From Yponomeuta sedellus (lineage: Eukaryota > Arthropoda > Insecta > Lepidoptera > Yponomeutidae): a stretch of DNA of 64,000 bases. Below are positions 1 through 64,000 of the stretch, piece after piece. The notes beneath the pieces are model-generated. The model was not told the origin of the DNA. It saw only the letters and a list, made by a program, of their open reading frames with translations, and made no database searches. A program made the position numbers and the translations under genes. Each line of letters begins with the position of its first letter. The stretch's first letter is position 1. The stretch lies in NCBI GenBank assembly GCA_934045075.1, contig OW203732.1, positions 17,019,889 to 17,083,888 of the forward strand, given 5' to 3'.

Positions 1-111
1 GTATACCTGCATTACTTTTGTCACTCCTATGTGTACAAAAGTCCCTAAAGTAAACAAAGATTAAAAAAAAATAGAGCAAATACCTAGTGTTAAAGATTAT
101 AACAGTAGACA

Positions 112-290
112 TCAGAGGCCTCATGGGCGGCTTGACTACTTCTGACAGTAAGGCCAGCCACTGCCTTACAATCCTCCACCAACGTGGAGATGGCCCCCGT
201 GGTGGAGTATGGCCTAACCTTCCTGCGATGGAGGAAGAGACCCGTGCCCCGGCAGTGGGGACAAAAAAGGGTCGATATTGATATCGAGAC
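112..290 (+). repeat. 3' part of the 5S-derived SINE family
   Basis: The sequence matches the tail of the elements at 3681-4049, 5133-5505 and 9731-10097: a 'cagaggcctcatgggcggct' block, then the 'gacttggcccccgtggtgga'-type block, a 'ctgcgatg' block, and an ending in 'gttgatatcga'. The 5S-like head is missing, so this is a 5'-truncated copy. Its open reading frame carries no recognisable protein. Confidence 0.75.
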
Positions 291-1920
291 ATTAGAAAGC
301 GAATTTTTGGCATCAAATCAATCTAATCAGCCTATTAACTGAGCCCAGTGTTGGGCATAGCCCTCTTCTCTTTCACGCCAACTCATTTGGTTTTTTGCTG
401 GTCTCGTCCAATGTTTCCCAGCCGCTTTCACAATGTCGCTAGCCCATCGGGCTGGGGTCTCCCCACCGACAGTCGACCCCAATCATACAGCTAAAAAGGA
501 CATGGGCGGGACATTTTGTTGCATGGGATGACAGCCGGTGGACTAAGGTAGCCTGAAGGTGGCCACGAACGGGTCGACTGGATTTGACTCAGATTTATGC
601 TAAGTATAAAAAACTCTTCGTTCTCATTTTAGTGACTAAAGTGTTTTATTTAGCTATTTCATAAAAATTCTAACCGGAAAAAAATTTACGACGTTAATAG
701 ATACCAAGATAGATAGAATATTTTTTATTGCATGTACACCAGAAATTAAAAAATAACATAGTACATTACAAGTGGCGACCTGCCGTACGTAGTGTTTGGA
801 ATGTAGTCAGTATTTTTTTGTATACAACCACACCTGATTTATCGATAATGACATGTCCGTAAGGCGAATATCAACTTAGCTCAGTCGTTCGTAGGTAGGT
901 AGTTACTATCAGCTGCGATGGGAGATAATTTCAGCCATTTCAAGGAGACAAAGCTGTTCACAATTAAACTTTTTTATCTCGCGAAACTCGGCATAATTCA
1001 GTGCTCAACTTGGAACTTTCTGGAATAAGTAATGAAAAATTAGTGGAGCAATTTTCCATTTAAATTGTTCCTTTGTTGTCTGCCGCTCTCGATTGTTAGT
1101 TGTTTACCGGACTGTCTTTTTGTCTAGAACAACTGGGGTATTTAGAGCAATAGTAAAATATTCGTCGACTATTTAATGCTACAATATTGTAGTAGCATAG
1201 AGTGTGGATAAGGCGACTCACTTGACACTCCTTAGGCTGCCTCGTGGTAGATAGGTATCAGGTCGACGGAGCCGCAGCACAGGGGTGCAATATCAGCTTG
1301 TATCGCCCAACTGCAGGGTCCATAGGGGTAGTTCTTTTTCGCACCCTCTAGTGGATGAAAGGGGAAGGCTCACTAGCAGTAAAACGTGAAAACACACGAA
1401 ACACAGTGGTCGACCGGTGCACAGGCGGGTAGGTATCACGCACGTCTATACGGCACAAAGGTCCATGGGCGATTGTAGGGTTCGCAATTTGCGAATCGCA
1501 GCGCGGCACACAAGGTATGCCGCCGAAAATGAAAAGATCGTCGCTTACCCATTAGAAATAAAATTACTTAAAAACAGGAAAGGCATACATTCAAACCTGC
1601 GTTGTCTTGTAGGAAAATAGAAAAACTAATAATATGGGACGCGACGGAACACATAGAAAGAAATAAGTGAATACAACGACTCAATATACCATAGATTGAG
1701 ATACAGGCGCACAAGGCAGATCAAAACATCTTTTTTATGTTCATGAGTATGTACTGATAGTTATTAAAACGTAAATGGAAAAAATCAAGAGCAACACTAC
1801 CCCCAACCTTTCATCTCCTGTAATCTGCTTTTTTTTGCCGTGAAATGCTATCAAAATAAAAATTGTACAGCGCCCCATTTCATTTTAACAGCAACAGGTT
1901 AAGAGCTTAAATTTTTTAGA
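291..1920. other. Non-coding stretch, no gene seen
   Basis: Positions 340-600 look repeat-derived ('ttgggcatagccctc' and a GC-richer stretch). Positions 715-780 match the 3' tail of a dispersed repeat also seen at about 41225 and 60345 ('agatagatagaatatt...'). The rest is AT-rich and I recognise nothing in it. Confidence 0.5.
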
Positions 1921-2045
1921 GCGGTGGTAGCCCAGTGGGCTCAGAAGTGAGAGACCCAGGTTCAATTCCCAGTGCCTGCATGTATCAATGACTTTGTTTT
2001 CTAAGTTATGTACTTTTGTTTTCAAAGTTATGTCTTCGTCGTCGT
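1921..2045 (+). repeat. tRNA-derived SINE fragment
   Basis: A degenerate tRNA-like head ('gcggtggtagcccagtgggc', B-box-like 'ggttcaattcc') is followed by a body 'caatgactttgttttctaag' that recurs in reverse orientation at 16160-16385, 17925-18085 and 18830-19060. The tRNA-like part does not fold as an intact tRNA, so this is a SINE and not a tRNA gene. Confidence 0.65.
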
Positions 2046-2049
2046 CAGG

Positions 2050-2360
2050 CTATACTAGACCACTGCTGGACATAGCCCTCCCCTAAAGAGCACCACGTTG
2101 TGCTATTATAGGGGGTAATGCCCATAATCCCCACGCTGGGCATGCGGGTTGGGGATCGCAGTTCGGTGGAATTGTACTGCAAGGGGCGCTGCTGACACCC
2201 GCGAGAAGATTTGGGTTATGTACATAGTAGCAATAACATTCGCTAACCGTGAAGAAAATCATTGTGAAGAAATGTGAGTGTATGAGGTGTTTAAGTACCT
2301 CAGCGCTTGAAACTGCCAATCCGCAGTGGGCACTAGTGGTAATTAAGCCCATACTCTTTA
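2050..2360. repeat. Dispersed repeat ('tccactgctggacatagccc' family) plus SINE tail
   Basis: The same block occurs at 11697-11935 (opposite strand), 13260-13350 (opposite strand) and 61215-61400 (same strand). Shared landmarks are 'ccccacgctgggcatgcggg' and 'gtggaattgtactgca'. Positions 2215-2350 continue into SINE-like sequence shared with 4780-4935. It is probably the 3' end of a non-LTR retrotransposon. Confidence 0.6.
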
Positions 2361-2670
2361 TCTCTCTCTAATTGAAGGCCGGTGCCCAGCCGTGGGACGT
2401 TTATAGGCTGCATAAAAACAATCCATCTGAGGAGATAGCAAATTTACAGATCCATAGGTAGGAGCCATAAGTTGATAGTAAACGTAAAAATATCGCAGCA
2501 ACTTAGTCAATTTGCGTGTCGCAACTTCGCTAATAAATTAGCTACGCTTGCTGAGTTTCGTTTGCTGAAAAACTTACTTTCCATGCTGGAGCGCTTCAAT
2601 TGGCTATACCTTCGTAGTCGCGTATTTACCCACGATTTATACATTGCAGTGCTTACAAATCCAATGATAT

Positions 2671-2966
2671 AGATTCGTCAGAAAACCCGCCTATGGTTGA
2701 TAAATCACGACCCCAAGGCAACGGCTAACATTCATTGGTCAAATTCGTTTGTTCACAATTAGATACTTTCCACACTCTGCTACGAAATGCCAAAATCATC
2801 TTATAAATTTAATGCTAAAGATTCGTCAGAAAACCCGCCTATGGTCGATAAATCACGACCCCAAGGCAACGGCTAACATTCATTGGTCAAACACGTTTGT
2901 TCACAATTAGATACTTTCCAGACTCGGCTACGAAATGCGGAAAGCACATTATAAATGCATTCAATT
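2671..2966. repeat. Two tandem copies of a 148-bp unit
   Basis: Unit 1 is 2671-2818 and unit 2 is 2819-2966; both begin 'agattcgtcagaaaacccgc'. The copies share about the first 120 bp with few substitutions and diverge towards the end. I do not recognise the unit. Confidence 0.8.
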
Positions 2967-3104
2967 TATAATTGAAACGTAATTTATTTAACGTACATGA
3001 TTTAATAAGAAGGATGACGGTTGCAAACTGCTTAGTTTTACAAAGTGAATGCGACGTGTACAATTCTGTATCGATATCAACCAAGAACGTTAAAACATCA
3101 TTGA

Positions 3105-3190
3105 TATCACCCCCTATATGTCCCCATTGCTGGGGCACGGGTCTCTCCCTGCATCGCAGGGAGGTTAGGCCATACTCCACCACAACAATT
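3105..3190 (-). repeat. 5S-derived SINE, tail fragment
   Basis: Reverse complement of the 3' tail of the 5S-derived SINE, covering the 'gatatcaccc...gtccccattgctggg' part and the 'ggccatactccaccac' block. The head is absent. Confidence 0.7.
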
Positions 3191-3680
3191 ACAATTCTAC
3201 ATAGTAATGGAATACTTTAGACCACATAGACAGAGCTTCTAGGACATTATTATAGGGTTAAAGTGGAACCCGCGTGCCGCAGTCCAACGTAGGTATAATT
3301 ACGATAATCAAAGAAAGATTAGGGTTGAAGAAAGTCACCTTGGAACTCGAAGGAAGGTGAAACCGACTAAAATGCTAGTTGCTTTTCAATACCGAACCGC
3401 GGTAGTTCTATTCTGAACGTTAGTTTAGTCACGCTAATTTGGGCTAACTTTTACCCCCGGCTATTCTCGCAAAGTCAAGTAAAAGAACGAGTAGTTATGA
3501 CGATACGATTGTGGATTTGCTTAGTTTAAGTTAACTTTATAATTGTGCATGTGACATTTTTCTTTATTGTATTATTATTACCAAATAAATCAAGTTAAAG
3601 AACTGACACTTTTAGGTACCTACAATAAACGTTAACCCACATAATTTTTTATGATTTTTAATGACCCGCGATGCTCATAA

Positions 3681-4049
3681 GAAGCGCTCGTGGCCTAGTT
3701 GAACCGAGTGATTGTAATCAATCACTTGAGTTGAGCAACAACCGGCGTGGTCAGGTACAGGATGGGTGACCGTCGGTGACTACCGCTAGTGGCAATTTTT
3801 CTGAGCGTTTCTGTGCTTCGCAAGGCACGTTAAACCGTTGGTGCCGGCTGTCATGTAATGGTAGTCGTTAAGCCATATCAGAGGCCTTATGGGCGGCTTG
3901 ATAACTTCTGACAGTAAGATCCGCCACTGTCATACAACCCTCCACCAACCCGGAATTGGCCCCCGTGGTGGAGTATGGCCGAACTTTCTTGCGATGCAAA
4001 AAGAGACCCGTGCCCCAGCAGTGGGGACATACAAGGGTTTATATCGATG
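3681..4049 (+). repeat. Near full-length 5S rRNA-derived SINE
   Basis: Starts 'gaagcgctcgtggcctag'. Positions about 3714-3775 resemble the internal promoter region of 5S rRNA: a box-A-like 'gagttgagcaac' and a box-C-like 'ggatgggtgacc' lie at about 5S spacing. The body runs through 'gcttcgcaaggcacgtta' into the common tail ending 'tatatcgatg'. It would be a pol III-type SINE of the SINE3 (5S-headed) class. The 5S resemblance comes from reading the sequence; the class assignment is inference. Confidence 0.7.
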
Positions 4050-4237
4050 CTTTGTAGACTTTTAGTCCGGATGTACTTACGGATGTTGTTATATCGGAAG
4101 AATCCGCCCAGGTTTCGCTCCGATTCGCAGAGATTAATCATGGTGAGCAGAGACGGGGCTCGCGTCGTCGGTTGCTTGTCTTACACGATTCCGATATAAC
4201 AACACCCGTAAGTAGATCCGGACTAAAAGTCTGCAAT
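4050..4237. repeat. Foldback/MITE with about 45-bp inverted ends
   Basis: The left end 'agacttttagtccggat' (from about 4057) and its reverse complement near 4215-4232 bracket about 95 bp of unique sequence. The arms are imperfect (one arm gains 2-3 bases). The element abuts the end of the SINE at 3681-4049. No open reading frame of note; probably a non-autonomous DNA element. Confidence 0.65.
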
Positions 4238-4770
4238 GTGTTGTGCTTACAAAAGTTTTAGTTCAAAAAGATATGGATGCTCATAACCAATTATACATTT
4301 AACCCTTTATAGGGCATGGTAGTATAAATTTTTCTTTGGTTATGGAGTTTATTTTAAGGTAATAAAGTTTAATTTAAAGTGGTAACTTTTTTGCCCTTGC
4401 CCAATTTAGGGCCAATTGGTTTTTTAAGGTGTCGTCATTTACAAGGAATCTTTATAGTTTCGCTTCGTCCGTCTGTATTTTTGTCTCCAAGGCTGAACCG
4501 TTGATTCAAGAAACGTGACCAAATTCGCTATTAGTACATATAATGAAGTAAAAAGAAAATCTTTACAAGTTTATGAGTTAAATCGACCAACTTATAAAAG
4601 CAAAACTTTGTAAGAATTTCATTGAAAATTAATTTGATGAAGTTAGTCGTTTAAAGCAGGTAGTTAATCCTTCTTGGATCGTATATTTTTAAGACTATTA
4701 ACTACGGAACTCTACAATGCAGGTGGTCAGTTTTTTTTATGTTTATTAAAAATTATTGAATAATTCAGAC
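4238..4770. other. Non-coding stretch, nothing recognised
   Basis: AT-rich sequence without a supported reading frame, repeat match or obvious secondary structure. Confidence 0.5.
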
Positions 4771-4990
4771 ACTCAGGTTTCCCCGCGATGTTTTCCTTCA
4801 CGTTTAGCGAGTGGTATTGCTACTATAACTTCAAAAATGTACATAGCTTAGGAAACATAGTCATTGCCTGCACTGGGAATGCTGGGCCTGTGGGAAATGC
4901 TCAGCGCTTGAAATTGCCAATCCGTGGGGGGTGCGCGTGGTAATTAAGCGCATACTCTCTCTCTCTGTGTGTGTAAGAAGGCATGTGCCC
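4771..4990 (-). repeat. tRNA-derived SINE body fragment
   Basis: Shares 'ccccgcgatgttttccttca' and 'cgcttgaaattgccaatccg' with SINE bodies at 2215-2350, 18880-18960 and 61560-61620. The tRNA-like head is not present. Confidence 0.55.
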
Positions 4991-5132
4991 TGCCTTGGAA
5001 CGTTTAAAGGCTTCATAGAAAAAAAATGTTCTTCTTAAATAATAGATATTAGGACTGCGACGGACGGAAATTGTGCTGGAGTTCACTCTGTACTTAGCGT
5101 TTTTGTTTCTAAATTGCATGCGCGCGTTTTTG

Positions 5133-5505
5133 GAAGCGCTCGTGGCCTAGGCGAACTAAGTGATTGGAATCAATCACTTGAGTTAAGCAACTACAGGCGC
5201 GGTGAGGTGCAGGATGGGTGACCGTCCCGTGACTACCGCTAGGGGCATTTTTCCGAGCGCTTCCGTGCTTTGCAAGGCACGTTAAGCCGTTGGTGCCGGC
5301 TGTCAAGTAATGGCAGTCGTTAAGCCATGTCAGAGGCCTCATGGGCGGCTTGATAACTTCTGACCGTAAGGCCCGCCACTGTCTTACGAACCCTCCACCA
5401 ACCCGGACTTGGCCCCCGTGGTGGAGTATGGCTTAACCTTCCTGCGATGCAGGAAGAGACCCGTGCCCCAGCAGTGAGGACATACAAGGGTTGATAATGG
5501 TGATG
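5133..5505 (+). repeat. Full-length 5S rRNA-derived SINE
   Basis: The best preserved copy of the family. It has the head 'gaagcgctcgtggcctag', a 5S-like stretch with 'gagttaagcaac' and 'ggatgggtgaccgtcc' at about 5180-5226, and the full body and tail ending at about 5500. A second SINE copy follows at 5577, separated by about 75 bp of sequence that is also found in inverted orientation at 22265-22345. Confidence 0.75.
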
Positions 5506-5576
5506 GTTTTTGGAATTAACAGTCAAATTAAGTAATTCATAAGTACAGTCGCCCGTTAACATGTAAATACGTTAGA

Positions 5577-5957
5577 ACCATGTCACGTTGACAGGGTCCG
5601 GAGGGCGGCTTGATAACTTCTGAAGTAAGGCCCGCCACTGTCTTAGACGGAGTTTACACGTTCAGTCTGGCGTCCTCGTCACGACCTCGGTATGATGCCA
5701 GACTGATGATGAATCATCAAAATATTCGAATATCCGTCAGTCTGGTCCTTCAGTCCACTGAATAGACAATCAGACTGCCGTCAGTCTAACCAGACTGATG
5801 GAATTGACTGACGCCAGACTGAACATGTAAACTCCGTCTTACAATTCTCCATCAACCCGGATTTGGCCCCTGTGGTGAGTATGGCCTAACCTTACAGCGA
5901 TTCAGAAAGAGACCCGTGTCCCAGCAGTGAGGATATACAAGAGTTAATATCGATGGT
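5577..5957 (+). repeat. SINE copy split by a MITE
   Basis: SINE body sequence runs from about 5577 ('gacagggtccggagggcggc') to 5645, is interrupted by the MITE at 5646-5838, and resumes at 5842 ('caattctcc') to about 5957. The SINE is older than the MITE insertion. Confidence 0.75.
5646..5838. mobile_element. 193-bp MITE, PIF/Harbinger-like, nested in a SINE
   Basis: Terminal inverted repeats of about 29 bp (5'-gacggagtttacacgttcag... against its reverse complement, one mismatch) are flanked by a 3-bp TTA duplication at 5643-5645 and 5839-5841. A TTA/TAA-type 3-bp duplication is characteristic of PIF/Harbinger elements. No coding capacity. A partial second copy lies at about 22095-22163, again next to TAA within the same SINE sequence. 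Confidence 0.75.
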
Positions 5958-6022
5958 ACTAAATTGCATGTTGCATCACGTGACTGTACACCTTTAACAG
6001 GTAGCTTCTACGTTTTTAAAAA

Positions 6023-6120
6023 CCTATTTAGAGGCTAAAAATTCCACCCATGCCGGGATTCGAACCCGCGACCTCTGGCCAACCTGCCAGTGCTCTCCCA
6101 ACTGAGCCAATGGGAGACCA
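6023..6120 (-). repeat. tRNA-derived SINE head
   Basis: On the minus strand an A-box-like 'tggctcagttggg' and a B-box 'ggttcgaatcc' are spaced as in a tRNA, followed by 'gcatgggtggaatttttagc'. The same head-plus-body occurs as an inverted pair at 34561-34690. The acceptor stem does not close, so I call it a SINE and not a functional tRNA. Confidence 0.65.
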
Positions 6121-6599
6121 CCGACATCAGTGAAATTTCGAACCTCTTTACAAAACTCTCTATATTACGTAAGCAAAATCTGGCTGAAGTAATTTGCATC
6201 ACTTGCAGATTCACGTTTATTTCACTTAGTCCCTACCTAACCTCAGGTCAGTGCAAAGCCCGTTAAACCCGTAAGATTTGTAAATCACCGCAGTTAATCT
6301 TGCTCGACCTCTGCCAAATCCTTGTCGCTGCCTAATAAATGTTTCAGGGGTCGTAAACCTCGTTCCATTCACTCGTACGCCACTTTGAAATAAACTCGTT
6401 AAAATGAAAAGGTTCTTTCACCCTGAATTTTGTATGGCTAAGCAACTGCCGCAAATCAAATTCACTATAATGTAATCTAGTTCTTACGAGATTAATAAAG
6501 TCAGATTTATTTTATACAATCTGTGCCCGCGGTTTATTAGCGAATAAGATATTTTTCCTTAGTAGCCTATGTGTTAATCGAGGGTTTCATATTGTATTA

Positions 6600-6865
6600 A
6601 AAAAGAAAAGACGTGAAGAAGTAACAAACATACACAGTCACAAACTTTCGCCTTTATAATATTACTAGCTGACCCAGCGAACTTCGTACCGCCTAACAGT
6701 CGATTCTTAATTATTTTTTTGCTTTTTTCTCTCCGTAAGAACAATCCTCGTACTTCAAGGAATATTCTAAAAAAAGAATTAGCAAAATCGGTTCAGCTGC
6801 TCTCGAGATTTGCGCTTACCAACACATTCGGTGATTCATTTTTATATTATAGATATATAGGTAGT
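6600..6865. repeat. Dispersed repeat ('actagctgacccagcgaact' family)
   Basis: Landmarks are 'agctgacccagcgaacttcg', 'ctccgtaagaac' and 'cagctgctctcgagatttgc'. Other copies: 12364-12545 and 58090-58275 (inverted), 52399-52618 (same orientation) and a fragment at 37420-37560. Positions 6604-6660 belong to a second motif also found at 44690-44765. Non-coding; possibly a Helitron-like or other non-autonomous element, class not established. Confidence 0.65.
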
Positions 6866-9730
6866 GTGGTATACATGCATCGTATATATTTCTACTGCAT
6901 GGCCTTCTCTTAGAGAGAAAGAGAGAATATTGGTGTGTCTTCCGTGGGTTGGTAATTTTTATCGCTAATGTAGAACACCTTATGCATAAGAATCTAGATT
7001 AACTTACTTCATCACAAATGGTAGGTCTCTGCCGACAAAAATTAAGTAAGTTAGTCCAGATCCCACTCAATAATATTCAGTGCTAATCAAAGTTTTACGA
7101 ACATAGTTCGAAAATTGGGAACATCTTTGTCACGATACAGCCGTGTGCTGCGATAACTTACTTACGAATTTGCAAATGTACAAGTTACTATTACTCAATG
7201 TACTTCAAAATCACACGTACCTTCTTACAAGATGGAACCCAGAAGATCTCGTATATGATGCAAGTCTTCTACCAATGTTATGCTACTATCGTTTAAGGTT
7301 GTATTTGTAATTTAGTTATAATACATTATTGAAATCAAACATTGCTACTAGGTGTCACAAAACCATAGGTAATATAATAACGCAAAACCTTCTATTTTTC
7401 TAAGAGAAGAAACGCCTAAACATTGACGCCTAAATAACCTTTTTAGGCTAAGAGACAAACCAATACTTATTAGCCAAGATGTAAGCTAACATTTGGCCAA
7501 CTCCAATAACCCAGAGCAGCATTAGAGCACATTAGTCATTTTGACATCACACTAAGCCACCGCAAAGCAGCAAATGTGTCCCTGAAGACTTACTGTCGGG
7601 TCTCTACTTTGAAAGTGTAGGTATTTAATGAGATAAAGGGTAGAAAGCTTTACGGCTGTTAGTTTAGTTGCAAATCTTACCTGTGACCACTCCCTTAGTG
7701 CTAAAGTCATGAAGGAATTAGAATTTCATATAATAAAAATACAAGTAACTTTTAAAAAAATACTTTGTCCTTAGCATCTACGTAATGACATGATTTATCC
7801 AGCGTCCAGTGGTTCCGTCACTCACTCTTCATGGGTGAAGGGACCACTCGGGCGTTGGCCTACGGCATTGTTTTTTAGATGAAGTAGGCTTAGTAGGCCT
7901 ACCCACTCGTATACCACCGATTCATAATATAAAAATAAAATGAAAATCAAAGTTATTACTTTCACACAGTTTCACTTGAAACTCTACATTTATTATAAAC
8001 TGTTAGTTAATTAAAAAAGTTTCTATAATAAAAATATTACTAATTAATGTGTTGAACACTTGACAAAATCTTCCCCTAATTACTCATTGACGTTTATCAT
8101 CTGTTTAATAGCAGATATCTTTGTCGTTTCTTTATGCTGTTTAAGAAAAAAAATTAATGCATTAATTGTTTCATAGTGGAATAGATTTGATTTAGTACCT
8201 ACAACTTCACATTTAAATCCAACCACTTAAATTCTATCAACTTCTCCCTCCTCCTATAAGTAAGTGTTCACTACCTAATTACCCACTCTACCGTATGCGC
8301 GTTGTTAAAATATGTAGGTATGTATTCGACAGTTCACAGAAGGTTAAATCGGACGAGTCCATACAGTAGGGACGTTTTTTAGTAGCGCCCCTGTTCTGGA
8401 GTAGCTCCCAGAATTTGTTACACGTCGACTTAGATCCAGACAGATAGATCGAGCTGGGGATCAGACACGTTTAACATTCAATGAACGTAGGTATAATTGA
8501 TATTTTATGTAACGAAAGCGCCTCTGTGCAAGCAATATCGTAGCGAAGCAGTAAGCTTTGCCAATAGAGAAGGCAACGTTTCAATTTTCGCTCTGCAACT
8601 GTACCTGCAGTCCTAAGAGCGGGTATCGAGGAAAATTGGGATTCCAGGCTTTAGCTGACTCTACGAAAAAGTATTAGAAAATCGCAATGTGCGCTTTTCC
8701 AATATAGTCAAATTATATCATTGGAAAAGTCTTTTGCTTTCTTATGCCAATGTTATTGAAACGTTATGCCAATGTTATTGAGGGTCAACGCTTGAAGGTG
8801 ACAGTGTAAATATACTACCAAAAAATATGGTTCTATTAGCTTTTTTAAACACGTTATCTAAACAAAGGCTAGTCTAATACTAGTCGGAATTTAGGGGTAG
8901 TCTCTGACATGTGTAAATTATGGATTGGAATACCTATTTAATTAAAGTATCGGACATTACCGTGTTACTAGGTATACCTACTTAGATTACGATTGGATAG
9001 TTCAAGAATTATTATTATTAAATTCCTTATTGTACCTGTAAAACATTGTACAATCTTTATAGGTGCAATAGAAGGTGGGGTAGTCTCAAACGGTGAGGTG
9101 ATATTTTATTGTAAAATATATTTTTTTTGTAAATTAAACTATACATTAATATTTACAATAATTATAAACATACACATATACAAATATAGTAATTCACCTC
9201 CACCAAATCCTATCTTCTTATCGCACTAAAATATTACACAATATGGCACTTCTCTATGGCCCAGCGCGGAAAGATCGGGAAAGCTCTAGGGAGAGATATT
9301 ATTCATCCAGATAGCTTGCAAGCCCGCTCTCCATACCTACTCAGGCATTACCAAGCCTGAAATATGGCCACCACACCCGCCGCACGAGTTCCCACGAACT
9401 CGCCCGACCTTGACCGAGAACGACGAGCAAGCGGCGTGAACCGTGTGCCGTCGATACTAAAGTGCTAGATAAAATGCATGATAAAAGTAGCTAGTGGCGG
9501 TACACGTGGCAATTTCTGCACCCTGCTGTTTGGTAACTACACAGCATAAAATGTAACTGCCGGTAAGATATTAGATTTTCTGCGCGATAAGTATAAAGTG
9601 CTGTAATGCTGCTAAATGCCCTTGGCCTAGACCATGCCGTAGGATCGATATAAATGTAGAGTGTTATTATTATTTTAATTTACTACACATTAAAGATATA
9701 CGGAAAGTTACATAATAAATATAATTTGCG
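6866..9730. other. Long non-coding stretch, no gene seen
   Basis: Mostly AT-rich. Positions 7800-7870 resemble a repeat also seen at 38330-38395 and 41505-41545 ('gcgtccagtgg', 'gggtgaagggaccactc'). Positions 9240-9440 are more GC-rich, but I find no exon with coding support. Confidence 0.5.
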
Positions 9731-10097
9731 GAAGCGCCCGTGGCCTAGTCTAATTGAGTGATTGGAATCAATCACTTGAGTTAAGCAACAACAGACGTGG
9801 TCAGGTGTAGAATGGGTGTCCGTCCCGTGTTCTCAGTGGAATTTTTCCGAGCGCTTCCGTGCTTCGCACGGCACGTTAAGCCGTTGGTGACGGCTCTCAC
9901 GTAATGAAGGTCGTTAAGCCAGGTCAGAGGCCTTATGGGCGGCTTGATAACTTCTGACAGTAAGGCCCGCCACTATCTTACACTCCTCTATCAACCCGGA
10001 CTTGGCCCCTGTGGTGGAGTATGGCCTAACCTTCCTGCGATGCAGAAATAGACCCGTGCCCCAGCAGTGGGGACATACAAGGGTTGATATCGACCGA
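9731..10097 (+). repeat. 5S rRNA-derived SINE
   Basis: Starts 'gaagcgcccgtggcctag' and contains the 5S-like 'gagttaagcaacaacagacg' followed by a 'gaatgggtgtccgtcc' variant of box C. It ends 'gttgatatcgacc'. Nearly full length with scattered substitutions. Confidence 0.75.
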
Positions 10098-10117
10098 TCG
10101 ACGGTCATCAGCACATC

Positions 10118-10179
10118 AATGTCGTCACTCTACCTCAATCGGTTTATGTAGAAACCGATTGAGGTAGAGTGACGACATT
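10118..10179. repeat. Perfect 28-bp hairpin with 6-nt loop
   Basis: Arm 10118-10145 and arm 10152-10179 are exact reverse complements; the loop is 'atgtag' (10146-10151). It immediately follows a SINE tail and is followed (10180-10285) by sequence resembling the 3' end of a LINE. The perfect pairing could reflect a recent foldback event or a small hairpin RNA precursor; nothing in the sequence decides between these. Confidence 0.8.
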
Positions 10180-11696
10180 CGCAGAGCGATGGACAGCGAC
10201 TGGAAGAGAAGAGCTGAGGATCGCGCTCAGCGGAGTGTCTTGGGAGGTCAAGCAGTGAAGTGACACCGGCAGGCTATGATGATAATAATGGGAAACTTTG
10301 CAACAAAACTGTAAGGGCTGACCCGCCGTGGACGTAATTTACTTATAATTTACTTAATGTACTAGTATCTTCGTCACTATCTAACTACCTAACACTGAAG
10401 AGTCTAGTGACAAAATTATAAGAATTTACGGGGTATATCAAAATCCTTCATTTAGACAGATTCCACGTCCCAATTGCCCAACCTAGATAATTGCATAGGT
10501 ATTTGTGCAGTTGGATGGAATAATCCACAATTATCTTTTTCAGAAAGTTCCAATATTCGATCAATATAATTATATACTTTACGACGTAACCACACAAAAC
10601 ACTCTATATTTTATTAGGTACTCTCCTTGGTGCCCACAATAGAATGAAAGAAAAAATATTCGCGGAGATCGAACAAAACAGAGGGTAGTAAAAGAAAATG
10701 CTAGCAGGGCGCTTTCCTACGTCGGACTTTACGATAAAATAAAATAACTCTGATGTAGCTTTCGGCTTGTTCCGTAAGAACCAACTCCCATTTTATTTTA
10801 TTTCTTACGATGTACAAACAAAAAGTAAGCTTGACAATTCGATTGAGCCCAAATCAATTCACCACGGAATTCGAGTGTTGAGACATTGGTTATATACTCT
10901 TTGGACATTGTTCGAATCTAAGAATGTTTAACAGATTTTGACACCAGAGAATAACACAGGATTTGGTGAGCCTAAATAATGATAACATAGTGTGCTATTT
11001 GCTGGATTTCCGCGTGGACGGATCTTTACCATGTCTGCTTAGATCGTCCTGGTTGTTTCGAACCACTTTCTTGTATCCAGCTAAGGGCAATCTTTGTTTG
11101 CCGTATGCCCGATCCACAACCGGGCCAAAAACAGTGAGCAATAAAAGAATATTTAGTTTGCCCTATGCTCCTCGAAGGAGTAGGTAATGTAATTCAAGAC
11201 CTCAGATAAGTTCTCTCAAAATAAGATTAGTTTGATACACCGTTATATAACATAACATTTACATACGGCACATACACTGCTTCTGACCTCACACTAGGAT
11301 ACCCTGTGTCGTTAACACTTTGACTGCTAAAGCTCTTTACAAAACTGCTCCTCGGAGAAATAATGGAATTCAAGAGAGGGATAAGATATTAGGCAGGTGT
11401 TGTAAAAAGCTTTCACATTGAAAGCTAACGAAAGGCATAAACGGTATTTTTTTATTTTCGCCAACCGAAAAATCTTCAACCATCCAACAAGTGGAGTTCT
11501 TAGGAACCAACCTTCCTTCTATAAGATATTTCGTCGAGACAATGCCAGCCTTTTATAGCGGAACTGCGAGTTGATGTCTCATTCTACCCGGAGTGGGTGA
11601 AGGTCATAGGCGGCGCAATTCTGTGACTAACCACCTTATCGGTGTATGGCACGATACAATATAGTCGACAGTAGACCTTACCTGCTGTGTGGTGTC
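10180..11696. other. Non-coding stretch
   Basis: The first ~100 bp resemble a LINE 3' end. The remainder (10290-11690) shows no supported gene, RNA or repeat match. Confidence 0.45.
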
Positions 11697-11935
11697 GGCC
11701 TAGAGAATAGCACCAACCCAATTCTTCCCGCGGGTGTCGTAAAAGGCGACTAAGGGACACAAACCGGGGGGTGGGCAGCAGCGCCCCCTGCAGTACAATT
11801 TCACCGAACTGCGATCCCCAACCCGCATGCCCAGCGTGGGGATTATGGGCATTACCCCCTATGATAGCACAACGTGGCGCTCTTTAGGGGAGGGCTATGT
11901 CCAGCAGTGGACTAGTTTAGCCTGACGACGACGAC
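11697..11935. repeat. Dispersed repeat, inverted copy of the block at 2050-2240
   Basis: Contains 'cgcgggtgtcgtaaaaggcg', 'cgatccccaacccgcatgcc' and 'ctatgtccagcagtggacta', followed by a (gac)n run. This is the longer of the copies and probably shows more of the element's 3' end. Confidence 0.65.
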
Positions 11936-12014
11936 GACGAGGCCTTACATTTGAATTGTAATATCACCTAAACCACAAATGGTGCACACGTTACATATTG
12001 ATAGAGAAAATAGA

Positions 12015-12310
12015 GAACACTGATGATATCAACCCTTTGTATGTCCCCACTGGTGGGGCACGGGTCTCTTCCTGCATCGCAGGAAGGTTAGGCCATACTC
12101 CAGTCTTTTCCTCCTCTTTCGCTTTTCGCTCCTGCTTGTTCATGGCTACCTCCTGCCAGCCTAGCAAAAAGGTCTTGAGGTCGACCCACCATCTCCGTTT
12201 GAGTCGGCCACGTTCGCGTTATCTGTCGCGTGGAACCCATACAGTGACGATTTTTGCCCACCTCTCTGGGCCCACACGGCTTAAAGCGACTCTAAAGAGT
12301 TATTTCTAAA
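12015..12310 (-). repeat. 5S-derived SINE tail plus unassigned repeat
   Basis: Positions 12025-12105 are the reverse complement of the SINE tail. Positions 12106-12310 are GC-richer repeat-like sequence whose plus-strand reading frame has no recognised domain; I do not call it a gene. Confidence 0.5.
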
Positions 12311-12363
12311 ACTCGCAATTCCTGAAACATGTCTGTTAGACTTTATCATCATTTAGCACTTAT

Positions 12364-12545
12364 CTATAATATAAAAATGAATCGCTGGATGTGTTGGTAA
12401 GCACAAATCTCGAGAGCAGCTGAACCGATTTCGCTAATTCTTTTTTAATTCCTTGAAGTACGAGGATGGTTCTTACGGAGGGAAAAATAAAAAAAATAAA
12501 GAATCGACTGTTAGGCGGTACGAAGTTCGCTAGGTCAGCTAGTGC
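12364..12545. repeat. Dispersed repeat, inverted copy of 6664-6865
   Basis: Reverse complement of the 'agctgacccagcgaacttcg' family, from 'tatctataatataaaaatga' to 'gtcagctagt'. Non-coding. Confidence 0.65.
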
Positions 12546-12579
12546 TAGTGCACTTTTGATTTTATAAAATATATTTTGC

Positions 12580-12627
12580 AGTTTTTCTGCTGTACTGTTC
12601 CAATGGGAACAGTACAGCAGAAAAACT
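12580..12627. repeat. Perfect 22-bp hairpin with 4-nt loop
   Basis: Arms 12580-12601 and 12606-12627 are exact reverse complements around 'aatg'. It sits about 35 bp beyond the end of the repeat at 12364-12545. Confidence 0.75.
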
Positions 12628-13699
12628 ATAGCAATGGCTTTAAGTGACGCTATTTGATAGAAAGTGCTGATAACCATAATAGTGTTATTATATAAAATGG
12701 ACATTCTTTAGTAGAAACATTATTTACCGAAGGCTACGTCGGTAGCGCTTAGGAAGCACAAATTTAATAAAATTATGATATCTCAAAATCCCTGATATCT
12801 CAAAACATTAATCTATGAAAAAGTTCACTTACCAAATGTTGTTGAAATAATAATTTCAGAGGTAGATGAATAATACACAATAATACCGTAATAATAATTA
12901 TCAAACTCGTAATATAACAGTACCTACTCATATTTGTCAGTTTCAGTTAGAGAAAGGCAAAATGGGGTATTCTGTCCCCATCAACGCTGGTAACAGTGTA
13001 ATGGCATTTCTTGGGGAAAACTTTTACGTTGCTTCCGCCATCGCATTTTCCTTGAGCGCTTTGATAGCATAATTATTTGTGAACCGTGAACAATACGTCC
13101 ATGACCTAACTGAACTAAAGCGATAGATTGGAGTAATTTCTTGGGGTACTATACAGTATGAAATTCGGTCCTGGGTGTTCCATGTTAGTGATTTTCTTGT
13201 CTTTAGTTTGGTACCTAGACAAGAGTAGGTACTTATTTATATAAGTATGACCAAATGACTCTGGGCATTACCCCCAATGATGGCACAACCTTGCGCTTAT
13301 TAGGGGAGGGCTATGTCCAGCAGTGGACTAATATAGCCTGAAGAAGAAATGACTCTGACTTCGCATAGACTTATTTCGGTTTTCTGATGATTTTGAAGAT
13401 GTTTATATTTTGAAGAAAAAACACGTATTAAAAACAAGATATTTTTTGATGTTTATTACATTAGTCGCGCTTGCTAGCATGCCAAAGGGCCTTAAACAAA
13501 GGGCCTTAAACAAAGTGTCCTACACTTGGATAACTTAACTTCATATTGGTATAGACCATTAGCAAAGTCTATCACTTAGGCAGGTGATTTATAGAAGATA
13601 CCTAATATATTATCTCAGGCCTTCACTACATAGATAAACACTCTCCTCCGGTCAATGATGTAGTTCCTAAGATAATAATTATTTAAATATAATGTAGGT
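12628..13699. other. Non-coding stretch
   Basis: AT-rich. Only 13260-13350 matches a known repeat of this window (the 'ctatgtccagcagtgg' family). Confidence 0.45.
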
Positions 13700-13922
13700 A
13701 GGCTTGCAACGATATAAATAAATAAATAATAAATATTCATGGAGATATTACACGGATCTCGTTAGCCCTATACTAAGTACAACTAAATGACTTGTGTTAT
13801 AGGTGCTAACTCGACAATAGATTTAATACAATAAATACATAGATAACATCCAAGACCCGAGACAAACTAGAAAAGGTTCGTTTCAGTCAGCGTGCCAAAC
13901 CGCTGCGCCACCGAGGCCGTAA
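13700..13922 (-). repeat. tRNA-headed SINE with 'tctcgttagcccta' body
   Basis: A minus-strand element whose tRNA-like head is at the high-coordinate end ('cgctgcgccaccgaggcc') and whose body includes 'acatccaagacccgagacaa'. It is homologous to 42206-42400 (+) and 63460-63700 (-). An internal deletion has removed part of the head. Confidence 0.65.
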
Positions 13923-13959
13923 ACCCTCAACCCTTTCTTTTTTTCTGTCTCTTAATTCC

Positions 13960-14062
13960 ACTTCTGGGGCAAGGGTCGCTTCCTGCATCGCAGGGAGGTT
14001 AGGTCATACTCCACCAACGGGGCCAAGTCCGGGTTGGTGGAGGATTGTAAGGCTTGCAACGC
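13960..14062 (-). repeat. 5S-derived SINE tail
   Basis: Reverse complement of the tail, from 'ccacttctggggcaagggtc' to 'ggtggaggattgtaaggc'. Confidence 0.65.
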
Positions 14063-14119
14063 CCATAAATTAATATAGGAAATAACTTATATAGGAAAAT
14101 TAATATAGGAAACACTTTG

Positions 14120-14300
14120 ACTGCCTCGTTGGTCTAGCGGTGTCATGTCTGTTTACCGTGCCGGAGGTCATGGGTTCGAGACCCACTGAGGGCCGCCGTA
14201 AGATTTAAATAATGGCCTCAGTCTCAATGTATTGTCATGTTTGTGATGTACTTGCCTGGTTACCACAGCACAGGGTATCCAATTTTGGGGCCAGGACAAA
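14120..14300 (+). repeat. tRNA-like SINE head and body
   Basis: Has an A-box-like 'gttggtctagcggt' and a B-box 'gggttcgagaccc' at about tRNA spacing, followed by a body with 'tgatgtacttgcctggttac' that is shared with 28600-28680. The stem bases flanking the boxes do not pair properly, so it is not a functional tRNA. Confidence 0.65.
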
Positions 14301-14663
14301 TAATTGTGTTGTGTGGAAGTTATTTATTTATTTACTATAATAGAAGCTGAAGCGCTTGCGAAGATAATCTGTCAGGATCGTGGCAAGTGCCAGCCCCGAG
14401 AGACTATGTAATGTTATTATATTTTAGGAAAACAACAAAATTGTGAGGTCCATGATTTCGCAAGATTTTTGTAAAACATTTTCTTATTCAAAGTTTTGAT
14501 TACGCAGTGTTACGTAATAAAGTAGCAATTTGTGAAATAAATAGAAATGAAATGAGCCTTTATTTCCAAATTGAATTTTTACATATTTTAAGTATTTAAA
14601 TTAAAAGACATTATTTAGACATTAATAACGTGCTATACCAATGATCATATAAAATGGCATATT

Positions 14664-14830
14664 TTAAGTCTTAAATTTGGGAACCCAACTTTGGGTGAAG
14701 GCCTCCTCCATCTTATGCCATTCATGGCGATCTGCGGCTAGTCTGGTCCAGAGCGGACCCGCCACGCGCACCATATAGTCACTCCAGCGGCGACGCCCCC
14801 GGCGACGTCTCATCCCGCGGCCACTAGAGC
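14664..14830 (-). pseudogene. LINE C-terminal fragment
   Basis: Minus-strand translation gives a tail of the form RRRWSDYMVRVAGPLW...RLAADRHEW...EEAFTQSW, which fits the conserved C-terminal end of insect non-LTR retrotransposon polyproteins (a WSD...VAG...W...A.DR..W...EA pattern). A related fragment is at 35160-35325 (+). No reverse transcriptase motifs remain, so this is a 5'-truncated relic. Confidence 0.7.
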
Positions 14831-14918
14831 AATTTGAGGCCGTGTAAATCATAACAATATTATTCATGTGGCGTGAATTTTCATTAAAAATCTTGTTTAC
14901 GTTTAATTTTCTCTGCAG

Positions 14919-17900
14919 ATCGAGGACACGAGCAAGAAAAAGGGCGGCCACACATTCCTAGTACCAATGAATGGAGGCATTTGGACGATGTGCATTTCTT
15001 TAGATGGTAAGAATTGTTATTGTTAGAATAATGATTGAGGTGTAACAAAAGGTTCGTTGCCACAAATTTACAAGCGAAACGGGAAAGCCACCACACTATT
15101 AACATAAGGTATAAATAAATAAACCAATCGAATAGTAAAATTCAATTAACGTGATTTTTTTTTAATATGAACTGAGCGATGTTGTACTGAGTAGATTTAA
15201 GAATAAAACTAGAGGCGTTAGTTTTCAATGAGATCCTATGAGATGTTTAATTTGTTTTGATATTGGCCGTTAAGTGTTAAATGATTCTGTAACACTGCCA
15301 GACAGTGGAATCTGATCATTTCAGCACGGTCTTGGCTAATAGAACACTTGTTCAGGCACTTACTTATTGTATTCTAAAACATTTTGTAATGAAATAAATA
15401 AATAAATACGTGATGTATACTACGTCACACTTTCCTTACCCATCTCATCCACTCATGCCAAACAATCTTACGCTCTGGAGCCGGTCGAGAAAGGCAAAGT
15501 TTACGAATGGGAAGTTTCAATAGACCAAAATAAAATCGGCAAAAATCTTGAGCAAATACTCAAAAGAGGAAAGAAAGTGCGGAGCTCAGGGACTATATCA
15601 GCCAAATGAGTTACCGAAAATTTAGGTGTGGTTAACGGCTAACATTGGAGCAATTAGGTATATCATAATTATGCATAGGTAATATAATGCATAATTATAC
15701 AGAATTTCATATATAATAAAAATCGATCCGGCTGCTTGTAAAGATCAAACTGATGTTAGAGCTCTAAAAAAGTTGAACATCAACAAAACATTATCTCTCC
15801 TACCTCATTTCACATTGACGCTATGTTTGAAAGCTTATAGATATCTAACCTATTCTGATGATGCTATTTCCGGTCTAGAATAGATAGCAAAGTTAGCCTA
15901 CTTTCTCAACCGTAGTTCGGATCCGATCCGATCCGATCTCATTTTCAGTACGCCCTATTCTCAGCTTCAATACCCTATTGGACGGAACAGAACAGACTGC
16001 GGGGTTGTTTGACATACTTTCTAATTACATAAAATGTACCAACGATTCACATCGGAAATGAGACAGTCCGCCAAAGAACTAAGATCAAATATGCGCAGAA
16101 CCGATGGTCGATGGGGTTAGTTAGTTAGACCTGAGATTTCCGCCTCATAGTTGGGCCATTGTACGTAGCAAATGCTGAGGTACGCTAACACCTCAGACAC
16201 TAGGGTTTCCTTACGATGTTTTTCCTTCACCGTCTGCGAGTAGTATTGCTACTATAATTTCACAAATGTACATAACTTAGAAAACAAAGTCATTGGTACA
16301 TGCCGGGCTTCGAACCCACGACCTCCCGATTGAGAAGCCGGCGTTCTACACCGCTCCTCTACCACCGCTGTTTGTTCGATAGGGTGCAAAGTTTCTCGAT
16401 TGGAGATCACGAACTGGCAAACGCAGCATAGGACGCCCACCAGCTCGCTCAACCGACGACCTGAGGTCAATTGCTGGCAGTGGCTGGATGATGATGGCCC
16501 TGGACAGAATCAACGTGCGTTGGGGGAGGCCTATGTCCAGAAATTGACGACGAGTACAGGCTGATTCTCGGCAGCAGTGGACCTGTGGAACCAACGATTC
16601 TTGGGCATAAGTGACCAGCAAGGCATTTCAGCATGCTAATCGAATAGGCTATATCATTCACCTTAGTTCTTTGGCAGATGGTTTTATTTCTGGCGTGATC
16701 CATCAAAGAGAATCCGAGCTCCAAGCATAGCCCTATATCACGGTGAGCGAAATCAGTGGAGTACCTAGTCCTACCGTCTGTGCAGACGTTTTGGTTCCGC
16801 TCCGTAAATCATAAGGAATGCTAGAAGTTGTAGGTATTTTTTATTAAAAAAAGAACCCGTTACAATAAGGCCCTACAAAACCAATTTCTTGGTTTGACTG
16901 TGGGATTGTCTCATTTACAATAGTTTTACCAGAGATTTTACATAAGATTTGCACATTAGCACTTTCTGATAACTAGGATGTTAGTCAGGTAGGGCTCATT
17001 TGCTATGAGCCCTACCTCATATTATGTATAATATGTATATTACCATATACATAATATTGTAACGCTTTGGTGTAATTTTACTATTATGTTACAATATTCA
17101 TGTAAACATATAAAATAACTAGCAGGACGCACTTGTTGAAAAGGCTCGGCTCTTTAGGCTCTGAGGAATAGCCGAGGAGAAAAATGGGCTGATCGATTGA
17201 TACCTACAATTTGATTTATTTCAGAGGAGGAGGTGACAATGCTGTATCGAATAGGGTTTCCACGAGACCCGGTGTGCACAAATTATTTAGCCAACAGTGA
17301 CTACGAAGAGCCGAGGGCTGACTGGCAACATAGTAAGTTTCATTTATCTGAACTCTTTTAACAACCTCTATCTAATTAGGCATTTTCAGGGGGTCCTCAG
17401 TAACACTAGCGCCAATGGAAAACCAACATATCTGTTTTAGAGAATCAGTTTTTTGCAGATTTATTTTTCTGGCCCTGGATGTCCTGAGTTTAATCTTGAC
17501 GTAGATTTAATAGAAATTAATATATTTTTAGAATTAGAACAAGACCAGCCACTAGTCTTGCAAGCCTCCAGCAATCCGGACTTGGCCCCCGTGGTGAAGT
17601 ACCTTCCTCAGGGAAGAAACCCGTGCCTCTCGGTGGAGACATAATGGGTTGATGATGATGATGATGAGAATTAGAATACATTTTATTGGACTTTGAACAG
17701 ACTAAGTTTGGAATTTTTTCGTCCATTTGTTTTCCAATATGATCTAGATTTTGAAATGGACACCTAGTTTGACTAGTGACGTTCATCAAACCGCCGCCGT
17801 TTCTGTGATACTTGGAATAAAACCTTTTCACATCATTTTTTAAGCTATTTAGTAAATTCCATCATTGGGTGCATGTACCTACATATTATTCAGTGCCTTT

Positions 17901-20900
17901 TGTTTACTGTATTGTTTGTTAACACTCATGTTTCCTCACGACGTTTTCTTTCACATTTGGCGTGTTGCTATTACAACTTGACAAATGTATATGTACGGAG
18001 GCCTCCAGTGGAACTCGAACCCACGATCTCCCGAATGCGTTCCCGGCGTTCTACCCCTGCGATACCACCGCGTTTTGGTAGACATTTATGGTGTAAAATC
18101 ACGATTCCTCTAAAACACTCCTAAAATTCAGTTTAAATAGTCTGTTGTAAAGTCTTTCCCTTTACCGTCACATGATTTTTTTTCTTTTTTTAGATTAAAT
18201 ACTGAGCGCTTGTTACACCAACGAAAAATCTGAGTTGGTTTTCAGAAACATATCAAATACTTAGCTTATTTAAACTTGAGGAGTGTTTCAAGGAAACAGA
18301 TTTTTTTATAAATAAGACTGTTGAAACTTGAAAACAAAAACGAAACAATCGATAGTTTTAATCGTTTACACTCTAACGGCATTCAATCAACTTACCTTCC
18401 ATCAAATATATCTTGATGGGACCCACTTTTAATATGTAGAGGAGCTTACCCTAATCACTTTCACTTAAATCGTAGTCGGCCCGTAACACTTAATAACCGT
18501 AAAAAGCCTTTTACGCTTTATCAATTTTTCCGTCCGTATTCCAGGCCCCTGGCAATGCCTAATGTGTTATTCATGATAACGCATAGAGCACAATTCATAA
18601 CTACAGAAGGCAGACCGCCATGGCATTTACTAGTACCTAGTAGTTAGACTGATGACAGGTGCTGTGCAGTTTATTAATTTTTTTAGCTGTTTTTTTTTGC
18701 ATTCTGTGTATTTTTTTTTGTAACGGTTGTGTGTTTGTGTTTTTTCCTTAGTTTTGAGTATTGTGTCGTCAAATAAGTACATTTTTTTTCTTCTTATGTC
18801 TTTCTGCTACTTCCGCACTTAGCTTCATAGTTGGGCCATTGTGCGTAGTAGGTAATTTTAAGCGCTGAGGTGTGTTAACACTTCAGGGTTTCGTCACGAT
18901 GTTTTCCTTCACGGTTAGCGAGTGGTTTTGCTACTATAACTTCACAAATGTACCTAACTTTGAAAACAAGGTCATTGGTACATGCCGGGAATCAAAACCC
19001 ACGACCTCCCGATTGAGAAGCCGGCGTTCTACCGCTCCGCTACCACCACTCTCAAAAGACCGCCGTTCTTGTGGCGCAAAAGATCAGACCATCACACGGT
19101 GGTACCGTAGTAGGTCATAGGACTCGGATGGCAATGACTGAGCTAAGCCATGATATCTGGCTCAGTTACCCACTAATTGTCATACTACCTGAGGGTATAA
19201 AAGGTTTCGCAATCTATTGTTCCCAACATTCCTTTTTCGGCATCCGAAGTGAACACAAGTAATTAGTCATCAACCTGTTATCACCAAGTGCTTTAATTAG
19301 CCCAAGACGCGACGCGTGTGTTTAAGTTCCAACTTGTCTGTGACCTGCTATTTTACAATGGAATTTGAAGTCACAGGTATGTATTATTAATTTACTTTAC
19401 TATTTTGCCTTTTCCTTCTACATTTTTTTTTTAAATAGAGTGCTACGCCAACGTGGCATTTTTTATGTATTTATGTCTGTATATTTTTTACGTTGAAGCT
19501 TTTACTTATGTTTGTACCTACTTGTACCATTCAATTTGGTATAGAAATATGGGTTACAATGTCTACTACTAGGCCTCTCCAAATTTAGCTGCGTCATGCT
19601 GCGTCTGTAAGGTGCAGCCAGGTGCTACGCCGCGCGCCTGAACGCGTAGCAGGCGCGTAGCACTTGCTACGAAACATGTATCTATTTTGATCCGCTTTTA
19701 ACGTATTTTTATTTTGTTTTAGGTACTAGTATTAAGTGTTCTTTCAAAAGAATGCTTGTACTAGATACTTGGCTGTCTATTAAAGACAGCAAATCTGAAC
19801 TGGAGCGTTGGCATCGAGTTTTTCGAGACCTAATACAATTGCTGCCTGATGTTGAGAATTACATTGCTGATGACTTGGAAAAAAGAGTTACTAAAGTTTG
19901 TACAAGATTGGTAGCAATTTGGAAGCAAGTCACGCGCAACCATTCTCGCATGGTCTCTAAGTACGGAGACTGGCTGAACGAAATTGAAGTTTGCGTTCTG
20001 CCAACTTGTGCAACAGTAGGGAGCCACAACACCCAACGGCCAGCAGCAGAAGCTTCGACAAGCACCCAACAGCACCAGCACAGGAAGGACTTTGAGGAAT
20101 GTAGCAAGAGATCAAAACGCCGCAGGCTTGCAGAGTTAAGTAAAGTAGACAGTTCTGCGATAAATTCTTTGTTGGACGATTCTAGTCTATCTAACGCCGC
20201 TGCATCTTTAAATTTCAGCACTGACGAAGTCTTGTCTCTTATAAATGAGACAAAACTGACTAAACATCAGTATCTTTTGGTGAAAGACTTCGTTAATGCA
20301 AAATCACCTAATGCATTACCATCTTATCAAAAAGTGTTAGAAGCTAAGAAGCGGTGCTATCCATCGCAAGAGTTTATCACGGAATCATCTGCTGAAGTAG
20401 AATTACAATCATTGTTAGATCATACTGCTTGCCGGATACTAGAATCCCAAAAACCCGTTTTGAATAATATTGACCCTAATAAAGAATTTGTTTTGATTGG
20501 AAAATGGGGTTTCGATGGGAGTACGGGGCACAGCGAATATAAACAGATTTTTGGAGATTCTGGTATCGATGATGATGGCAGTATGTTTGTTACTTCATAT
20601 TGTCCTCTTCAATTGGTTTGTAAGTCCAATACCTCCGACCCAGATCAAATAGTTTGGAAAAATCCGCGCCCTTCTTCCACCAGGTATTGTAGGCCTATTC
20701 GATTCCAATTTGCCAAAGAATCCAAAGACCTTTCTGTGCAAGAAGAAGCTTATTTCAAGACTAAAATTGATAGTTTACAACCGACTTCTTTCACTCACGG
20801 TGAATATGAAATAAAAGTGCAGCATTCTTTACAATTAACCATGGTTGATGGTAAAGTGTGCAGTGCTCTGAGCGATACATCTTGTAGTAGATGTTATATT

Positions 20901-23900
20901 TGTGGTTCAACTCCAAAAGAGATGAATGACATTGATAAATCGCTGAGCAAAACTGCAGATAGTGGTACCTATCAATTTGGACTATCTCCTCTTCACTCGT
21001 ATATCCGATTCTTCGAATATTTAATTCACGTTTCTTATAGATTAGACATAAAGAAATGGCAGGTACGTTCTTCAGACGAAAAAGCTCTTCTTGCACAAAA
21101 AAAACAACATGTGCAGCAACAGTTTAGGCAGAAACTTGGTCTAATAGTCGACAAACCGCGAAGTGGAGGAAGTGGCACATCTAACGACGGAAACACTGCC
21201 AGAAAGTTTTTTTCTAACTCAGCGGTTTCAGCGGAAATTACTGGATTAGATAAAATCCTTATTGACAGATGTCATAATCTGCTGCAGTGTCTTTCGTCGG
21301 GATACAAAATTAATAACGCCACTTTTAAAGAGTATTCTCTAGAAACAGCACGTAAACTTGTTGCTACCTATCCATGGTACAACTTGCCATCGTCTGTACA
21401 TAAGGTCCTCATTCATGGGTCGGAAGTAATTGAACACGCATTATTGTCAATAGGTGAGCTTTCGGAAGAGGCCGCCGAATCTTGCAATAAATTAATCAAA
21501 CTCTTCAGGCGTGACAACACGAGGAAAATGTCTCGGGTTGTCACAAACACCGACTTGATACATAGACTTCTCCTTAATTCGGATCCTTATATTTCTAGTT
21601 TAAGAAGGTTACCACAGAAGAAGAAGTCTATTCTATCAAAAGAAGTATTAAATTGGTTGTCGGTTTAGGAAAAAATGTAAAAAATAAGATAGGTATTTAT
21701 GTTATTTTTTACATAACTCCTATTATGTAAATATAATATTTTTTGTCCAATTGTGTGTTTGTACTTAGATGTTAGTTAAGTATTTACTTTATTTGTAATA
21801 TAAAATGTAAATAGTAAGGTTTAATAGTTATTAAGTTGCAAACCTTCTTTTAAGTGTAATAAAAATGCATAATTTTGTAAATAAAATAAGCTTTTTAAGA
21901 TTATTTTGTTTTTTTTTTATTGTGTTATGGCTTAAAGTATTACAAAACACCATAATAATAATAATCAGCTATGACAACGACAGTCATTATTATCGCGAAA
22001 CCCTATGACCGCTACTCTTAGGGCGTGGAACCAGTGTGCATCACTCCTCAGCCCCTATTACCACAGAGATATTCGATATCAACCCTTGTATGGCATCATA
22101 CCAAGCTTGATCAGGTCACGGACTGAACTGACGCCAGACTGAACGTGTAAACTCCGTCTAAGACAGTGGCGAGCTTTATATACTTGTCAGATGTTATCAA
22201 GCCGCCCTTCAGTACCATGTCAAAGTCAAAATAGACAATTTCGCAAGAGGAGGTTAACGTGACATGGTTCTAACGTGATTACATCTTAGTGCACGCGGTT
22301 GTACTTACGAATTAATTTGAGTGACACCTAATTCCAAAAACTGTTACCGTTATCAACCCTTGTATGTCCCCACTGCCGAGGCACGGGTCTCTTCCTGCAT
22401 TGCAGGAAAGTTAGGCCATACTCCACCACGGGGGCCAAGTCCGGGTTGGTGGAGGATTGTAAGGCAATGGCGGGCCCACATTTTATGTTCTGTGGGCGGG
22501 CCTTATGGGCGGCTTGATAACTGTCAGAAGTTATCAAGCCGCCCATAAGGCCTCTGACATGGTTTAACGACATTCATTACATGACAGCCGGCACCTACTG
22601 CGCTTGGAATTAACGTGACTTGCGAAGCACGGAAGCGCTCGGAAAAATGCCACTAGCGGTAGTCACGGGAAGGTCGCCCATCCTGCACCTCACCGCGCCT
22701 GTTGTTGCTTAACTCAAGTGATTGCTTCCAATCACTCGATTCGACTAGGCCACGAGCACTTCAGAGATATTACGCCACAGAGATAAAACTAACTAATATA
22801 TTCCACCTACTGAAGCGATGGTGGTCAATTTGGTAGAACAATAGGACTACCAAATGGTACGGACGGACATGTATCGTACCTATGACTTTGTTTATATTCA
22901 AAGTTTCGTACCAGTGCGAATATGTATGAGCGATAGCACGTGGATACCACACGCTAACTGTGAAGGAAAACCTATGAGGAAACCCGTGGCTTGTTTAGCT
23001 CCGTACGTATTGACTTGTCTTGGCTGTGGACTAGGGCGACTAAGCACTCAGGATGGTATAGGAACTGGGCTCTGGGTACTCTACTACGCGTGCCCACCGC
23101 GGATTGGCAATTTCAATCGCTGAGGTTTTTGAACGCCTCAGACACAATTAATATCGGGGGCAATTAATATGGCAAAACAATCTACCACCTATTCTCAATT
23201 TCTCAGACCTACCAAATGTATCTATCTACAAAAAACCATAAAAATCGGTAAAGCCGTTTCGGAGGAGTTCTTTCTATAACGAACACTATGACAAGACATT
23301 TTTATATATTAAATATAGCTTATACTCGTCCCACTGCAGCGTAGAGGCTTTCTCTCAGAGAGAGAGAGAGAGAGCAGCGTAGAGGCTTTCTCACAGAGAG
23401 AGAGAGAGAGATAGAAAAAGAGAAAGGGCTTAATCACCTCGCGCGCGCACTGACTGGCAATTTCAAGCGCTGAAACATCGATGCCGACGTTTTCTTTCCT
23501 TTAAATCTCACGTTTCTACTCGTATAATTATAAAAAAACACTAGGTAGGTATATTTTTATCTTCTTGTGCTTAGTCGCGCTACTGCTCGAGGGTGGTTGA
23601 ATTTCTATTTTTTAATACCTATAATGCATTTATGCAAATAAATAATATTATAAATAAATAATATATCGAGTGGGTGCCTACCAAGGTCATTTAATGGCAG
23701 TCGTTAGCCAAATCAGAGGCCTTATAGGCGGTACGATAACTTCTGATAGTCAGGCCCGCCACTGCCTTGCAATGCTCCACCAACCCGGACTTGGCCCCGG
23801 TGGTGAAGTATGGCCTAACCATGAGCCCCAGTAGTGGGTTAACATGACATACAAGGGTTGATATCGACCTACCAAAATCACTTGACTTTTTGTAGGTACT

Positions 23901-26900
23901 TGAAGTGAACTTCTCAAGTTATCACGCTACAACCAGTAATTATTCGTAGCCTAATCTAGCCGCTAAATATTCAACGCTCATGGGCTAAATCATGCGATAC
24001 GCAGTTCGCCATTCATGACCCTGCACACTGGTTCCACGCCCTAAGAGTAGCGGTCATAGGGTTTCGCGATAATAATGACTGTCGTTGTCATAGCTGATTA
24101 TTATTATTATGGTGTTTTGTAATACTTTAAGCCATAACACAATAAAAAAAAAACAAAATAATCTTAAAAAGCTTATTTTATTTACAAAATTATGCATTTT
24201 TATTACACTTAAAAGAAGGTTTGCAACTTAATAACTATTAAACCTTACTATTTACATTTTATATTACAAATAAAGTAAATACTTAACTAACATCTAAGTA
24301 CAAACACACAATTGGACAAAAAATATTATATTTACATAATAGGAGTTATGTAAAAAATAACATAAATACCTATCTTATTTTTTACATTTTTTCCTAAACC
24401 GACAACAAATTTAATACTTCTTTTGATAGAATAGACTTCTTCTTCTGTGGTAACCTTCTTAAACTAGAAATATAAGGATCCGAATTAAGGAGAAGTCTAT
24501 GTATCAAGTCGGTGTTTGTGACAACCCGAGACATTTTCCTCGTGTTGTCACGCCTGAAGAGTTTGATTAATTTATTGCAAGATTCGGCGGCCTCTTCCGA
24601 AAGCTCACCTATTGACAATAATGCGTGTTCAATTACTTCCGACCCATGAATGAGGACCTTATGTACAGACGATGGCAAGTTGTACCATGGATAGGTAGCA
24701 ACAAGTTTACGTGCTGTTTCTAGAGAATACTCTTTAAAAGTGGCGTTATTAATTTTGTATCCCGACGAAAGACACTGCAGCAGATTATGACATCTGTCAA
24801 TAAGGATTTTATCTAATCCAGTAATTTCCGCTGAAACCGCTGAGTTAGAAAAAAACTTTCTGGCAGTGTTTCCGTCGTTAGATGTGCCACTTCCTCCACT
24901 TCGCGGTTTGTCGACTATTAGACCAAGTTTCTGCCTAAACTGTTGCTGCACATGTTGTTTTTTTTGTGCAAGAAGAGCTTTTTCGTCTGAAGAACGTACC
25001 TGCCATTTCTTTATGTCTAATCTATAAGAAACGTGAATTAAATATTCGAAGAATCGGATATACGAGTGAAGAGGAGATAGTCCAAATTGATAGGTACCAC
25101 TATCTGCAGTTTTGCTCAGCGATTTATCAATGTCATTCATCTCTTTTGGAGTTGAACCACAAATATAACATCTACTACAAGATGTATCGCTCAGAGCACT
25201 GCACACTTTACCATCAACCATGGTTAATTGTAAAGAATGCTGCACTTTTATTTCATATTCACCGTGAGTGAAAGAAGTCGGTTGTAAACTATCAATTTTA
25301 GTCTTGAAATAAGCTTCTTCTTGCACAGAAAGGTCTTTGGATTCTTTGGCAAATTGGAATCGAATAGGCCTACAATACCTGGTGGAAGAAGGGCGCGGAT
25401 TTTTCCAAACTATTTGATCTGGGTCGGAGGTATTGGACTTACAAACCAATTGAAGAGGACAATATGAAGTAACAAACATACTGCCATCATCATCGATACC
25501 AGAATCTCCAAAAATCTGTTTATATTCGCTGTGCCCCGTACTCCCATCGAAACCCCATTTTCCAATCAAAACAAATTCTTTATTAGGGTCAATATTATTC
25601 AAAACGGGTTTTTGGGATTCTAGTATCCGGCAAGCAGTATGATCTAACAATGATTGTAATTCTACTTCAGCAGATGATTCCGTGATAAACTCTTGCGATG
25701 GATAGCACCGCTTCTTAGCTTCTAACACTTTTTGATAAGATGGTAATGCATTAGGTGATTTTGCATTAACGAAGTCTTTCACCAAAAGATACTGATGTTT
25801 AGTCAGTTTTGTCTCATTTATAAGAGACAAGACTTCGTCAGTGCTGAAATTTAAAGATGCAGCGGCGTTAGATAGACTAGAATCGTCCAACAAAGAATTT
25901 ATCGCAGAACTGTCTACTTTACTTAACTCTGCAAGCCTGCGGCGTTTTGATCTCTTGCTACATTCCTCAAAGTCCTTCCTGTGCTGGTGCTGTTGGGTGC
26001 TTGTCGAAGCTTCTGCTGCTGGCCGTTGGGTGTTGTGGCTCCCTACTGTTGCACAAGTTGGCAGAACGCAAACTTCAATTTCGTTCAGCCAGTCTCCGTA
26101 CTTAGAGACCATGCGAGAATGGTTGCGCGTGACTTGCTTCCAAATTGCTACCAATCTTGTACAAACTTTAGTAACTCTTTTTTCCAAGTCATCAGCAATG
26201 TAATTCTCAACATCAGGCAGCAATTGTATTAGGTCTCGAAAAACTCGATGCCAACGCTCCAGTTCAGATTTGCTGTCTTTAATAGACAGCCAAGTATCTA
26301 GTACAAGCATTCTTTTGAAAGAACACTTAATACTAGTACCTAAAACAAAATAAAAATACGTTAAAAGCGGATCAAAATAGATACATGTTTCGTAGCAAGT
26401 GCTACGCGCCTGCTACGCGTTCAGGCGCGCGGCGTAGCACCTGGCTGCACCTTACAGACGCAGCATGACGCAGCTAAATTTGGAGAGGCCTAGTAGTAGA
26501 CATTGTAACCCATATTTCTATACCAAATTGAATGGTACAAGTAGGTACAAACATAAGTAAAAGCTTCAACGTAAAAAATATACAGACATAAATACATAAA
26601 AAATGCCACGTTGGCGTAGCACTCTATTTAAAAAAAAAATGTAGAAGGAAAAGGCAAAATAGTAAAGTAAATTAATAATACATACCTGTGACTTCAAATT
26701 CCATTGTAAAATAGCAGGTCACAGACAAGTTGGAACTTAAACACACGCGTCGCGTCTTGGGCTAATTAAAGCACTTGGTGATAACAGGTTGATGACTAAT
26801 TACTTGTGTTCACTTCGGATGCCGAAAAAGGAATGTTGGGAACAATAGATTGCGAAACCTTTTATACCCTCAGGTAGTATGACAATTAGTGGGTAACTGA

Positions 26901-29041
26901 GCCAGATATCATGGCTTAGCTCAGTCATTGCCATCCGAGTCCTATGACCTACTACGGTACCACCGTGCCCTGTTTTGTTCTTTAACCCGAAGTTGCTCGA
27001 AAAGTGTAAAATTATTCATACTGTATACATAAGGCTTTCAGTAATGAAGCCATGTTTTGGCACTCGTACTGAATGACTCGATGGAGCGCTGTTTTTTTCA
27101 TAAGTAGCTTATATACATGTACAGGCTGTGTTTTTTGGCAATGACGCCAAGAAAAATGCATTTCATTATTCATTTGAACCCTGATTAACTTAAGTACTTG
27201 ATTTTTTTTAATTATGTTTTGCTCTGATTCGTAGATCTTAATGAATAATGTGCAGTGCTTACGAAAATTTTAGTTTATAAAATTTACTTCCCTTTTCAGA
27301 TGTATTTAGCGATACTGTTACACCCTGAATCGCTCGTAGCCCCGGCTGCCTGAGTAATCTTAAACGATCACTATTACATCAGGCGCATTCAGTTGTTTTT
27401 GGATGACTAGCGCTAGTGGCATTTTTCCGAGCGATTCCGTGCTTCGCAAGGCACGTTAAGCAGTTGGTGCCGGCTGCCGTCGATAGATGGCAGTCGTTAA
27501 GCCAAGTCAGAGGCCTTAGGGCGGCTTGAAAATTTCTGACGGTAAGACCAGCCACTAGTCTTGCAAGGTTCCACCAATCCGGACTTGGCCCCCGTGGTGG
27601 AGTATGGCCTGCCTATACCTTGCTCAGGGAAGAGACCCGTGTCCCTCGGTGGGGACATAATGGCTTGATGACGATGATGACACCAACTAACTACTATCAG
27701 AGTCAGATTGTCGGCAGTGGCTGGATGAGCATGGCTTGTGACAGAAGGAATTGGTGTACCTTGGGGACAAGAGTACGGGCAGATGATCGACACGTTGCAA
27801 AATTTACTAAGAACATCAAACTTATTCTCCGCAGGAATGCAAAACCTTTCCATATCGTGTGCACTGGTCTGCCTGATAGTGCTCGGCAGCGCGGCTCTAG
27901 TAGGAGCTTTCGGCATCTGCCAGCATCAGATCAGCGCCGTACTTGTCACCGGCGTTATGTATCTGTTAGCAGGTGAGTCTGTCCGTAAACCGGCGTGCGT
28001 GCATGCAACGCCTAATTATTTATTTTGCCTATGATATACAGCAAAGTACGACAGGGAGCCCATCCAATTGGTCACTTTCTTGTCTGCTTCGTGAATCCTC
28101 CTATGGACTATGCAATGGACAATGGTCACATAACATTTACATACAGGCACATACATTGTTCCTGGCCCCACGCTAGGATACCCTTTGTCGTGGAATCCAG
28201 AAATCGGCACATAATCTGCACCTCTTCATATCTGCATACTGTACCTACCGAACTTCCACCTATGCTTCAGGCGCATCTACCCTGCTAAGTTCGACAGCTA
28301 TTGATTTGAGTCCAGTATCTTCGGTGTAGATTAAAGCCAGGATTCAAGCATGCAACGACTAATGAATGTTGATGACACGAAATATTTTTGTCAGGACCGT
28401 GGCAAGTGGCAAAACCTGTTCTCTACCTACCCCCTCCGCGATACAGGCGTGAATTTATGTAATGAAGGCTTACGTGACGCCAAACGCGTAATTATTAAAT
28501 AAAAAACAGTGATATTGTATGGAATTAGGCGTTACTTTGCGGAAATCCATAATAGCATTAACATTTTTATACAAAACACAGAGTCATACTACATTCAGTC
28601 CTGGGTGTATTTCCATGTTGGTGATGTCCTTGCCTGGTTACAGCACTGGGTATGCTCGTTTGGAACCAGGACAAGTGATTGCGTTTTGTTTTTTCAGGTT
28701 TGCTTAAACTGTAACCTCGACACTCATTCTAATGTCATCCATCTTCAATCCCACTTCTGATATTCACAGGCCTCTTCGCGCTGTTCACTCTCATGATAAT
28801 CCACTTCAAACGCATCCAGCGCGTCTCAACCCGAGGCATCAGTCTGGACGACACCGCTGACGGCGTCATAGGACCCAGGACGCCCGTCATGGGCCTGCTC
28901 CTCTCGGCCAGGGAATTTTCCACATCATGGTCCTTGGACCTGGGTTGGGGGGGAGTAGCCCTGGCCGCCATGACGTCCGTGCTCTGGATTTTGCTGTCGA
29001 AAATCATGAGGTACAATCCCATCTCAGCTATGCTGCTGTAG
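14919..29041 (+). CDS. Claudin/stargazin-like four-transmembrane protein, 5' incomplete
   Basis: Four exons join in phase: 14919-15006, 17225-17332, 27835-27972 and 28770-29041, all with AG/GT borders, giving 201 residues to the stop. The first exon shown begins in phase 0, and the exon(s) holding the start and first membrane segment were not found, here or probably upstream of the window. Visible signatures: an extracellular loop with GIW..C (W22, C25 of the visible part) and a second Cys at 47, as in the PMP22/claudin/calcium-channel-gamma superfamily; hydrophobic segments at about 72-94, 98-125 and near the C terminus (LGWGGVALAAM...WILL). The family forms junctional or channel-accessory membrane proteins. 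I cannot name the ortholog. The 10.5-kb intron 17333-27834 contains two intact Transib transposons, copy 1 in sense and copy 2 in antisense to this gene. A poly(A) signal lies 115 bp after the stop. Confidence 0.75.
15007..16155. other. Intron sequence of the claudin-like gene
   Basis: No exon, RNA gene or clear mobile element is recognised. A short run of GATCC units lies at about 15920-15940. Confidence 0.45.
16160..16385 (-). repeat. tRNA-derived SINE
   Basis: Minus strand: a tRNA-like head at about 16300-16375 with B-box 'gggttcgaagccc', then 'caatgactttgttttctaag', then 'gtgaaggaaaaacatcg'. Full-length relatives are at 17925-18085 and 18830-19060. The open reading frames across 16252-16724 derive from this and a neighbouring repeat (16395-16560, also seen at about 37870-37975) and are not genes. 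Confidence 0.7.
17530..17835 (+). repeat. 5S-derived SINE tail followed by (TTTCA)-tailed retroelement end
   Basis: Positions 17540-17665 are a diverged SINE tail ending in (gat)n. Positions 17690-17835 match a second family ('gactttgaacagactaagtt', 'ggaataaaaccttttca') whose 3' end also occurs at 36205-36275, 54691-54765 and 57249-57400. Confidence 0.6.
17925..18085 (-). repeat. tRNA-derived SINE
   Basis: Minus-strand element with a tRNA-like head ('ggttctaccac...'-type, B-box 'gggttcgagttcc') and the 'tgtgaaagaaaacgtcgtga' body. Same family as 16160-16385. Confidence 0.6.
18830..19060 (-). repeat. tRNA-derived SINE next to Transib copy 1
   Basis: Same family as 16160-16385: minus-strand tRNA-like head at 18990-19060, body to about 18830. 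It ends about 30 bp before the target duplication of the Transib element. Confidence 0.65.
19196..19203 (+). promoter_or_regulatory. TATA box of Transib copy 1
   Basis: TATAAAAG lies 162 bp upstream of the proposed transposase start, inside the element. The equivalent site of copy 2 is 26859-26866. Confidence 0.6.
19358..21668 (+). CDS. Transib (RAG1-like) transposase, copy 1
   Basis: The main exon is 19723-21668. It is open from the ATG at 19752 (638 residues). A short exon at 19358-19376 (ATG in context acaATGG, donor G|GTATGT) joins in frame across a 346-nt intron ending TTTTAG, adding 16 residues (654 total); this splice is inferred. The enzyme would cut and paste the element. In 638-residue numbering the RAG1-type active site is visible: D255 in GFDGSTG (RAG1 D600), D366 in MVDGKV (RAG1 D708), E576 in EAAESCNK (RAG1 E962). 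The zinc site is C381-x2-C384 (CYIC) with H550-x4-H555 (HKVLIHG). Also conserved are IVWKNPRPSSTRYCRPI (about 300-316) and SNDGNTARKFF (about 477-487). A basic cluster near 119-125 could be a nuclear localisation signal. The N-terminal ~240 residues carry no domain I recognise. No RAG2-like gene is nearby. Differs from copy 2 only at residue 635 (W here, L there). Confidence 0.93.
21858..21885 (+). terminator. Poly(A) signals of Transib copy 1
   Basis: Two AATAAA hexamers (21858-21863 and 21880-21885) lie about 190-215 bp after the stop codon and inside the element. Confidence 0.6.
22093..22763 (-). repeat. Compound SINE/MITE block, inverted relative of 5133-5957
   Basis: Reading the minus strand: a 5S-derived SINE head (22763 to about 22565, with 'gagttaagcaacaacaggcg' and the diverged box-C region), its tail to about 22344, then the ~80-bp linker also found at 5505-5577, then SINE sequence carrying the remnant of the same MITE that sits at 5646-5838. 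The order of parts is the same in both places, so a composite repeat has been copied as a unit. It lies in the spacer between the two Transib copies. Confidence 0.6.
22499..22552. repeat. Perfect 24-bp inverted duplication of SINE sequence
   Basis: Arms 22499-22522 and 22529-22552 are exact reverse complements (part of the 'ggccttatgggcggcttgat' block) around a 6-nt loop. In other copies of this SINE the block occurs once, so one arm is an extra inverted copy. Confidence 0.75.
22764..23684. other. Spacer between Transib copies, unique part
   Basis: No gene is supported. Positions 23040-23125 carry SINE body fragments ('cgcggattggcaatttcaat') and 23345-23412 a GA-rich microsatellite run duplicated with flanking sequence. 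The rest is unassigned. Confidence 0.45.
23685..23868 (+). repeat. 5S-derived SINE tail
   Basis: From 'ggtcatttaatggcagtcgt' to 'gggttgatatcgacc', with a short deletion in the 'cctgcgatg' block. The head is missing. Confidence 0.65.
24394..26704 (-). CDS. Transib (RAG1-like) transposase, copy 2
   Basis: The main exon is 24394-26339, open from the ATG at 26310 (638 residues). A candidate first exon at 26686-26704 is joined across the 346-nt intron 26340-26685, as in copy 1. All catalytic and zinc-ligand residues listed for copy 1 are present (D255, D366, E576; C381, C384, H550, H555). The only protein difference I find is L instead of W at residue 635, a single G/T change (TGG versus TTG), close to the C terminus and outside the catalytic motifs. 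Which state is ancestral cannot be told from the window. Confidence 0.93.
26859..26866 (-). promoter_or_regulatory. TATA box of Transib copy 2
   Basis: Minus-strand TATAAAAG, the exact counterpart of 19196-19203. Confidence 0.6.
27405..27675 (+). repeat. 5'-truncated 5S-derived SINE
   Basis: Starts within the body ('actagcgctagtggcatttt') and runs through the whole tail to a (gat)n end at about 27675. The overlapping reading frames of 98-139 residues are repeat-derived. Confidence 0.65.
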
Positions 29042-29155
29042 ATTCGTAGTCAGCCTATAAGATCCGTTGTCAATTCGTTATTTAGGGTTTTGTTCTTGAA
29101 TGGTGCCAACGGGACCTTAATAATATGCCTACGACGTTTATCTGTCTGTCTGATT

Positions 29156-29161
29156 AATAAA
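29156..29161 (+). terminator. Poly(A) signal of the claudin-like gene
   Basis: AATAAA lies 115 bp after the TAG stop at 29039-29041. Confidence 0.6.
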
Positions 29162-29841
29162 GAGAATTTCATCATTTTAATTCACTTAAGTTTGTACAAA
29201 CACGAGCATTATATACATGCAGATGGTACAATGAAATAAGTTTCGTATTTTGGCATTTCGGCACATACGTATCACTTGAACTGTAATAGGTAGCTAGTTT
29301 AAATTTACACAAAACATCACGTATTACGGCTATTGTTTTTAATCTATGGTAAAGACGATAAAACAAACAAGTGACAAACTTGGCGTGATTATAGCTGAGA
29401 CTATAGTATAACAACAATGACTTAAAAACATAAAAACCTTAACGTGTGAGTTAGACTTCAGCTTAGCGTGCCTAACTGAATGAAGGAAACCAGATTTTTG
29501 CAATTTACGCGAGTCCTACTCGCACTTGACCGGTTTTTAACTTCAGCTGCCGCAACTCCGAAAGAAGTTTTGGCAACCTTGCGAATTAAATAAAGTGGGA
29601 ACCTGTAACAGCTCTGTAGAAAACTGGGAAATTAGGTGATATAAGTATCTTATCATCTTAGTTTATTCATATCGAACGCTTATTTGTTCTATCGGTTACA
29701 ATGTATTTTCAGGTTGTGTCAATTATGTGTGTTGAGAGTGAATATGTAAGGGTGGTTTGAAATTAATAATTTCTCGTTACTTTTTCTATTTTAGTAGGTA
29801 AGTATTGTAATGAAAGAAAACCTGCTAACAGAAAGACTTAT
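29162..29841. other. Intergenic stretch, nothing recognised
   Basis: AT-rich, with no repeat of this window matching and no supported reading frame. Confidence 0.45.
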
Positions 29842-30008
29842 ATAATTAAAACTGTTTTTATACGGATTTATGCTCGTTTATTACATTTTTACAATTTTCC
29901 AACGTTTCGGCACTTTTTCAGGTGCCGTGGTCCCGGATGACGAAACGTTGGAAAATTGTAAAAATGTAATAAACGAGCATAAATCCGTATAAAAACAGTT
30001 TTAATTAT
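29842..30008. repeat. Perfect foldback, 68-bp arms
   Basis: Arms 29842-29909 and 29941-30008 are exact reverse complements separated by 31 bp. The arms end inward in 'aacgtttcg'/'cgaaacgtt'. Such a long perfect pair indicates either very recent origin or selection for a hairpin. It has no coding capacity and could be a foldback DNA element. Confidence 0.85.
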
Positions 30009-30917
30009 GTCTACAGCTCGTGTTAACCTTAGAAAATACTAGAAAGACTTATAATTTTTATTCAAATAACAATTTGAATAAAGATTTAACCCTGAACCAG
30101 GCGATGGCAATTGAACCTTATCAACTTGAAATACAGTCCAAAACCAATGGAAAATTCACTCTACCCATGTCTGGTTAAGGGTTAAATTGAAAGTACTTAA
30201 CTACTTACGTACGTACGTATACGCGTGTACGTAAACAAATTAAAACTATTACAACAACGTATCAACAATATAAATGTAGGAACCTCATTGCGTTATAATT
30301 GCTAAGAAATAGCCGATCATATAAATTATTGCAAGAAAATGTAAGCAAAATGTGACATGTGCTGTACTATAAGCTTAGGTATATTACAGAGCTTGCTACC
30401 GTCCAGTGCTATACGTTTATAGCATTAAATTCGTTGTTAGTAAAAAAAAATAACTAAAACATCTGTACATATGTGTTGAGCTTGACGCGCCTTTGCTAAA
30501 TTGTATCGCGTATATTTCATTTCATGTTTTATGTCATATTTTATAATTGTCTTACAATACTTTTGAAATAATATACTAACGAAAAAATTGTTTTCGCCTC
30601 CTGTACTATTTTAAATCTTTTGAATTTAAAATGAATGTGCTAAGAAAGGTTATGGTGCTGATTCGTTGTATTCTACTTTCAATACATTATTACCAAATGT
30701 AAATAGAATAAAATTGTAGGTAGATTCTTTAGTTAGAAAACTGTTTAAATATTTAGGCCGCTGAGTAAACTGACTTGACGACACCTGGTAAGGGAGCACG
30801 AGGTCCATATAAAAGTTTTATCCATATAAAGTTTCTCGCTCTACGCGCTATAATGTACAACAAAGCAAGATGGCTCTATCTGATTATGAGATACTTTTAT
30901 CGTGAAGTTGTGCTCCC
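30009..30917. other. Intergenic stretch, nothing recognised
   Basis: No gene, RNA or repeat match found. Confidence 0.45.
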
Positions 30918-30919
30918 TA

Positions 30920-31311
30920 AAGGCCTGCGCAGACGAGAGACTATCCCCCGGGTACTTTTTTGTCCGTCGATATGAATCTCTTATAAATTGTATCGAATAA
31001 CGCACACGAAGGACTAAATGTACCCCGTACAAAAAGTCCCTCAAGTTACCGAGGACATCAAGAGACCGGACTGGACAAAAGTCGGTGTTTTCTTTTAAAC
31101 GCCTTTTCTTTTTCAACTTCATGGAAATTACAACACAATGTAAGCTCAGAATATTTACTTCCATAGCGTACGCTTCACTTAATTTCCGGGAAACAAAATG
31201 ACCGCACACCGTAGGCGTTGAGTCCGCGACAAGGATTTCGGTTTCGCGAGTTTTTCCGATTCAGGGACATTTGTCCCTCGGGGACAAAAGTCCCTCATCT
31301 GCGCAGGCCTT
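30920..31311. mobile_element. 392-bp MITE with TA target duplication
   Basis: Inverted ends 'aaggcctgcgcaga' at 30920 and 'tctgcgcaggcctt' ending at 31311 are flanked by TA at 30918-30919 and 31312-31313. A second pair of internal blocks ('gggacaaaagtccct'-like) lies near the right end. A TA duplication fits Tc1/mariner-type mobilisation. The 122-residue minus-strand open frame inside has no recognised motif. Confidence 0.65.
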
Positions 31312-31313
31312 TA

Positions 31314-32840
31314 CAGTTGCATTTCTGTGAATTAAAGCAAATTAAAGTGAGCTCTGGGGAAGTGTCAGAGGAAAGTTTCATCCGCTACCCAAATATAGCT
31401 AAGTGTAGAAAATTTAAACAGTTTCTTCACGAAATAATCTGATATAGAATTCCTAGCGACGCACACTTTCCTAGATCTACTTGATGTACTCTGTTAGATG
31501 CAACAGTGCATACTCCAAATTAAATGTGTTTGCAGTATTGGTAAATTTGTTGGTGGCTAGTCACTTAAACGTTTTCTTGGAGATATCTATCACGTACATG
31601 TAATTTCGAAACAAAATAATTCATCATCGAGCTAGCTAGAACGTTCGTTAGAATTTCAGTAACAGCTTACATCTAAATGGCGTAGACAGTAATTTTGTAC
31701 CTTTGATTTTGTCAAAGACGATGTTGAAATCATAAGGACTGGACTTGAATAATATTGCAATGTGTGTAAATGTGATGGACTCTGTTACATGTAGTTTTAC
31801 TTTAAAGAAATTATTTTGTATTTAAAACGCATAAAGCAATATTAAATATTTTATTTATATACGAAGTTTTATTTAGTCTTTGACCAACCACAAGGAATCC
31901 TAGTTTGAGATCCTAGGACACGTAAATGTGTTGTTCAAGTTATTATTAAAGTACACAAACGCGTACCAAACTTTTTGAATGGAATAAGATAATATGACAC
32001 TAAGAAAAAACATAAAAACTTTTAATTAAACATTTTATTACAAAATAAGTATTTACAATGATATTTACAACAAATATTTAAATACCTACTCAATAAATTC
32101 AACGTGAGTTAAATCATTCCAAATAACACGTTGACAAGGAAGCACCCCTGGCGATATAAAAATATTCCTTTGAAATACGAGAATCGTACTAAATATTTTT
32201 CTCGCACATAAAACTTAGATCTTTCGCTATAAATAGGACAATTTTTAACTTCTGACGGCTTTTCAAAATGTTCCGATCTAAGTACTAGATATAACCGAAA
32301 CAAAATAATGGGACCACGAGAAAACACCCACAATATTCTGATCAAAGTACTGGATATATCCGAAGGATTACTTACTGTAGTTAGGTGACTCGGGTCGCTA
32401 ACTAGCGCCATTGAATTTTAATGCTAATGGAAAAACAATCAAACTTGTTCTATAATACTTTTTCATCCAAAAGTGAACATGAGAAATCGTAACAACTGTG
32501 ACAACTATTTTTAGAACCTACAGTGTACATACAACAAGTTATGTTTTTTTTTCATTGGTTAGCAACCCGAAGCACCTTAAAAACTATTTCGAAAATCGCA
32601 AAACATGTTGTTATCAGTTTTCACTTGTAGGTATTATCATCAAATAACTTATCGAAAAATATTCTGTAATATCACCCAATCATGGTTCGTTGCGAAACAA
32701 GACCCGCAGAATGGACCAAACAGAGTGATGCACTCTGCGGCTCATCTTGCGATCTTTTCATTGGTAAAACAGTAATTCTAATCACACAGACTGGTGTAGG
32801 TTTTGAGTGTAAATTTGTAGGAAGTCACACTTCTAGAGCT
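31314..32840. other. Intergenic stretch between MITE and UTP20 3' end
   Basis: AT-rich. Two long direct repeats of a 20-30 bp motif with 'agtac..gatatatccga'-like sequence occur near 32280-32365. No gene supported. Confidence 0.4.
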
Positions 32841-32841
32841 T

Positions 32842-32847
32842 TTTATT
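32842..32847 (-). terminator. Poly(A) signal of UTP20
   Basis: Minus-strand AATAAA, 88 bp after the stop codon. Confidence 0.55.
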
Positions 32848-32934
32848 AGTAGCTGTCACACCTTTAGTTGTTCCGATCGATTGATCCGATCGCGGGTTAC
32901 CATACCACTGACACATTACCTCCAGTCCAAGCCC

Positions 32935-35900
32935 TCAGTCTTCAAGCAGTTGGTCTTCCAAGTCTATGTCTTCGGCCTTCCGTTTCTTCGCCCTCGGCCG
33001 CTTGCCCTGCATCATCTCGAGCTTGATCTTCTTCGATTGCTTCTTCTTCTCCTTGAGCTGCAGTTTCCGTTTTGCCGCCTTTTCCGGGTTGTGGACCTTT
33101 TCTTGGAGGAGCAGCTGCGAAAAGGAAAAGTTTCTCAAAAGACCCATAAAAGATAAAACACAACACTTGTACAAAAAGTCGTTGTGGAACACAAAAATAA
33201 GAGATAGAGATAAAGAAAATTTATTTCGGGTTCGTCCACAATCACACAATTAATTACATAAAAATATCAAATACGCTTTTACAACTACCGTTGAGAAACG
33301 TTTACATAGCTCAACCGGATCCCATCTGGAGTAGACTCCAGAGGGCGCTGATTTTCAGCTATCCCCATGCCACTGGAAATTAATAAACATGAATGATTTA
33401 ATTCATAATCTTACTCTTACGTGTAATTTTAATGACTTTTTCTCTTTATTATTTTAGTTAAGGAAAGGGGGTGGCGGTTAGGTTTTTAAGTGTTGACATG
33501 GCATCAACCTTTTGTATATCCCCACTGCTGGGGCCCGGGTCACTTCCTGCAACGCATGGGGTTATACTCCACCACGGGGCCAAGTCCGCGGTGATGGAGG
33601 ATTGTAAATGAAAGTATGACATGTTCCAACAATTTAATTTTGATGTTGGCGTTATCCAGATTTTGTATGCCTCACGAGGCAAGGCATGTCTAGAACTTTA
33701 CACATGTCTAGAACTTTACACAAGTTATCATCAATCAAGATATTATCATCAACCACTCTACAGAACCTTATGGCTAATCTTAAATGTGATTTTTTCCTCT
33801 TTACTCTTTAAAATTATTTGTATTTGAATTAAACTTAATATGAATCGACAAAAATCTCATCAGATTTATAAAATTTTGTGTGCTTTGTAGCTTAGAAACC
33901 TCGCAAAATTCGAGGTGAAAAATGGAAAGTACGTATGGATTCAGTCACAAACTGACCATGAATTAATCAAATTAGTTCATTTGAGAGAATAATAAGGAAC
34001 TACAAGAAGTTGGTTACCTCGGACATAGCGTTAAGTTTACTAGGACAGTATTTTAGTGCCCTATTACGAATGCCAGAAGTTTTTACATAAATTTGAAACT
34101 TACTATCCTCGGAATTAGATAGAAAGCTTCACTAATTGGATTTAAAACATTAATTCAGTTACTACAATGGAGGTGACCTCAGGCCGACGCTGGTGTGACG
34201 TCACGTACCGTCCCCTGGGAACCAGTGGCCTTTGTTAATAATAAATTACCCGCGACGTAATATCAGGGTTGTTTTTTTTTTGAGCTCCACCGCCCTTGCA
34301 ATTAAGGTTATCACTAAAATTATAATGCTTGGACACAAAATCTGAGCGTATTTTGTGACGGTCGCTTCTAGCGTTTTGGGGTGCTAACTAACCTACCAAT
34401 AGAGTATAAATCATAACTCGCGTTAAACTAACCCTTAATCAAAATAAGTAATTATAAATTATCATGATTCGGCACATCTACATTTTATCAACATACCCAC
34501 AACATTTTATTCATTTTTTTTAATGCACTAACCCTAAGTGCTAAGGACAATTTCAAAGACCTATTTAGAGGCAAAAAATTCCACCCATGCCGGGACTCGA
34601 ACCCGCGACCTCTGCAAGAGCGCTGGCACGGTTAGCCAGAGGTCGCGGGTCAGAGTCCCGGCATGGGTGGAATTTTTAGCCTCTAAATGGGTTTTTAAAA
34701 ATACCCACAACAGTGAAGTGTATCTGAGACTCGATGAGAGGCGTCGAGAGCCATGACACAGGCTCGCCTGGTATGGTATTCGATGTGCAAACACTATAAT
34801 ACAATAACACGCCTACCTACATTCTATGTATCCAATTCATGTATTTTTTTTGTTGTACAGACGTTCGTAACCCAATAAATTTCTTAAATCTTGGTAAAAT
34901 TCTTAATAATTTGTTTTATAATCCGTGTTTTTCAAAAAGAAAACATCAAAAAAAATTAATATCTGTGAGAATTACTTTTAGAATGTAGCATTACTATCCT
35001 AGGACTTGAATCGATTTCCGCTAAAAACGGCCGATTTTGGCGGAAATCGATTAAATAGATTGTTGATCCTAGGTTCTACACTGTAGGTTCTAAACATAGT
35101 AACCACTGTGACGGTTAATATTTGTGTTGTTTACTTTTTGAAAAAACGTATAACAAAACGCGGGACGGGGAGGGGGAACGGTCTGTGGGCAGACCAGCAT
35201 CCAGATGGTCAGATGACCTAAGTAAAGTGGCCGGCAAACAGTGGATGAGACTAGCGCGAGACCGTGCTGGATGGCGTGGAAATGAAGAGGCCTATACTAA
35301 GTTTCTCTTCCGTTTAGTTTCGAATGCCTACCATTTAATCTCTTGCACCATCTGTGGTTGACTGGTAGAAAATGCTTATAGCATTAAGTCCGCCACATTG
35401 ACATTGTATTTTTTTTTACTTATGTGCAATAAACGTATTAATAATAATATACCCAGCAGTGGGGTTTACCGGGCTGCTGATGATGATTACAAAACGAGTA
35501 AGGATTTTTATTTCATTGATGGCACTTGTCAGCACCCCAAAACACATTAAGACTAAATCGTTTCGTTCCACATTCGTTGATTTGATATCTTATCGTTGAC
35601 GACTTATTTTCAACAGAACCGTGGAGCTTTGTGTACTAAACCAAATTCACTTTACTAATGACGTGGTAGAACGACTTTGTAATGTCTTTGTAAAATTAAT
35701 ATTTTTCTTCCACTTATTATTAGAATACTTATTGCTCTATAAAAAATAAAATTAGGAATGCGAACTTAATGCTAAAAGCTTTATCTTCCATATAACTAGG
35801 TGGTGTGAAAATTTTAATTCGAATTCATCCGAATCCCATTCTTATTGCACTATTTTTAGTTTCCAGAGAGAATATTTTGTGCATTGCATTTTTTTTATGA

Positions 35901-38900
35901 AATAAAGAGTTTTTACTTCTCTATTTTTGTATATTGGGAAAGGATAATTAGTCTGGTGGCTAATTAGTGGTCGCAGGCTAATTTATATGTTAAAACAACG
36001 TTTCCCTAGTTACCTCGTAATATATAATGCGTATAGTACATAAATAAAAAATATTATTTTAATTACTTTGACATGCATTAACATATTTCAGGTCTCATGG
36101 GCACAACAATAAGTTAACCACTACAAAGACTGTAGTTGCTAGCCTCACACGTGCCTTTAGCCCATCTGACGGCAAATCGTATCAAATCATAAGCTTCTTC
36201 TAGTTTGACTTGCAACGTTCTTAAGCCGCAGTTTCTGCGCTACTTTGAATAAAACCTTTTCATTTCATTTCTTCATTTTCCGTTATCAGAGCGGGACGGT
36301 AAATTAAGCTTCTTCATTTACCGTCTCGTTCCGTATGACGTTCGGCCTAATCTGCGTTCAGCCTAATTCAGCTTAGTCGCGAGCCTCCCGTACTCAGCAC
36401 CCAGTCTCCTGCGCAGCTTCTTCCCGAGTCTCCCTGACGCCAGCGCCGCCGTATCGCCGGCGGACAGTTCCCGAACTAACGTAGCTACGAAAAGATAAAC
36501 CACTCGGGCACACTCGGGGGAAAGAAAAATTAACTAACCTTCTTCCTCTCGCTTCGTTTGCGGTTCAGCCTAATCTACGCCTCAGCCGCAAGCGTCTCGT
36601 ACTCACCACCTAGTCTCCTGTGCAGCTTCTTCCCGAGACTCCCTGTCATCTGTCAGACAAGCGATGCTGGCGCCGCCGCGTCCGCGATGAACAGTTGGTG
36701 AACTAACGTCGCTACGAAGAGATTGGAGTCTCGGATAAAAGAAAAGCGAACTAACCTTCTTCCTCTCGCTCCGTTTCACATTAAGCCTAGTCTGCGCCTC
36801 AGCGGCGAGCCTCCCGTACTCGATATCTCCCAGTCTCCTGCGCAGCTTTTTGCCCAGTCTCCCCGCCAGCTGTCTGACCAGCGACGCTGGCGCCGCCGCG
36901 TCCCCGGTGGACAGTTCCCGAACTACCGGCGCTACGAAGAGATCCACCACTCGGTCCAGGTCTTCGGTCGCGATACTGGATAGCAGGTGGAGCCAGGCGG
37001 TGAATATAGCTTGTCTCTGTTGGAGAAATGGGTGGTTAATTGTGGTAAGATTTACGTAGATACATCTGTGGTTACAATTTGACTCAATACATAAGTATTG
37101 TATAGCAAATCCAAATGTTTTTTTTATTAAAATGTCAAAGGCATCACGACATTATTGCAGCATTATTACATGTCAGTCAGTAAGTCACAACTTAATTCGG
37201 AAGTTCTACTTATTACGTTTTATTATGTTGTTACATGAATATCGTTGTTACCATATCTTTGTATTGTAATTGTCTATATTTGTGTGCTGTGGCAATTCAA
37301 TTATTATGTATCTAACTTTACTGTTTTAGAAGTATAATATTTTGATTTTTTTTATCTGAAATAAAAGCTACATTATCTGAAATAATTGGCAAAGGAGGAA
37401 TGCTAGGAGTGTTTAATTTTTTTAGCTTTTCTCTCCTTAAGAACCATCCTCGTACTTCAAGGAATATTCTAAAAAAAGAATCAGCGAAATCGGTTCAGCT
37501 GCTCTCGAGATTTGCGCTTGGCAACACATTCAGCGATTAATTTTTATATCATAGAAGAAGATTATACTCACAATGTTAGTAGTATTCGGCGCCTTAGAGA
37601 TCTCGACATTGATAGCTTTTCGCATCTTGTAAATGACCCATCGGAAGTTGATCCTGCCACCCGTCTCCGGGTCCTCCTCGTCAGACGATTTCTTCGGCAG
37701 CAGTTTGAATGACGGCATCGAGTAGATCAGCTTCGTTATTTGGGAAAGCACTGCCGTGACCTTGGGAAAAACGTTAGGAGTTATCAATCAATCAGCCTAT
37801 ACTCCACCACTGGACAAAGGAATAAGAACAAAAGAAATAAGTGGTATGCCTATGCAGAGGGCGCCACTTATTTCTTTCGTCGGCCATCCTCAACCAGTCG
37901 CTGCCAGCAATCAGCGTGATTGTTGGTCCAGCGAGCTAGTAGGCGTACTACTCGGCGTTTGCCAGTTCGTAGTAGGAATTACAAAGTAATGAAACAAATA
38001 AAGAAACCTTACATATGTAACCTCTTTAATACAACATAAGACGCCTCTCGCCTGAAGAGGTTTAACATTCAACGCTTTTATCAAGGGCTTGTTGAAGACC
38101 TTTTGTCAGTCGGATTTTGTTTTGTTTCTGTTAGTTTTTTATTATATAATTTTAGCGACTATATTGTGCCAGTTGGCACCGAAGAATTTTTGGGTGAAGT
38201 CATTTGACACTTGTCCTTTGGTGAAATGCGACAGGCCGTTTCAGTGGCAATAAACAAACATACATACACACACAGACACACACACATACGCACGCACTCA
38301 CATTGGCCTTTGCATTAATGAGATGATTTATACAGCTTCCAGTGGCATCTTCAATACAATAAATGGGTGAAGGGATCTCTTGGATGCCTGGGACATGGTT
38401 TTACATGGTGTACGCACACACACATTGACACATAAAGGCGAAAAACATAACTATCCTTTGCTTCCGCAGCCGGCTAAAAATAGCACGTTATACTAACTTG
38501 CTCAGCCATTTCCTTCGTGACGCTAGGAGTGTACTGCGCGCAAAGGTCCAGCACCAAACTCCGCAGAGAACTTTCCGTGTCGAAGTGAACAAACCCCCTT
38601 TCAGTCTCCACGTCGCCCCTCACCACCGACTCTAGATCCTGCGCGTCTATAGTCAATAGAATCTGGCCCAGGATTTTGGCCGACTTCAATCGAACCCAGA
38701 CATGGGGATAAGCCAGAAACACCTGGCACTGCTGCGCTATCTCGTCGAGTTCAGGCACGAACTTGTTGGTCAAACTCGCGGGACAATGCACCGTTATTCG
38801 TTCAATTAAGTTCAGTATTTGGATCAAGCTGTGGTCTTTCTCCTTCTGTTTCTCCTCGTCGGTTTTCTCCTCGGCCTGGTCGAGTTTTAGCTTGACGAAT

Positions 38901-41900
38901 CGGCCTTCGGTGATGTCGTTGCTTAGTAGGAGAAGTTTCCCAGTGATCAGCGGCAGGACAGTGGGTAGGCGGATCTTGAAGTCGTCTTGCTCCACGTTCA
39001 CGAAGCGAGTGCTGAGTTGCGCCGCTAGCTCAAAGTGTACCGGCTGGAAATAAAGCGCGCATCTTTACGGGGAGTTGGTCGCGAGGAGGAAACACTGTTG
39101 AGGACTTTTAACTATGAAGCGGAGGCTCTTACTAATAACGGGAAAGATGCCTCCAAATCAGATGGGAGTGAAATGGTCTTATACCGTACAGGAAATAGAA
39201 TAATAAAAAAAAAATAACCACCATATTTTTTTCAAGATTTTACCGGTCTTAAGAATATAAAAAATAAAGTTACCTACTTTTAGTTTTTGCATGGAACGAC
39301 CTTTATCTTATAAATAAAAAGTACTTTTTTTAAATAATAGGGGGTTTTTAAGAGCCTACGACGAAAATTTCGACTTAGGATGCTTTCGTTAAAATTGTTA
39401 ATCTGGGCATACGAAACCGGAAGTACGGCACTGCAAAGGAACTACGGAAGTACGGCACTGCAAAGGAACTACGAACCTCTTCAGCATAGTTTCTAAGCCT
39501 TCAATCCCCACCGATGTTCTGAAGCCGAGCCATTCACCATAACAGCTCAATTAAGAAAAAAAAAACTTTCCAACGTCCACCTTAACACCTAGACAATAAG
39601 GTCCACAACTCACCCTTGTATCATTGAAGAACGTCAAGACTAGATCAAACAAGCCGTTTCTATCTTGAAGCGGGAATTTCTTCAGCATAGCCTCTATACA
39701 ACCAGCCGCCGCCGCTCTGCATTCTGGCGCCGAATCGTTGACCATGGCGGCTCCCAGCGAGAGAAGTAAGTAGCCACCGTGCTTTGAGAGTTGCGCCTGG
39801 AATATGGTACTTATGGTTACGGAGTTAAAGTTTATATTTGAGGTTTTAGCAGGGCTTGTCTCTGTATATCTAGTACTATCTATATAGGAGTAGTGAGTGG
39901 GATTCCCGCAGAGGAGCGCCATACCATAATTGTCTTTCCTGGATTAGACAACACAGACGTCGCAAAAATATTAAGTGACAATCAATGTATGTCTGCATCA
40001 ATGTATAAGCTTTTAGAATATAACTCGGCTACTATCGGATAGAATCGGATATATTCGTGTAATATAAAAATCGGAACTAATTTGACACATAATTTCGTAA
40101 TCAGAACTCAATCATCAGTAAGAAAACCGGTGAAAATTGGTGAAAACCGAAGCCTACTCTACCAACCCGGACTTGGCCCCCGTGGTGGAGTATGTGATAG
40201 AACCTAACCTTCTTACGATCATCGATAAAATATTACTATAATATTTTATGCTACGATGCAGGAAGAAACCCGAGCCCCAGCAGTGGGGACATACATGGGT
40301 TGATATCGAAGCCTACTCTAGAGCCCGAGGTATATTCTAAAAACTAACACACTATACATCTGTGAAATCTATGATATTTTTATCCTTGTGATTTTAAAGT
40401 AAATACTTTTACTTCACATACTTTATCCTGGTTTAACCTCAGAGGGAAATGGTTCCACTTCCAGTTCTACTTCCATTTTCCACAACTTGAAGTACATGAC
40501 CTTGGAATACGACTATAGGTGAATTAGGAACCTACGAAATAAGGTGAAATGAAATTCGGAAACGGGCACTCATTTCAAGGCGAACCGAACATCGACCACA
40601 GAGTCAGTAAAACGAAGTTTTTACATTTTTATTAACTTTGAAATAGTGATGGTTCGGCCTACACTGCAGCACCAACCGTATTCTTCGACCAGAGACAAGA
40701 CGACATTATAATTATGTGTGAAAGTATTTTTATTGTATATGGACGTATGTTTGAAATATATGAAATTGAATAACAGTGGTTATGTATGTGATGAACTTTT
40801 GTCTAGTGGCGCCTCCCTTAATATACTGAGGAATGAGTTACAAGATTTAATGTATGTCATTAAATTCCTGTTATGGTTTTATTGTGCAATAAAATGTAGC
40901 AAAAATTTAAAAATTAAATATTTTTTTCCTTCAATATTATTTTTTATACATTTTCTTTCTTAATTAGGCCTTATTGATGGCCATCAATTGTTTTTCAGTA
41001 GTTTCATGAGATCTAAGACTATATCTTTCGGTAGAAACGTAAACTCACCGCAGCAAACTTGTGTACGATCATTTCCAAGAACTTGAGGGATGACTCCCTT
41101 CCGTGCTGCAGCTCGTAGTTGAGTTGGGAGACGAAGAACTGGATGTGGCGCTCCAGCCGCTTGCCAGGAGTATAGTTCGTCAAGTAGTTAACGAAGATCA
41201 CGCGGGCTTCTTCCCTGGAGATACAAAGATAGATAGATAGAATATTCTTTATTGTACACAGAAATTACAGTAACAGAAATTATATAAAAAATACAGTACA
41301 AATGGCGGCCTTATTACTAAAAGCAATTTCTTCCAGGCAACCATAGACAGAGACAAGAGAGAAATTAGAGACGGGTAGTCGGTGCAATACAGAAATTTTG
41401 AAATTAGTAATTCAACGAAATTTATATAAACTAATATAAACTAAATTTATATAACATATACATAACTTTAGCCCTTACATCTACGTAATGAGATGATTTA
41501 TACAGCGTCCAGAGACATATACATCCACACTAGATGGGTGAAGGGACCACTCAGACCCAGCCCCAATAGCATCCTGACACCTTCGTCGGTCTAGCCCACA
41601 GGAAGCCCAGAGCACAGATAACATGAGCAAACCAAGCTGCGGATTTCCTCACGATGTTTTCCTTCAGGGAGGCGTGAGGAAACCCTAGTGTGTGAAGTGT
41701 TAACGTCCTCAGCGCGAGCCAAGTACAAAAGCCCAACTACAAGACTAAAGGCCAGTTTCTGAATTGAGAATTTCGCTGTAAATATTTAACAGTAGTGCTG
41801 TCTCTCCGAACATCTCAGCAAAGAGCGTGACAAAACGTTACTTGAGTATTTACTTAGTGAAATTCTCGACAGCAAAGATGGTGAAAGAATGTTACATAAG

Positions 41901-44900
41901 TACAGTCTGTTAGGTGTTAGAATATACGTCGGCTATTATCGGATAGAATCGGATATATTCGTGTAATAGAAATATCGGAACTAGTATGACACTTAACTTT
42001 ACGCTTTTCAAAATAATGAAGAAAATTTTCATATAGAGCAGGAAGTAGTATTACACTCGTGTGCTTTCGGCGAAAACCGAAGCCTACTCTAGAGCCCGAG
42101 GTATATTCTAAAAGTTAACAGACTGTATTTACTTAGTGAAATTCTCAATTCAGAAACCGGCCATAAGTGCGGAAATCTCAGGTCTAACTAACTGACTAAC
42201 TAACAAGCTGACTGTAAAACCGAAGGTCTCGGGTTGTCCCGGCCGGGTCAAACTAGGAAACGAACTTTTCTAGTTTGTCTCGGGTCTTGGATGTTATCTA
42301 TGTACTTATTGTATTAAATCTATCGTCGAGTTAGCACCTATAACACAAGTCATTTAGTTGTACATTGTATAGGGCTAACGAAATCATGTGTAATATTTTT
42401 TTGATATTTATTTATTTATTTATTTAACTAACCTAGACCGCGCCGATTCGCTCAAAATGCAGATCTTGGCGACTTTCTCCATCACCTCATGCAACTCTGG
42501 GGATACCAGCTTCGCTTCGAGAATAGCCTTCAGCAAATTGAAGGAGTTGGCTTGCTTCTCATCGTGCTGGCAGTCTTCCTCGGCGTAGAGTAGCAGGGTT
42601 TTCAGTTGGTCGGCTTCGAGAGTGTGGTATTTGACGTTGCGTATCAAGACTGTAACGCCCTGGAAGAGATGGGTATGTAGACTTCACTCGAGGGAAAATA
42701 ATAATTTATAAACAACATGGTGGACGCCAGGTGCCCTCCGGCATACAATATCTTTATCCTATAATGTCCTCATTCAGTATTCACCTCATCTTATGAAACC
42801 ATTTTTAATAAGATTTAATTTTAAAATGTCTGCGTGCATACAATGTTTTCATCCTATAATTCCTCATTCAGTAGCAGTGATATTCTTGATAAAAAGCGTT
42901 TAAAATGTTATAATAATTTAATATACAAAAATCTCGTGCCAGTGTTTGTTATCTTATTACTCAGCAGCGGCTTCACCGATTTGTTTGATTGTTTTGTATA
43001 TTTGATAGGACTGAGAATAGGTCGTTTGCTAATTAATAAGGCAAAACAAAGATTGCGGGGTCGCTAGTAATATATAATAGTGCAGTCTAGGGCACTAGGG
43101 CATAGGCCTTCTCTCGGAGAGAGAGAGATAGAGAGAGAGTATGAGTAAATCACCACCATCATCACCGTGGAAAGGCAACTTCAAGAGCGGATTTCTGTAA
43201 ACACCTCAGTCACTCAGGTTTCCTCACGATGTGGAAAGTATCAAATAAAAATATATATCAGAAAAACAAAAAACCCGGTACCAATAATTTCATCCAAGCC
43301 TTGTAAAACTTTAAAGCATTATAACAATGCTTCAAAGTTTTACAAGGCTTGGAGTCTTGTCATGAAAAGATCTCATTACTATGTTCTTACCTTGAAAGCA
43401 TTCCGCACCAAATGGAAGTTATCATTCTGCTTACTAAATTCAGACGTCGCGTATTTGTGAAGAATCGAGAACAACGTTTTCACAATCTCCTTCACATTCT
43501 CCTGCAACGTTGGAGTACTTATTCTGACAGTCCACAACGTCGTAATACATTTCAGAGCAACGGTGGACACTTTCAAATGATCGCTTTTCAACGCATCCAC
43601 TAGCAGAGGAACTAGTGGGTCTACAAACGCCTTGCACTCCTCCCTTGGTACTTTTTCTCTTTTCAGAATAACGTACAGGATATTCAAACTGAACTCTACT
43701 AAAACGTGAGCGTTGGCTTTGGCTGAGGTCCTCACGTATTTGGCTTGGACCTCGCGGTTCCTTTTTGGTGTCTCAGGAATTATGAAGCAATCAGGCTTTG
43801 CTCTAAGCATTTTTTCTTTCTGCGATTGAGTAATTTCCCTCTTTGGTGCGCCTAAGACGAATTCCGGTATGCTTTCAGAAGCTACACCGTGTAGGAAAAC
43901 GAATAGAGATTCTGTGTCTATAAATTTGTTGGTGACTAGACCTGTTGTTATATGTGTTAAAGCTTCTTGAACTTTCAGGACAATTTTTTTGGAATGATGA
44001 TTCTGCAATACCTCTTTGAAGGGTAAGAGAAGGTTAATGAGGCATTTCTCTGTGATGTTTTGGGCTGCTATCATCAAAGTCACGTAGCTTTTCTTGCTGG
44101 GTTTCGCTTCCGGCGTTTTGTAATGTAACTTGTCTACCTCTTTCTCTTCCGATAGCGCGCCAAACAAGTCGTTAGTGCACACATCGAGTATGTAATGCAA
44201 ATTGGCATTAAACTCCTCCGGCTTAAAGTCGTTTTTCAAAGCGTCTAGTACCGTATGTATTGTGGCTACTAACACGTGTACTTGGAAGCCTCTAGTGAGC
44301 AAAAGTGTGAGGTGCTCTAGCAAGATTCCCATGTAAGATGTGCCTACGGTGAGCATTATTTTCTTCACGATATCTCTGGCCGAAATGCGCACCTGCTTCA
44401 GTGGTGACTTTAGGAAGGAGCAGAGTTTTATAATTATGCTGAAAATGAACGAAGTAATCATTAGATAGCAGCTTTGGATAATTGATTTTCACTATGGCGT
44501 TTATGTTGGTATACTAGAACTTCAAGATGCCCAACATGAAATCGTATAAGTACTAGCTCTGATCTGGGGTGTTACCTGCAGTTTATAGATTTTCCCCTGG
44601 GAATAAGATATTTTCCAGCAATAAAACGTAGTGTTAATCTGTGTTAATCCAGGGTGTCAGTTAACTGTATACCAAATTTAATTAAAATCGCGCCAGCCGT
44701 TTAGACGCAAAGAAGTAACAAACATACACACTCACAAACTTTTGTCTTTATAATATTAGTGTGATAACAAAAATAGGTCTAACCTTTAATCTAAGCTCGT
44801 AATAATTTTTTCACTTAGAATATTATTTTTTGTAGTGTGATAAAGTGGAGATCACTTTATCACACTACAAAAAATTATTTTCTATAACAGATAGATTTTT

Positions 44901-47900
44901 TTTCTAAATGGTACAGATAGACTCTATCTGTACCGTATAAAAAATACGAAAGTCGAACATGTTTTTATTCTAACTTCATTCGATTGTTTTGTATTTTGTA
45001 TTGCTAATGCTACTTTTCTTATTTGAATTAGTTGTTACGAGATGATTGATACGAGACCATTATAGCTGAGTTGTTTTTCTTTCACATTATGTTACTACAA
45101 TTTATAGTTCATAGGGAAGTAGCGTCAGCATAAGAAAACGAAATAATACCACAGAGAAAAAATTAACCCAAAAAATTCAAAGTTACATTTAATAAAACAA
45201 AATAACTGTAAAAAATGGCATAATCTTTTTCGAAAACTCTTTAAATAGACCTTGCAAACATATTAAGAAACAAGGTACCCAATAATACCTCATCTGCCCT
45301 TTTTCTCAAAACTCAGTCTGAGGAGAGTTACATAGGTAAAAAAGTTGTAGAATATGTATAATATCCGGCCCAAAACTGTGCTTTGGAACCCCGTACAAAC
45401 ATTTTTTTCTTTCAATGGAATTTAGGAAATAAGACAATAATACAGTAATCTTCATAATATTGCTTAAAGCGCTACTTACCCCGGCAGTTGATGTCTCAGC
45501 AGCTCCCCGGGCAAGCGCTGCAGCAGCTTAACAAGGGCTAAAGCAATAGGAACGCGCAGCATATCTTCCTCTTGCCGCTCCAAACCAGTGCGTCGTCGGT
45601 TTAGCTTGTGAGACTCTTCATGATCGGTCATCTTTCCGATCGCGCTGAAATATTACAAAAAACATACTAAATTACAAAAAACACCGGCCAAGAGCAAACC
45701 GGACTCTCGCATCGCGGGTTCCGTACAAATTTGTAAGCAGGTACATTTTAAAGAACCTATAAACGTCTCGCTGCAGGGCACCAGGTTTCTCTAAGAGAGA
45801 GAGTTAACACGCGTGATCATCGCGAATTGTTAATTTCAAGCGCTGAGATGAACAACTCAGGCACTCAGTTTTCCTCACGATATTTTCCTTCTAATGAACG
45901 CAATAGCGCAAGGTTGTGCCATCATCATCATCATCATCACAAAGTATATAACTTAGATAAAAGTCATAAGGTATGTACTTACACTTTATAAATGGTTTAG
46001 GAAAGGTAACCTACTTACCCACCCTAATTCCCGACGTTACTGACAAATCATTGCGATTAGACACATTTAATATATAACTAGGAACAGGTTTAGTATAATT
46101 ATGTTAAGTGTATAACTTACCGATTCAGTTGCGGCAGTAGACCAGCGGACAATGACTTGACAATTCTCTTCGCAACCGAAGGAGAAACGTGCGTGACTCT
46201 CTGAAAGGCTGGTATATTTAATTCTTCTTTAGGAATCTGTTCGTCTTTTTCGACTTCTTCATCGGCTGTTTTGAGTTCTGTGTCTAACTCTAGGGTAGCC
46301 GTTGGTTCTTCTGGTGTTTCTTGAGCTTCCTCTTCTTCTTCCGGGTTCAATTCTTCTTTGTCTTCTAATTCTGGAGCTATTTCTACTTTGCCGTCTTTAT
46401 TTACTCCTTTGTTACTTTTCTTTGCCTTTCCAAAGTGTATGTTAGTTAATAGTGCTTTGGGAAGCTCAATATTTTTGACCTTCGAGAAGTCGAAATGGAA
46501 CGAGTCTATGACACCGACTAAGATTCTTGTCAGTTGTTTTTGATGTTCGGAAGTGTGACGTATTTTGTTCAAATAGAGCTTCAGTATCACTTCGTAGTGG
46601 TACCACGGCAGCAGCCGGCAACAAGTGGAAATTACCTCTATGCACGCGTCAATCAGAGTGTTCTTATCAGAGTATTTATCATCACAAATGTACATCGTCG
46701 CTAGTGGTAAAATGATATTAGTCAACGTCCGAGGTGCGGGACACTTCTCAACCTTTTTGGCGACTTTGCAGAACTTCAATAGGGCTCTTACACGCCTGTG
46801 CATCTGCAAATGGCACATGTTCTCGAAGAAATCAACTTCGACGTCTTCTTTATTAGACAAGGCAGCTAAATCTGTCAATACGACATCAGCGTCTGGGCAT
46901 TCTCGTGCCAGTTCACCTAGGAGAGATATGCATTCGTTCCTTAACACCTCATTCTTGGCATCTCTTATCCCGTTGGATATTAGGGACAATACTGTGTCAC
47001 GAACAAGGAACTGGCCATCAGTCGACGATCTGTACTTCATGAGAAGTTTCGGAAGGATTTTCTTGAGGCAGAGTCCTGCACTATCACGCAATCCAATGTC
47101 CTTTTCCGTTTTGATGAAATAGAAGCAATTATTTACAATCAAGATAGCCAGGTCAACGTCAATTGCATTGTCTTCTGACAGTTTGTAAATGAGCTTGTAA
47201 GCGTCAAGTCTTCGATCAAAATCTGGTTGGTCTATCCATCTTTTGTTAAAGGCATTCATTTCTGTCATCACTTCAGATAATCGAGACAAAACTTCTTTAT
47301 TTTGAGTAGCATTTGCAGCAATCGATTTCAGCAATTTCAGCAAAAGTTTTCTGACTTCGACCAGTGCTACCTTGTTGAATAGCACAGCAATGTTTTTTAT
47401 ATATGTTTGTGGTGTAGTGCTATGTCCCAGTAAATTGATGATTGTATTCACAGCGTGTTCCATGTTTTCCTCGGCCATATTCATGCAGACCTTGTTCACC
47501 AAAATAGGGAGCAGTAACTTCAGAAGCTCATCGCACAATTCTGGTGTATCTACCAACTCTGTGACCCTAGAAAGTATGAGAAGATCTCTTTTATTCACTG
47601 AGTTGGTCTTTGCTGAGTTGGCTATACGCCTCTTCATAACTTCGAGGATATTTGGAATGTGCGGTATCAGGATTTTACTTCCGAAATTCAATAGTTTCTC
47701 AGCCTCACTTGGTTTTTTTACACCTTCAACGACTAGAGAATTAAAACTCTCGATTGCTGGTACTTTTTCGTCATCTTCGTCTATAGTGAGAGTGAGTAAT
47801 TTTTCTACCATGTCTAGAATTACATTAACCACGCCTGGAGTGGTCTTTTGAGCTAGCAAAAGACTAAAGACAGATTGCAACGGATTTAACGCCGGATCAT

Positions 47901-50900
47901 GTTCCGGACATGTAATCAGTAATATATAGTATCTAGGATTCTGACACCACGTATTAAACAACTTTAGTAAAGCTGTCGGACTGTGGATCCCTTCAATGTG
48001 TAATTTGGAAGTTAGAGGCCAGATTAGAGTCTCGAATATGATATGCAGTTCATCTTGCTCCCAAGTGTATTTGTCAAACTGATCGAAAAGTTTCCTCAGC
48101 GTACTTAGTGCTATAACTCTGAGATTTTTTATGACTTTGATGTAGCCGATATGTACCTTATCTCCCTGAGATAAAACTGCGGATATTGTTGAAATAATTG
48201 CATAGAATATTTTGAAGAAGTCCGGTAACAAATCTTCCTTTATGTAACCTCCGAAATACTCCCTTACCACATCGAAAAGGTTAAGAATACTGTGTAATTT
48301 TCCTGGAGCTGTTATCGACTTCAGATCCAATTGATTCAATATTGTTTCGTAGATTTCCTTTGGCGTCATTTTCATGTAATCTTTCACGTATGTGAAAGCC
48401 ATTTCAATAAACATTTTCAATTCCCGTTCGTTGCATCCTGCCAAATATCTCATGACTAAGGATCTCCTTGCTTGACCACCGCCTTTTTTATCTGCAGCCA
48501 GTTTTGTGGTCATTTTCCCATAAAGGATTCTTAATATTATTGGTACTACGTGTTCTCTGTCTTCCTGCTGTATGCTCTGAGCCTCTTCAGTTATTTTGAA
48601 TAACGTCAGTTCATCTTTGAACTTCTTCTCATCCACTAAATTGATCAAGTTATTTTTGTAAGCTGTCACGGACTTATTTTTGTAGTTCAGAACACAATCT
48701 AAGGCGTATTTCTGGAGACCAGGGTTTTTATGCTTTAAGAATTCCATATAGAGCTCCCAAAACACTGGCTCCTTGTGTAGCGCTCTCGGATTCTTGAACT
48801 GCGACAAGACTTGCATTACATTTATCAGAGTTTTAAAAATAATCTTCCCTGAAACTGTGTCTTTCGTTTCGTCTAATTCCTCTGTAATTTCCACTTTTTC
48901 GTTTTCTGTTTCTTTGTCGTCTTCCACCTCCAATTTACTGTGAATTTCTACGTCTATTTTCAGCGCGTTGGCTTTGTCATTCCTTCTGTATTCTTCTTCA
49001 ATGAAATTTAAGAACAGAACCACTACATCTCTGTTCCTAGCTTCGCAAGCTTGAATGCAGTTTGTCATAACTTTCAGTATTAAATTCCTGTAGTTGTACA
49101 AGTCTGGTCTCTCCGTAATATTATTGTATGTCGCGTACAAGTCATTGAAACAGTCATAGCTGGTCTCAACTTCTTCGCTAAACTGAAACTGCTTCAAATC
49201 GCCCTTCGCATTCGTGAATGAGCATTCTAAAGCTCTATGAAAAACTGGCCAGAATTCGTCAATAGGGAGCATGTTTCCATAACTAGCTATTAGTTCAATC
49301 ACTGGTTCCCACAGTAACTTAAAATTCATATACAACATCCCATGCATATAATTCAAGGCAAATAGGGTAAAATTTGTCTCTTTCAACAAAGTGTACTGAG
49401 TTGTATTGAATGCCATTTTTTGCAGTGTACTAAGTTGAGCTCTGTATTCTTGTATGGACGGCTTGGTTGACTCCACAGAGTAACAGAGGGAGAACACTGA
49501 TAGTGTCTCAGTGCTGCCACCTATCTGAACCGTTTTCTTCATCTCTTCGACGTTTTCGAAAAGCTTGTAAATGTGAGTTGTGAGAAGTCGTACCTGAAAT
49601 AGGACAATTTATTGAAAATAAACTATTGGGGTTGAAATAAATATTTTGCTAACAATAAATTATTGTCACAATGGTTCAATTAACGTCTATTTTTCATCGC
49701 TGTTCTAACGACTTTTCTACTTTCTAGACAGAGTCTTCTTCATGCGGCGAAAGGTTTCGGACGACATGGATACAGAAAATCTCTTAATACTAAGTCAACA
49801 TTTTGTTCAAGGTTAAATATGAAGTTCAACCGTTATAAAAAAATGTGTTGTTCACTCACCGCATGAAAAGGTGACGAAACATTCTCCTTCAAATACGAAT
49901 CGACGAGCGACAAAAACGCAAAGGTCAAGCCGTGCTCATGTTCGTACGCCGTCAGATACAAATCCAGTATATGCAGAGCCGCCAGATAATTCGGGTCGGC
50001 AGCGCAAGGTAACAAAACTAGCAGCATAGTGTCAATGTTGCAAATGTCATTCACACGTTTGCAACTGGATATGTGTATGGCACATTCGATTGCATTTCCA
50101 AGTACAAAAAGTACCTTTCTAGCACATCTAGAGATCGCTGTGGTGTCCGAGTGAAATTTACTGTCAGATTTCTGACATTCTATGTTGTAGTTGGATAGGA
50201 CATTCAATAGTTTGGCGACCAGTTGGTTGAGCAAGTTCATGCAATGATCGACATTGATTTTCTCTATATGTGGGAGCACTATTAAGAAGTTCAACAGCTT
50301 TATCGGGTCATCTATCACACCGTCTAGATCTTCTTTTACTACTGTTTCTAAACGCTCCAAAAATAAAGGCAAAGCCTTACCGAAGTCGATCGGGTACTTC
50401 ACCCATTCAAATAGATTGATGCCGTTTATCGACAGAGGCGATTTCCGCAGACATATTTTTGTCAACGTGTACATAGCTTCATTATCAAAGTCCGATTGAA
50501 CGACGAAGTTTAAAAAGGGTGGTAGGATATGCATGTCAAACTGGGAGTAGTCAATAACGTTGTGAACAAAGTTGATCAAGATATTTGGAAATGGCAAAGG
50601 CAAGAGCACTTTCACAATGATCCCTGCATGTTCTTGTGACAGATTTATGTTTGGCGATAGAAGTAGTAAGGCGCCAATTTGAGCGCACACAGCTAGGATG
50701 CTCTCTTTTGTTTGCTCACAAATAACCTTAACTAGCAGCAAAACAAACCGTGGAGGATTTGTCAAGTATTTACCCTTTTGGTGCTCAACCACCTGGCCAG
50801 CTAATCTGAGGATGTATTCCAAGCCATTGTTTCCTTCATCATCTTCAGAAAGTATTTCCTCAGTATATTTCACAATACTGTTCCAAAATACTGTGTATTC

Positions 50901-53294
50901 CTTATGAGATATGGTCTGTAAACTGTCTTCCAGTGCTTGCGTAAGGACTTTAAACAAGATTTCTTGTTGCTCCTTGTTTTCCTTCAAATGCTGTAGTAGA
51001 AGAGGCATAAATGTTTCAATGCAGCTGTGGAATTTACCCGGTACTCCCCTGAGAATCTCGAAGATTAAATGGCCACATCCTACTACAGCCTGGAAAAGAA
51101 GAAACATTAAAAATGTACATAGGCCTGATGACACAATACTAACATGAGGGCAACACTGGATAGTAAAAGCTCAGCATAAGGAACCCAATGGTTTGCAATG
51201 GGTGCCATTGGTATGGATGGCGTAATGGGGAAAAGGCTTATACCAATCATTGGCATAGGTGGGCATGTTGATGAAGAGTTCCAAAATTGGCAAATAATAT
51301 GTTTGGATTCATGTTCATTTACTAATACTATTATCATTTTAAACATAAAACATGCATATTTAAGCATGCCGATGATTCAAATGTACACATAGAAACTTTG
51401 GCATTTTACAGTACATGCAACTGCACTAGAAATAAAAACTATAATACTCACATCTTCGTGGCCCTGCAAGTAGTTCAGAACCAACTGTAGAAACTTTTTC
51501 TTATCCCTTATGTCTCTAGCCACAAAGGCGAAACTTTCCGCTGCAAAGTTATTTATGTACTGAGGCTGGCTCTCTGTCAATAGCGGGATGATTCTCTTGA
51601 GGACTTCTGCAATGTCTTTCTTGAGGAATGGTTTGAGTATCTTGAACAGGAATGCGAGGCAAACAAGAGTCCACTCAAGCCTCTCTGCATCTTTTGTTAT
51701 GAGGAGCTTTATCAGTATGTCAAGGAACTTTGGAAAGTGTGGGTAGAAGTCATTGCGCAAATCCTTTGCGAGGGATACGAGGATTCTGGAAGAATACAAG
51801 GTGAATTGTGAGACAAGTATCAAGACACCATAATTTGACAAACCATAAAGTATGATTACTTGTATATTTTTATCCCGCAATATTGTTTTGCCATATTAAA
51901 TAGCTTAAGACCTACTAAATATATAGAAAACAATCATAAAAATCAAAAAGAAGGTGTTACGGACAAGTTAGATGACATGAGATTTTTATATATGAGATGA
52001 AGTTGATAGTATACATGATTTTAAAAATATTTTTAATCCTTAAAGTCATTCAAATATGGGGCGACTGAGTAAAGCAAAGGGTATGAAAGGAAAAGAAGCA
52101 TGTAGATTATTGTGGCAAAAGGGCTGCACTTGGCAGCACCATAGCAGTTGCAGTTTTTTCCGCCAAATTACTAAGAATAAAAAATAAAGAAAAAAAAAAT
52201 CAAATTTAATATTACATAGTTATAGGATGTTACTTATATTTTTTTCTATCTTTTCCTTGCACACCATTTATTACACTTCATCCTGGAACTGTGTAATCAA
52301 AAATAAATAAAGAATGTTCGACAACCAAAGAACACCAACAAAATACATATAAAATATATTGTTTAAAAAATTAAACATGTTTTTCTGATTTTACGTAAGA
52401 CTAGCTGAGCCAGCGAACTTTGTACCGCCTAACAGTCAATTAGTTTTTTTTTATTTTTCTCTCCGTAAGAACCATCGTACGAGGATTGATGTTACGGAGA
52501 GAAAAATAAAAAAAAGGAATATTCTAAAAAAAGAATTAGTGTAATCGGTTCAGCTGCTCTCGAGATTTGCGCTTACCAACACATTCAGGGATTCATTTTT
52601 ATATTATAGATAGATGTCAAAGCCTGCTTTGAATATTGTATAAGCTGCACATCTGTTTCTTTGCTGCATTCTACTCCCTGCCTTCCCACTAATCTAGATT
52701 ACAATGTACAATGTAATGTTCAACAAATGAATTATAACATTCTTTTGAATATTTGATAAGATCAAGATTTTATTAACTTACTCCAACAGAGGTTGCAGAC
52801 ACAATGGATCTTCCAACTGTAGATACTTCTGCAATGTCTCCAGCACATAATCCTTTCTGTGTACCAACTGTGGCACTGTCACAACTCCGTGAACTTCTCG
52901 CCGGAACTTTTTGAAATTATCCGTGAGGTTTAGAACATGCCATTTGCGTAGGGCTATATGGAAGTGGGTCTCGTTGTCTTCCGGCAGCTCCGTGTTGACA
53001 TGCTCAATGTTATACAGCGCTGCATGGCGTATATCTATCGAGTTTATACGCTCGGCGAATGGAACAAACTGTTGGATTAATGGTAGTTTAATTCCAGGTC
53101 TGAGGTATTTCAGGGGTGGGCAAAGGACACTAAGCGCACGAAAGTATTTTGCAGTAGTAATTGATGTATTCTTTTTGTCGAATTCGAGGAAAAAGTTGTT
53201 GATATTAATAACCTAAGTTTTACTTTAATGTTTCCTAATGTACACTTACCCGGAAGGTGTTGGTGGTTTTATGCTTTACAGGTTTGATTTTCAT
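32935..53294 (-). CDS. UTP20: U3 snoRNP / SSU-processome protein UTP20
   Basis: A complete 14-exon gene, every junction GT-AG and in phase: 53250-53294, 52782-53068, 51452-51785, 49860-51089, 46121-49593, 45480-45644, 43391-44438, 42433-42659, 41049-41214, 39614-39796, 38498-39043, 37572-37760, 36756-37016, 32935-33114. The spliced product is 2777 residues, close to human UTP20 (about 2785). UTP20 (DRIM) is a giant alpha-solenoid of HEAT-type repeats in the nucleolar small-subunit processome, needed for 18S rRNA processing. Diagnostic stretches: N terminus MKIKPVKHKTTNTFR, then FVPFAERINSIDI; DFYPHFPKF and NNFAAESFAF (about residues 115-195); LYINFS-like LYMNFKLLWEPVIELI; ILRILYGKM; DFFENMCHLQMHRRVRAL; and a Lys/Arg-rich C terminus (about 2720-2777) expected to be nucleolar. 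An acidic Glu-rich linker occupies about 1720-1770, before the end of exon 5. The start ATG has A at -3. Intron 13 carries degenerate copies of exon 13. Confidence 0.95.
33495..33605 (-). repeat. 5S-derived SINE tail in UTP20 intron 13
   Basis: Reverse complement of the tail, 'tatccccactgctggggccc' through 'gatggaggattgtaa', with small deletions. Confidence 0.6.
33606..34560. other. UTP20 intron 13, unassigned part
   Basis: AT-rich with no supported exon or repeat. A 20-bp direct duplication ('atgtctagaactttacaca') lies at about 33685-33725. Confidence 0.4.
34561..34690. repeat. Inverted pair of tRNA-headed SINE ends
   Basis: Left arm about 34566-34615 and right arm about 34634-34690 are near-perfect reverse complements of each other; both contain the B-box region ('cgggactcgaacccgcgacc' and its complement). 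The same sequence occurs singly at 6023-6120. The centre ('aagagcgctggcacggttag') looks like the remaining part of one tRNA-like head, so this is a head-to-head or foldback SINE. Confidence 0.7.
35120..35335 (+). pseudogene. LINE C-terminal fragment
   Basis: Translation gives GRPASRWSDDLSKVAGKQWM.LARDRAGWRGNEEAYT, the conserved C-terminal end of insect non-LTR retrotransposon polyproteins. It is followed by typical 3' sequence ending in 'gggctgctgatgatgatt' (about 35450-35490). No reverse transcriptase or endonuclease motifs remain. Confidence 0.75.
36205..36275 (+). repeat. 3' end of a (TTTCA)-tailed retroelement
   Basis: 'ttaagccgcagtttctgcgc' then 'tttgaataaaaccttttcat' then three TTTCA-like units. 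The same end on the minus strand at 54691-54765 is attached to the giant AAATG array. Confidence 0.7.
36330..36508 (-). pseudogene. Degenerate duplicate of UTP20 exon 13 (distal copy)
   Basis: Minus-strand translation resembles exon 13 (LFVATLVRELSAGDTAA...GRLGKKLRRRLGAEYGRLA), but part of the middle is deleted and a stop follows. The donor region has decayed. It lies in intron 13 and cannot serve as a coding exon. Confidence 0.75.
36539..36734 (-). pseudogene. Degenerate duplicate of UTP20 exon 13 (proximal copy)
   Basis: Matches the 3' two thirds of exon 13 (LFVATLVHQLFIADAAAPASLV...GSLGKKLHRRLGGEY..LAAEA..RLNRKRSERKK), including an intact donor (AAG|gttagt) at 36538. It has two in-frame stops (TGA and TAG) and one codon fewer. 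The acceptor and first ~23 codons of exon 13 are not duplicated. Period to the true exon is 217 bp. Confidence 0.85.
37420..37560. repeat. Dispersed repeat fragment ('ctcgagatttgc' family)
   Basis: Partial copy of the repeat at 6664-6865, in the same orientation, lacking its first ~40 bp. It ends 12 bp from UTP20 exon 12. Confidence 0.6.
37800..38497. other. UTP20 intron 11 repeats
   Basis: Positions 37870-37975 match the repeat block at 16395-16560 in opposite orientation ('ccagcgagctagtaggcgta'). Positions 38265-38300 are a CA-rich microsatellite. Positions 38330-38400 match the 'gggtgaagggatctc' repeat seen at 7800-7870. No exon supported. Confidence 0.45.
39419..39472. repeat. 27-bp tandem duplication
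   Basis: The unit beginning 'ggaagtacggcactgcaaag' is repeated twice, perfectly, in UTP20 intron 10. Confidence 0.75.
40000..40350. mobile_element. MITE copy interrupted by a SINE
   Basis: Outer parts ('ggatagaatcggatatattc', 'agagcccgaggtatattcta') match the element at 41903-42125. The middle is replaced by the SINE insertion at 40161-40308. Confidence 0.65.
40161..40308 (+). mobile_element. 5'-truncated SINE insertion with 11-bp target duplication
   Basis: Tail sequence of the 5S-derived SINE ('accaacccggacttggcccc' to 'gttgatatcg') is bracketed by the direct repeat AAGCCTACTCT at 40150-40160 and 40309-40319. 5' truncation with a target duplication is the signature of target-primed reverse transcription. 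The insert carries a private ~45-bp duplication around 'cgatcatcgataaaatatta'. Confidence 0.8.
41220..41749. repeat. Repeat cluster in UTP20 intron 8
   Basis: Positions 41228-41330 carry the 'agatagatagaatattcttt' tail family (as at 715-780 and 60345-60430). Positions 41490-41735 carry SINE body fragments ('gggtgaagggaccactcaga', 'cctcacgatgttttccttca'). Confidence 0.5.
41750..42162. mobile_element. MITE with 28-bp inverted ends, carrying a second MITE
   Basis: Left end 'ggccagtttctgaattgaga' and right end 'tctcaattcagaaaccggcc' are inverted copies of about 28 bp. A solitary relative lies at 62030-62165. The interior is split by the element at 41903-42125. Confidence 0.65.
41903..42125. mobile_element. 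223-bp MITE with TA duplication, nested
   Basis: Inverted ends 'cagtctgttag' and 'taacagactg' are flanked by TA at 41901-41902 and 42126-42127, consistent with a Tc1/mariner-type non-autonomous element. It lies inside the MITE at 41750-42162 and is therefore younger than it. A second copy is at 40000-40350. Confidence 0.7.
42206..42400 (+). repeat. tRNA-headed SINE in UTP20 intron 8
   Basis: Plus-strand member of the family at 13700-13922 and 63460-63700: 'aaccgaaggtctcgggttgt', then 'gtctcgggtcttggatgtta', ending 'tagggctaacgaaatc' and an ATTT-rich tail. Confidence 0.65.
43293..43353. repeat. 28-bp hairpin in UTP20 intron 7
   Basis: Arms 43293-43320 and 43326-43353 pair with a single mismatch around a 5-nt loop (ataac). 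The hairpin ends 38 bp from the exon 7 donor. Origin unknown. Confidence 0.75.
44461..45479. other. UTP20 intron 6 with hairpins
   Basis: Positions 44690-44765 match the repeat motif at 6604-6660. Positions 44825-44875 form a hairpin ('gtagtgtgataaagtg' with its complement, 5-nt loop) and 44908-44932 a smaller one ('ggtacagatag'). The rest is AT-rich and unassigned. Confidence 0.55.
51786..52398. other. UTP20 intron 2, unassigned part
   Basis: AT-rich intron sequence with no recognised repeat or exon. Confidence 0.4.
52399..52618. repeat. Dispersed repeat with internal hairpin
   Basis: Copy of the 'agctgacccagcgaacttcg' family (as at 6664-6865). It carries an extra inverted copy of 'ctctccgtaagaaccatcgt' near 52455-52510. 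Confidence 0.6.
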
Positions 53295-53810
53295 CTTGTT
53301 CTTTTCACTTCACTTATCGTATTATCCATTCATTTTTACAGAAAACGCAAAATAAATAAAAGAAATGTGCGGCTCGAATCGAAACTCACGTGTATTCAAT
53401 ATGTAGTCTGTGGAAAATGACTGTCACAGACTAAATAGATTCTAGGAAATGTCAACAAGTGACTATAGACTATAGTTTGAGCTCCACGACAGCCGTCACA
53501 CTGACAGGGCTAGGGTTGGGAAGATGTCTTCGAAACATGGTTGGTGGCATTAAGCCATGTCGCATCGAGAAAAACAACTTAGTCCCAGTTTGCAATATTT
53601 TTTATTTTGCGCAAAAGTCCACACGAGCAAGTGCAATAGCCATCCGCTCTATTAAAATTTTAATTTTAACGCTCTATTTTATATAAAAACCCAATTTTTC
53701 TTAGATTTTATGCCAAAGATGGTAACGAGGATTTAAACAAATTTAAATCTTTCAGGGACGCTTCCAAGTTTCTTAATGTGGGTAATTCTGCTCTTGAGTA
53801 ATATGCATAT
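53295..53810. other. UTP20 upstream region
   Basis: Holds the presumed UTP20 5' UTR and promoter. No TATA box, CpG-rich block or repeat is clear to me. Confidence 0.4.
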
Positions 53811-54690
53811 AAATGAAATGAAATGAAATGAAATGAAATGAAATGAAATGAAATGAAATGAAATGAAATGAAATGAAATGAAATGAAATGAAATGAAATG
53901 AAATGAAATGAAATGAAATGAAATGAAATGAAATGAAATGAAATGAAATGAAATGAAATGAAATGAAATGAAATGAAATGAAATGAAATGAAATGAAATG
54001 AAATGAAATGAAATGAAATGAAATGAAATGAAATGAAATGAAATGAAATGAAATGAAATGAAATGAAATGAAATGAAATGAAATGAAATGAAATGAAATG
54101 AAATGAAATGAAATGAAATGAAATGAAATGAAATGAAATGAAATGAAATGAAATGAAATGAAATGAAATGAAATGAAATGAAATGAAATGAAATGAAATG
54201 AAATGAAATGAAATGAAATGAAATGAAATGAAATGAAATGAAATGAAATGAAATGAAATGAAATGAAATGAAATGAAATGAAATGAAATGAAATGAAATG
54301 AAATGAAATGAAATGAAATGAAATGAAATGAAATGAAATGAAATGAAATGAAATGAAATGAAATGAAATGAAATGAAATGAAATGAAATGAAATGAAATG
54401 AAATGAAATGAAATGAAATGAAATGAAATGAAATGAAATGAAATGAAATGAAATGAAATGAAATGAAATGAAATGAAATGAAATGAAATGAAATGAAATG
54501 AAATGAAATGAAATGAAATGAAATGAAATGAAATGAAATGAAATGAAATGAAATGAAATGAAATGAAATGAAATGAAATGAAATGAAATGAAATGAAATG
54601 AAATGAAATGAAATGAAATGAAATGAAATGAAATGAAATGAAATGAAATGAAATGAAATGAAATGAAATGAAATGAAATGAAATGAAATG
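53811..54690. repeat. Perfect (AAATG)176 pentanucleotide array, 880 bp
   Basis: An uninterrupted run of AAATG units. At its high-coordinate end it joins 'aagtgaaaaggttttattca', the minus-strand 3' end of the (TTTCA)-tailed retroelement also at 36205-36275. It therefore grew from that element's short tandem tail. The minus-strand open frame (repeating FISFH) is a by-product and not a gene. Confidence 0.95.
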
Positions 54691-54765
54691 AAGTGAAAAG
54701 GTTTTATTCAAAGTAGCACAGAAACTGCGGCTTAATGAACGTTACAATTCAAACTATATATATGT
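54691..54765 (-). repeat. 3' end of the (TTTCA)-tailed retroelement
   Basis: Minus strand: 'taagccgcagtttctgtgct', then 'actttgaataaaacctttt', then directly the TTTCA array. Confidence 0.75.
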
Positions 54766-54793
54766 GGTTACACATTGCGGCGGGTCAAAATTA

Positions 54794-55036
54794 TCAACCT
54801 TTGTGACGGGAGAAGTTTTTTTCTCTTTTTTTATTTGGCGATGAATGTTTTTTAATCACTTCTTCTTCAGGCATCGCGCTTGATGACTCTCTGTATTTTT
54901 CTTTGCTAATACGAACCACCGTAAATCGTCCAGTACCAAGAGCATCCGCAATTCTGTCACACACAAGCTCTAATGGCAGAAGCGGACCGACGTTTTGGTT
55001 TTCACGCGTGAAATATTCGCCATTTTCCAAATATTT
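54794..55036 (-). pseudogene. N-terminal fragment of a transposase-like protein
   Basis: An open frame of about 80 codons without a usable ATG (it opens at TTG after two stops). The translation GPLLPLELVCDRIADALGTGRFTVVRISKEKYRESSS, then SPNKKRE, resembles the helix-turn-helix N terminus (GPLLPL...R.A.ALG.....TV.RI.KE...SP.KKR) I associate with insect DDE-transposon-derived proteins. No catalytic part follows. The family assignment is from recall and needs a search; it could instead be an exon of an unknown gene. Confidence 0.45.
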
Positions 55037-55589
55037 TTTCTACTAAATTGCTTATTTTTTTCGCAACTGTATTAAAAATAGTCGTTCAGTAGGTACACGT
55101 GCGGAACCGTCATTGCAACCAAAGAGTATATAACCACTACGTTTTATTGCAACTTGTTCCGACTGTCAACCTGTCAACCCTCGCCTTCGGCTGCGCCTCG
55201 GCTCGGGACCTCGGGTAGACATTTGTCGGAACTCTTTGCAATGAAAGCCTTTCCGCACTTGTAATGAAATATACTATTCTCTTTACTGTAGTCGTCTAAT
55301 TTGTGCTTTAGTCCGCAAGGTTACGTTGCCGGAATGAGTGTGTGTGCTTGTAAGAACTTTTTATTATTAGCATAAGCCCCGAGATAAAGCTATCTTTCCA
55401 TGAACAATCATTTTAATAAAATTTAAAGATAGATAGATGACCAATGAAGTTTTTGGTAAAACCAAAGAGTATGTAATCATAATCACGTAAAACTTCTTGC
55501 TATTTACGCGCGTAACCTATCTTTAAAAACGCTAGGGGTAAAACGATACAAAAATACTAATGTGGTACATCATTTTGATACAAATTATC

Positions 55590-55720
55590 GATTCTAGGGT
55601 TCCGTGCCATAAAAAGACAAGGGAACCCTTATAAGATTACTTTATTGTAAGCTCATCCGTCCGTCTATCAGTCGGTCCGTCCCTCTAGTCCATCTATCAG
55701 GATTCTTTATCTCAGCAACA
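55590..55720. repeat. Dispersed repeat ('gggttccgtgcc' family)
   Basis: 'ctagggttccgtgccataaa', 'gggaacccttataag' and a (cgtccgtc)-rich stretch. Related sequence is at 60000-60090 and 60500-60570. Confidence 0.55.
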
Positions 55721-57086
55721 CGTGGAGGTATCGAGCTGAAACTTAAAGGATATAACTATGAAATTTGGAAAATAATACCGTCAGATACTTCAAATACAAG
55801 AAACTTTTTGAAAATTATACATTTGTTCATAAATCATTAAAAAAAAATAAGTCGTTGAAGTTCGGGAAAAGTTCGGAAAAAACTGCGCGACTTAATATTT
55901 TTATTGGGGACCAAAACGAGGGTAAACATTAAATAATGGTCCACAACATTAGCTCTGTAAGGGCACTGCAAATTATATACATAAGTAGCTTACTTATCAG
56001 AAAAATAAGTACTTTATTATTTCAATAACATTGCCCAGTGTTATTATCATACTTTTGTCTCGCCGATACCCATCAAAACTCTAAAGTCAAAGATCCCACA
56101 GACGATATTATAGGGATAGCCTATTTTTCAGTATTTACCTGAATGTAGGCACCGTGGTACACCACCTCAGAATAAGGAGTCCTTATTCTGAGTATACACC
56201 ACCACCACCATACCTACAACCTCAGAATAAGGACTAAAGCTTTAGTCCTCTGAGCACAACACTGCACACACAGAACAATTAAATCAAACTGCACACAAAT
56301 AATGACGTTGAAAGCTGCGTTCAAAAGTTGAGGAAAAGTTTTGGCAACTCTGCAACCTGTACTCTGTGCTTACATAATAATTATGTTAAAATGTAAAAAA
56401 AGCAGCACGCAATATCCATTATTCACATAAATATTGAAACCTGTTGTTGTTCTTGAAAAAAACCAAAGAACCTAATAACAATAAGCAAATTCACTATAAA
56501 TAATTTGGTTCCCGTTGCGTTTTAAAATCGTGACAGATTGTTTTGTTTCACCTGCACAAGAAGAAGACAGCAAAGAGTATATAAACACTACGTAGACAAG
56601 ACAGTTGCGTGACAGTTGCTGAAAGGAAGTAAACTTCATGTTTGTTACCTATTTGTTTTCCAAATCCCCTAATCTCGGAGCTTATCTAAGAAACTGGCAG
56701 GCCATTATTTAATATCAGAATCAGTTGCTTAATCTCATTCCCCATTCTGAATACATGTGTGTTCGGAAAACCGTTCGATGCTTGCTAGATTCGTTAACTC
56801 CTTGCCGTTCGGCCTCTCTCAGCAGATTACGAAGCTCTATTTTCGAGGTAAATAAAACTAAACCACCTATTAGCCTTTGCCAACATAGCTTTATCGGGCC
56901 CACCCCACTGTTTCTTGGCCTTCCCACCCTACGTATTTGTGCCAACAAATTTGTAAGTATTAAAGAGGAACCCCTACTTTACCCACCAAATGAATATTCT
57001 AATGTAAGTAACAGACTAATCCTATTTGATTTTAACAGAGGAGAAACATAAAATTACTAATATCTCCTCTCACGCAGCAAAATCAC
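55721..57086. other. Intergenic region upstream of HAGH
   Basis: Positions 56165-56250 hold short palindromes built on 'ctcagaataagga'. Positions 56755-56850 contain an ATG-initiated frame rich in Arg, Ser and Leu that could be a leader exon, but it does not join HAGH in frame. Nothing else is recognised. Confidence 0.4.
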
Positions 57087-57126
57087 AGGTCTAACCTATC
57101 GTACACCTGTACGATAGGTTAGACCT
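57087..57126. repeat. Perfect 18-bp hairpin with 4-nt loop
   Basis: Arms 57087-57104 and 57109-57126 are exact reverse complements around 'acct'. Confidence 0.7.
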
Positions 57127-57248
57127 ATGATCTGGGGGTGTAGGGGCTACAATAACTTAAAGGATAATTTAGATGACAATGATGTCTGGAATTAAAGCCT
57201 AATCGCATGAGTTCTATGTTTTATAACAATTATGTAAACTCTGTTAAT

Positions 57249-57400
57249 TAAAGGACTTTGAAAAGACTAAGTTTGCAGTTTTTTTGTCCATTATTCCTCC
57301 AATATGATCTAGTTTTTAAAATGAACACCTAGTTTAAATTATAACGTACATTAAACCGCAGTTTCTGCAGAACTTTGAATAAAACTTCGTTCATTCATTA
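57249..57400 (+). repeat. (TTTCA)-tailed retroelement end, diverged
   Basis: 'aggactttgaaaagactaag', 'ccaatatgatctagttttt', 'taaaccgcagtttctgcaga', then a short ATTC-type tail. Closest relative is 17690-17835. Confidence 0.65.
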
Positions 57401-57734
57401 GGTTTTTTATTCAGGAGGCCCTTACACCCTTCGCCTTATTAATATAATTCTGGATTCACTGGACTCGACTTGATCAAAATGGACGTGACTTGATCACATT
57501 GGCCCCTTTTAAAAAAAATTCAGAAAGTGAATACAGAATTAATAATGGGTAGTGCTAATGAAAGTTTTCACCCTTTGCTTTCTTTAAAACTATCACCTTA
57601 CTTCACCACACTAACACTAATCAGAATCACTGTCATCATAATAAATTCTAAACCTCGAAAATACTTCTCTTCCAGCCTTAGTACGCAACCAGCGCGAGGC
57701 CCATAGCCACCAAGAATATCACCAGCTCAAAAAC

Positions 57735-60700
57735 ATGGATGTGAAGATCCTTCCAGCATTGCAAGACAATTACATGTACCTGATAGTGGACACGGCTACG
57801 AAGGAGGCGGCCGTAGTTGACCCTGTGGAGCCGAAGACCGTGCTACTGGCTGTTCAGGAGCATGGTCTCAACTTGACCACTGTACTTACCACCCATCATC
57901 ATTGGTATGGATATTGTTGTAGCTAAACATTAACATACAATATAATTACTTAGAAGCTATGCAAACTAGCATACAATGTCATGACATCACTATTGACACA
58001 TATTTACGTACCTAAATAAGTATACATATATGTATTCTATACCCTTTTACTTTTCACCTTGCTTACTTCCTGTTTAATTCATTTCTTGTAATCTATAATA
58101 TAAAACGAATCGCTGAATGTGTTTGTACGCAAATCTCGAGAGCAGCTGAATTCCGTTAATTCCTTTTTTAGAATATTTCCTTTAAGTACGAGGATGGTTC
58201 TTACGAAAGGAAAAAAATAATAATAAAGGATCGACTGTTAGGCAGTACGAAGATCACTGGGCCAGCTAGTAGATGATAAGTAATTGATACTTGAACACCC
58301 TTGTATTGCATATTGATTACTTTTGTTTCTAATTATGTTGACAACCTATTAACTGACTGTCACATGTTTAAAATTCTTTGTATGTAATTTGGCAGCTGTT
58401 AACAGGGAATTAACAGCTTAATATGGCAAACTGGAGGATAATGCATCTTTTCTTTACATAGAATATGTTTATGTATGCCACACCAGAAACATAGGATAGA
58501 GACAATAGAAAACGAAAAGTATATTGCCTGTACAGCTACCAGCAACTTAGTAACACATTTTTGTGTTGTTGTAAGTCGTACGGTAGCAAATTTGAAAAAT
58601 CTGTTTTAATATTTCTGAGTCTGGTGATTGAACAATATGCATTTTTGTCCTGGAAGAAAAAGGATTTTTTTATTATTATTATTATTATTTGTAATTCAGG
58701 CAGGCAGTTATAGAACTAGTGAAGCCTGTATACAGATGTACATTTGTGTTTAACTCCTTGTCTGTTTTGCTAATTAATAATTTTTAGAATTCTAATTGTT
58801 GCACTTATCTCATGAACAAACTGATCGATAGCTCACCCAGTCCACATTGAAAGCCCAAATAGCTACAATCTAATTTCGAATACTTTCAGGGACCACGCCG
58901 GCGGCAACAAGGAGTTGGTGCAGCTCCACCCAGGCCTAAAGGTGGTTGGGGCTGATGACCGCATTGGAGCCCTGACCGAGAAAGTTCAGCACAACTCTAG
59001 AGTCTCCATTGGCAGCCTCAGTGTGCAGTGCCTATTCACACCATGCCATACGGCAGGGCACATTTGCTATTATGTGACTCCGACCGATACCCCCGGAGAG
59101 GGTGGACAGTCGGCAGTCTTTACTGGTGAGTAATCTTTTTTATCCAAACAATTAAATACATAATTACATTCTTTCAAACAGGTTACTATGCACTGTCGTT
59201 AAATCCGAATCATCACAGACTGTTATGGATCTTACATCCTTGATTCTACTTCAATATTTTTGTGATTTTATAAAAGAGTAATGAGAAGTCATTAGAAATC
59301 ATTTGCTAACGACACTGAAGTTGAACAAAATCATCAGTATTCATAACGCTGATTTTGATATTAGCGAATATTTATAGCTCACTCTTTTTACACTGTTTTA
59401 TTAAATGAATAAACGCTTGTTCTTTTATAGCGCCCTTTGCTTCTTGATGAATGCCCCCATAACAAAGTGAAAACATCCGGATTTCATCATTCATTATCAT
59501 TATATAATGAAGGAATTGTTCAAAACAAACCCATCCTATTTACATTATTATAATGAACTTTTTTCAGGCGACACCCTATTCCTCGGCGGTTGCGGCCGTT
59601 TCTTCGAGGGTACCGCCGAGCAGATGTACCAGGCGCTGATATCCATTCTTAGTGCGCTACCAGATTATACCAAGGTTTGTTCTTTTTTAGGGTTACATAC
59701 TTGAAGGGTGCTAAACAGGAGTGAGGTGCTAAGGGTGCTATAGTCTGCATACATAAGAACATAAAAAAAGAGTAGAAGTTACATGACCCGTTGTAAAGTA
59801 GCGGTACTACAAAAGAAAGAGTTATTGTTTACATAACTGATAGGTTCATATTTAACTGGAACTTTTATGATATAGACCTTTTTAGGGATGTCTTTATTGA
59901 CCAATGGCAGTTTTGCATTCATAGTGTGCGTTTGGTTTTTAAGTGTGAGTTTGGTCACACTGGTTTTCATACTATAAAGGGTAATGTCACTACTTCTACT
60001 CTTTTTTTATGTTCTGTGGTCTGCCTCCACTATCTGTCTTGTCCGTCCGTCTATGCGTCCGTCGGTCGTCTATCCGTCCTTTATTATCTGTATTACAAAT
60101 ATATAGTCTTCACATTTTTTCATGTATCTACAAATACATGAAAAAATGTGAAATATATGAAATTGGGCAAATAATATCAGATTATATTATGTGCCCAATT
60201 TCATAGTTCCAGGTTAATGGGGAAATCGAAATATACGTTTTATGCGGCATAAACGTGCGCAACTTTTTTTGCGTTAACTTAGAAGTTTGATTTTTTCACA
60301 ACTTCGAGGGACTGTGGACTGTACTCAACAGTCACTCATAAGATAAGATAAGAATATTCTTTGTTGTATACCGAAAAATTGTTACAGAAACAGCAGATAC
60401 AGAAGATAAGGTACAATTGGCGGCGGTTGAGTATACGGTTTTAGAACTTTTTACTCGATTCCGCTCATGCGTTTCTGTGATAAAACGTCTTAACAGTTGG
60501 ATCGACGGACGGTCGGACAACGAACTGATCCGTCCTATAAAGGTTCCGTTTGTAGTACGGAACCCAAAAAAGTAAAACTAGAAACGTAACCTAATCCATC
60601 CTCAGGTGTTCTGCGGCCACGAATACACGCTGCAGAACCTGAACTTCGCTCAGCATGTGGAGCCGAGCAACGAAGAAGTCAAGAAGAAGATCGCGTGGTC

Positions 60701-61527
60701 GCTGGAAAGGCGACACGCCGGTAAACCGACGGTGGGTGTGGTTTGCTTTTTAATGTTTCAGATAGATTGCTTGCTGGCTTAAATACGTTCACACATACGT
60801 GTATACTCGACGCGCTGCGGGTTTGTTATATCGCAAAACGACCGAATGGGCAATGTCCCAACCCAGGATGTTGGTTCCTCGTATATCATTTGAGAAGAAG
60901 AAAAGCATTTTGTTTAACGCCACAAAGACTTAACACCAACAATATGTGATTAGTAACAAAACCATAAAAAAAAACATTGCAGAACTATGGGGGATCAAGG
61001 TATGTCCATAAAGCAGTATTATGCTGCGGTTTTGCCCACAGCACTGATTTTCAACACAGGTCTTTTCGTACGGTGGATTTGGATGGTGTCAGACCGTAAC
61101 TTTTCAGCTCCAATCCCGGGGGAAATCGCAAGTCATACGTGCCTATCCGCACGTGCGCGCCTGCGAACTGTTTTTTTAGTGTAGCTAACTGAGATCTTAA
61201 TAAGATAAGAGAATACCTCTTCTTCTTCTTCTACAGGCTATATTAGTCCACTGCTGGACATAGCCCTTCCCTAATGAGCCCCATAGCACAAGGTTGTGAC
61301 ATAATTGGGGGGTAATGCCCATAATCCCCACGCTGGGCATGCGGGTTGGGGATTGCAGTTTGGTGGAATTGTACTGCAGGGGGCGCTGTTGCCCACCCCC
61401 CGGTTTGTGTCCCTTAGATCAAATACCTACTGTCATAATAATAGTAGATACTATTGCCAAGTTAGCAAAATTAGGAAAAAATATATCATAATGCATTCTG
61501 TATTCCACTGTGGGGCATAGGTTTTTT

Positions 61528-61565
<38 letters not shown>

Positions 61566-61927
61566 GGGTTTAATTACTGCGCTTGCCTACCTCGAATTGG
61601 CAATTTCAAGCGCTGAAATATAATATTGTGAATCTTTTTTTTATGTTTTAACCTTTCTTGTTCTAGTTCCGTTTATTTAAATATTTTGTCTGTTTTAGAT
61701 TGAAATTAAACGTGACCTTACGAGTGTTAGGTATTATACATTTAATGTTCACATTCACAACAGCTGCTACGTTGTTTTACCAGGTCCCGTCGACGATCGG
61801 CGAAGAGAAGCAGTACAATCCCTTCATGCGCGTAACGGAGGAGATCGTCAAAAGGCACGCCAGTAAGACTGATCCGATACAGACCATGAAAGCTATTCGA
61901 CTGGAGAAGGACAACTTCAAGGGATAA
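57735..61927 (+). CDS. HAGH: Hydroxyacylglutathione hydrolase (glyoxalase II)
   Basis: Five exons join in phase with GT-AG borders: 57735-57904 (coding part), 58890-59125, 59568-59674, 60606-60731 and 61784-61927. They encode 260 residues, the length of cytosolic human HAGH. The enzyme hydrolyses S-D-lactoylglutathione to D-lactate and glutathione, the second step of methylglyoxal detoxification. It has the metallo-beta-lactamase fold with two metal ions: the THHHWDH motif (H54, H56, D58, H59), H110 in PCHTAGH, bridging D137 in FTGDTLF and H176 in CGHEY. The C-terminal domain keeps the glutathione-contact pattern R252..K255 (IRLEKDNF) and YNPFMR. Residue W57 is split by intron 1. The first coding exon begins at an acceptor at 57675 and is open for 19 further codons upstream of the ATG, compatible with a longer, for example mitochondrial, isoform from an unseen upstream exon. 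A poly(A) signal lies 515 bp past the stop. Confidence 0.95.
58090..58275. repeat. Dispersed repeat in HAGH intron 1, inverted copy of 6664-6865
   Basis: 'atctataatataaaacgaat' through 'gtacgaggatggttcttacg' to 'gggccagctagta'. Confidence 0.65.
60000..60575. repeat. Repeat cluster in HAGH intron 3
   Basis: Positions 60010-60090 are (cgtccgtc)-rich. Positions 60109-60152 form a perfect 19-bp hairpin with a 6-nt loop. Positions 60185-60345 are repeated almost exactly at 62955-63115. Positions 60345-60430 carry the 'aagaatattctttgttgtat' tail family. Positions 60540-60570 carry a short foldback around 'ggttccgtttgtagtacgga'. Confidence 0.65.
60732..61783. repeat. HAGH intron 4 with dispersed repeats
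   Basis: Positions 61215-61400 belong to the family at 2050-2240 and 11697-11935. Positions 61500-61625 carry a SINE-body fragment with a (ga)n run at about 61528-61562. Confidence 0.55.
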
Positions 61928-62029
61928 TTCATAGGGGACTATTTAATTCTATAAGTGACGTCACAGTTTCAGCCTGATTTGTATGGAGCGTTTTCGTACC
62001 ACGTGACTAGAATCAAACCACAGAGGGTC

Positions 62030-62165
62030 CATTTCTGAATTTACTGAGAATTTGGCTAAGTAAATCGTTAACAGTAGCACTGTCTCCCCGAATTTCCCAG
62101 AAAAGAGCGTGACAGAACGTTACTTTAGTATTTACTTAGCGAAATGCTCAATTCAGAAATCAGCG
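62030..62165. mobile_element. Solo MITE in HAGH 3' region
   Basis: Inverted ends 'tttctgaatttactgagaat' and 'gaaatgctcaattcagaaat' around about 90 bp. It is the uninterrupted relative of the element at 41750-42162. Confidence 0.55.
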
Positions 62166-62441
62166 AAGGAATATATTGTAGAGAAAACGTTATTACGATT
62201 ATGTATCTTTTGTATTCTTCAATGAGACCAATATTTTCTCAATTACGCGGGCGCATAAGTTCGTTTCCTATGGAGGATGGTATGAATAGGTGTCGAGAAA
62301 GTTGATAAGAAATACTACCTACGTACTAAAATGCTAAGCTAATCGAGTAAGGACGGACGATGTAGGACCTTCGTGGTTGACGTCCGATTTTATTGTTATT
62401 TTGTTTTTAAATTCTTCATCTCTTTTTTTGTTATGGTATGG

Positions 62442-62447
62442 AATAAA
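62442..62447 (+). terminator. Candidate poly(A) signal of HAGH
   Basis: AATAAA, 515 bp downstream of the stop codon. The MITE at 62030-62165 would be inside the 3' UTR if this signal is used. Confidence 0.5.
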
Positions 62448-62784
62448 GATTACATTTTATATTTCGTTTGGTTTTGGCTCCATCGACCTCTGTTTTAATC
62501 GACGAAACCCAGTTACCTATGTGGATTTATTAGGGAAGCGCAAGCTAAACAGTACCCGAAACCAGCTGTAACAACTCAATCTCGATGACGCGAAAGGGGT
62601 TTATCAGGAACGTGTCAATTGGCAAATTCAACCGCAACATGAGAGTCTTGAAAAAAATGCATTTGGGATCTAGCTACTTACAGCAACTATTCATATCATC
62701 AGGGACTAGTTCACCACAACACAGGGAATCCTAGTGTGGCAACTAGGGCTTCATCCAATTTCTGTAAAATTGTTAATATTTTTC

Positions 62785-63345
62785 ATCATCATCAGCCCAC
62801 CGCTGCCCACTGCTGGGTATAGGCTTTTTTCCCCCAAATGCTATCTCTCATGGTCGCTTGCCATCCGCATCACCACCAACTATATGGTCGGACTATCGGG
62901 CTGCTGGTCTGCCCACTGACCGTCGTCATGTATTTGTAGTATCAGATGATATTATTTGCCCAATTTCATAGTTCCAGGTTAATGGGGAAATCGAAATATA
63001 CATTTTTGTGCGGCATAAACGTGCGCAACTTTTTTTGCGTTAACTTAGAAATTTGATTTTTTCACAACTTCGAGGGACTGTGGACTGTACTCAACAGTCA
63101 CTCATAAGATAAGAATATTCTCTGTTGTATACCGGGCTGCTGGTCTGCCCACTGACCGTCGTCATGTACGTCGTCAACTATATGGTCGGACCATCGGGCT
63201 GCTGGTCTGCCCACTAACCGTCGTCCTGTTCTCTGGTCCTTCTGCCGTCTTCCGGCGTTGCCAATTGTCCCGCACTTTAGTTCCGAAACTCGAGAAATAG
63301 TTTCAAATGATCCGCAAAAGTCGGCCAATGCCCTTTTCACAAAAT
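62785..63345 (-). pseudogene. LINE 3' fragment interrupted by a repeat
   Basis: Minus-strand translation of 63130-63240 contains RRLVGRPAARWSDHIVD, the start of the conserved LINE C-terminal end; 62785-62935 continues the 3' end. Positions 62940-63130 are an inserted repeat homologous to 60150-60360. A ~35-bp block ('gggctgctggtctgcccact') flanks it and occurs three times (62898, 63134, 63196). Confidence 0.6.
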
Positions 63346-63459
63346 ATGGACAAATTGTGCATAAATAAGCATACAGACAGGGGTCTTTTTCATAGAACTA
63401 CAACTCAATTCACGGTATATTATGTATGACATTGTGACGTGTACATTATAAATAAAGTA

Positions 63460-63702
63460 TAAATAAATATTCGTGGACATATTACACAGATCTCGTTAGC
63501 CCCATACTAAGTACAATCTAAATGACTTGTGCTACAGGTACTAACCCGACGATACATTTAATACAATAAATACATAGATAACATCCAAGACCCGAGACAA
63601 ACTAGAAAAGTTCGTTTTCTAGTTTGACCCGGCCGGGGATCGAACCCGAGACCTTCGGTTTTACAGTCAGCGTGCCAAACCGCTGCCCCACCGAGGCCGT
63701 TG
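63460..63702 (-). repeat. tRNA-headed SINE, near full length
   Basis: Minus strand: head from 63702 ('cggcctcggtggggcagcgg', B-box 'gggttcgatcccc' at about 63633-63645), then body with 'gtctcgggtcttggatgtta' and 'gtagcacaagtcatttag', ending in an ATTT-rich tail near 63460. The best copy of this family in the window. Confidence 0.7.
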
Positions 63703-64000
63703 CGTAGCCGTCTTCCTGCATGTCAAGCTGTGTGTTTATTGACTTAGGAAGGTACATCGAGCGAGTTATCGTAGTAGGTAAACCATGAAATAGTTCTGTG
63801 TAACAGGCTCGAAATAGTTCTGTGTAACAGGCTCCTGATCTATGCCTACTCCGGGTTACAGGCGCGTGTTTACGTCATTATTTTATTCAAAAACTAAGTC
63901 GCTGATCCGGGATACATAACAACGTTGAAATTACACTTTGAAAAATGGGCTACCTAGGTATATTTTGTTCGTAGCCCTGTCTGCCTGAGTGATCTTAAAC
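63703..64000. other. Terminal stretch, nothing recognised
   Basis: A 25-bp direct duplication ('gaaatagttctgtgtaacag') lies at about 63787-63836. No gene supported; the window ends here. Confidence 0.4.

Follow-up and report, generated by a model that had tools for sequence, protein, structure and literature searches.

Two nearly identical copies of a transposon resembling the RAG-related Transib elements lie close together in the window, by which we mean the whole stretch of 64,000 nucleotides of the Yponomeuta sedellus genome analysed here. This raises the question of whether they were inserted separately, how recently, and whether the element that they represent still moves. We consider it very probable that these copies, hereafter named A and B, belong to one autonomous cut-and-paste transposon of the Transib class, which spread recently from a single founder through this lepidopteran genome.

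Two insertions in one intron

Copy A (19095..22038, plus strand) and copy B (24024..26967, minus strand) are oppositely oriented and spaced by 1985 bp. Self-BLAST of the window aligned them as an inverted pair of 2946 matched columns with 1 mismatch; two of these columns correspond to chance identity within the target site duplications (TSDs), so that the true element is 2944 bp long. Copy A is flanked by CATCA (19090..19094 on the left, 22039..22043 on the right), and copy B by CCCTG, as read on the plus strand (24019..24023 and 26968..26972). The 40-bp outer flanks of A and B do not resemble each other, and the BLAST alignment ends at the element termini. The sequence-only reading had proposed two near-identical 2944-bp copies, each with its own duplication, and therefore two separate insertions. 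The base-by-base alignment bears this out, both duplications are found at the copies to which they had been assigned, and duplicated outer flanks, which would have spoken against separate events, are absent. The inverted orientation of the pair had gone unmentioned. The single difference is at element base 2561 (window base 21655), a change that A has and that no other of the 61 copies compared below shares. Copy B has the common sequence, shared by 24 of these 61 copies, i.e. B and 23 others.

Both copies do lie within one intron, as had been claimed. It belongs to a claudin-like (tetraspan) gene on the plus strand, delineated by tblastn of insect orthologues, with exons at about 14913-15008, 17218-17349, 27837-27971 (the third exon, acceptor and donor placed by eye) and 28769-29041 (stop placed by eye). 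The shared intron, bordered on its left by the 17218-17349 exon, spans 17350..27836. The gene is conserved in insects, its best named matches being in Hyposmocoma, Parnassius, Papilio and Scirpophaga, and PF13903 is precomputed in several relatives. An inverted pair at such a place may, judging from its arrangement, yield a hairpin RNA upon transcription of the intron.

To the right of the pair, on the minus strand, lies the UTP20 gene, whose best named match is from Manduca sexta. An imperfect 220-bp tandem duplication (36521-36943, 80% matches) overlaps two of the matches to the Eumeta UTP20 protein P0158 (36753-37055 and 36536-36724), and is possibly an exon duplication within UTP20. Beyond the 5' side of this gene, an AAATG pentamer array (53811-54698, about 178 copies, 99% matches) produces a spurious 312-aa open reading frame (ORF).

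The transposase and the element ends

Each copy contains an unbroken 638-codon ORF (19752..21668, plus strand, in A; 24394..26310, minus strand, in B), and it is the sole ORF of at least 150 aa within the element. The protein matches the transposase of HzTransib, from Helicoverpa zea (structure 6pqn), with E=1.1e-117 over residues 150-634. Weak matches to amphioxus RAG1L and vertebrate RAG1 were found near its C-terminus. Its Pfam RAG1 score, 23.1 bits, is slightly under the cut-off of 25, which a relative, P0001, exceeds (26.6 bits). An AlphaFold2 model built with 54 aligned sequences (mean pLDDT 87.3) has HzTransib 6pqx as its best PDB structural match (TM 0.90 by target, 0.69 by query); five HzTransib chains come first in the ranking, followed by RAG1 and RAG1L chains. 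Papers are cited here by PMC identifier, for the parts of their text that were accessible. The DDE triad of HzTransib is given as D126, D225 and E436 (PMC6941560), a numbering that runs 17 ahead of the 6pqn chain (residues 109, 208 and 419). These three residues align opposite D255, D366 and E576, letters confirmed in the window transposase, which would thus form its putative catalytic triad.

A Transib is expected to have a single RAG1-core-like transposase and no RAG2 partner, and this is the arrangement found, as far as ORFs of at least 150 aa are concerned: at that size, no RAG2-like gene was seen in the element. RAGL elements of the ProtoRAG type, in contrast, carry convergent RAG1L and RAG2L genes. 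The window transposase resembles RAG1 and RAGL proteins in the fold of its catalytic core, in its weak Pfam RAG1 similarity and in a stretch similar to the nonamer-binding domain (NBD). The Transib identity proposed for the pair is therefore well supported, by the HzTransib match, the fold, the termini and the TSDs.

HzTransib is among the closest systems for comparison, being also a moth Transib with terminal inverted repeats (TIRs) and a 5-bp TSD (PMC1852546). The DDE positions align and the fold is the same, with 39-42% identity over about 490 columns. HzTransib is longer (3518 bp), with a shorter deduced protein (489 aa; PMC1852546), than the 2944-bp element and its 638-aa product, and its TIRs are described as symmetric (PMC8289069), whereas the window element has offset subterminal blocks. 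It has been called functional (PMC8355894), so that the class to which A and B belong is not new. Another likeness, made by description, is to a Transib of the moth Trichoplusia ni found in a baculovirus, with recent transposition and a palindromic C..G target; that target is CGNCG (PMC4735498), as against a CANTG-like one here.

The N-terminal part of the protein extends beyond the solved HzTransib chain: 149 residues precede the aligned segment, versus 2 in that chain, which may be a truncated construct. Residues 2-75 are predicted to form a four-helix domain, followed by a basic stretch. The N-terminal 90-residue domain is modelled with a mean pLDDT of 87, and a PDB search with it returned no match at E<=0.001. 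A profile of residues 91-146, built from 54 relatives, scored 16.2 bits on the NBD stretch of zebrafish RAG1, a score reached by 0 of 2000 shuffles (maximum 4.1). Among the 54 aligned sequences, 29 have a GRP[K/R]-like motif (H allowed for G) in their first 260 residues and 32 have KRRR; the window transposase has KRRR, and reads HRKDF where others read GRP.

The two ends share a subterminal block. In A, the 5' end (19095..19140, plus strand) starts with the heptamer CACGGTG, followed by GGTCATAGG at element bp 19 and AATGACTG at bp 39. The 3' end (21981..22038, minus strand), read inward, starts with CACACTG, followed by GGTCATAGG at bp 29 and AATGACTG at bp 51. Both termini thus have the CAC start and the resemblance to the RSS heptamer typical of Transibs, each matching CACAGTG at 6 of 7 positions. 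The block common to both ends scored 25 (P 0.0013 with 3000 shuffles, whose maximum was 28; P 0.0021 for an internal control). The spacer between heptamer and GGTCATAGG is 11 bp at the 5' end and 21 bp at the 3' end. The offset between the two ends is 8 bp at the block start, 10 at GGTCATAGG and 12 at AATGACTG, and because it drifts in this way, it is best described as about one helical turn rather than a fixed 11 bp. No RSS-like nonamer was found at either end, the best candidate matching 5 of 9 positions. In ends of the 12/23 type, a conserved nonamer stands at two spacings one turn apart, and this is required for activity.

Neither of these features is new to the class. Most Transibs, HzTransib among them, have symmetric ends (PMC8289069). 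According to the accessible text of PMC9435367, asymmetric ends occur in all of Transib subgroup I, of which they are a mark together with the CTT1 tail and the alpha11-alpha12 region, and in part of subgroup II, and GRP-type NBDs are also reported there in Transibs. We therefore dropped the NBD-like stretch and the asymmetric ends as new features, and regard the element as a member with offset ends, not as a new architecture. A more speculative proposal takes these features together: a still-jumping Transib, whose ends share the GGTCATAGG block about one turn apart (11- and 21-bp spacers) and whose NBD-like stretch is absent from the solved HzTransib chain, may obey a primitive 12/23-like rule, while the intronic inverted pair could form a long hairpin RNA feeding small-RNA silencing of the family. 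We hold this combined proposal to be improbable.

A young family across the genome

The genome searched comprises 657.5 Mb in 57 contigs, the window being on the contig named C12. The 31-bp 5' terminus of the element was found at 317 places without mismatch and at 321 when up to 3 mismatches were allowed, counts that cover the copies keeping their 5' end; the reversed pattern, used as a control, gave 0 in both cases. These 317 exact ends, against none for the control, together with the match between A and B itself, rule out chance. The 100 exact 5' ends listed are spread over ten contigs. As only 4 of the 321 ends deviate (by 1-3 mismatches), older relatives sharing this 5' end form no tail at up to 3 mismatches. 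The search for further copies that the sequence-only reading had called for thus returned hundreds.

We fetched 60 loci, namely all 55 of the exact 5' ends that had been listed for contigs C1-C5, and five out of nine for C6. Of a first-look set of 327 candidates, 40 had been scored, and these supplied the first 40 loci, with a bias to a perfect match over the first 906 bp; another 15 completed C1-C5. Adding A and B gave 62, and 61 once L050 had been set aside for a nested insertion. In this last locus, about 1.5 kb of inserted sequence interrupts the Transib copy near element bp 124-133, and the same 10 bp of the element flank it on either side; another family may thus also have been recently mobile. 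The 61 copies comprise 54 of full length and 7 with large internal deletions. A string search found the unbroken 638-codon frame in 48 of the 61. Two more frames also seem open, those of L065, missed by the search for one missense change at codon 3, and L053 (636 codons).

The 54 full-length copies have 33 substitutions in 158,976 bases, a mean divergence of 2.1e-4. All 33 are private, which indicates a star-like burst for the sampled copies. No substitution is shared among the full-length copies of the 61-copy sample, so that the fixed shared mutations which would have pointed to an old family are not seen. There are also 12 indels, one of which is the uncertain right end of L049. One-base gains and losses at 328-329 (three copies) and 2814-2815 (five copies) are the only recurrent small changes in the sample.

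One internal deletion has itself multiplied. Removal of element bases 1669-2431 was found in five fetched copies at different sites. Its junction, searched with at most 1 mismatch allowed, occurs at 30 places genome-wide, all exact (reversed control 0). It takes away about residues 338-592, including D366 and E576, and leaves a 347-codon frame. With these two residues lost, the derivative is presumably not self-mobile, and its 30 copies argue that the transposase worked in trans. At the breakpoints, 3 bp of microhomology were present in 2 of the 3 deletions tested and none in the third, which is compatible with deletion by interrupted gap repair.

At the insertion sites, the 5-bp TSD that characterizes Transibs is exact in 53 of the 61 copies. 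For the other eight, the match extends over 4 bp in three, 3 bp in two and 2 bp in one (L049, whose right end is uncertain), and two have none. Two full-length copies identical to B, L023 and L046, have flanks without any match, possibly as a result of end exchange or abnormal integration. Among the 53 exact sites, C is found at position -1 in 32, C at 1 in 42, A at 2 in 24, T at 4 in 26, G at 5 in 41 and G at +1 in 31, so that the preferred target is a palindrome near C-CANTG-G. When flanks were joined with one TSD removed, a match spanning the junction was found, in the window or at another locus, for 8 of the 53 sites (0-14 gap positions). The joined L016 site is 94% identical over 278 bp to window positions 5220-5497, and exact across the junction.

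Two further observations concern the places of insertion. A dispersed repeat, SINE-like at a guess, is present in the window at 112-277, 3776-4047, 5220-5497, 9835-10093, 22348-22476 and 27404-27674, and has a CCGTG site resembling the L016 and L045 insertion sites. On C1-C6 and C8-C10, where 93 of the listed places lie, 11 gaps between neighbours were below 100 kb when 3.6 would be expected (P 0.0004), each of these nine contigs being taken as 25.5 Mb and the seven C11 places being left out. Insertions closer than random are a lead towards local hopping or a regional target preference.

Among the best 120 of 677 protein matches, none exceeds 84% identity to the transposase. The closest relatives in this set are P0028 of Eumeta japonica, a fragmentary gene model (84% over residues 1-219, 219 aa; 74% over 125 aa; 59% over 79 aa), and P0001 from the contig 'lgn' (78% over residues 67-638). 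For comparison with a host gene, Eumeta P0158 (small subunit processome component 20) matches the window in 16 stretches of 41% to 93% identity, the four longest being at 77% (287 aa), 41% (286 aa, 47 gaps), 66% (216 aa) and 63% (185 aa). One of the 16 (54%, 28762-29043) is antisense to a claudin-like exon, outside UTP20. Manduca UTP20 matches in four stretches, at 75, 72, 84 and 54%. Entry into the genome would have been by a single founder, possibly through horizontal transfer, a point on which the identities of the transposase and UTP20 proteins to Eumeta do not decide. One scan of viral contigs with six peptide patterns, which may miss very near genomes, found no relatives of the transposase. 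Among the titles listed for the open-access Transib literature, none describes this element.

Recent spread and the question of present activity

Taken with the Heliconius mutation rate of 2.9e-9 per generation (PMC8742016), which may not be that of the host, the divergence corresponds to a mean age of about 72,000 generations (49,000-101,000, Poisson interval). The family is very young, in mid-invasion or just after it, probably autonomous, and an unusually young member of the Transib class. The recent insertion claimed for A and B is strengthened by the 317 exact 5' ends, the star phylogeny of the sample and the 30-copy derivative.

The suggestion that the pair represents an active system holds for the recent past, as near identity is no proof of activity now. 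The main rival reading, to which we give somewhat less than an even chance, is a single amplification about 50,000-100,000 generations ago, now silenced, with ORFs intact for want of time; it contradicts activity today only. Full-length copies with 0, 1, 2 and 4 substitutions number 30, 17, 6 and 1, a distribution that fits one Poisson class (index of dispersion 1.14). With a mean of 0.61 substitutions per copy, a single past burst predicts about 29 unsubstituted copies among the 54, and 30 are observed. Activity may therefore have ended. Coding changes (5 synonymous, 20 nonsynonymous) match the 25% synonymous expected without selection (P 0.65), which suggests neutral evolution after insertion. 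Against silence stand the 24 of 61 copies identical to B and the 48 of 61 with the 638-codon frame, by which both substrate and enzyme gene persist. The claim that both members of the pair are functional likewise stands in part. Both ORFs are unbroken and differ, as announced, by one residue in 638, but that residue makes A less secure than B: the earlier reading did not single out this private change, L635W, which A alone has among the 61 copies, at a position whose conservation across the 54 aligned sequences is 90% or more.

We think it very improbable that the family is instead long established by vertical descent, with gene conversion holding its copies uniform. Conversion could likewise give near-identical copies, but the copies are dispersed, each with its own TSD and flanks, their substitutions are all private, the main derivative is discrete, and the 4 of 321 deviant 5' ends, at 1-3 bases, leave no older tail at that depth. 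A segmental duplication or an assembly artefact, as two copies 1985 bp apart with one base different might suggest, is just as improbable: unrelated flanks at which the BLAST match stops rule out a duplication of A and B, each has its own TSD, and the exact 5' ends found genome-wide, on ten contigs for those listed, speak against both.

For the recent spread of an autonomous Transib that we prefer, the following course may be proposed. RAG and the HzTransib transposase act as dimers. The 638-aa RAG1-like DDE transposase would, as a dimer, bind the CAC-ended termini, and the element would be excised by the nick-hairpin route described for HzTransib (PMC6941560). Insertion into a palindromic C-CANTG-G-like target would create the 5-bp duplications. 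Gap repair at excision sites would generate internal deletions, one of which would have given rise to the non-autonomous derivative mobilised in trans.

The family presents a RAG-related transposon at an early stage of invasion: its common sequence is intact, its young insertions number in the hundreds, its target motif is defined and one derivative is already multiplying. It offers a second natural moth system, beside HzTransib, for how RAG-type transposases choose their ends and targets, and also for how genomes cope with the arrival of an element of this kind. With its offset ends, it allows a possible forerunner of the 12/23 rule to be put to the test.
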